IMG/VR virus record: IMGVR_UViG_3300031957_000828 | Coordinates: 1 to 23,268 of that record | Direction: 5' to 3' (one strand) | DNA from: a virus | Length of the DNA stretch: 23,268 bases | Shown here: positions 1 to 23,268 of the stretch, piece by piece | Numbering within the stretch: position 1 is the stretch's first letter | How the letters are laid out: every line of letters starts with the position of its first letter | Program-made: the position numbers and the translations under genes | Notes under the pieces: model-generated | The model's input: the letters and a program-made list of their open reading frames with translations, nothing else | Told to the model about the DNA's origin: nothing | The model's database searches: none

Positions 1-63
1 GCTAATCTTGCTGAATCTTTAAAGCCTGAAGAAATGAAAGAAGACACTCAAGAAGCCTCTTAA
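1..63 (+). CDS. 3' end of an upstream late gene (partial)
   Basis: The window opens inside an open frame (frame 1) that runs for 20 codons to a TAA at 61-63. The visible residues are rich in Glu and Lys and end in EAS, typical of a polar C-terminal tail. It lies on the same strand as the virion genes that follow, 19 bases before the next start, so it is most likely the end of another late gene. No function can be assigned from 20 residues. Confidence 0.6.
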   Translation, partial: ANLAESLKPEEMKEDTQEAS

Positions 64-82
64 AAGTGAAAGATGTTGGCCT

Positions 83-1978
83 ATGCCTTTAACCAAGTTA
101 CAGTTTAAACCAGGTATAAACAGAGACGTAACGTCCTACTCTAACGAAGGTGGTTGGGTTGACTCTGATAAAGTACGGTTTCGTTTAGGTTTTCCAGAAA
201 AAATAGGGGGTTGGGTCAAGTATTCTTCCAACACTTTCTTGGGAACCTGTCGTGCGTTGCATACTTGGGTTACTTTAAACGGTACCCAATATCTTGGATT
301 AGGCACACATCTTAAATACTATTTAGAGATAGGGCAGTCATTTAGTGACATAACACCTATTCGAAAAACCAGTACCGATTCAATTACTTTTGCTGCAACC
401 GATGGTTCTTCAACTATTACTGTTACAGACTCTTCTAACGGCTCTGTTGTAAATGATTTCGTAACGTTTTCGGGAGCGGTTTCTTTAGGTGGTTTAGTTA
501 CAGCTGCGGTATTAAATCAAGAATATCAAATTGCTAGTATTACTGATGCAAACACCTACACAATTACAGCTAAAGATACAGACGGTGTCACTGTCACTGC
601 AAATTCAAGCGACAGTGGAAACGGTGGATCTGGGGTAGATGGTTCTTATCAAATTAATGTTGGTTTAGATACAGAAGTAGGGGGCACTGGTTGGGGTGCG
701 GGAACCTGGGGTCGTAGTACTTGGGGATCAAGTGCTGATATTAGTACCACTACTGAATTACGTATTTGGACTCATGATAATTTTGGTGAGGACTTATTAA
801 TAAATCCAAAAGATGGTGGTGTTTATTATTGGGATGCCTCTGTATCAAATGCTTTTACTACACGAGCGGTAGAGATAGGCACGTTAGCAGGGGCTTCTGA
901 TACACCAACTATAGCAAGACAGATCATGGTTGCAGACAATAGCAGGCACGTTATTGCTTTTGGCACAAATACAATTAACACAACTGTGCAAGACACCTTG
1001 TTAATACGGTTCTCGGATCAGGAATCTTTTCTTGATTGGACACCGACAGCAACAAATACTGCTGGAGATTTAAGAATAGGATCCGGCTCTAGTTTTGTTC
1101 GAGCTATTGAAACCAAACGAGAAATTTTAATTTGGACTAATAGTTCATTGCAAACAATGCAGTATTTAGGGCCACCCTTTGTTTATGGTATTCAACCTTT
1201 AGCAACAAACATTACAATCATGGGTGCAAATTCAGTAGCTTCTGTACAGGACATAGTATTTTGGATGGGTAAGGATTGTTTTTACGTATATGATGGTCAA
1301 ACAAGGCAACTTCCTTGTAGCGTTAAAGAGGAGGTCTTTTTTAATTTTAACGATGGTCAAGAACAAAAAGTTTATGCAGGTATTAACTCTGAGTTTAGCG
1401 AAGTAACTTGGTTCTATTGTTCTGATGACAACTCTGTTGCTAATGGTGGAGATGGTCAAAACAACAAATATGTAACTTATAATTACGGAGAAAAAATTTG
1501 GTATTATGGAACCATGTCACGGTCTGCTTTCTTGGATAGAGGATTAAGAAGTTTTCCTACAGGAGCAGACGATGGTTACTTATACAGTCACGAAGTTGGT
1601 TACGACGATGATGGTTCTGCTATGACAGCAACCTTAGAGTCTAGTCCAATTGAAATAGGAGATGGTCAAAAGTTTGCTGCAGTTAGTCGTATGATTCCAG
1701 ACTTTACGTTTCAAGGTTCAACAACCAGTGCCCCTGTTGTAGATATGACTATGAGTATGCAAGACTACCCTGGTGCTTCTTACTCACAGGCAGAAACAAG
1801 TTCTACTACTTTGACGGCTAGTTCTACTACCACAGTTCCATTTGAACAATTTACACAAAAGGCAGACATAAGACTTAGGGGCAGATCTTTTGCTCTAAAA
1901 GTAGCGTCTTCAAATGTTGGAGTACGATGGAGATTAGGCAGTCCTAGAATTGATCTACGTGAGGATGGTAGAAGATAA
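83..1978 (+). CDS. Phage tail / head-completion-type virion protein (stabilisation-protein-like)
   Basis: A 631-residue protein with no signal peptide or membrane segment. The N-terminus (FKPGINRD near residues 8-15, then GGWVDSDKVRFR near 23-34 and EKIGGW) is a hallmark I remember from a widespread protein of marine podovirus-like genomes, sometimes annotated as a packaged-DNA stabilisation or tail protein. The body is rich in Thr, Ser, Gly and aromatic residues with a beta-strand-like pattern, as expected of a neck or tail component. It heads a run of tightly packed late genes; its TAA shares one base with the next ATG (TAATG). The Shine-Dalgarno is weak (GTGAAAGATG upstream). The virion role is well supported by family memory and context; the exact part (neck plug versus tail tube) is inference. 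Confidence 0.6.
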   Translation: MPLTKLQFKPGINRDVTSYSNEGGWVDSDKVRFRLGFPEKIGGWVKYSSNTFLGTCRALHTWVTLNGTQYLGLGTHLKYYLEIGQSFSDITPIRKTSTDSITFAATDGSSTITVTDSSNGSVVNDFVTFSGAVSLGGLVTAAVLNQEYQIASITDANTYTITAKDTDGVTVTANSSDSGNGGSGVDGSYQINVGLDTEVGGTGWGAGTWGRSTWGSSADISTTTELRIWTHDNFGEDLLINPKDGGVYYWDASVSNAFTTRAVEIGTLAGASDTPTIARQIMVADNSRHVIAFGTNTINTTVQDTLLIRFSDQESFLDWTPTATNTAGDLRIGSGSSFVRAIETKREILIWTNSSLQTMQYLGPPFVYGIQPLATNITIMGANSVASVQDIVFWMGKDCFYVYDGQTRQLPCSVKEEVFFNFNDGQEQKVYAGINSEFSEVTWFYCSDDNSVANGGDGQNNKYVTYNYGEKIWYYGTMSRSAFLDRGLRSFPTGADDGYLYSHEVGYDDDGSAMTATLESSPIEIGDGQKFAAVSRMIPDFTFQGSTTSAPVVDMTMSMQDYPGASYSQAETSSTTLTASSTTTVPFEQFTQKADIRLRGRSFALKVASSNVGVRWRLGSPRIDLREDGRR

Positions 1979-2301
1979 TGGCAGGAAACATAACCGCTTT
2001 TCCAAAACTTCCAATTCCTAATCAAGAAGTTGATATAAGATACTTAACTGATTTAGTTCGTGCTTTAGAGTCTTTTATAAATCAAGTACAGAATCCTGGA
2101 CCACAAAGAGGAACTGCTCAGACTCTTACAAACTTGCAATATGGTAACGATGTGGGGTTGGAAGCAGGAGCTTTGTATGTAAGTAACTGTATTAATACTA
2201 CAAGTTCTGGTTACGTAAGAATATCTTTATTAGATGTAAGTGCTTGTAAAGGATCTGAAGCGACAACATCTGTAGGAAGTGTTACCGTTGCTGTTTCTTA
2301 A
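1978..2301 (+). CDS. Small probable virion protein, function unknown
   Basis: A 107-residue protein starting at an ATG that shares its A with the stop codon of the upstream virion gene, so it is probably translationally coupled. The first half is predicted helical (KLPIPNQEVDIRYLTDLVRALESF near residues 9-33, here read as a short amphipathic stretch); the second half is Gly/Ser/Val-rich and beta-like, ending SVTVAVS. I do not recognise a family. The position, between a tail-type protein and a Gly/Ser-rich structural protein, suggests a minor virion component or assembly factor, but nothing in the sequence proves it. Confidence 0.6.
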   Translation: MAGNITAFPKLPIPNQEVDIRYLTDLVRALESFINQVQNPGPQRGTAQTLTNLQYGNDVGLEAGALYVSNCINTTSSGYVRISLLDVSACKGSEATTSVGSVTVAVS

Positions 2302-2354
2302 TGTAGACGAAACGAAAAAAAAGGTTTAAGGTATGAAGTTGAAGGAGAAAGATA

Positions 2355-3218
2355 ATGGCGTCATTTTCTAGTTTTGGTGATATGTTTGATGGTGGTGGCC
2401 CTGGTGCTTCTGGCGATACTTTTTCAGGCGGTCCCTTAGAATCTCTTCGAGGTAGCTCTTCTCAAAGTTCTGGAGACAGTTCTAAAAGTAATTTATTTTC
2501 TTCAATAGGATCACTCGTTGGAATGATTGCAGGCGGTCCTGGTGGTTCTGTGGTTGGAAATGTTATTGGATCAATGATTGGAGGCAATAGTCTTCAAGGT
2601 TCTTTAACTTCTGGGATAGGAAGTTTAGCTCAAGGTCTTACTATGGGTCCGGCAGGGATGATGACTTCTGCTCTTGGAGGTATGACTGGAAGTAATAGTG
2701 GATCTCAAAACGTTGGCCAAAATATTCTTGGGTTACTTGGAGGTAAAAGGTCTGCATCAGGAGGAGGTTCTGACGCTGGACTAAGTGGAATAATGAATAT
2801 TGCAAATGCTACAGGGGCAAGTAGTCCTTTAGGTTTAGCAATACTGGCTGAAACACTTCAGCCAAAAGGTCCAATTGCAACGCCTTTACAGCAAGCTCAA
2901 ATGGCAACAGGAGAACGTGTTCCTAGTTATCAAGGAACTCCTGCTCCAGATCCTAGATCCAGCAACGCCTTTAGTTATTCAAGAAGACCTATTGTAAGAG
3001 CAGCTATTGGGGGTTTAATTGAGGGTCCTGGTACAGGAACCAGTGACGATATCCCTGCACAAATATATCAGAATGGTGGTCCAGTTCAAGAAGCAATGCT
3101 TTCAGATGGAGAGTTTGTTATGACCGCAGACGCTGTTAGAGGTGCAGGAAATGGTAACAGAGCGGCAGGAGCTGCTGAGATGTATAAACTTATGAATAAC
3201 TTTGAAAGGAGAACATGA
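2355..3218 (+). CDS. Gly/Ser-rich virion protein with conserved GPGTGTSDDIPA C-terminal motif
   Basis: A 287-residue protein with a clear AAGGAG Shine-Dalgarno nine bases before the ATG. Residues 1-150 are low complexity (Gly, Ser, Met) with glycine-zipper-like stretches such as GSVVGNVIGSMIGG, which could insert into or pack against membranes. The C-terminal part carries GGLIEGPGTGTSDDIPA, LSDGEFVMTADAVRGAG and a helical end. I recognise this C-terminal block from many phage tail and internal virion proteins of aquatic phages. The gene ends in ATGA with the next one. A structural role (tail or internal protein delivered with the DNA) is likely; the glycine-zipper idea is inference. Confidence 0.6.
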   Translation: MASFSSFGDMFDGGGPGASGDTFSGGPLESLRGSSSQSSGDSSKSNLFSSIGSLVGMIAGGPGGSVVGNVIGSMIGGNSLQGSLTSGIGSLAQGLTMGPAGMMTSALGGMTGSNSGSQNVGQNILGLLGGKRSASGGGSDAGLSGIMNIANATGASSPLGLAILAETLQPKGPIATPLQQAQMATGERVPSYQGTPAPDPRSSNAFSYSRRPIVRAAIGGLIEGPGTGTSDDIPAQIYQNGGPVQEAMLSDGEFVMTADAVRGAGNGNRAAGAAEMYKLMNNFERRT

Positions 3219-4339
3219 TGGCTGAATCGGACCAGCAATCCCTTGTTCAATCACAAGTACTTTTACCAGAGTATCAAGAGAATTTCTTAAAAGATTTACT
3301 TTCTAATATTTATAATGTTCCTAGAGATCCTAACACGGGAGCTGTTGTTGGTGATCCTACTGGTATTGCGGCAACCTCTCCACTTTTTGGTGAGGCTGTT
3401 TTTGACGAACAAGGTAATCCTGTTTTTGAAACAGATGCAGATGGAAATGTAAGGGTCGATCAGTACGGAGAGCCTATCCAAGTTGTCAAAGGTGGTGTTC
3501 CTAGACCTGACGTAATGCAATTCACTGATGCACAAAGACAGGCTATAGAACAAGGTGTCTCAGGAATAGGTGCTTATGAACCTATGTTAGAGAAAGGCAC
3601 TCAAACTTTAGATCAAGGATTGCAGAGTTATTTATCTGGTCAACAGGCTCTTGCTGGAACAACTGCTGGGTATGATCCTACAAGTTATAGAGATTTCTAT
3701 GATCCTTTTGTAGAGCAAGTAATAGAGGCAAGTGACAGAGATATTGATAGAGCCGGAGAAATAGAAGCAAATAAAATTGCTGGCACATCTGTTGGCGCTG
3801 GAGCTTTTGGAGGAGCAAGAGAAACTATTGCTCAACAAGAGTTAGCTAAAAACCTAATAGAACAAAAGGCAAAAATAGGGGCACAGCTAAGATCAAACGC
3901 ATATACAGGGGCACAGCAGCAAGCACAAACTGCGTTTCAAAACCAAATGAATAGAGGTCAATCTGCGGGGCAAATATTTGGATCTTTAGGTGCTGGCATT
4001 GGACAACTTGGCGTATCTCAAGGTGCTCTAGGTGAAGCAGCGCAATCGCTGGGACAAAAAGATGTGAACGCTTTATTTAATCTTGGTGGTTTAGAACAAC
4101 AACAAAGACAGTCTGAGTATGATGTGCAGAGGGCTGGTGCCATAGAGGAAGCATACGAACCGTTCCAACGTTTCTCCTATATGTCTGATATCTTTAGAGG
4201 TGTTCCATCTACACAAGGTTCATTAACTGCAACAAGTGCACCAAGGCCAAATCCAATTGCATCTGGAATTGGAAGTATGCTTGCTTTAAATGCTGCTGGA
4301 AATAATTCTTTAGGTGGTTTGATCCCAAGAGGTACATGA
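3218..4339 (+). CDS. Ala/Gln-rich probable internal virion (ejection) protein
   Basis: A protein of 373 residues. Two in-frame ATGs occur, at 3215 and 3218; the second lies six bases after AGGAG and gives MAESDQQ, so it is preferred, while the first overlaps the previous stop as ATGA. The N-terminal 110 residues are mixed; residues about 130-310 form a long Ala/Gln/Glu helical region containing SVGAGAFGGARETIAQQEL and AYTGAQQQAQTAFQNQMNRG, a pattern I remember from podovirus internal virion proteins. A short GVPSTQGS segment near the C-terminus is also typical. Neighbours on both sides are virion genes. A role in the internal core or DNA ejection is inferred; no enzymatic motif is visible. 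Confidence 0.55.
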   Translation: MAESDQQSLVQSQVLLPEYQENFLKDLLSNIYNVPRDPNTGAVVGDPTGIAATSPLFGEAVFDEQGNPVFETDADGNVRVDQYGEPIQVVKGGVPRPDVMQFTDAQRQAIEQGVSGIGAYEPMLEKGTQTLDQGLQSYLSGQQALAGTTAGYDPTSYRDFYDPFVEQVIEASDRDIDRAGEIEANKIAGTSVGAGAFGGARETIAQQELAKNLIEQKAKIGAQLRSNAYTGAQQQAQTAFQNQMNRGQSAGQIFGSLGAGIGQLGVSQGALGEAAQSLGQKDVNALFNLGGLEQQQRQSEYDVQRAGAIEEAYEPFQRFSYMSDIFRGVPSTQGSLTATSAPRPNPIASGIGSMLALNAAGNNSLGGLIPRGT

Positions 4340-4340
4340 T

Positions 4341-5450
4341 ATGAATAGTTCAAATGTTTATAATAGAAAATTATTTAAAAGAAACGCAAGAAATAAATTA
4401 AGTGAGATGGGTGGTGTTGATCCTAATTTAAGTGGGATCATGAGATCTTCTCCAGAACTTATAAATGCTGCTGTTGCAGCTATTCCTATTAGAAACACTG
4501 GTCAAGGAACTGCTCCGCCTCAAACTAATATGACAATGACTCCTCAAACTAATATGACAATGACTCCTCAAACTAATATGACAATGGCTCCTCAAAAGAA
4601 CATGGCGATAGGTGGTCCAATTGATATTGGTAAAGCACCATTGACTCAAAAACAAAAAACAAAAGGTTCTAAACTTGCTGAAGGATTAGGTTATGGAATA
4701 TCCATGTTAGCAAATCCAGAAGCAAATAATGCGCTTGCATCTATTCAAGCTGGACTTGGTGGGGATGCTGTAGCAGAAGGAAAGTTAGCTGCTATTGCTT
4801 CTGCCTATGATCAAAACAGTCCGCCAAAAGTTGTATCTGATACAATAACAAATGCTGTTGGAGCTCCGAATACTAAAAAAGGATTAGAAGAAACGGCAGA
4901 GTATGTGACTGGAGAACCAGTACCTAAAAACGCTACCATCAATGAATTAAATCAAAAAATTATGCAAGCCTCTATAGGTGGTGCAATAGCAGGTCCAAAT
5001 AGTGTAGGCGAACGTATATCTAAAGCAGTTCTTTTAGGACTAGGAGAAGCCAAGAAAACGGAAGCCGCTAGACTTGCGGCTATAGCAGCGGCAAAGGCAA
5101 CTGCTCCTGAAGCAAGAAACTACCGTCCTCCATTAGATGCGTATCAAGATATTTATAAGGCTGCTTTAGCAGATACATCAGCTATTTTAAAAAGAGATGA
5201 TGGAACTGAAATGACTCAAGCAGAATATGCAAACTTAACTGCCTTGCAGACCATAGTAAGTTCTTATACACCTCAACAATTAGTTGGAACACAATTCCAA
5301 GGTATACACGGGGGTGGTACACAACCACCATCTAGTACCACACAGGCACCAGTAGATACAAAAGGACATGTTGCTGCTAACAACGCAGCAAAAGCAGCTG
5401 GAAAAACAACATACACTTTTAATGGTGAAGAATTTAACGTTCAAGGATAA
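4341..5450 (+). CDS. Probable internal virion protein with tandem PQTNMTMT repeats
   Basis: A 369-residue protein starting one base after the previous stop, with AGAGG about eight bases upstream of the ATG. Residues about 60-90 consist of an eight-residue unit, PQTNMTMT, present three times and then a degenerate fourth time. Beyond this the protein is Ala-rich and helical (for example near residues 230-260, with runs of AAIAAAKA), and the C-terminus is Thr/Gly-rich before KTTYTFNGEEFNVQG. I do not recognise a named family. Its place between two probable ejection proteins, and the low-complexity Ala-rich composition, point to a virion core component. No catalytic motif is visible. Confidence 0.55.
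   Translation: MNSSNVYNRKLFKRNARNKLSEMGGVDPNLSGIMRSSPELINAAVAAIPIRNTGQGTAPPQTNMTMTPQTNMTMTPQTNMTMAPQKNMAIGGPIDIGKAPLTQKQKTKGSKLAEGLGYGISMLANPEANNALASIQAGLGGDAVAEGKLAAIASAYDQNSPPKVVSDTITNAVGAPNTKKGLEETAEYVTGEPVPKNATINELNQKIMQASIGGAIAGPNSVGERISKAVLLGLGEAKKTEAARLAAIAAAKATAPEARNYRPPLDAYQDIYKAALADTSAILKRDDGTEMTQAEYANLTALQTIVSSYTPQQLVGTQFQGIHGGGTQPPSSTTQAPVDTKGHVAANNAAKAAGKTTYTFNGEEFNVQG
4518..4607 (+). repeat. 24-base in-frame tandem repeat (3 copies plus a partial)
   Basis: The unit begins CCTCAAACTAATATGACAAT and is 24 bases long. Copies one (4518-4541) and two (4542-4565) are identical, copy three (4566-4589) differs by one base, and a diverged 18-base fourth copy follows (4590-4607). Each copy encodes PQTNMTMT, so gain or loss of a unit keeps the frame. 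This is a candidate slippage or length-variation site in a virion protein. Confidence 0.9.
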
Positions 5451-5459
5451 GAGCCAAAC

Positions 5460-8400
5460 ATGGCAGACGAAGCATCTTTTGTTCCAATACCTGTAGAAAA
5501 AGAAGTCGTAACTGAATCTTTTGTTCCAATACCTGTAAATCAAACAGGCACTACTGACAGAGGTATTCGTAACACTGCTGAAAGCGAAGGAGTGTTAAAC
5601 GAATTTCAGGAAGGCGTAATGAGTGGTCTTGTTGGAATTGGTCAAGGTATTGGAGAGCTTGCTGCTCTACCCGTGGACATAGCTCTTGACACAGATCTTT
5701 CTTCAAAAGTGACTGAGGGAGCAGAAGCTATTAGAGATTATGCAGGGTTAGATCCTGTTGGTATAGTAGGCGGAGGAGCAGAAGTTGTAACACAATTTGT
5801 ACTTCCCGCTGGAAAAGGAATAAGTCTTGTTAACAAAGCGTCCAAAGCAAAGAGAGCGGCTAAAGGTTTAAAAGATGTTCCTTTAACTAAATCCGAACGT
5901 TTTGGTTTAGCTCTTAAAGAAATAGGGGCGGCTGGTATTGCTGATGTAATAGTTTCTTCTGATGGAACGACAAGCATAGGAGATTTTTTTGAGGGAGGTA
6001 TTACTCAAACAGATAAGACTATTGGATTAGAAGGAAGAGCAGAAGCATTAAGACGTGTAAAAAACAGGTTAAAGTTTGGTGCAGAAGCAGCGGCCATTGG
6101 ATCAATAGCAGAACTTGGGTTAAGAGGTACTGGTTTAGTAGGACAAAAAGCAGTAGCCCCTGCTATAAAAGCAGGTGCACAGACTGCAACAGGGCAAGGA
6201 CTTATTAAAGGAATAACAAAGTACCCCAAACAATTAATTCAAAAGTTAGACGATCTTGAAACTCGCCGGACTACTGCTATGCCAGGATCCTCTCAAGAAC
6301 TTAGTGGAGGTCAAAAAATATTTGTAGATCTAATTGGGACTACAAGATACAGAGGTCTGTTACCAGATGCAATTGCAACGGAAAAACTTTTAACTTCCTC
6401 TAGAATTAAACCTCATATAGATAAAGCTGAGACTACTCTTAATAGACTTAATAAAAATTTAGATTCTGTTTTAAAAAATCTTTCACCATCAGAAACTGCT
6501 GTTCGTAAATCAGAAATATTAAATCAAATTAACGACTATTTAACAAATCCTCTTAAAAAAAGAACACCAAAAGCAGGTCAGCGTTTGTTATCTCCTCCAC
6601 CACAATCAGTTACACAAACACCCAAAACGTCAAACAGCACCAGTCAAAACTTTATTAACAGTCTTCCAAAAGAAATTAGGGCAGATGTTAAAGCTATGAG
6701 AAACCATGTTGATACTTTAAGTACTGATATAAAGAATAGTAATTTTTTAAGAGACAATGATTTTATAAATAAAACTACAGGAAAAAGTATTAAAGATGTT
6801 ATTGAAGATAACTTAGGAACTTATTTACGAAGACGTTACAGAGTTTTTGAAGATGCAAAATATACTCCAGATGCAAAGACTACAAAAATAGCTGATGACT
6901 TTTTTAAAACAAACAAAGATTTTACAGAATCTGAATTAAACAAAGTGTTGAAGTCTTCTCCTCAAGATTTAAATGCTAATGTTGCAACTAGAATTGGTGT
7001 AACTATAAATAATGGAAGAGCAACTGTAGGTGCTTCTGTAACAGATGAAGCTGCAAGAATAGCAAGAGAAAACTTTCTTCGAAGATACAAAGTTAAAAAC
7101 AGAGGTGCTACCTCTGGTGGTAGAGTAGCCTCTGAAAGATTAAATACAAAAATGTTTTTAGAAAAACAAACGTTGCCTCCACAACTAAGAAAATTTTTAG
7201 GGGAGGTGGATGATCCTAGAGATGCTTACCTTGGAACTGTTGCAGACTTAGCTGAGTTTAAAGCTGTTGATGACTTCTTTGGAAAAACTAAATTTCTTGC
7301 AGATAATGACGAAGGTATTGGAAAACTTTTTATTAATCCCACAAAATTAAATCAGACCCAATTAAAAGAAATGTTAGACTCAGGAGATTACGTTCAGTTA
7401 GGAGGAAAAAATGGAAGAAGTACCTTACTGGGAGAAGGCGCTGCAGAAGGCGTGGAAGAAACTTTAAACAGATCTGGGTGGGGTAGCTTATACGGATACG
7501 TTGTACCTGAAACAGTATATAAAAATTTAACAAACTCCATTTTAGCTCCAGATGATGTTATTAATCAAATGGCATTAAGTGCTTGGGGAGGGTTTTTAAA
7601 AGTTAAAGCTGGTTCTCAATATAGTAAAACAATTTTATCTCCGGTAACCCAAGTAAGAAATCTTTTAAGTGCAAGTTTGTTTGCTGCCGCTCAAGGAAAT
7701 ATAGGTAAAGGGGCAAACTTATATGATTCTCTTAGATTAGTTTTAGCTGATCTTAGTTCTAGGCCTACAGATGAACTGTTAGAAGAGCTGGCAGACATGA
7801 ACAGGCGAGGTGTTTTGGGAACTCAAGCCGAAGTACGTGAGATACAAGACATGCTTAGAAAGGGTGCTGGGTATAGAGAATCAAATGCTAGTAGTGCAGT
7901 AGAAGGTCTTTTTGGTAAAAAAATAACTGACATAAAAGCTGTTAAAAAAGGTGCGGCAGTTTTAAAAAAAGCAGAAGATGTATACACTGCCTCAGATGAT
8001 CTTTGGAAAATTTACAATTATACATTTGAACAAAACAAATTAAGAAATGCTTTAGACTCATTAAGTATGGAAGATAAAGTTAAGTACTTAACCTCTAATC
8101 TTACTGACGTAGAAAAAGCAATGCAACGTAGTGCTCTTAATTCCTCTAATCCTGACCTTGTAATTAAAAACTTAATTAAAGATCGTGCTGCTTCAATTGT
8201 CAGAGAAACTGTTCCAAACTACAACAAAGCTCCTGAAATTATTAGAGCCGCAAGAAAACTTCCTGTTGGTAACTTTATAACTTTTCCATATGAGATTTAT
8301 AGAACAGGATTCAACACACTTAAACAAGGTTTAGATGAGTTTGCTTCAGAAATACCTGGAGTAAGAAAAATTGGAATTAGAAGATTAACTGGGGCTATAA

Positions 8401-9701
8401 CAACTTTTGGTGTTCTTACTCCTACTTTAGCAACTCTTGCTTATAAGCTGTCTGGTGTTGGTAGAGATGAGATGAAGGCTTATCAACGTTCCTTTGCTGC
8501 AGACTGGGAAAAAAATGCTACGTTAATTCCTACAGGGAAAGATGAAGAAGGCAATATAGAGTATATAAATTGGAGCACTTCTAATCCTTATGACACTCTT
8601 GTGAGAGCTTTTAACGGTGCTATGAATGCTATAGGAACTGGAAATAAATTAGATCAATCTGTACCAGTAATTACGGCAAATGTTATAGGTCAAGCATTAA
8701 AAGAAACTGCGGAACCTTTTCTTTCTCAATCAATGGTTGCTGAAGCATTAATAGATGTGCTTCCAGAGGCAATGGCAGGAAGAGCTGGAAGAACTATGAC
8801 AGGAGCAGAAGTATATAATCCACAAGATTCTTTAGGGACAAAAGGTGCTAAAGGTCTTACTCATATTTTTGGCAGTGTTCTACCAAGTGTTATTCCAGTT
8901 AAGGTAAGTCGTGGAGAAATTGAACCTAGCAATTTTGCTCGTGGGTTTGTAGGCACTTTTGCTCCTAATATAATTAGTCCAAAAACCAGAACTGGAGTAG
9001 AAAAAGATTTAACAGAACAATTAATTAGGACAGTTTTAGGAGTAACTCCTTTAAAGTTTGAACCAGAAAAAGGTCTTAGATATAAAGCATACGAGCTTCA
9101 AAGAGAGCAAACAGATGCTAAACGTATTTTTAACGGTGAAACAAATAATTTTAATGCTACCCCTAGAAGTTTTATAAAAAAATATACAGACGCTAATGAG
9201 GCAAAATTTAAGACTGATAAAGTGTATCATCAAATGATTGAAGATCTTAGAACTATGGGTGTTAGAGATAATGAGATCCGAAAAGTATTTAAACGTTACA
9301 GTATCGGTGGTGTTGATGGTATTATGAGAGGAAGGTTTGAACCTTTTGAAATAAATAAAAATCATTACAGAAACATGAACGACACAGGAACACGTTCGTT
9401 GTTTCCTAGACAAGAAATAAACACACTAAGACAAGAGTATCGAAAAAGACGTTTTTTAAAAAACGAAGAGCCAGAACAAGTGAGTACAAATAATGTTCAG
9501 TCTAATACAACATTTCAACCTGTTGTGAGTGCTCAAGTTCCGCCGTCAAGCTTTACTCCAACTCCTGTCAGTCCGCAAAATACAAGACCATCAAGCTTTA
9601 CTCCAACCCCTGTGAGTAGAAATGTTGATCCATCGTTGTTAGGATCAGACCCTATCTCTCAAGCAGCAAATGCTCAGATAGCTAGACGACTCAACACCTA
9701 A
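5460..9701 (+). CDS. Large internal virion / DNA-ejection-type protein
   Basis: At 1413 residues this is the largest gene in the window and the last of the late block. The N-terminus carries SFVPIPV twice (residues 6-12 and 20-26); residues about 45-160 are Gly/Ala/Val-rich with several moderately hydrophobic stretches; the middle is Lys/Asn-rich and helical; a hydrophobic segment (TTFGVLTPTLATLAYKL) lies near residue 980-1000; the C-terminus carries PSSFTPTPVS twice and ends DPISQAANAQIARRLNT. I see no lysozyme, transglycosylase or protease motif. Size, position and composition match the giant internal virion proteins of podoviruses that cross the cell envelope during DNA ejection. The gene converges with the polymerase gene, overlapping it by four bases. 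Role assigned by context and style, not by an identified domain. Confidence 0.6.
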   Translation: MADEASFVPIPVEKEVVTESFVPIPVNQTGTTDRGIRNTAESEGVLNEFQEGVMSGLVGIGQGIGELAALPVDIALDTDLSSKVTEGAEAIRDYAGLDPVGIVGGGAEVVTQFVLPAGKGISLVNKASKAKRAAKGLKDVPLTKSERFGLALKEIGAAGIADVIVSSDGTTSIGDFFEGGITQTDKTIGLEGRAEALRRVKNRLKFGAEAAAIGSIAELGLRGTGLVGQKAVAPAIKAGAQTATGQGLIKGITKYPKQLIQKLDDLETRRTTAMPGSSQELSGGQKIFVDLIGTTRYRGLLPDAIATEKLLTSSRIKPHIDKAETTLNRLNKNLDSVLKNLSPSETAVRKSEILNQINDYLTNPLKKRTPKAGQRLLSPPPQSVTQTPKTSNSTSQNFINSLPKEIRADVKAMRNHVDTLSTDIKNSNFLRDNDFINKTTGKSIKDVIEDNLGTYLRRRYRVFEDAKYTPDAKTTKIADDFFKTNKDFTESELNKVLKSSPQDLNANVATRIGVTINNGRATVGASVTDEAARIARENFLRRYKVKNRGATSGGRVASERLNTKMFLEKQTLPPQLRKFLGEVDDPRDAYLGTVADLAEFKAVDDFFGKTKFLADNDEGIGKLFINPTKLNQTQLKEMLDSGDYVQLGGKNGRSTLLGEGAAEGVEETLNRSGWGSLYGYVVPETVYKNLTNSILAPDDVINQMALSAWGGFLKVKAGSQYSKTILSPVTQVRNLLSASLFAAAQGNIGKGANLYDSLRLVLADLSSRPTDELLEELADMNRRGVLGTQAEVREIQDMLRKGAGYRESNASSAVEGLFGKKITDIKAVKKGAAVLKKAEDVYTASDDLWKIYNYTFEQNKLRNALDSLSMEDKVKYLTSNLTDVEKAMQRSALNSSNPDLVIKNLIKDRAASIVRETVPNYNKAPEIIRAARKLPVGNFITFPYEIYRTGFNTLKQGLDEFASEIPGVRKIGIRRLTGAITTFGVLTPTLATLAYKLSGVGRDEMKAYQRSFAADWEKNATLIPTGKDEEGNIEYINWSTSNPYDTLVRAFNGAMNAIGTGNKLDQSVPVITANVIGQALKETAEPFLSQSMVAEALIDVLPEAMAGRAGRTMTGAEVYNPQDSLGTKGAKGLTHIFGSVLPSVIPVKVSRGEIEPSNFARGFVGTFAPNIISPKTRTGVEKDLTEQLIRTVLGVTPLKFEPEKGLRYKAYELQREQTDAKRIFNGETNNFNATPRSFIKKYTDANEAKFKTDKVYHQMIEDLRTMGVRDNEIRKVFKRYSIGGVDGIMRGRFEPFEINKNHYRNMNDTGTRSLFPRQEINTLRQEYRKRRFLKNEEPEQVSTNNVQSNTTFQPVVSAQVPPSSFTPTPVSPQNTRPSSFTPTPVSRNVDPSLLGSDPISQAANAQIARRLNT
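5475..5537 (+). repeat. Direct repeat encoding SFVPIPV at the N-terminus of the large virion protein
   Basis: The 21-base stretch at 5475-5495 recurs exactly at 5517-5537, spaced by 21 bases. Both copies encode SFVPIPV. The related motif SFTPTPVS is repeated at the other end of the same protein. Confidence 0.9.
9543..9617 (+). repeat. Direct repeat encoding PSSFTPTPVS at the C-terminus of the large virion protein
   Basis: A 30-base unit at 9543-9572 recurs at 9588-9617 with three third-position substitutions, so the encoded ten residues are unchanged. Synonymous-only differences suggest the peptide itself is kept by selection. Confidence 0.85.
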
Positions 9702-11608
9702 CCAACCTCGCCCCAGTTATCTCCTAGTTCCTCGTCTACCTTAGAGGGAACCTTGAGGACATGATCCAAGCCCGTCTCCATAATCTTCGTGATCCTCGTT
9801 GCTTGCTCCTGGTTCTCTACTGAAAAGCACAGTTCGTCATGCACCGTGAGCATTGGAACAAGGCCTTCCTTATGGCAGTCCGCCATTGCCTTCTTAGTTT
9901 GGTCAGCAGCACTGCCCTGTATAAGTTTGTTCAGAGCCTTGTAAGTAAAGGCGCGTCTCAAGTTCATACCGTATTCTTTCTTGGCATCCTCAAGACTCAT
10001 AGGTTTGTTGTACCCAAAGCTCTTGGGTTCCCAAAGATGAAACCTGCACTTGCGTCCCAAGAGTGTGCGAATAACGCCGTGGTTCTGTGCCTGTGCGCTT
10101 GCAATCTCCGCTAGGCCTTTAACAAAAGGAGCCTTAGTGTGGTGCGTTTCAAGTAGTTCTTTCGCATCCTCCTTTGTGACAGCCAACTGGTTGGCTAACT
10201 TAGCCACGCCCATTCCGTACATAATCCCAAGGTTCACGGTCTTGGCTTCCTTACGTGTGATCCCTGCAAAGTCTGCCACCATCTGGTGTAGATCCACATC
10301 TCCTGTGTGGTACTCATCCACAATTGTATCAACCATCGAGTGCTTGCGTGAGTCCGGTAGGCTTGCTGCAAAGTGCACCAAGAGCCTTGGTTCTTGGCTT
10401 GCGTAGTCAAACGATCCCCACTTGCACCCCTCATCAGGAATAAACAAGCCTCGGATTAGTTTCTTAATAACAGGATCTCTTGCAGGAAGCTGCTGTAAGT
10501 TAGGGTTGGAGCTTGAGAACCGCCCTGTTACAGTGCCTCCGTCATCGGATCTAAGTTGGTGAAACTCCGCATGTATCCTACCTTTGTGCTCATAGCGTAG
10601 TATACTGTCAATGAATGTACTGTCTGCTTTGTCTGCCTCACGCAGTTTAACAATCGCCTGGGCTACTTCGTGTGGATGGGAGGACAGGTACTGCTTGGTA
10701 AAGGATGGTGCCCCTGCTTCCGTCTTAGGATACTTTAGATCCAACTTATCAAACACCGTCTTGACTGACGCCCCTGCCCACGGTTCTATCTCTATGCCTG
10801 TCTTGTCTTTGATAAACGCACGTAGCTCCTTGGTTCTAACTTGCAATTGTTTCTTTGCTATGTCCGCCTGGTCAATGTCTACTCGAACACCTCTCTGTTT
10901 CATCTGCACCATCAAAGGTATCAGGCTTGTCTCCAACTCCCACACGTTCCAAAGTTCCTGCTTGTCTAATTCAATTCGCAATCGCTCCCATAACTTGAGC
11001 GTCATCACGGCGTCTTGCTCGGCATAGGCTCCCACTGTTGAAGGTGGTAGGATCCACATGTCTGCCTTTGGATCGATACCCCAGTCCTTTGCTGTTGCTC
11101 GAAGCAGCCGCTCGTCTTTCCTCATGTCAATCCAATCACGGCCTAAGTTGTTTAGGCTGTAGGAAAATCTGTTCTCGTCAACGATAGCTCCTGTCACCAT
11201 TGTATCAATGATCCGACCTTGTATATCAACGCCCTCCGCACTTAGCCAACCTGCATCGTAGGTCGCATTGTGCATGACCTTATCTATGTGAGGTGTTGCC
11301 ATCTGCTTCTTGAACCATTTCATCGTAACCTTTGGATCTAGGTTGTGTCCGTTCTGGTGCCGGATAGGAAAGTACCCATAGTAATCCCCTGCTGCAACAG
11401 CGATGCCAACGATAAACCCATCGTTCCTTGCCCACCCTGGGCCAAACTTCTTTAGGTTGGGGTCGCATGTCTCAAGGTCTACGGCTATTTGTTTATATCC
11501 TGTAAGGTCTGGATACTCCGTTGGTATGTTCCAATCCTTGTCAATAATATCTATATCCATGCGCTCAAGATAATTTATTGTACTCTTGTCTTTACGGTCT
11601 CTTGCCAT
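9698..11608 (-). CDS. polA: Family A (Pol I-type) DNA polymerase with 3'-5' exonuclease
   Basis: Replicative phage polymerase, 636 residues from the ATG at 11608. That start is chosen because GGAG precedes it by ten bases and its A is shared with the upstream stop (TAATG); a longer open frame back to 11710 only overlaps the upstream gene. Proofreading motifs: Exo I D44/E46 (AVDLET), Exo II N114-D118 (HNATYD), Exo III Y195-D199 (YAEQD). Polymerase motifs: TGRFSSSNPNLQQLPAR at 361-377, motif A D401 (DYASQEPR), motif B K456-Y464 (KTVNLGIMYG), motif C H590-D591-E592 (VHDE). No 5'-3' nuclease domain is present, as usual in phages. The residue matching E. coli Pol I Phe762 is Leu460. The last gene of the replication operon. 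Confidence 0.97.
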   Translation of the reverse strand: MARDRKDKSTINYLERMDIDIIDKDWNIPTEYPDLTGYKQIAVDLETCDPNLKKFGPGWARNDGFIVGIAVAAGDYYGYFPIRHQNGHNLDPKVTMKWFKKQMATPHIDKVMHNATYDAGWLSAEGVDIQGRIIDTMVTGAIVDENRFSYSLNNLGRDWIDMRKDERLLRATAKDWGIDPKADMWILPPSTVGAYAEQDAVMTLKLWERLRIELDKQELWNVWELETSLIPLMVQMKQRGVRVDIDQADIAKKQLQVRTKELRAFIKDKTGIEIEPWAGASVKTVFDKLDLKYPKTEAGAPSFTKQYLSSHPHEVAQAIVKLREADKADSTFIDSILRYEHKGRIHAEFHQLRSDDGGTVTGRFSSSNPNLQQLPARDPVIKKLIRGLFIPDEGCKWGSFDYASQEPRLLVHFAASLPDSRKHSMVDTIVDEYHTGDVDLHQMVADFAGITRKEAKTVNLGIMYGMGVAKLANQLAVTKEDAKELLETHHTKAPFVKGLAEIASAQAQNHGVIRTLLGRKCRFHLWEPKSFGYNKPMSLEDAKKEYGMNLRRAFTYKALNKLIQGSAADQTKKAMADCHKEGLVPMLTVHDELCFSVENQEQATRITKIMETGLDHVLKVPSKVDEELGDNWGEVG

Positions 11609-11862
11609 TAATCTTCTCCACCCAGTGCAGCGTAGCCACAGATGTCCACCCAACTGTCCTCGTGTTCTGGTGTCTCGATCAAACGTGATACCTTTAATTG
11701 CACCAGGCATAAATACACCTGGTCAACTGTTATGTCTTGTCCAAGGATCACCGACCATAACCTTGCCACACGCATGTGGTTTACGGTTGCGTCACCATAG
11801 TCCTTGGCTCTGGGACCATTGATGTAGCCCTCTGCTTTTTGTAGTATTTCTTCTCGTTTCAT
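11608..11862 (-). CDS. DUF6378-type small phage protein
   Basis: An 84-residue protein. The start at 11862 follows AGAGGTAAAT and gives MKREEILQKAEGYI; an upstream ATG at 11919 lies inside the neighbouring gene and lacks a ribosome site. Conserved features are GPRAKDYGDA (residues 16-25), LWSVILG (35-41) and a C-terminal HEDSWVDICGYAALGGE (67-83). I recognise this pattern as DUF6378, a family common in phage replication and nucleotide-metabolism neighbourhoods whose biochemical role is not established; the D/H/E-rich pattern recalls helical MazG- or HD-like pyrophosphatases, but that is a guess. It is translationally coupled to the polymerase (TAATG). Confidence 0.75.
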   Translation of the reverse strand: MKREEILQKAEGYINGPRAKDYGDATVNHMRVARLWSVILGQDITVDQVYLCLVQLKVSRLIETPEHEDSWVDICGYAALGGED

Positions 11863-11870
11863 ATTTACCT

Positions 11871-12551
11871 CTAAATTAAAGACATTTGTGTTTCTTTTAT
11901 TAACCACTTTTTCCAACATTGAACTGAATCAATTCTTCTAGCCATTCTCTCTGGACAAACTTGTTGCCCTATGTTTTTAAAATTTCTAGCGACATTTGTA
12001 CTATCGGCAGAAGCAAAAGGCCAAACATCTCCACATAAAGAAAGCCCTCGCATCATATGTACCCAAGGTCGAAAACCTCTTTTAGTTAATTCATTCCAGG
12101 CTTCATCACATCTGTTAGCCCAAACATCAGAACCAACTTGCCAATATTGCCCTGAAGAACCAAAACAAAACCTTGGATAATTGTCTGCAATTTCAAGTAA
12201 CCAATCTATAGATAAATTCATATGCCAAACAGGAGCAGAAAGTTCTTTAGAGTAAGGCCATTGAATCATTAACTTTTTTTGATCTTGTATCGTCCCACCA
12301 ATTATATCGGGTATTACCCCCCAATGCGGGGGATAAAGAAACTCCTCAACCCAAGATATAAAACCTTTTAAATCAAATTCTTTACCTTGGGTGTAAGAAG
12401 TAAACGCACCATTATCCCACATAACAGATTGAGCATTTTTAAAACACCATTCTGCATTAAATGGATTAGCATAACTAACACAGAAATTTTTCCCAGCCAT
12501 CTTTAACAGTTCAACGTTGGGTGTTATGGGAGTGCCGTGATAATGAATCAT
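11871..12551 (-). CDS. dpdA: DpdA-like DNA guanine transglycosylase (7-deazaguanine insertion)
   Basis: A 226-residue protein of the TGT-like superfamily in its phage DpdA form. Such enzymes exchange guanine in DNA for a 7-deazaguanine base such as preQ0. It starts MIHYHGTPITP; the HGTPITP opening is what I remember of phage DpdA proteins. Barrel motifs follow: WDNGAFTSY (D46), GVIPDIIGG (D82), WHMN (H110), FGSSGQYW (130-137), HMMRG (165-169) and FASADSTN (D183). Conserved aspartates are expected as catalytic acid/base and nucleophile; which is which is not visible here. The bacterial tRNA-TGT zinc site is absent. The start at 12551 overlaps the transporter stop as ATGA; an upstream ATG at 12566 would add five residues. 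It is AT-richer than the polymerase and helicase genes around it. A tRNA substrate cannot be excluded, but the family and phage context favour DNA. Confidence 0.8.
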   Translation of the reverse strand: MIHYHGTPITPNVELLKMAGKNFCVSYANPFNAEWCFKNAQSVMWDNGAFTSYTQGKEFDLKGFISWVEEFLYPPHWGVIPDIIGGTIQDQKKLMIQWPYSKELSAPVWHMNLSIDWLLEIADNYPRFCFGSSGQYWQVGSDVWANRCDEAWNELTKRGFRPWVHMMRGLSLCGDVWPFASADSTNVARNFKNIGQQVCPERMARRIDSVQCWKKWLIKETQMSLI

Positions 12552-13003
12552 TTTAAAGATAACCAAACAATAACTGACGCAATCATTTTAGAAACAACCA
12601 TTACAAAAAATGCTGTCCAACCAAAAAACCCTGCAACAACCAAGAACACAAGACTATCCACTGGAACAGATATTGCAGAAGATAAAAGTATTCTATCTTT
12701 CATAGGTCTTTTTGTTTTAGTGTACACAGCCCAATCTGTTGCCTCTGAAACTATAAAGGCTAAAGCGGATGCCATCGCTATAAACGGATCTGCCATTAAG
12801 TAACTAAGTAAAATACCAACTGCCATTGGAACCCAAACATAATGACCTAAATCTTTTTGTGCGTAGTCTCTTAATATAAAAACAGCACCAACTAAAAATG
12901 TCATTGGCGGTAAAGCTGCACCAAACACAAACCAAGGTTCTATAACAGAAAACCCATAATTAACAGCAACAATTGCCGCTACATATAATAAAGCATATTT
13001 CAT
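12548..13003 (-). CDS. yhhQ: YhhQ-like queuosine/7-deazapurine precursor transporter
   Basis: A 151-residue, strongly hydrophobic inner-membrane protein with about six predicted transmembrane segments (roughly 3-22, 26-46, 55-71, 74-90, 106-124, 127-148). The motifs FILRDYAQ (42-49), SEATDWAVY (86-94) and SVPVDSLVF (112-120) match the YhhQ/VUT family (old name DUF165), which imports queuosine precursors such as preQ0 and preQ1. It is shorter than most bacterial YhhQ proteins, which are usually above 200 residues. The start at 13003 is preferred because AGAGG lies about eight bases upstream; an ATG at 13027 overlaps the helicase gene. Its stop overlaps the DpdA start (ATGA), which ties import of the base to its insertion. 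Confidence 0.85.
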   Translation of the reverse strand: MKYALLYVAAIVAVNYGFSVIEPWFVFGAALPPMTFLVGAVFILRDYAQKDLGHYVWVPMAVGILLSYLMADPFIAMASALAFIVSEATDWAVYTKTKRPMKDRILLSSAISVPVDSLVFLVVAGFFGWTAFFVMVVSKMIASVIVWLSLK

Positions 13004-13016
13004 TTTATTTTCCTCT

Positions 13017-14546
13017 TCATATCTCATACCTGTATTTCTTGATTGATTCTAAAATGTGTAAGTTCTTCTTGGTTCTTGTAACGCCCACATAAAACGCACG
13101 ATGCTCATCGTCTGGATACTTGCTCTCAGTACAAGCCTTCGTTGATCCTGTATAAACTAAACAGTTGTCATCCTCCCCACCCTTCATCGCATGAAACGTA
13201 GACAACTTAATGCGAGGCTTATCCATAATACTCTCCCCTGATTCCTCAATAACCTCAATGTATAACCTATCATCTCGACCCAAGTTCATTATAGAAAAAC
13301 AACTACGATCTATCGGTGCCTTCATCCCATAGTCTTGAACCAAATCGTTATAGCTTAACGAACCATCCTCCGGTGCTGCCTCCAACAAGGTACTCGAACC
13401 TCGCTTCACAACCGCACCGTCTCCCTGTTTGGGCACATTCTTATACAGGTTCTTAATTAAATGCACCCCAACGCGCTCACCTCCCTGCAAACGACGCCAT
13501 ACCTCTATGCCCTCCGCTACCTCTGGCTTTATACTAGGCCTTCCTTTTATGCTGTACAAAAACCCAAAGTTCCTAATCTGATCAGCGAAGTCTGATACGT
13601 AGCTGTTGGTTCGAGCCATGATAGTCCACGAACCTTGCTCTAATGGAACACTTCCAAGACTGTTGTGCCAAGTAACCGAGCCTTGTTCTTTAGCTGGTGC
13701 AAACTCCTTTATCTTCCTAGTACGTATGCGTTTAACAATACGCTTGGAAAGATTAAACACTGCCACTGGCATTCGATAAGACTTGGTAAGGATTTTTACT
13801 GTATCAGAAGATTCCAAAAACTCGTTCACATCAACCCCTGTCCAACGATGTATTGCTTGGTCGTCATCCCCTGCAAGGTAAACCTTCTCTGCTCTCGTAG
13901 ACATGCGATCAACCATCTCCCACTGCACTGGCGTTAAGTCTTGTGCCTCGTCAACGATCAGTAGATCCAAGTAAGGTGGTTCTGCTATATCAATATAATT
14001 CTCTATGAAATCTGCAAAGTCTACCTTCTGCATCTTGCTCTTGTATTCTTGCAGCTGTTTCTCAACCTGTTCTAATTTAGAAAACCAAATTGTATAGTTC
14101 GCCGCTTCGTTATACTCCTGCTCCAACGAAATCCTTCGAGACCGAGCACGAGACACCATATCAAGGTACATTTTTCCTGACCCACCAATCTGAACTTGAG
14201 GCAATCCATCGTCAGGAGACACTCCATCCTTGCTGTCAATAACAACACCCAACAACTTACCCAACGCTTTGTAGTCTTTGGCCTTCATCAAATCGTCTGA
14301 CTGCAACCCAAGTCCCCAAAAGGCTGTGGCATGTAGCGTTTTAAAGTGGGGCAGCTCCTTCTCTGTTAAAGAAAACTTGGAGCAAGCACGTTCAATAGCT
14401 TCGGCAATCGCCTTACGTGTAAAAGAAATAAAGGCAATCCTAGAAGGATCGCCCCCATTGTCTAAATACTCTTGGATAATCTCCATGAGTGTGTAAGTCT
14501 TACCACAACCAGGTGGCCCAAAGATAATGGTGCTATTCTTTATCAT
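13017..14546 (-). CDS. UvrD/Rep-like superfamily 1 DNA helicase
   Basis: A 509-residue ATP-dependent helicase. Motifs in order: Walker A GPPGCGKT (residues 10-17), motif Ia-like FISFTRKA (39-46), motif II DEAQD (199-203), motif III GDDDQAIHRW (226-235), motif V STFHAMKGGE (449-458) and motif VI VGVTRTKKNLHIL (487-499). All are intact, so an active 3'-5' translocase is expected. It is shorter than UvrD (about 720 residues), as is common for phage versions with reduced 1B/2B domains. The ATG lies inside the end of the AlpA-like gene (14-base overlap) with AGAGG eight bases upstream. It probably serves as replicative or recombination helicase next to the primase. Confidence 0.93.
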   Translation of the reverse strand: MIKNSTIIFGPPGCGKTYTLMEIIQEYLDNGGDPSRIAFISFTRKAIAEAIERACSKFSLTEKELPHFKTLHATAFWGLGLQSDDLMKAKDYKALGKLLGVVIDSKDGVSPDDGLPQVQIGGSGKMYLDMVSRARSRRISLEQEYNEAANYTIWFSKLEQVEKQLQEYKSKMQKVDFADFIENYIDIAEPPYLDLLIVDEAQDLTPVQWEMVDRMSTRAEKVYLAGDDDQAIHRWTGVDVNEFLESSDTVKILTKSYRMPVAVFNLSKRIVKRIRTRKIKEFAPAKEQGSVTWHNSLGSVPLEQGSWTIMARTNSYVSDFADQIRNFGFLYSIKGRPSIKPEVAEGIEVWRRLQGGERVGVHLIKNLYKNVPKQGDGAVVKRGSSTLLEAAPEDGSLSYNDLVQDYGMKAPIDRSCFSIMNLGRDDRLYIEVIEESGESIMDKPRIKLSTFHAMKGGEDDNCLVYTGSTKACTESKYPDDEHRAFYVGVTRTKKNLHILESIKKYRYEI

Positions 14547-14754
14547 AGATCTTACCTCTTGGCCGAGAGTTGACCCAATCCTCTATCTCTGTAAGCACCC
14601 ACCTACTGGCAGTACGCTTGTTGGACTCGTCTCCTAGCACTAAGGGTTGAGGGAAATCCCCTGCCTTAGTCCATTTGTATATTGCTGATGTAGATACGCC
14701 GAGCAGTTCAGCTACCTCCGACACACGCAACAGTCGATTAGAAGGGGATGTCAT
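14533..14754 (-). CDS. AlpA/excisionase-like HTH DNA-binding protein
   Basis: A 73-residue protein with one winged-helix MerR/AlpA-type domain: LLRVSEVAELLGVSTSAIYKW (helix-turn-helix, about residues 8-28), then GDFPQPL and a short wing ending WVLTEIEDWVNSR. GGAGG lies six bases before the ATG. The gene starts inside the last codons of the primase gene (17-base overlap), so the primase tail codons are read in two frames. In phages this fold serves as transcription regulator, excisionase or replication accessory; with no integrase visible, a regulatory or replication-initiation role within the operon is more likely than excision. Target site unknown. Confidence 0.85.
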   Translation of the reverse strand: MTSPSNRLLRVSEVAELLGVSTSAIYKWTKAGDFPQPLVLGDESNKRTASRWVLTEIEDWVNSRPRGKIYDKE

Positions 14755-16270
14755 CTGAAACCTCCGTGATGTTTAAGTCTATTACTTCCTCCTCGAAAGC
14801 AGGAACCCACCATACTCGAAGCGTGGATCTCTTTCCATCCTCGCGATTTATATTCTGATGCCCATGAGCCTCCGCTCCATTGTTTAAACTCTTCAAGGCT
14901 TCTTGGACTTGTGCCCTGTTGTAGAAAGTAAAATGTCGGTTGTGCAAATATAACATAAGACCAGAGATTGTGAACCTTGTTAATCCGTCCTCGGTCCAAG
15001 GCTTTCCCATCTCTAGTTCTTCGGGCACCATAGCCTTTATACGGCTCGTACAGTAGGCTCTAAGGTGTTCCTTAAACTGACCCACCATCGTGAGCTCTTC
15101 GGGCACCTCAAGGTACGTAGCACCCAACATTAGATTACTGACCGTGGCTTGCCATGTCTGTGCTTTAACTGTTGGTGGCATAATATTAATCTGCTCCATG
15201 CAAGCACGTTGCCAAAGCGTTTGGTTCTGTAGCTGTTCTGTTGAAAGCTGCACACGCTTCCCACCTACATCCATGAAGTACAATCGAGGCTCAGACAAAA
15301 GAGTTGTAAGCCCACCCATCTGTGGCATGTCTGGTTGATCCCCACCAACACCGTACTTCTTGGTCTTGCAAATCTCCTTATCGCAGTAACTCTTGAAGGG
15401 TTCCTGCTCACAGGTATAAAAGTATTCTTTCTTGTTCAGTGATTTAACTAGGTTTGTTACCTCTGTCGCTGGCAACGGATCCGCACATAGCGTTCGATTG
15501 ATGTCTTCAAACTTTGACACCCAGTCATCGGGGTTCTTCATCCGGCAATATACACCGCACATAAACAACGTTTTGTTTCGCTCCTCGGATATCTGACCCT
15601 GGCTCGTGATGTGTTGAAGGCAGGGCGGTCCATCTGTAAAATACTTTCTTGGTCCACCTAGCTGCATGGACTCCAACTGGTTTAAGGCTACACGCTCAGA
15701 CTCAATCAGGTTTAAGAACTTGTCTAGCTCTAAGGCCTCACCCTTTGCATTGAACCCATAGCGCATGGTTTCTTCTGCTTTAAAGTATGGGATGTTAATA
15801 AAGTTACCAACATCCCCTCGCTCTGCTAGGATTGAATCTTGTTTGGGAAAGATCTCGCACCCAGAAAACCCTAGTGCAATAGACATCTCCGTCAGGTACT
15901 CACGTATAACGGAGGCCTGTTCGTATTCTTTTAGAAATAAATATAAGTGTGCCCCACCGGACTTGGATCTACAGTGAACCAAGGGGAGCTTTAATTTATA
16001 TATCTTTTGTGTAAGAGATTTATGATCTAGGTCATACGTGTCAATGTCCAGTGCTCCAAACTTGCACATGTTATTTTCATTGATCGGTATAGCACCCACA
16101 CCTTGAACACCATCGATGTGTTCTTGTATCTTCTCAACAGTCATAGGCTCTCGAACGATCCGGCTATCTGCTTCAGCCTTTCCGTTCCTTCCTACTCTTC
16201 CAACCGTCGTCGTACCGTGTGCCACGGTTGACCCTTGAAAAGCTTTCATAAGTCTTTCTGCATAAGACAT
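14738..16270 (-). CDS. Archaeo-eukaryotic-type primase (TOTE primase-polymerase-like)
   Basis: A 510-residue protein. The catalytic AEP core is visible: metal-binding D75-I-D77 (FGALDIDTYD), the SGGAH motif S104-H108 (CRSKSGGAHLY), FPKQ at 141-144 and the GNFINIPY sugar/NTP-site motif at 155-162. This arrangement is the one I know from TOTE-conflict-type primases. A Cys cluster (YTCEQEPFKSYCDKEIC) around residues 292-308 may bind zinc. The C-terminal part is probably all-helical and unassigned; no helicase Walker motif is present, so unwinding must come from the separate UvrD-like or SNF2-like proteins. The last residues, DDIPF, copy the SSB-type tip. AAGGAT precedes the ATG. A terminator sits just upstream. 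Confidence 0.85.
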   Translation of the reverse strand: MSYAERLMKAFQGSTVAHGTTTVGRVGRNGKAEADSRIVREPMTVEKIQEHIDGVQGVGAIPINENNMCKFGALDIDTYDLDHKSLTQKIYKLKLPLVHCRSKSGGAHLYLFLKEYEQASVIREYLTEMSIALGFSGCEIFPKQDSILAERGDVGNFINIPYFKAEETMRYGFNAKGEALELDKFLNLIESERVALNQLESMQLGGPRKYFTDGPPCLQHITSQGQISEERNKTLFMCGVYCRMKNPDDWVSKFEDINRTLCADPLPATEVTNLVKSLNKKEYFYTCEQEPFKSYCDKEICKTKKYGVGGDQPDMPQMGGLTTLLSEPRLYFMDVGGKRVQLSTEQLQNQTLWQRACMEQINIMPPTVKAQTWQATVSNLMLGATYLEVPEELTMVGQFKEHLRAYCTSRIKAMVPEELEMGKPWTEDGLTRFTISGLMLYLHNRHFTFYNRAQVQEALKSLNNGAEAHGHQNINREDGKRSTLRVWWVPAFEEEVIDLNITEVSDDIPF

Positions 16271-16286
16271 GTGTATATCCTTGAGG

Positions 16287-16327
16287 AAAATAAAAAAAGG
16301 AGGGAAGTGTTTGTGGCACTCCCCTCC
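16287..16327 (-). terminator. Strong Rho-independent terminator between the SSB-like and primase genes
   Basis: Read on the minus strand: an 11-pair stem, GGAGGGGAGTG with CACTTCCCTCC (plus-strand arms 16317-16327 and 16299-16309, one G-T pair), a seven-base loop, then TTTTTTTATTTT. It lies 12 bases after the SSB-like stop and only 16 bases before the primase ATG. All features of an intrinsic terminator are present; whether it stops all or part of the transcripts cannot be seen. Confidence 0.9.
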
Positions 16328-16339
16328 GAGGGCTAACGC

Positions 16340-17119
16340 TTAAAACGGAATGTCATCGTCTTTCAAAGGAGCTGTGGGCGTCTCCTCCGGCGTTGCCTTT
16401 ACCTCACCTGCCATAATAGATTCACGAAAAGCTTTTCCCGCTAACATGATCTCCATATCTGCAAAACCTTGGTTCTCAAGTTGGTAGTTATTCCATGAAC
16501 CTTGGTCATTGCTTTCTTCGGTGGTTGTAAGTTTCCACTTAGTTGTAAAATTAGCAGGAGTTATCATACCTTTCTTAGGATGATTAATCTTTTGCATAGC
16601 TATCTGTGTCTTCCATCGTCTGCTTACTTTAAGTTGCGTAGACTTCATATCAACAACAGCTGGTTGGTAGGAGCCATCTGGATCAACAACTAAACAAAAG
16701 TTCTGATCAGACTTAACAAGCTCGTTACCATTTGGTAAAATCTCTTTCGCTCCAGAACGTTGAGTCTGTTGCAACAAAGGATCGTTAGCCGCTAGCTCAC
16801 CTTGAAAGCCTCCACCAGAGTCTCGAGGAATAAATTCCAGATACTTAGTAGACTGGTAGCAAGGCACAACAATAATACCTTCCTCACCAGACCAGAACTG
16901 ATTGGTAACAGTATTAAACATGTCACCTTGTTCTGCACCCTCAATGTACTCTGGTTTCTTTTTATTCAACTGTGGCGACAATGCTTGCAATACCCTTATA
17001 AAAGGTATTTGCATCTCGCTACTGTCAAAGGAAGCACCCTCCCCAGCAGTTTCCAACATATAATCAAGAACATCCGCAGATACTGATGTGCCCTTTGCTT
17101 GTGCTACTTCATTTGCCAT
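16340..17119 (-). CDS. Probable single-stranded DNA-binding protein with SSB-type DDDIPF tail
   Basis: A 259-residue soluble protein. The core (about residues 30-230) is a mixed beta-rich region with many aromatic and basic residues (SRRWKTQIAMQKINHPKKG near 165-183), compatible with an OB-like or other ssDNA-binding fold; I cannot match a named family. Residues 236-259 form an acidic, Pro/Thr-rich linker ending KDDDIPF, the same tip as E. coli SSB, which recruits replication and repair enzymes. AGGAGGAAAG precedes the ATG, the best ribosome site in the operon, and the start shares a base with the upstream stop (TAATG). Position beside primase and polymerase fits SSB. The binding activity is inferred from tail and context. 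Confidence 0.65.
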   Translation of the reverse strand: MANEVAQAKGTSVSADVLDYMLETAGEGASFDSSEMQIPFIRVLQALSPQLNKKKPEYIEGAEQGDMFNTVTNQFWSGEEGIIVVPCYQSTKYLEFIPRDSGGGFQGELAANDPLLQQTQRSGAKEILPNGNELVKSDQNFCLVVDPDGSYQPAVVDMKSTQLKVSRRWKTQIAMQKINHPKKGMITPANFTTKWKLTTTEESNDQGSWNNYQLENQGFADMEIMLAGKAFRESIMAGEVKATPEETPTAPLKDDDIPF

Positions 17120-17679
17120 TATGCTTTCCTCCTAATTTCAGCTGCGTTGGCTATAAATGCCCCGAACATATCGAGGTCAATTGGTTTTCCTTCCGTTACA
17201 CGCTCCTTAACAAATGCTTTTAAGGTGCTCGGATGGATGTGGGTCTTTGATACTGGATCAAAACCCTTGTCTTTCAGGATACCAACGACGTCTCCTGCAA
17301 CATTGTCTTGGCCTTTGCCAAAAGATACAGTGATATCATTCTTTATAATATCATCGAGCTTCTGGGTTCTTAACCATTCATAGGCCTCTTCTCTACGACT
17401 AACAGGTATCGATGCATGCACCATCATCTTGCGTTGTACAGTCAAACCGTCAACATCAAGACGGTCAATGCCCATCTCATCCATTAATCCTGGTATACTC
17501 TCTACCGAAAGTCTGTGCTTTTCTTTCTTCAGACTCTTAAGTAAAGTATCTGCGTCCTCAATCTCACATTCAACTTTTCGGAGCTTTCGGACTAGGTCGC
17601 TCAACGTGCGACCTGTATCTGTGTTGATGTCTGCGACAGCAGCTTGTTCATCGAACAGGTCTTCAAATATATCTTCCAT
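17119..17679 (-). CDS. Coiled-coil phage replication-module protein, function unknown
   Basis: A 186-residue protein that opens the replication operon. Residues about 20-62 are a charged heptad-type coiled coil (LVRKLRKVECEIEDADTLLK and onward). The second half contains IPGLMDEMGIDRL, a run on SRREEAYEWLRTQ and the segments IKNDITVSFGKGQ and HPSTLKAFVKER, which I remember as a conserved pattern in many phages next to ssDNA-binding proteins, without a proven role. AGAGG lies about nine bases upstream of the ATG. It is coupled to the SSB-like gene by TAATG. A structural or loading partner of the replication machinery is a reasonable inference; no enzyme motif is visible. Confidence 0.75.
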   Translation of the reverse strand: MEDIFEDLFDEQAAVADINTDTGRTLSDLVRKLRKVECEIEDADTLLKSLKKEKHRLSVESIPGLMDEMGIDRLDVDGLTVQRKMMVHASIPVSRREEAYEWLRTQKLDDIIKNDITVSFGKGQDNVAGDVVGILKDKGFDPVSKTHIHPSTLKAFVKERVTEGKPIDLDMFGAFIANAAEIRRKA

Positions 17680-17755
17680 AAGGTTATCCTCTTCAGGGTT
17701 GTGGTTTAAGAACTACTGTGGTAGTCCATGTATGTGGACAATAGTGGAGATATGT
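17680..17755. promoter_or_regulatory. Divergent control region with two small palindromes
   Basis: The 76 bases between the starts of the replication operon (minus) and the SNF2 unit (plus) must hold the start signals of both. Two perfect five-pair inverted repeats lie almost end to end: ACTAC-TGTG-GTAGT at 17712-17725 and GTCCA-TGTATG-TGGAC at 17724-17739, sharing GT. Their spacing suits operator sites for a dimeric regulator. No convincing sigma70-type -35/-10 pair was found in either direction, so the promoter may be phage-specific or activator dependent. Confidence 0.5.
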
Positions 17756-19234
17756 ATGAGTGTCAAATATAAAAATAAATTAAAGTTTAAATTAAAACCT
17801 TACGACCATCAACTTAAAGCATTAGACAAAGGACTTACTCGAGTAGAGTACGGGTTCTTCATGGAGATGGGTACAGGGAAAAGTAAAGTCCTGTTAGATA
17901 ACATAGGCTATTTGTTTTTAGTAGGTCAAGTAAACTTTGCTTTAATCATCGCACCCAAGGGCGTGTATCGTAACTGGGTGTCTAAAGAAATACCAGAGCA
18001 CATGTCTGATGACGTGCCCCATCGTGTAATTAGATGGGTAGCTTCTCCCAATAAAAAAGAACAGGCAGAGATGCGCTCGGTCAAAGAACCTTTTGCCGGA
18101 CTAACCATCTTTGTTATGAATGTTGAAGCGTTCTCCTCGATCAAAGGCAAGAACGCAGGGGATTGGATGGGAAACAACCTGGGTGGAAATGGTCTTATCG
18201 CAGTGGATGAAAGCACCACAATTAAAAACCACAAGGCCAAACGAACCAAGGCTCTATTAAAGATAGCTTTAAAGTTTAAGTTCAGACGATTGTTAACGGG
18301 ATCCCCCATAACTAAATCACCTCTAGATATATATAGTCAAACAGAGTTTCTTCGAGCAGGGCTTCTTGGATACGATAGCTACTATGCTTTTCAAGGCCGC
18401 TACGCTGTATTGCAAAAGAGAAAAATGGGTGCCGCTGCATTCACGCAGGTCATCGGATACCGAAACCTGGACGAACTATCAGATAGAATAGATATGTTTA
18501 GCTACCGCGTACTTAAAAAAGACTGCCTCGACCTACCCGAAAAGATATACACAGTTCGATACGTCGGCATGTCCGATGAGCAGTTTAAATACTACGAGCA
18601 AATAAGAAACCACGCTATGGTTCTCTTTGACAATGGTGAAATGACCACGGCTCCTGCTGTAATTACCCAACTTCTACGATTGCAACAGATACTTTCTGGA
18701 CATTTAAAAACTGATGACGATGAAATGATTACGTTCCCTTCATCTCGGCTCAATGCCTTACAGGAAATAATTAATGAGTACGATGGTAAAGCAATCATCT
18801 GGTCTCGATTCCGTCATGACATAAGGCAGATCACCGAAACTCTAAACAAAACCTTTGGTTCAGGGTGTGCCGCCTCATACTTTGGCGATACATCTGATGA
18901 TGAACGTAACCAAATCGTGCAAGACTTTCAGAATCCAAACCATCCACTAAAGTATTTCGTGGGTAATCCAGCAACCGCAGGGTACGGCTTAACTTTGACC
19001 GAAGCTAATCTTGTGGTATACTACGCCAATGACTTTAATCTGGAAACTCGTATCCAGTCAGAAGACAGGGCCCATCGTATCGGTCAACACAACCCTGTTA
19101 CCTATGTAGATCTAATCAATGAAGGCACGATTGACGAACGAATAGTCAAGGCTCTTCGAGCCAAGATAGATATAGGTGCAAAAGTATTAGGAGAGGAAGC
19201 AAGAGAATGGCTAACACTGAAACCAAAAAAGTAA
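17756..19234 (+). CDS. SNF2/SWI2-type superfamily 2 helicase-translocase
   Basis: A 492-residue protein from the ATG at 17756, chosen because GGAG lies six bases upstream and the conserved domain begins at once; the frame is open for another 109 codons upstream, but that part is antisense to the divergent gene. Motifs: Q-like YDHQ (16-19), Walker A MGTGKSK (38-44), motif II DEST (151-154), motif III LTGSP (180-184) and motif VI QSEDRAHRIGQ (434-444), the last being the SNF2-family signature. Two RecA-like lobes and no accessory nuclease or chromatin domain. In phages such proteins remodel replication forks or displace proteins from DNA. It is the only early-type gene besides its partner on the plus strand. 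Confidence 0.93.
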   Translation: MSVKYKNKLKFKLKPYDHQLKALDKGLTRVEYGFFMEMGTGKSKVLLDNIGYLFLVGQVNFALIIAPKGVYRNWVSKEIPEHMSDDVPHRVIRWVASPNKKEQAEMRSVKEPFAGLTIFVMNVEAFSSIKGKNAGDWMGNNLGGNGLIAVDESTTIKNHKAKRTKALLKIALKFKFRRLLTGSPITKSPLDIYSQTEFLRAGLLGYDSYYAFQGRYAVLQKRKMGAAAFTQVIGYRNLDELSDRIDMFSYRVLKKDCLDLPEKIYTVRYVGMSDEQFKYYEQIRNHAMVLFDNGEMTTAPAVITQLLRLQQILSGHLKTDDDEMITFPSSRLNALQEIINEYDGKAIIWSRFRHDIRQITETLNKTFGSGCAASYFGDTSDDERNQIVQDFQNPNHPLKYFVGNPATAGYGLTLTEANLVVYYANDFNLETRIQSEDRAHRIGQHNPVTYVDLINEGTIDERIVKALRAKIDIGAKVLGEEAREWLTLKPKK

Positions 19235-19467
19235 AATACATGGATGCAGCTATTGAAACAATGGTTGATTATAAGAGAGGTCTTCGAACCTTGGACACTG
19301 GTGCAAAGGAACTCGCGGCACAGACCGGACTTGATCACGATGTAGCAAGAGAGTTGTTAAAGAGTATGTATAAACATAATGTTACGCAGATCCGAGGTTA
19401 TACAAAAGAACCTGATCGCTTACGCCAAGGGAAGATCGGAACATCTAGCGAGACTAAAAGAAAGTAG
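19207..19467 (+). CDS. Small protein of the SNF2 unit, function unknown
   Basis: An 86-residue basic protein that overlaps the SNF2 gene by 28 bases. GGAAGCAAGAGA precedes the ATG. The middle (AAIETMVDYKRGLRTLDTGAKELA and onward, about residues 14-55) looks all-helical and could contain a degenerate helix-turn-helix (LAAQTGLDHDVARELLKSM); the end is a Lys/Arg-rich tail. I do not recognise a family. Co-transcription with the helicase and a shared terminator suggest a joint role. The overlap could lead to translation coupling. Confidence 0.65.
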   Translation: MANTETKKVKYMDAAIETMVDYKRGLRTLDTGAKELAAQTGLDHDVARELLKSMYKHNVTQIRGYTKEPDRLRQGKIGTSSETKRK

Positions 19468-19492
19468 GGGGCAAAAGCCCCCTGTTTTATTC
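19466..19492. terminator. Bidirectional hairpin terminator between converging units
   Basis: A perfect seven-pair stem, AGGGGGC (19466-19472) and GCCCCCT (19477-19483) with an AAAA loop, follows the 86-residue gene and is trailed by GTTTTATT on the plus strand. On the minus strand the same stem follows the 53-residue gene and is trailed by ACTTTCTTTT, so it can end both converging transcripts. The first stem base lies in the stop codon of the plus-strand gene. Confidence 0.85.
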
Positions 19493-19648
19493 ATCTTCAG
19501 CAACGGCACGTCTAATCAATACCGACATCTGTCGAGCCATCGACCTCTGTTCCTTAACCGATAAATCGTAAAGTAATTTATGATCATCTGTTAATACGGC
19601 GACGTTTTTAAAGTCGCTTTTAGGTTTCTCTTTTTCTGTAGCAGCCAT
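19487..19648 (-). CDS. Small ribbon-helix-helix-like protein (53 residues)
   Basis: A 53-codon gene from ATG at 19648 to TAA at 19487-19489, with a full AAGGAG Shine-Dalgarno six bases upstream. After a charged start (MAATEKEKPKSD) comes FKNVAVLTDD, a short strand, and two helices (HKLLYDLSVKEQRSMARQMS and LIRRAVAEDE). This strand-helix-helix pattern, with RSMARQMSVLIRRA, resembles Arc/CopG-type repressors. It has a candidate promoter of its own just upstream and ends at the shared terminator. A candidate early regulator; DNA binding is inferred from the pattern only. Confidence 0.75.
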   Translation of the reverse strand: MAATEKEKPKSDFKNVAVLTDDHKLLYDLSVKEQRSMARQMSVLIRRAVAEDE

Positions 19649-19676
19649 AATTTTCTCCTTCATGTGCTTTGTTTAT

Positions 19677-19705
19677 ACTTTATATGTGTTTAACATGTGT
19701 TTCAA
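19677..19705 (-). promoter_or_regulatory. Candidate sigma70-type promoter for the 53-residue gene
   Basis: On the minus strand TTGAAA (19700-19705) and TAAAGT (19677-19682) are 17 bases apart, about 30 bases before the start of the small gene. The stretch between 19649 and 19714 is the only gap of more than a few bases on the minus strand from 19487 to 22885, and it is AT-rich. Moderate match; alternatives such as TATAAA one step upstream have poorer spacing. Confidence 0.4.
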
Positions 19706-19714
19706 CTGTTATTG

Positions 19715-19948
19715 TTAGTGGTATGTAACCTCCTCCTCCTCTTCGACATATGAATTTTTTATGTCTTGTAAATTTGAATACATCATCATGTATCCCAGTT
19801 CAGATCCGTATAATTCCAACAACATATCTGCTACCCTGTTAAACATGATTGGTAGCATTACGTTGGGTGGAACTTCTTTTGAATTAAGCTCATCAAAAAA
19901 TTGTTGTAAACAAATGAGAGCTCTATCAACTTGTTCCTGAGTACTCAT
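19715..19948 (-). CDS. Small acidic helical protein, function unknown
   Basis: A 77-residue protein, mostly helical, with an amphipathic start (TQEQVDRALICLQQFFDEL), a Met-rich middle (GYMMMYSNL) and a Glu run (EEEEE) near the C-terminus. Its ATG overlaps the stop of the upstream 54-residue gene as ATGA, so it is translationally coupled to it, which is the main evidence that it is real. No family recognised. Confidence 0.65.
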   Translation of the reverse strand: MSTQEQVDRALICLQQFFDELNSKEVPPNVMLPIMFNRVADMLLELYGSELGYMMMYSNLQDIKNSYVEEEEEVTYH

Positions 19949-20109
19949 TCAAGTAGCCTAGCTAACGCTATAATCTCCTCGGCCTTACCCTTTAAACCAG
20001 GAACAAAAGATCCTCGCTTCGCATCCATTCGAATGATGTCCGCTTTGCGAACGATTGAATCAATAATCGGTTGGATGTTGTCTTCCTCATCACAATTACA
20101 TTTAGCCAT
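19945..20109 (-). CDS. Small CNC-motif protein, function unknown (54 residues)
   Basis: A 54-residue protein. The start at 20109 is chosen because AAGGAG lies seven bases upstream, while the ATG at 20160 falls inside the neighbouring gene without a ribosome site. It opens MAKCNCDEEDN, two cysteines flanked by acidic residues that might bind metal, then forms two predicted helices (IQPIIDSIVRKADIIRMDA; KGKAEEIIALARLLE). It overlaps the end of the 357-residue gene by eight bases and couples to the next gene by ATGA. Not recognised. Confidence 0.65.
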   Translation of the reverse strand: MAKCNCDEEDNIQPIIDSIVRKADIIRMDAKRGSFVPGLKGKAEEIIALARLLE

Positions 20110-21175
20110 ATACTTTCTCCTTGCTGATCTTAGGTTGATGATAACTTTTTTGAGTTCCAAATGCAGGATGTCCTGCCCAATACCCTTCTATCCAAGTCCA
20201 CCATAGCGCACGATGTCTTAAAATCATTGCTTGGGGTCTACGTTTTGACATAGGATGATGTTCTTCAGCCAGTCTCCAATGACCTCGACGGAAGTGTAAA
20301 GCTTTCTTGTGAAATCCGGCATCATAGGGCTCTTTGGCAACAACAGGTTTGTCAATGTTCCAAGAGATCTTTGTCCAAGCATCAGTGGCTTTTCCAAAGC
20401 CACGGCTTGCATTGCGTCTTTGCTGCCTTGTCCCTGCCAGAGTTCGTGTGACGTATCTTGTTTGGTTGATCGTCATAACAAGGAACGCAAGACTGGACAT
20501 CATTTCAATATGCTCCTCGTCACTCCAACCTTGGAACTCTTCGCTTACTCCAAAACCTGGTTTACCTATCTCCCAAGAGCCCATTGGTATTACAGGCCAG
20601 ATACCTCCTCCAGCTTTTTTCATTGATTCCGTGTTATCATACACTAAAAAAGTATGTGTCTTATCACTATTAAAGCGGTCACGCATCAGCAAAAAGTTAT
20701 GTTTTGCATCGGGAATTTCTATAGATAGAAACATATTGCTAGCACATAAGGTGCAGTCTGAAGGAATGGGTATTGCTTCCTTCCTATCATACAAAGCATC
20801 CTTTGCGTGAATGCCTGCGAACACAAACAGTTCTTCACTAATTTCAAAAGGTTGTGCGTATCTAATAGCATCCGCTTCAATCCAACTATCTTCATCGTCA
20901 CGTTCCGTTTTCATAAAACTTAAACCTGGACTGTTTTCTAAATTACGCATCGCTAATTTTAAAGTGCCTTGTTTTTGAAGCTCATTTACACTATCAATAA
21001 TATTTAAAACTCCTGTATATTTTTCAATTACACCAACATTTTTATTGTTGCGTAAGTTAGGTCGAAGTTTCAAAAGGTTTTCTATGGCATCAGTTGATCC
21101 CAACTCTCTCATTTCTCCTTTGTCACTCATATAACTTATGGGATTATTGATATCTAGGTTTTGTTTAATCTTCAT
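20102..21175 (-). CDS. Phage protein of unknown function with RGHWR-type C-terminal block
   Basis: A 357-residue soluble protein. The N-terminal 90 residues are polar; residues 95-250 form a mixed alpha/beta region with DCTLCASNMF (near 138-147) and an Ala/Leu-rich helix (EHIEMMSSLAFLVMTINQTR). The C-terminal quarter is rich in His, Arg and Trp: HFRRGHWRLAEEHH, then ILRHRALWWTWIEGYW and AGHPAFG. I remember similar RGHWR-containing endings from many unrelated phage hypothetical proteins, with no known biochemistry; the density of His/Arg suggests nucleic-acid or metal binding. It starts on the methyltransferase stop (ATGA) with GGAGGAG upstream, so the two are co-translated. Confidence 0.75.
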   Translation of the reverse strand: MKIKQNLDINNPISYMSDKGEMRELGSTDAIENLLKLRPNLRNNKNVGVIEKYTGVLNIIDSVNELQKQGTLKLAMRNLENSPGLSFMKTERDDEDSWIEADAIRYAQPFEISEELFVFAGIHAKDALYDRKEAIPIPSDCTLCASNMFLSIEIPDAKHNFLLMRDRFNSDKTHTFLVYDNTESMKKAGGGIWPVIPMGSWEIGKPGFGVSEEFQGWSDEEHIEMMSSLAFLVMTINQTRYVTRTLAGTRQQRRNASRGFGKATDAWTKISWNIDKPVVAKEPYDAGFHKKALHFRRGHWRLAEEHHPMSKRRPQAMILRHRALWWTWIEGYWAGHPAFGTQKSYHQPKISKEKVYG

Positions 21176-22284
21176 TTCAGCTCCTCCTTTATTGCTAATC
21201 CTATGTTCATTGCTATCTGTGGCACAATCGCGTTGCCTAGTCCTTTAAGTCTGTCCACCCTTCGGGGTATCCCATGAGCCACTCGACCCACGTCGGGTTC
21301 AACTGACCACCAGTTTTCGCCTGATTGTCCGTATGCTGAACTGCTACATCCAGAGTGTCCCAACTTACTTTGCCGTTCCGAATCCGACCGCCTTGATAAC
21401 CGCCCTTGTAATCCCTTGTCGCTGGTGTCGGCCACATCTTCTCCGCGTGGTTCACCGCGTCTCGCAGCTTCACGCCCCACCGAACTCCGTCCTTGTTCTT
21501 CCGACTGAACGTTCCGTTCTCCAACTCCACGTCCTGCGCTGTTCCCCCCTCCACGTCCGATGCCGTTGGGGTCGGCCAGTTCTTGACGTAAAGATCCATC
21601 GTCTTCTCGTCCACTTGCTCTCGAAGATTGCTCGGTCTGGCTCTGCCCTTGCGATGACCCTCTTGCATCTTCTTCGTTGACTCCTCCGACCTTGGCGGTA
21701 GATGATCCATCGTGTTGGGCGTTGCCCACATCTCTTTCCCCCAACTGCCCTTGTCTCTGTTCACCATGCTCGGTGACATCTGATTGGCTGTCGCTGTTGG
21801 AGTGTGCAACAATCCAGAGTCTGTCTCTTCGATGGGGAGCGTTGACACCGCAAGCTGGAACAACAAACGTCCTTGTGGAGTAGCCTTCGGCTTCCAAGTC
21901 AAGCAACACCTGGTCGAGACCCAAGGCAATGTGACCATGAACGTTTTCGAAAACGCACCAAGTCGGTCTTTTTTGTGCAACAATTCTAAGGATGTACGGC
22001 CAGATGTGGCGGTCATCTTCAAAGCCTTTTTGCCTCCCCGCGACGGAGAAGGGTTGGCAGGGGTATCCCGCTGTGAGGATATCGTGTTCGGGAACAAGTC
22101 TTTCTGGGTCATTAGCTAACTCCTTTACATCTGCAGCTATGGGTACATTTGGAAAATTCTTTGCGAGTATCTCACGACACCAAGGCTCAGTGTCGCAAAA
22201 CAATATAGGGGTGGACAACTGTGCCCACTCAAAACCGAGACTAAAGCCCCCGATCCCCGAACATAGGTCAACGTGTCTAAGCAT
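21172..22284 (-). CDS. C5-cytosine DNA methyltransferase
   Basis: A 370-residue enzyme that methylates cytosine C5 in DNA with S-adenosylmethionine. Motif I DLCSGIGGFSLGF (6-18), motif IV GYPCQPFS with catalytic C76, motif VI FENV (112-115, E113), motif VIII RRDRLWIVA (152-160) and motif X GLGNAIVPQIAMNIG (348-362) are all intact. Residues about 161-325, where the target-recognition domain belongs, are unusual: low complexity, rich in Ser, Gly, Gln, Arg and Asp. The same bases hold a second long ORF. The start at 22284 overlaps the upstream gene by eight bases; longer in-frame starts lie within that gene. No restriction endonuclease is visible, so it is probably a solitary protective methyltransferase. 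Confidence 0.93.
   Translation of the reverse strand: MLRHVDLCSGIGGFSLGFEWAQLSTPILFCDTEPWCREILAKNFPNVPIAADVKELANDPERLVPEHDILTAGYPCQPFSVAGRQKGFEDDRHIWPYILRIVAQKRPTWCVFENVHGHIALGLDQVLLDLEAEGYSTRTFVVPACGVNAPHRRDRLWIVAHSNSDSQSDVTEHGEQRQGQLGERDVGNAQHDGSSTAKVGGVNEEDARGSSQGQSQTEQSSRASGREDDGSLRQELADPNGIGRGGGNSAGRGVGERNVQSEEQGRSSVGREAARRGEPRGEDVADTSDKGLQGRLSRRSDSERQSKLGHSGCSSSAYGQSGENWWSVEPDVGRVAHGIPRRVDRLKGLGNAIVPQIAMNIGLAIKEELK
21237..22112 (-). CDS. 291-codon ORF nested in the methyltransferase gene (overprinted gene candidate)
   Basis: Same strand as the methyltransferase, one base out of phase, wholly inside it. It has its own Shine-Dalgarno (AAAGGAG, seven bases before ATG). The product looks like an ordered protein, unlike the host frame: SGRTSLELLHKK (42-53), LTWKPKATPQGRLLFQ (72-87), then repeated xPTPxAxD-like units: LLHTPTATA, MWATPNTMDHLPPRS, NWPTPTASDVEGG, MWPTPATRDYKGG, and a C-terminal QLNPTWVEWLMGYPEGW. 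From memory, near-identical motifs (ATPNTMD..PPRS, WPTPTASD, NPxWVEWLMGFPxGWT) recur in ORFs beside or within phage methyltransferase genes. Part of this recurrence could be a by-product of conserved methyltransferase codons at both ends, but that does not explain the middle. Function unknown. Confidence 0.55.
   Translation of the reverse strand: MTQKDLFPNTISSQRDTPANPSPSRGGKKALKMTATSGRTSLELLHKKDRLGAFSKTFMVTLPWVSTRCCLTWKPKATPQGRLLFQLAVSTLPIEETDSGLLHTPTATANQMSPSMVNRDKGSWGKEMWATPNTMDHLPPRSEESTKKMQEGHRKGRARPSNLREQVDEKTMDLYVKNWPTPTASDVEGGTAQDVELENGTFSRKNKDGVRWGVKLRDAVNHAEKMWPTPATRDYKGGYQGGRIRNGKVSWDTLDVAVQHTDNQAKTGGQLNPTWVEWLMGYPEGWTDLKD
22120..22126 (-). promoter_or_regulatory. Internal Shine-Dalgarno for the nested ORF
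   Basis: AAAGGAG on the minus strand, inside the methyltransferase codons for KEL, seven bases before the ATG at 22112. It is a better ribosome site than the one in front of the methyltransferase itself (AAGAG, seven bases). Confidence 0.7.
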
Positions 22285-22504
22285 TGTTGATCTCTTCATA
22301 GTCCTTTGGACTAACATCCATCCAGTAAGGATTAGTGATAAACTCCCTGGTGGTAATGCTCTCCTCAAGCGTATCGATAAACCTATGATACGCAATCTCT
22401 TCAGCTTGCTCCAAGGTCTCCGCTTCAATCGCATCATAATACCGAGAGACCGGATGCTTACAACAATTCTGGTTCATCTCTACTTTAATATTCCACTCAG
22501 CCAT
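22277..22504 (-). CDS. Small protein upstream of the methyltransferase, function unknown
   Basis: A 75-residue protein. The start at 22504 follows GAGGAG by seven bases and gives MAEWNIKVEMNQNCC; longer frames upstream lie in the adjacent gene. After a strand-like start it has a helix (EAETLEQAEEIAYHRFIDTLEE) and a Trp/Tyr-containing end (NPYWMDVSPKDYEE). The pattern, with a beta strand, a Cys-containing loop and a helix with EAETLEQAEEIA, resembles small phage proteins that I know only as hypothetical. It overlaps the methyltransferase start by eight bases, and the upstream 49-residue gene ends eight bases inside it. Confidence 0.7.
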   Translation of the reverse strand: MAEWNIKVEMNQNCCKHPVSRYYDAIEAETLEQAEEIAYHRFIDTLEESITTREFITNPYWMDVSPKDYEEINNA

Positions 22505-22646
22505 CGTTACACTCCTCAATGATTGTCCAAGCACACTCATATGCATGATCCCAATTTGTGTGGTAGCCTGTGCGTATGTCATCATCAGCCAGTCTTCTAG
22601 CCCAATGATTTAAACTAGGCTCGTGATTTAAATTTAACTCGCTCAT
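22497..22646 (-). CDS. Very small acidic protein (49 residues), function unknown
   Basis: A 49-codon gene. Its ATG at 22644-22646 overlaps the stop of the upstream HTH gene (ATGA), and its TGA at 22497-22499 overlaps the start of the downstream gene by eight bases. Exact fit into the gap between two coupled genes is the evidence that it is real. Sequence: MSELNLNHEPSLNHWARRLA followed by an acidic turn and a Trp/His/Tyr-rich helix (NWDHAYECAWTIIEECNDG). No family recognised; size and aromatic content would suit a small inhibitor or binding peptide, which is speculation. Confidence 0.65.
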   Translation of the reverse strand: MSELNLNHEPSLNHWARRLADDDIRTGYHTNWDHAYECAWTIIEECNDG

Positions 22647-22882
22647 CGGAACTTATCCAAAATAAAGAAGTCCAAGAAACTCTCCGTAATGGTAGGTTCT
22701 TTCTTGTTCATAATCTCCTTCACGTCCTCAATCCAGTAACCACTGTCTTGCTTTGCATACAAAATATAATGCAACTGATTAGCCGTTAGCTTTAGTTTCT
22801 TGGCTATAGCCTTGTTCGAAAGCTCACCCCTAAACGCTAGGTCGTGAGCCTTATCAATTAATTTCTGTGAATGTTTAGGCAT
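22643..22882 (-). CDS. Small HTH protein, copy A of a tandem pair
   Basis: A 79-residue protein from the second of two adjacent ATGs (22882), which lies six bases after AGGAG; the first (22885) is only three bases away. It opens MPKHSQKLIDKAHDLAFRG and contains a helix-turn-helix, LSNKAIAKKLKLTANQLHYIL (about residues 21-41), a resolvase/sigma-like HTH pattern. The remaining 30 residues are unrelated to the neighbour and hydrophobic at the end (FLDFFILDKFR). The first 45 residues match the 73-residue protein just upstream, so the pair arose by duplication. A likely DNA-binding early regulator. Confidence 0.75.
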   Translation of the reverse strand: MPKHSQKLIDKAHDLAFRGELSNKAIAKKLKLTANQLHYILYAKQDSGYWIEDVKEIMNKKEPTITESFLDFFILDKFR

Positions 22883-22903
22883 CATCTTCTCCTTTCAATT
22901 TAA

Positions 22904-22937
22904 ATTATACCTACACGGCACCCTCGTAAGGATGCCG
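22904..22937 (-). promoter_or_regulatory. Hairpin and perfect TATAAT between the tandem HTH genes
   Basis: On the minus strand an eight-pair hairpin CGGCATCC-TTACGA-GGGTGCCG (22916-22937, one T-G pair) is followed six bases later by TATAAT (22904-22909), 21 bases before the ATG of copy A. The hairpin has no T-run, so it is not a typical terminator. It covers the place where a -35 element would lie, and no good -35 match is present, which suits a palindromic operator overlapping a regulated promoter, or an RNA processing/structure element. Confidence 0.45.
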
Positions 22938-22949
22938 ACTAGAGATAAC

Positions 22950-23171
22950 TTAACCCTTGAACCACCAACTAGGTTTTGTTTTATATAAAATATAATGCAA
23001 CTTACTATCAGTAAGACCCATCTTTTCCGCTATCTGTTTGTTGGTCATACCTTTATAATGCTTGCTTAACCTATTTGCTTTACCAGTATGATACACAGTA
23101 CATTTTATATCTGCATCACCCCATGCCAGATCATGCACTTCGTCTATTAATTCGTACGAGTATTTAGACAT
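22950..23171 (-). CDS. Small HTH protein, copy B of a tandem pair
   Basis: A 73-residue protein with AAGGA eight bases upstream of its ATG. It opens MSKYSYELIDEVHDLAWGD and ends with the helix-turn-helix MTNKQIAEKMGLTDSKLHYILY, both matching copy A nearly residue for residue. Between the two blocks it carries about 20 extra residues (including IKCTVYHTGKANRLSKHYKG), basic and possibly an added DNA-contact loop. It has no C-terminal extension beyond WWFKG. Its ATG shares a base with the stop of the gene before it (TAATG), so it belongs to a longer operon that enters from the right. Confidence 0.75.
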   Translation of the reverse strand: MSKYSYELIDEVHDLAWGDADIKCTVYHTGKANRLSKHYKGMTNKQIAEKMGLTDSKLHYILYKTKPSWWFKG

Positions 23172-23268
23172 TACAGTTCCTTCATTTGTTTCTGGATTGA
23201 ATGAACAACTCTTTGAATTGTCCTCTCTTCATCAATCGTTTTTGAAGTTTCAAGAAAAATGTCCAACG
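23171..23268 (-). CDS. C-terminal end of an early gene running off the window (partial)
   Basis: The minus-strand frame beginning at 23266 reads 31 codons to a TAA at 23171-23173, whose last base as transcribed starts the next ATG (TAATG). The visible part is a charged amphipathic helix (LDIFLETSKTIDEERTIQRV and onward). Another frame is also open here for 28 codons, but the TAATG junction and the residue pattern favour this one. Function cannot be assigned. Confidence 0.55.
   Translation of the reverse strand, partial: LDIFLETSKTIDEERTIQRVVHSIQKQMKEL

Follow-up and report, generated by a model that had tools for sequence, protein, structure and literature searches.

Where does a phage that carries a DpdA-type transglycosylase, and no genes for making a 7-deazaguanine base, obtain the base that the enzyme would insert? 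The source has been puzzling for DpdA phages without synthesis genes, and the locus described here, in which the gene for a putative importer lies next to that of the enzyme, offers a direct and testable answer. We analyzed an entire virus record, linear and 23,268 bases long (the window), which comes from a marine phage and corresponds to ∼40% of the genome of the related phage type. On its minus strand, a primase gene is followed by genes coding for an AlpA-like protein, a UvrD helicase, YhhQ, DpdA, a DUF6378 protein, and a DNA polymerase. We propose, with a probability of roughly 0.74, that yhhQ and dpdA together constitute a cassette for DNA modification of the salvage type. The relevant features are as follows:

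12548..13003, minus strand: YhhQ/QPTR (Vut_1)-type putative 7-deazaguanine precursor transporter, 151 aa (PF02592, phrog_4899, predicted model)
11871..12551, minus strand: DpdA-like putative guanine transglycosylase, 226 aa (phrog_887, profile match, conserved residues, predicted model)
12548..12551, minus strand: ATGA overlap of the yhhQ stop and the dpdA start (sequence)
13017..14546, minus strand: UvrD-type helicase, upstream flank, outside the cassette (PF00580, E 7.6e-27)
14738-16270, minus strand: primase
11608..11919, minus strand: DUF6378 protein, overlapping the end of dpdA, outside the cassette (PF19905, E 5.6e-30)
9698..11710, minus strand: family-A DNA polymerase, downstream flank, outside the cassette (PF00476, E 1.7e-60)

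The sequence-only reading of this DNA had described a short YhhQ-like gene and a DpdA-like gene overlapping by ATGA within a replication operon, and this layout was borne out, with the pair lying between the helicase and the polymerase. The yhhQ gene extends from an ATG at 13003, preceded by a good ribosome-binding site (GAAGAGGAAAATAAA-ATG), to a stop at 12548. The dpdA gene extends from an ATG at 12551 to a stop at 11871; no clear ribosome-binding site was found upstream of this ATG, and an alternative start, TTG, is located 15 bases upstream (12566). The ATGA overlap suggests that translation of the two genes may be coupled. The DNA polymerase was 48 to 52% identical to those of the Pelagibacter phages HTVC023P and HTVC027P and of DSL-LC04 and 023Pt_psg01, whose complete genomes comprise 57.6 to 61.5 kb; judged by this family-A polymerase, the window phage appears to belong near HTVC023P and DSL-LC04. 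A DUF6378 gene was present at most 3 kb from dpdA in 14 of 81 nonredundant loci (window counted), with both orders of the cassette genes, and is possibly an accessory to the cassette. Elsewhere in the window, a 421-aa open reading frame (ORF; 21172-22437, minus strand) was assigned to the C5-cytosine methyltransferases by PF00145 and phrog_363. Entirely within it, but out of frame, lies a 291-aa ORF (21237-22112, minus strand) that matched phrog_1008, "DNA methyltransferase" (E 3.7e-36), and has relatives in 113 phage records. Each of the two nested frames looks like a genuine protein family by its matches and, given the C5-cytosine methyltransferase gene, the phage DNA may contain m5C besides 7-deazaguanine.

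The 226-aa protein matched phrog_887, "queuine tRNA-ribosyltransferase" (E 7.5e-40), and had no match in Pfam (PF01702 of the tRNA-guanine transglycosylases [TGTs] included) or in NCBIfam. Its phage relatives were 30 to 49% identical, among them DpdA of Pantoea phage MED16 at 32%. A subfamily profile from which CAjan had been left out aligned with the DpdA proteins of phages with proven 7-deazaguanine DNA (9g and CAjan) with an hhalign probability of 95.6% (E 1.3e-8), and the alignment covered the active-site motifs, i.e., DNGAF/DSGAF, a conserved His, and ADS/CDS. In an hmmsearch with this profile, seven proteins of the DpdA1 type (E 6.6e-10 to 2.5e-5) ranked higher than any TGT (best E 0.012), and comparison with 12 host TGTs revealed no sequence kinship (hhalign probability 0.6%). 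Residues D51, H170, and D188 (231-aa numbering; D46, H165, and D183 counted from the ATG) were invariant in alignments A2, which includes CAjan, and A4, and correspond to the DSGAF motif, the conserved His, and the CDS motif of 9g/CAjan DpdA; from established knowledge of TGTs, we assign these residues to the active site. The predicted model (pLDDT 76) adopted a TGT-like TIM-barrel fold. With VIA-align 2, all 50 entries listed for it were Cap10 and TGTs (Z 11.8 to 13.1), whereas Foldseek by itself put generic TIM barrels at the top (best E 6.7e-3) and brought up no TGTs. Searched by sequence, solved structures yielded only chance matches for DpdA and none for YhhQ. Taken together, profile, active-site residues, and predicted fold support the DpdA-like assignment. 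The missing tRNA-TGT zinc site, which had also been pointed out, is indeed missing (no CxCxxC). As a mark of DpdA it had to be rejected as nondiagnostic, since CxCxxC was absent from 5 of the 12 host tRNA-TGTs (L123, L125, L128, L129, and L134) as well as from all seven DpdA1-type proteins.

The assignment of the upstream gene as YhhQ-like held as well. Its product scored above the Pfam cut-off for PF02592 (31.2 versus 27.2 bits) and matched phrog_4899 (E 5.7e-37). Since it fell below the equivalog cut-off of NCBIfam TIGR00697 (25.6 versus 50.95 bits), as a divergent phage member, we did not apply that name. Among its annotated relatives are the proteins called "putative preQ0 transporter" in CAjan (41% identical) and related phages. 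The predicted model (pLDDT 87) gave a VIA-align 2 list led by ECF-type S-components (best Z 10.3, rmsd 3.6, 150 of 159 residues), consistent with an ECF S-component-like membrane fold. At 151 aa the protein is short, as had been remarked, but not unusually so for a phage: CAjan YhhQ has 159 aa, and the median in cassettes, with starts chosen automatically, was 165 aa.

If the two proteins act together, their genes are expected in each other's company. Among the 80 closest IMG/VR relatives, DpdA and YhhQ were paired in 76 of 78 evaluable loci; the sequences of L017 and L062 end near DpdA and were left out. A YhhQ gene stood beside DpdA in 75 of the 80, and L012 holds the end of one at its edge; beside DpdA of L068 and L082, YhhQ was absent. 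Across all sources, 59 of 81 nonredundant DpdA proteins had a YhhQ gene no more than 3 kb away in the same orientation. Relatives of either protein are rare (DpdA in 102 and YhhQ in 92 of 50,697 phage records), which rules out chance pairing. The ORFs of the pair overlap or directly adjoin each other in the majority of phage loci. Linked loci showed both gene orders and two YhhQ subtypes; a quickly built maximum-likelihood tree of DpdA requires at least 7 switches of gene order and at least 8 of YhhQ subtype, whereas linkage was kept. These results confirmed that the pair is a unit, real beyond chance.

The cassette also moves between sites. In DSL-LC04, the helicase gene is directly joined to the polymerase gene with no cassette between them, and in HTVC023P, HTVC027P, and 023Pt_psg01 only small genes occupy this position. 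In L084 and L088, a related replication operon contains the pair in reverse order, located between primase and helicase. For 65 of the 81 nonredundant loci, the surrounding 3 kb yielded no counterpart of the window's replication genes. Related replication operons thus include empty sites as well as insertions at other positions, which supports the proposal that the pair was acquired separately. The compositional argument originally offered for it fared less well. The cassette (36.1% G+C) is the lowest-G+C stretch of the window's replication half and contrasts with the polymerase gene (48.6%) as claimed, but the helicase gene (44.1%) lies outside the range of 48 to 52% given for both. Because 11.7% of window stretches of the same length were equally low, and a 1413-aa gene at 5460-9701 has 36.3%, we judged low G+C by itself to be weak evidence of acquisition.

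The same pair, without base-making genes, recurs in many unrelated environmental phages. According to the proposed mechanism, the YhhQ-type protein would insert into the inner membrane of the infected host and import a ready-made 7-deazaguanine base, preQ0 or preQ1. The DpdA-like enzyme would then exchange guanines of the phage DNA for the imported base by the TGT mechanism, in which one Asp would attack the sugar carbon and free the guanine, and a second Asp would participate in transferring a proton. Guanines modified in this way would probably hinder host restriction enzymes. That DNA is the substrate, which base is used, that import supplies it, and that protection is the benefit are all inferred.

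Could the enzyme instead draw on the base pool of the host, with the YhhQ-type protein carrying another purine or being dispensable? COG1738 is heterogeneous in substrate (PMC5372724), and CAjan has YhhQ alongside a full pathway. Moreover, in a set of 23 bacterial genomes with DpdA relatives, most encoded QueC; since most of these hosts make preQ0, import is not always needed. However, linkage well above chance, rebuilt repeatedly with two YhhQ subtypes, and reading frames that overlap or abut in most phage loci make this explanation unlikely. QueC was encoded by all 14 genomes in which DpdA was unlinked to YhhQ, whereas 4 of the 9 with YhhQ-linked DpdA had neither QueC nor QueD, though they had a TGT (lack of QueC, Fisher p 0.014; 23 genomes, all four QueC-less ones being metagenome-assembled genomes [MAGs]). 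Some YhhQ-linked prophages therefore seem, by gene content, to occupy hosts unable to make preQ0. For one of these, the host of L111 (G042, titled Devosia), incompleteness of the MAG was considered as the cause and found unsupported: full-length QueC was lacking in 24 of 31 genomes of the genus, so here the gene is truly lacking and not just missing from the assembly. G042 retains TGT and Vut_1 genes, and its genus may, as this gene content suggests, consist of natural queuosine-precursor salvagers. In this small sample, QueC-less hosts of YhhQ-linked DpdA fit import as a bypass. In another host, that of L113 (G044, titled Massilia), contig C24 carries a second QueC and QueD at ∼472-479 kb; within 7 kb there are also a Vut_1 gene and an ORF with weak similarity to TGT, apart from the main TGT, and the region is possibly a Dpd-type island.

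Import coupled to DNA modification also has to be weighed against an action on tRNA, in which YhhQ and the transglycosylase of the phage would raise queuosine-type modification and thereby aid translation in infection. The PHROG and GenBank labels read "queuine tRNA-ribosyltransferase", the predicted fold is TGT-like, and bacterial YhhQ serves tRNA queuosine (PMC5372724). We nevertheless consider this quite unlikely, because the profile matched DNA-modifying phage DpdA and none of the 12 host TGTs, 22 of the 23 genomes carrying a DpdA relative already have a TGT of their own, the window contains no tRNA gene, and the relative MED16 has modified DNA (PMC8306585).

A phage that made preQ0 itself would have no need of salvage. 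The window was searched with models for FolE, QueD, QueC, radical SAM (the class of QueE), and QueF, and for these genes the earlier statement that FolE, QueD, QueE, QueC, and QueF are absent from it was upheld. QueC was found neither in the window nor in 59 other records with DpdA relatives, whereas that of CAjan, serving as a positive control, was detected. FolE, sought in 40 records, was found in CAjan only, and of the same number of records only CAjan had QueD above the cut-off; Caulobacter phage DMCA has one weak QueD match, below the cut-off, next to its dpdA. With the models for radical SAM and QueF, 21 records were searched, and only CAjan gave matches, again below the cut-off. For the cassette class, these results strongly support the salvage-only reading. 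The window phage itself may likewise be salvage-only, with no preQ0 genes in a window that spans only ∼40% of its genome. As phages of this type have genomes of 57 to 62 kb and the linear record covers only 23 kb, such genes could be placed on the remaining ∼60%, as part of a CAjan-like pathway. This we regard as very unlikely: in CAjan, FolE-QueD-QueE-QueC surround dpdA, which is not so in the window, and the cassette-bearing records searched had no preQ0 genes, including the circular genomes of Pam5 and RHph_N3_2, both of which contain the pair. Finally, use of imported preQ0 on another target, e.g., a protein, as by Cap10 in type IV CBASS, is hardly credible: the top structural match of the DpdA model was Cap10-CdnD carrying an NDG modification (9ntn, Z 13.1), but many TGTs followed within about 1 Z, the sequence kinship is with phage DpdA, the window has no QueC-like partner, and its proteins, scanned against Pfam and PHROGs, include no CD-NTase-like one.

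A salvage cassette of importer and transglycosylase would give a likely function to many genes labeled "hypothetical protein" or "queuine tRNA-ribosyltransferase", and would tie protection of phages from restriction to the way in which aquatic and soil communities exchange queuosine precursors. The broadest form of the proposal, a widespread self-contained cassette that moves between phage lineages and makes DNA protection dependent on an extracellular micronutrient, even in nonproducing hosts, we regard as an even bet.

Several known systems resemble parts of the cassette. E. coli YhhQ/QPTR (COG1738, PF02592) shares with the window protein the PF02592 match above the cut-off and the S-component-like fold, but the phage protein is shorter and falls below the TIGR00697 cut-off. 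DpdA of the 9g/CAjan type (DpdA1) has the same Asp (DxGAF), His, and Asp-Ser motifs and likewise no CxCxxC; it is longer (about 306 versus 226 aa) and only about 17% identical, and CAjan, unlike the cassette phages, encodes its own FolE-QueD-QueE-QueC. The DpdA proteins of MED16 and of Salmonella SEN1/SW9 (phrog_887 group; DpdA/TGT_1 cluster, PMC8306585) are detectable by BLAST (35% over 83%) but have a longer C terminus, and no YhhQ was found within 3 kb of MED16 dpdA. MED16 encodes dpdA without pathway genes and its DNA contains dADG, at a low level that had barely any effect on the restriction enzymes tested (PMC8306585). Further counterparts are Pseudanabaena phage Pam5 and Rhizobium phages RHph_N3_2 and RHph_X2_30, which possess the window's DpdA subfamily (44 to 49% identity) and a Vut_1/DUF165 gene nearby. 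Their YhhQ subtype, however, is longer and has a GPCL-like motif, DpdA comes first in Pam5 and RHph_N3_2, and small genes separate the DpdA and YhhQ genes in Pam5 and RHph_X2_30.

Hutinet et al. (2019) listed 76 phages with DpdA and without the pathway ("group 3"), for which host supply or exogenous uptake was suggested (PMC6884629). Of two DpdA-only phages analyzed there, 7-11 had traces of modification and Orion none (PMC6884629). Our literature search, incomplete in coverage so that an earlier mention is possible, found no description of a YhhQ-DpdA pair. In the 2019 study, YhhQ was encoded by some phages and was uncorrelated with any phage group (PMC6884629), whereas in the subfamily described here it is nearly always paired with DpdA. 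Salvage-only DpdA phages were thus proposed in 2019; what is new is the recurrent two-gene cassette, with a subfamily of short DpdA proteins paired with YhhQ.

Follow-up and report, generated by a model that had tools for sequence, protein, structure and literature searches.

Phage T7 provides the closest described case of two replication proteins that share a C-terminal ending. Its single-stranded DNA binding protein (SSB), gp2.5, ends DEDGDF and its primase-helicase, gp4, ends SNDTDF, the same pattern on unrelated proteins; both tails act on the gp5 polymerase, and docking of the gp4 tails on basic patches of gp5 has been reported in print (PMC12593628). In E. coli, the DDDIPF end of SSB is reported to bind DnaG and other proteins (PMC5872125). 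The C-terminal region of T4 gp32 is described as reaching and recruiting partner proteins such as Dda, which is bound by residues 248–270 as a helix rather than by a terminal tip, and this region has also been proposed to bind the single-stranded DNA site of gp32 itself (PMC11551737).

The first-pass annotation of the phage DNA studied here had claimed that two non-homologous neighbors, an SSB-like protein and a primase, end in the same tip, DDIPF. As judged from the sequences, that observation is correct, and it is more interesting than was stated, in that the two tips co-vary beyond being merely shared. As in T7, an SSB (here a probable one) and a non-homologous primase of one phage bear the same aromatic tip (DF in T7) on a flexible tail. 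Unlike gp2.5 and gp4, the first protein, which we call Gp34-like, has no detectable gp2.5 homology, the primases of its relatives are AEP, D5-type, or VapE-type, the tip residue differs between lineages (PF, PY, IV, EL), and the polymerase family is not constant. The likeness to the bacterial SSB C-terminus lies in the ending itself, KDDDIPF in the Gp34-like protein, although this ending is not kept in all clades and the protein does not match the bacterial SSB domain; moreover, E. coli primase reads the SSB tip (PMC5872125), whereas in Gp34 phages the primase wears it. The model of the Gp34-like protein aligns with the T4 gp32 core. The protein belongs to Pam3_Gp34 (PF23977)/phrog_2402, for which neither library gives a function; the tip lies outside the Pfam match. 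The primase shares its AEP domain (7nqf, PF22548) with the CAPP/AEP-TOTE primases but adds a cysteine-bearing middle, a C-terminal part, and a putative docking tip. Among the titles and abstract openings surveyed, no account of an SSB-like tip on a phage primase was recognized.

Results

The locus

The window spans a virus record of 23,268 bases (IMG/VR IMGVR_UViG_3300031957_000828), described as coming from a marine phage. Reading of the open reading frames and sequence places the Gp34-like and primase genes on the minus strand, with 69 bases between them, in the following setting.

9698..11710, minus strand: family A DNA polymerase (PolA; PF00476, E 1.7e-60), candidate tip reader by analogy with T7
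13017..14546, minus strand: UvrD-like SF1 helicase (PF00580, E 7.6e-27), candidate tip reader
14533..14754, minus strand: AlpA-like HTH gene (PF05930, E 7.6e-12), whose ATG at 14754-14752 shares bases with both Asp codons of the primase tip
14738..16270, minus strand: AEP (TOTE/CAPP-like) primase, 510 aa, ending ITEVSDDIPF (PF22548, E 1e-14; phrog_21866 primase, E 8.5e-92; 7nqf, Z 20.8)
14741..14755, minus strand: C-terminal tip DDIPF of the primase (sequence; ends of close homologues)
16299..16327, minus strand: terminator-like hairpin between the Gp34-like and primase genes (11-pair stem, then a T-run; -22.6 kcal/mol, z -3.56)
16340..17119, minus strand: Gp34-like protein, 259 aa, ending APLKDDDIPF (PF23977 Pam3_Gp34, E 2.2e-64; phrog_2402), predicted OB-fold single-stranded DNA binding protein with a disordered C-terminal tail
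16343..16357, minus strand: C-terminal tip DDIPF of the Gp34-like protein (sequence; ends of close homologues)
17119..17679, minus strand: Pam3 gp33-like protein (DUF7307; PF23984, E 3.3e-27)
17756..19234, plus strand: SNF2-type SF2 helicase (PF00176/PF00271), candidate tip reader, divergent

The Gp34-like protein and the primase

The Gp34-like protein scores 218 bits against PF23977, past the curated threshold of 27, over residues 9–241, which leaves the tail tip beyond the Pfam match. AlphaFold2, supplied with 61 homologues of this protein (clustered from 271 usable sequences; for the primase, 53 from 317), returned a model with a mean pLDDT of 83.5, in which a confident core is followed by a disordered end (residues 246–257 below 50). 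A Foldseek search of the PDB with this model gave no match at E ≤ 0.001. When the Foldseek candidates were aligned with VIA, the best was the phiC31 RDF (Z 8.7, 155 residues, rmsd 3.9), followed by the T4 gp32 core (1gpc; Z 6.7, 154 residues, rmsd 4.8), the RB69 gp32 core and BRCA2 (Z 6.5 each), and many SSBs at Z 3–4; by the program's own caution, a Z under 8 may reflect merely a common arrangement. Viral models with a similar fold are mostly uncharacterized phage proteins, one of them named a single-stranded DNA-binding protein (rank 25, E 6.8e-05). Sequence and profile comparisons detected no link to T4 gp32 or T7 gp2.5, and a search of PDB sequences with the Gp34 profile found nothing significant. 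Pam3_Gp34 is the protein's sole Pfam match; PF00436, the bacterial-type SSB OB domain, is absent from it and was matched nowhere in 22 Gp34 phage records. The earlier label "SSB-like" draws its support solely from the predicted fold. With moderate fold evidence (Z 6.7–8.7), we infer that Gp34 is probably an OB-fold protein that binds single-stranded DNA.

The AEP domain of the primase superimposes on the CAPP Prim-Pol (7nqf) with Z 20.8 over residues 1–207. Residues D75, D77, and H108, which we take to be the AEP catalytic motif, are invariant in 53 sequences and, together with the PF22548 match, identify the domain. The protein has an extra middle part that bears cysteines, and its C-terminal part matches other DNA-protein domains weakly (best 2ipq, Z 6.8). 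In a BLASTP comparison of the two proteins, DDIPF is the sole shared segment, and profile-profile comparison gives a probability of 1.2%, with no homology detectable beyond the tip. The neighbors are indeed non-homologous, one ending KDDDIPF and the other SDDIPF, as had been claimed.

Conservation of the tips

Conservation of the terminal residues, which the first-pass annotation had proposed to check, holds in the close clade: among the IMG/VR matches listed, 78/78 distinct close Gp34s and 81/84 distinct close primases end in [IV]PF. One of the three remaining primases ends YPF; L074 and L079 resemble a truncated and a frameshifted ORF, respectively. Across all loci, an [IVLM]PF end occurs in 4 of 3480 distinct background ORFs of at least 150 aa; by this sequence count, sharing of the tip in the close clade exceeds chance. 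The tips sit on variable linkers. In the 18 representatives of clade A, Gp34 is invariant over its last three residues and the primase over its last two, and the residues ahead of these vary.

The double use of the primase tail codons that had been pointed out is real, the AlpA-like ATG lying inside both Asp codons. We considered this overlap as the reason for the conservation and rejected it, because the tips persist where there is no overlapping AlpA-like start and because the third base of the tip Pro codon varies in both genes (18 clade A representatives). The terminal Phe codon varies in Gp34 and is TTC in 18/18 clade A primases. Describing the tip as an SSB-type DDIPF suits the window clade, where it is acidic, but not its relatives: tips such as KRSPF and GPAPF in the DSL-LC04 clade are basic or neutral, and elsewhere even PF is lost, while the match between Gp34 and primase stays.

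Covariation of the two tips

We paired Gp34 and primase at 414 loci where both stop codons lie on the same contig, drawn from 525 sequences (443 with a Gp34 match, 510 with a primase match); proteins cut by contig ends were left unpaired. The IMG/VR loci are the matches listed, at most the best 80 per scan, so that clades near the queries are over-represented, and for this reason the pairs were clustered at 75% primase identity. Of the 70 clusters, one (L494) has a Gp34 match without a tip and was dropped from the tree and the tests, leaving 69 representatives; L074 was also dropped from the mutual-information test. Tip classes were defined post hoc, after the tips had been seen. The Gp34 tips comprise PF (49), Leu/Ile/Met (8), PY (5), F without P (4), Val (2), and PF plus one residue (1); the primase tips comprise PF (35), no tip (11), F without P (10), Leu/Ile/Met (7), PY (3), Val (2), and PF plus one residue (1).

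The informative cases are the 20 of 69 representatives whose Gp34 tip is not PF. In 15 of them the primase has the same class, the matched Gp34/primase pairs being PY/PY, DIV/NIV, acidic-Leu/Ile/Met, and PFA/PFV. Simulated independent evolution on the tree gave a mean of 1.73 matches and never reached 15 in 5000 runs (p~0.0002, with classes defined post hoc); p lay between 0.0003 and 0.0007 when clades E/F, clade C, or both were removed, and on primase-only and Gp34-only trees. Overall the classes match in 50/69 representatives. Of the full set of 414 pairs, 257 agree in class and 157 differ, the mismatches falling mostly in two clades, 71 PY/xF (023Pt-type) and 68 PF/no tip.

Mutual information with the Gp34 tip class was ranked over 2158 variable columns, taken from six replication proteins (UvrD, PolA, the gp33-like protein, the SF2 helicase, and the cores of Gp34 and the primase) and from the final 12 residues of the primase. 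The last two of these residues, at -2 and -1, come 5th and 7th and are equaled by 1/577 and 1/540 entropy-matched columns, respectively, against controls that share much of the same phylogeny as the tips; positions -3 to -6 rank far lower. With normalized mutual information, the tip columns stand only 40th and 54th of 2158. Independent sister pairs (treekit) number 4–5 per trait, too few to be decisive (median p 0.25–0.5); all are neutral or concordant, and none is contrary. Taken at the level of sequence, the Gp34 and primase tips change together over evolution.

The primase lacks a tip in 11/69 representatives (8 HTVC023P-type and 3 Nanhaivirus), whose Gp34 ends in PF. Primases without the tail beside a Gp34 that keeps its own, which the first-pass annotation had named as evidence against its reading, thus do occur in part. 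These sequences show the primase tip to be dispensable in two lineages, which says nothing against a role elsewhere. The converse, a primase tip without a Gp34 tip, occurs in 0/69 representatives; the dropped L494, with an APFA primase and a Gp34 without a tip, runs contrary to that direction. The 023Pt-type phages combine a Gp34 ending TPY with primases ending in F, which carry a Y, often as PY, internally and only a few residues from the end.

Tips on unrelated primases

By tblastn, 504 phage records match Pam3_Gp34. In 22 Gp34 phage records chosen by Gp34 or primase matches, ten lack an AEP primase, six having a D5-type (phrog_1829 class) and four a VapE-type (phrog_4630) enzyme. Four of the six D5-type primases end in PF and all four VapE-type primases end in F, so that 8/10 are F-ending against a background of 3.5% of 1556 ORFs; as the ten come from few lineages, we give no p-value. 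The Gp34/primase ends are PPF/EPF in Pam3, APF/DPF in Ab18, and PVF/PPF in both LKO4 and Bordetella MW2 among the PF-ending primases, and EEF/EDF in PB1, EEF/DEF in AV128, EQF/GAF in Serratia MTx, and DNF/DAF in XcP1 among the other F-ending ones. In VP2 and K298, Gp34 ends in Met and the D5-type primase has no tip; both carry a separate annotated SSB that ends DDDIPF and belongs to phrog_7364, and both were covered by the PF00436 search that found no match.

Discussion

The pattern expected of a shared socket is well supported at the sequence level by covariation, conservation, and recurrence on unrelated primases. It seems rather likely that one phage-encoded socket reads both tips, with Gp34 acting as the phage SSB and the primase wearing a copy of its tip. 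Gp34 would consist of an OB-fold core and a flexible tail ending in a short docking tip, and the replicative primase would itself end in a copy of that tip. The same phage-encoded pocket would read both, so that a shift of the pocket in one lineage would shift both tips, and the primase would be brought to SSB-coated single strands at the fork, where primase and SSB could exchange. The earlier claim of a single partner on which both proteins dock gains indirect support from the covariation of the tips and from their presence on unrelated primases.

That partner had been offered as a host or a phage protein, and the tips point to the latter. The canonical DDIPF of the window clade would suit imitation of the host SSB C-terminus and docking on host SSB partners (DnaG, HolC, RecO, PriA), in keeping with the binding of DnaG and others by the DDDIPF end of E. 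coli SSB (PMC5872125). Against this, the two tips are DIV/NIV in Pelagibacter phage HTVC027P and PY/PY at loci in Pelagibacterales genomes, still matched to each other, while the SSBs of three Pelagibacterales genomes end DDDIPF or DDEIPF; entire clades lack the tip acid, among them DSL-LC04 with tips such as KRSPF and GPAPF. With the pelagiphage tips departed from DIPF and those three SSBs unchanged, we set aside host SSB partners as the only reader, which is unlikely on these sequences, and regard imitation of the host SSB as improbable in general. Slightly less credit goes to the least probable reading, in which each tip has a separate reader and the match is convergence on a hydrophobic C-terminus that is useful in general. 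In its favor, many tips are no more than PF, which is a common SSB-like end, and mismatches such as M/F and PY/F exist; but independent evolution, when simulated, yields far fewer matches than were observed, and no PolA, UvrD, SF2, or gp33-like protein listed from 16 phages ends in P[FY].

Within the phage, the DNA polymerase is the reader that T7 suggests, where gp2.5 and gp4 tails both ending in DF act on gp5, the gp4 tails on its basic patches (PMC12593628). PolA is found in 18/22 Gp34 records. Its match is absent in PB1, XcP1, AV128, and Serratia MTx, and there both Gp34 and the primase still end in F; the polymerase is annotated as Pol III alpha in the last three and as a DNA polymerase of unstated family in PB1. 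The basic or neutral tips of the DSL-LC04 clade would also be ill suited to a basic patch. By this analogy, the polymerase is a possible but rather unlikely shared reader. UvrD and the AEP primase occur in the identical 12/22 records, whereas Gp34, the gp33-like protein, and the SF2 helicase (Helicase_C) are present in 22/22. Since both tips persist where PolA is not matched and occur with three primase types, Gp34 or its constant companions are favored over the polymerase, weakly.

As a first guess for the phage-encoded socket, we tentatively place the tip-reading pocket on Gp34 itself, the primase imitating the SSB's own tail; given the suggestion that the gp32 tail lies at its own single-stranded DNA site (PMC11551737), a primase tip fitting the site of the SSB's own tail would be a natural consequence. 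A fuller version, somewhat more doubtful, is a lineage-specific tip code in which an AEP, D5-type, or VapE-type primase adopts the tip of its own SSB, whose Gp34 pocket would let it enter the SSB filament by mimicry. Our other guess for the pocket holder is the SF2 helicase or the gp33-like protein, as members of the constant set. The columns that follow the Gp34 tip class most closely are scattered over UvrD N314, PolA, the primase, and the gp33-like protein with no evident pocket, and we draw nothing from them. UvrD N314 lies in a stretch that we take to be helicase motif IV.

These observations suggest that many phages outside the T7 group may use a single short and interchangeable tip to connect SSB with primase, and they provide a likely function for the large unannotated family Pam3_Gp34. 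The matched tips form a natural series that could be swapped to find the shared partner. Matched ends may also help to recognize primases and SSBs in uncharacterized phages. A further scan took its tip patterns, some of them loose, genome by genome from the known Gp34 end. Within single genomes the endings are almost confined to the pair: the two called genes of 57 in ct3Et533 that end in PF or PY, with no more than one further residue, are Gp34 and the primase, as are the two of 86 in HTVC027P that end in [DNE][IV]V; in DSL-LC04, three of 90 share the tip pattern, the third being a 62-aa ORF.

Ends resembling that of Gp34 on other proteins

The AEP primase of Dinoroseobacter phage R26L lacks a C-terminal tip, and the end of its Gp34, the putative SSB, DDEVPF, is carried in identical form in this phage by another open reading frame; LKO4 and Bordetella MW2 homologues of that frame have no end of this type. 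In Pam3, the product of the gene following Gp34 ends LDDIPF and Gp34 itself DDPPF; no family match was found for this product. The 023Pt-type primases often have PY a few residues ahead of the stop and F as the final residue, as if an older tip, matching the TPY of their Gp34, had later been extended.

L590:10029-11240 (-), R26L open reading frame, about 400 aa (annotated CDS 359 aa), phrog_8203, function unknown
L124:6971-7363 (+), Pam3 gene 35, 130 aa, directly after the Gp34 gene
L123:1802-3346 (+), 023Pt-type primase; relatives alike

Possible primase partner and possible brake on primase expression

The AEP primase and the UvrD-type helicase occur in an identical set of Gp34 phages (12 of the 22 named records, L115-L136), a distribution hinting at a functional pair.

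Window 16299-16327 (-), terminator-like hairpin in the gap separating the Gp34 and primase genes
Window 4341-5450 (+), open reading frame with a short repeat, from sequence reading

The hairpin is strong (-22.6 kcal/mol, z -3.56), and since GC-rich hairpins of differing sequence recur in this gap in many of 60 representatives, as judged by eye, a conserved brake holding primase levels under those of SSB is suggested. Elsewhere in the window, the frame at 4341-5450 bears a short in-frame repeat of TNMTM-type units close to its start.

Follow-up and report, generated by a model that had tools for sequence, protein, structure and literature searches.

The window analysed here, a 23,268-nucleotide stretch of viral DNA, contains a C5-cytosine DNA methyltransferase (MTase) gene within which a second frame of the same strand is open over 291 codons. 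Is this inner frame a gene, and what would its product have to do with the enzyme encoded around it? The original prediction was that of a gene within a gene, in which an 876-base inner ORF has its own ribosome site and the two products divide the constraint between them. Both ORFs were found at the place indicated, the inner one with its ATG at 22112 and its stop ending at 21237 on the minus strand, and the AAAGGAG element does lie seven bases before the inner start (Table 1). Relative to the MTase, the inner ORF is read in the +1 frame (offset 325, mod 3 = 1). The longest outer ORF extends over 21172-22437, and its far end overlaps an upstream 102-aa ORF. The MTase start supported by homology lies at ~22284 (MLRHVDLCSGIGG...), so that ~79% of the MTase gene is overlapped.

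Table 1. Positions of the outer gene, the inner gene and their parts in the window
Feature	Position	Strand	Basis
Outer gene: C5-cytosine DNA methyltransferase, ~370 aa	21172..22284	-	PF00145 2e-39, phrog_363 2e-75, alignment, AF2 core against M.HhaI
Inner gene: overprinted 291-aa protein, phrog_1008 family, proposed specificity (beta) subunit	21237..22112	-	
Outer motifs I-VIII, catalytic core, PCQ/ENV/RRDR motifs	21787..22284	-	pLDDT, alignment to canonical C5-MTases
Outer-frame linker in the expected place of the target-recognition domain	21235..21738	-	Open, mostly without amino-acid constraint
Outer motif X helix GNAIVPQIAMNIGLAIKEEL	21175..21234	-	pLDDT 78-95; wobble freedom back directly after the inner stop
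Shine-Dalgarno AAAGGAG of the inner gene	22120..22126	-	7 bases before ATG
Inner N-terminal domain (TATSGR...GSGL), over MTase motifs IV-VIII	21813..22010	-	Dual constraint
Inner array of four (H/A/P)TP modules, proposed target-recognition modules	21303..21809	-	Module census, shuffling between relatives
Single inner modules	about 21809-21729, 21728-21579, 21578-21435, 21434-21303	-	
Inner motif-IX-like C-terminus LNPTWVEWLMGYPEGWTD	21249..21302	-	Profile pairing (weak score); position in split relatives

When the MTase's own synonymous codons were shuffled, the inner frame contained a mean of 8.9 stops and was open in none of 20,000 shuffles; in relatives, the third frame averaged 16 stops over the overlap and was open in 0 of 248 unique loci. 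The presence of the inner frame was then followed in relatives, the sampled loci being those closest to the queries and different scans partly sharing contigs. Eighty IMG/VR loci were fetched with the MTase N-terminus alone, which lies outside the overlap, and the inner frame was found in all of the 79 that were testable; in bacterial genomes, the inner C-terminus was encoded in another frame of the MTase in 80/80 loci. The inner frame of relatives is thus not one that is often broken by stops. Two canonical plasmid MTases, used as controls, gave no inner match. The inner start codon is conserved among relatives, and a 5-base Shine-Dalgarno (SD) core precedes it in 67% of 244 loci, versus 30% in outer-synonymous shuffles.

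Nor is synonymous variation of the MTase equally high inside and outside the overlap: at conserved residues, the entropy of 4-fold wobble positions is 0.89 bits inside versus 1.74 bits outside (p = 2e-6), and it is near zero in EPDVGRVAHG and ~1.85 directly past the inner stop. The constraint on each frame was further resolved with 35 pairs of loci, each sequence being used once, as rates at MTase codon positions 1/2/3. The MTase-only parts on the 5' and 3' sides gave.077/.039/.260 and.056/.046/.291, respectively. The overlap with motifs IV-VIII gave.075/.034/.133, that is, a wobble rate of.133 versus.26-.29 outside. The region expected to hold the target-recognition domain (TRD) gave.172/.060/.039, and the motif IX region.129/.037/.042. 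Read in the inner frame, the TRD rates rank position 3 > 1 > 2, which is the signature of an ordinary gene. Twenty-one pairs of bacterial-genome loci repeat the pattern (TRD.295/.101/.101; position 3 of the flanks.44 and.40), as does a further viral set whose contigs are partly shared with the first. The constraint is therefore divided as had been proposed: the MTase frame bears it at either end, and the middle of the overlap is governed by the inner frame alone.

The outer frame is nevertheless open across the TRD region against expectation. Shuffling of inner synonymous codons predicts 5.2 outer stops there and a 0.9% probability of an open frame, and yet it is open in 86/86 loci, a set that leaves out split and frame-broken loci; the outer protein must therefore be read through to motif X. 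The composition of the outer linker is mostly dictated by the inner frame. Both frames are thus open beyond chance, the inner one under purifying selection of its own and the outer one held open.

The outer protein matches PF00145 (2e-39), phrog_363 (2e-75) and TIGR00675, and possesses motifs I-VIII with PCQ and ENV, the SAM fold, and a motif X consisting of GNAIVPQ and a C-terminal helix. The PF00145 match stops at residue 253/421, and in profile comparison with canonical C5-MTases the outer protein aligns over motifs I-VIII only (probability 100). In the AlphaFold2 (AF2) model, built on a 35-row alignment, residues 1-167 mostly have a pLDDT above 80-90, residues 184-351 form a ~165-residue linker of pLDDT <50 almost without secondary structure, and residues 352-371 form a helix of pLDDT 78-95. 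Superposition of the model on M.HhaI yields Z ~22, with ~190 of 327 residues aligned, in motifs I-VIII and X. The original prediction had described the MTase residues at the TRD place as shapeless, and the linker is indeed rich in Ser, Gly, Gln, Arg and Glu; over its final ~20 residues (EPDVGRVAHGIPRRVDRLKG), each of the two frames is conserved. Since the model goes from the core through a disordered linker directly to the motif X helix, the outer protein has no TRD. TRD and motif IX are both absent from this chain, residues 184-351 being disordered and mostly unconstrained, and the outer protein alone is therefore an incomplete C5-MTase.

The inner protein matches phrog_1008 over residues 10-223 (3.7e-36). 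PHROGs labels this family 'DNA methyltransferase', a label that misnames the inner protein because the catalytic motif is absent from it. Searches of Pfam (E up to 1) and NCBIfam gave no family match, and PDB sequence searches with inner profiles gave nothing meaningful. The AF2 model of the inner protein alone is of low confidence (pLDDT 61, pTM 0.35), and its comparison with PDB structures gave unrelated matches with Z of 4.2 or less; a poor model may simply reflect that this subunit takes up its fold against a partner. The inner C-terminus, LNPxWVEWLMGYPxGW, pairs with canonical motif IX, weakly (E 0.025, probability 1.9%, in a profile comparison with canonical MTases that matched at motif IX only). 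In two of the split-locus ORFs described below, the C-terminus together with motif X matches the IX-X part of phrog_116 with E ~1e-4, although much of this score may come from motif X. The motif-IX-like sequence of split relatives stands directly before motif X, as in phrog_116. Pfam did not detect motif IX in split-type C-termini, and detected motif X alone in 1/9. In loci L013, L015, L145-L147, L191 and L199, another motif-IX-like match lies outside the inner ORF, mostly past the inner stop, which would fit a tandem duplication of the C-terminal segment.

Between the N-terminal domain and the motif-IX-like end, inner proteins carry 1-7 modules of median length 42 residues that start with W(P/A)TP (867 modules were counted in 268 proteins). 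Four spaced PTP/TPN..D units had been predicted in the window; there are four, three of which match W(P/A)TP, the first reading LHTP instead. Among the 5,935 module pairs that are at least 60% identical, which are not independent pairs, 4,500 occupy different array positions or belong to arrays of different length. Loci L096 and L038, for instance, agree in 96% of the 480 bases that precede the TRD and in 100% of the bases that follow it, but have only one of three modules in common, at different positions.

A natural variant of the locus bears on the relation between the two products. In ~25 split loci (L066, L068 and about 23 more), the outer frame comes to a stop a short way past motif VIII, while the inner ORF, whose N-terminal domain still lies over motifs IV-VIII, continues in frame through ...LNPDWVEWLMGY... 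into EPD..RV...RLKALGNSIVPQIA, that is, into motif X. The outer-frame text of the TRD region is therefore dispensable, and the inner protein physically belongs with the rest of the MTase.

Taken together, these data make it very probable that the locus encodes a two-subunit C5-MTase like M.EcoHK31I, with the specificity subunit overprinted on the catalytic subunit; the inner product is most likely the missing half of the same enzyme, comprising motif IX and the target-recognition part. This identity, the split variant and the M.EcoHK31I precedent were not foreseen in the original prediction. The outer frame would give a catalytic subunit made of motifs I-VIII, the disordered linker and motif X, and the inner +1 frame, from its own ribosome site, a specificity subunit made of the N-terminal domain, the WPTP modules and an equivalent of motif IX. 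Outer and inner products would assemble, the inner protein supplying the small domain that lies between motifs VIII and X in single-chain enzymes. The WPTP modules would act as TRDs, so that the choice of methylated sites would depend on how many modules there are and of which type, and the enzyme would mark phage DNA against host restriction. I infer that the inner frame is translated in vivo, that a heterodimer forms, that the modules are TRDs and the C-terminus a motif IX, that the role is one of anti-restriction, and that the array is multispecific.

Other accounts of the inner ORF have to be weighed against the two-subunit enzyme. That the inner ORF is no gene but a by-product of MTase codon usage and composition has practically no chance of being right: its conservation is admittedly in part a shadow of the outer frame, with which it has the DNA of conserved MTase motifs in common, but no shuffle kept it open, the wobble positions are nearly fixed inside the overlap and free past the inner stop, outer position 1 changes fastest in the middle, and split relatives keep the inner frame open where the outer one is closed. 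A chance ORF is thus ruled out by the shuffles and the codon-position tests. Programmed +1 frameshifting after motif VIII, which would join the catalytic half to the inner TRD and make inner initiation irrelevant, would also explain inner constraint in the middle, and the frames do differ by +1 throughout. It is nonetheless very improbable, and was rejected, since inner constraint begins upstream, over motifs IV-VIII, where the MTase wobble rate is already halved, and since the inner ORF has a conserved start and SD of its own. Moreover, the frameshift product would be devoid of motif X, because motif X is in the outer frame of overprinted loci.

Harder to dismiss, though still unlikely, is that the inner ORF is translated into a protein unrelated to the enzyme, perhaps one with a regulatory or anti-restriction function, merely sited in the MTase gene. 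The inner protein has no catalytic motif, Pfam family or confident fold, as this would have it. However, the stretch that encodes the inner protein is precisely the one in which the outer protein has neither TRD nor motif IX, MTase motif X is fused to the inner protein in split relatives, and inner and outer frames occur together in every testable locus. The two-subunit reading can be extended, with less assurance but on balance favourably, to a large phage and prophage enzyme family whose catalytic gene would hold, in its +1 frame, a whole specificity half (motif IX and an array of swappable target-recognition modules). The same DNA would then evolve for catalysis in one frame and for specificity in another, the outer copy of the array being reduced to a disordered linker selected for nothing but openness, and a sister lineage would have partly resolved the overlap by moving motif X to the inner frame.

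How does this arrangement compare with known systems? M.EcoHK31I is an E. coli restriction-modification enzyme acting on YGGCCR, and its beta gene is reported by Lee et al. (1995) to lie inside the alpha gene in another frame. The small-subunit gene of the present family is nested out of frame, as is reported for EcoHK31I. In M.EcoHK31I, motifs I-VIII and X are in the larger polypeptide and motif IX is in the smaller one, and the predicted TRD is in the larger subunit (PMC3404938). The larger subunit thus has motifs I-VIII and X in both cases. In contrast to its predicted TRD, the codon evidence places that of the present family in the inner frame; furthermore, this is a phage and prophage family with arrays of TRD modules and a split variant. 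The E. coli loci found by similarity are prophage members, none of which could be tied to EcoHK31I.

M.AquI, whose specificity is CYCGRG, offers a second comparison. It consists of two polypeptides, motifs I-VIII being on the alpha chain and motifs IX-X, along with a portion of the variable region, on the beta chain (PMC3404938). The split relatives resemble it in having motif X on the second polypeptide, whereas the window has motif X on the outer frame and an overlap that covers most of the gene. Multispecific phage C5-MTases of the M.SPRI and M.phi3TI type carry arrays of ~40-residue target-recognition modules before motif IX. The arrays of short modules before motif IX are alike, but in those enzymes a single chain, read in a single frame, bears both modules and catalytic motifs; the present modules are putatively multispecific. 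In the ShiLan domain, an out-of-frame HNH endonuclease lies in a phage methylase as an inserted homing element with no detectable ribosome site (PMC11855218). Here too a second protein is encoded in another frame of a phage methylase gene; however, it has a ribosome site, and catalytic motifs shared by all relatives lie within the overlap. A ShiLan-type insertion was rejected, there being neither HNH nor insertion. No description of the present overlap as a two-subunit enzyme was found in the open-access literature.

Annotated relatives include Paenibacillus larvae phages, in which both overlapping frames are annotated as cytosine methyltransferases, the second 'DNA cytosine methyltransferase' being the counterpart of the inner frame. 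Others are Phage C72C1, Lacticaseibacillus phages, Cronobacter phage JC01, Klebsiella, Salmonella and Escherichia phages, and phage-plasmids. The inner family was found in 12/369 genomes drawn from one class, that of a Pseudomonas locus. Among the loci examined, none had the inner family without an overlapping MTase. A single-frame fusion (motifs I-VIII, modules and IX-X in one ORF) was sought in all loci and not found, the exceptions, L075/L109/L307 and L269, having the look of frame breaks. L075, L109 and L307 belong to one contig; there, both frames are swapped at one point by a break of a single base, so that both genes are broken together, which reads as a sequencing error or decay.

Several loci deserve separate mention. 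The chromosome of one Roseovarius MAG holds five identical copies, L213-L217, and in every copy a TAG interrupts the inner frame inside the profile match; they read as a repeated prophage or an assembly artefact. L379 (2398-3157), in the E. coli PT62 prophage, belongs to a divergent subfamily with a 245-aa outer MTase and a 251-aa inner ORF that starts 4 bases past the outer start and ends beyond the outer stop, so that the overlap is nearly complete. In L376 (107-2135), and also in L378, an intein-like insert of ~340 residues sits at the catalytic PCQ of the outer MTase, and the inner frame is also there. At L381 (2456-3658), in E. coli prophages, RefSeq splits the outer MTase into two 'incomplete' pseudogene fragments despite the open frame, which is probably an annotation artefact of the unconstrained middle.

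Should the two-subunit reading hold, the family would be a widespread case of overprinting of two interacting enzyme halves, with a clean division of constraint and the split loci as a natural control. It would offer a system in which an exchange of specificity modules in one frame demands of the other no more than that it remain open. The reading would explain the apparent absence of a TRD from many phage C5-methyltransferases, the possible failure of such an MTase when it is expressed alone, and the tendency of annotation pipelines to give the inner frame a wrong name or to treat the outer frame as a pseudogene.

Elsewhere in the window, positions 11871-13027 (minus strand) encode a queuine tRNA-ribosyltransferase-like protein (phrog_887, 7.5e-40), and this gene adjoins one for a YhhQ-type queuosine-precursor transporter (PF02592; TIGR00697 below cut-off). 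Judging from these similarities, the phage may also carry a pathway of 7-deazaguanine DNA modification (DpdA-like). The same replication region encodes a SNF2-type helicase (17669-19234, plus strand) and a primase (14741-16270, minus strand) that is akin to the AEP of TOTE conflict systems.
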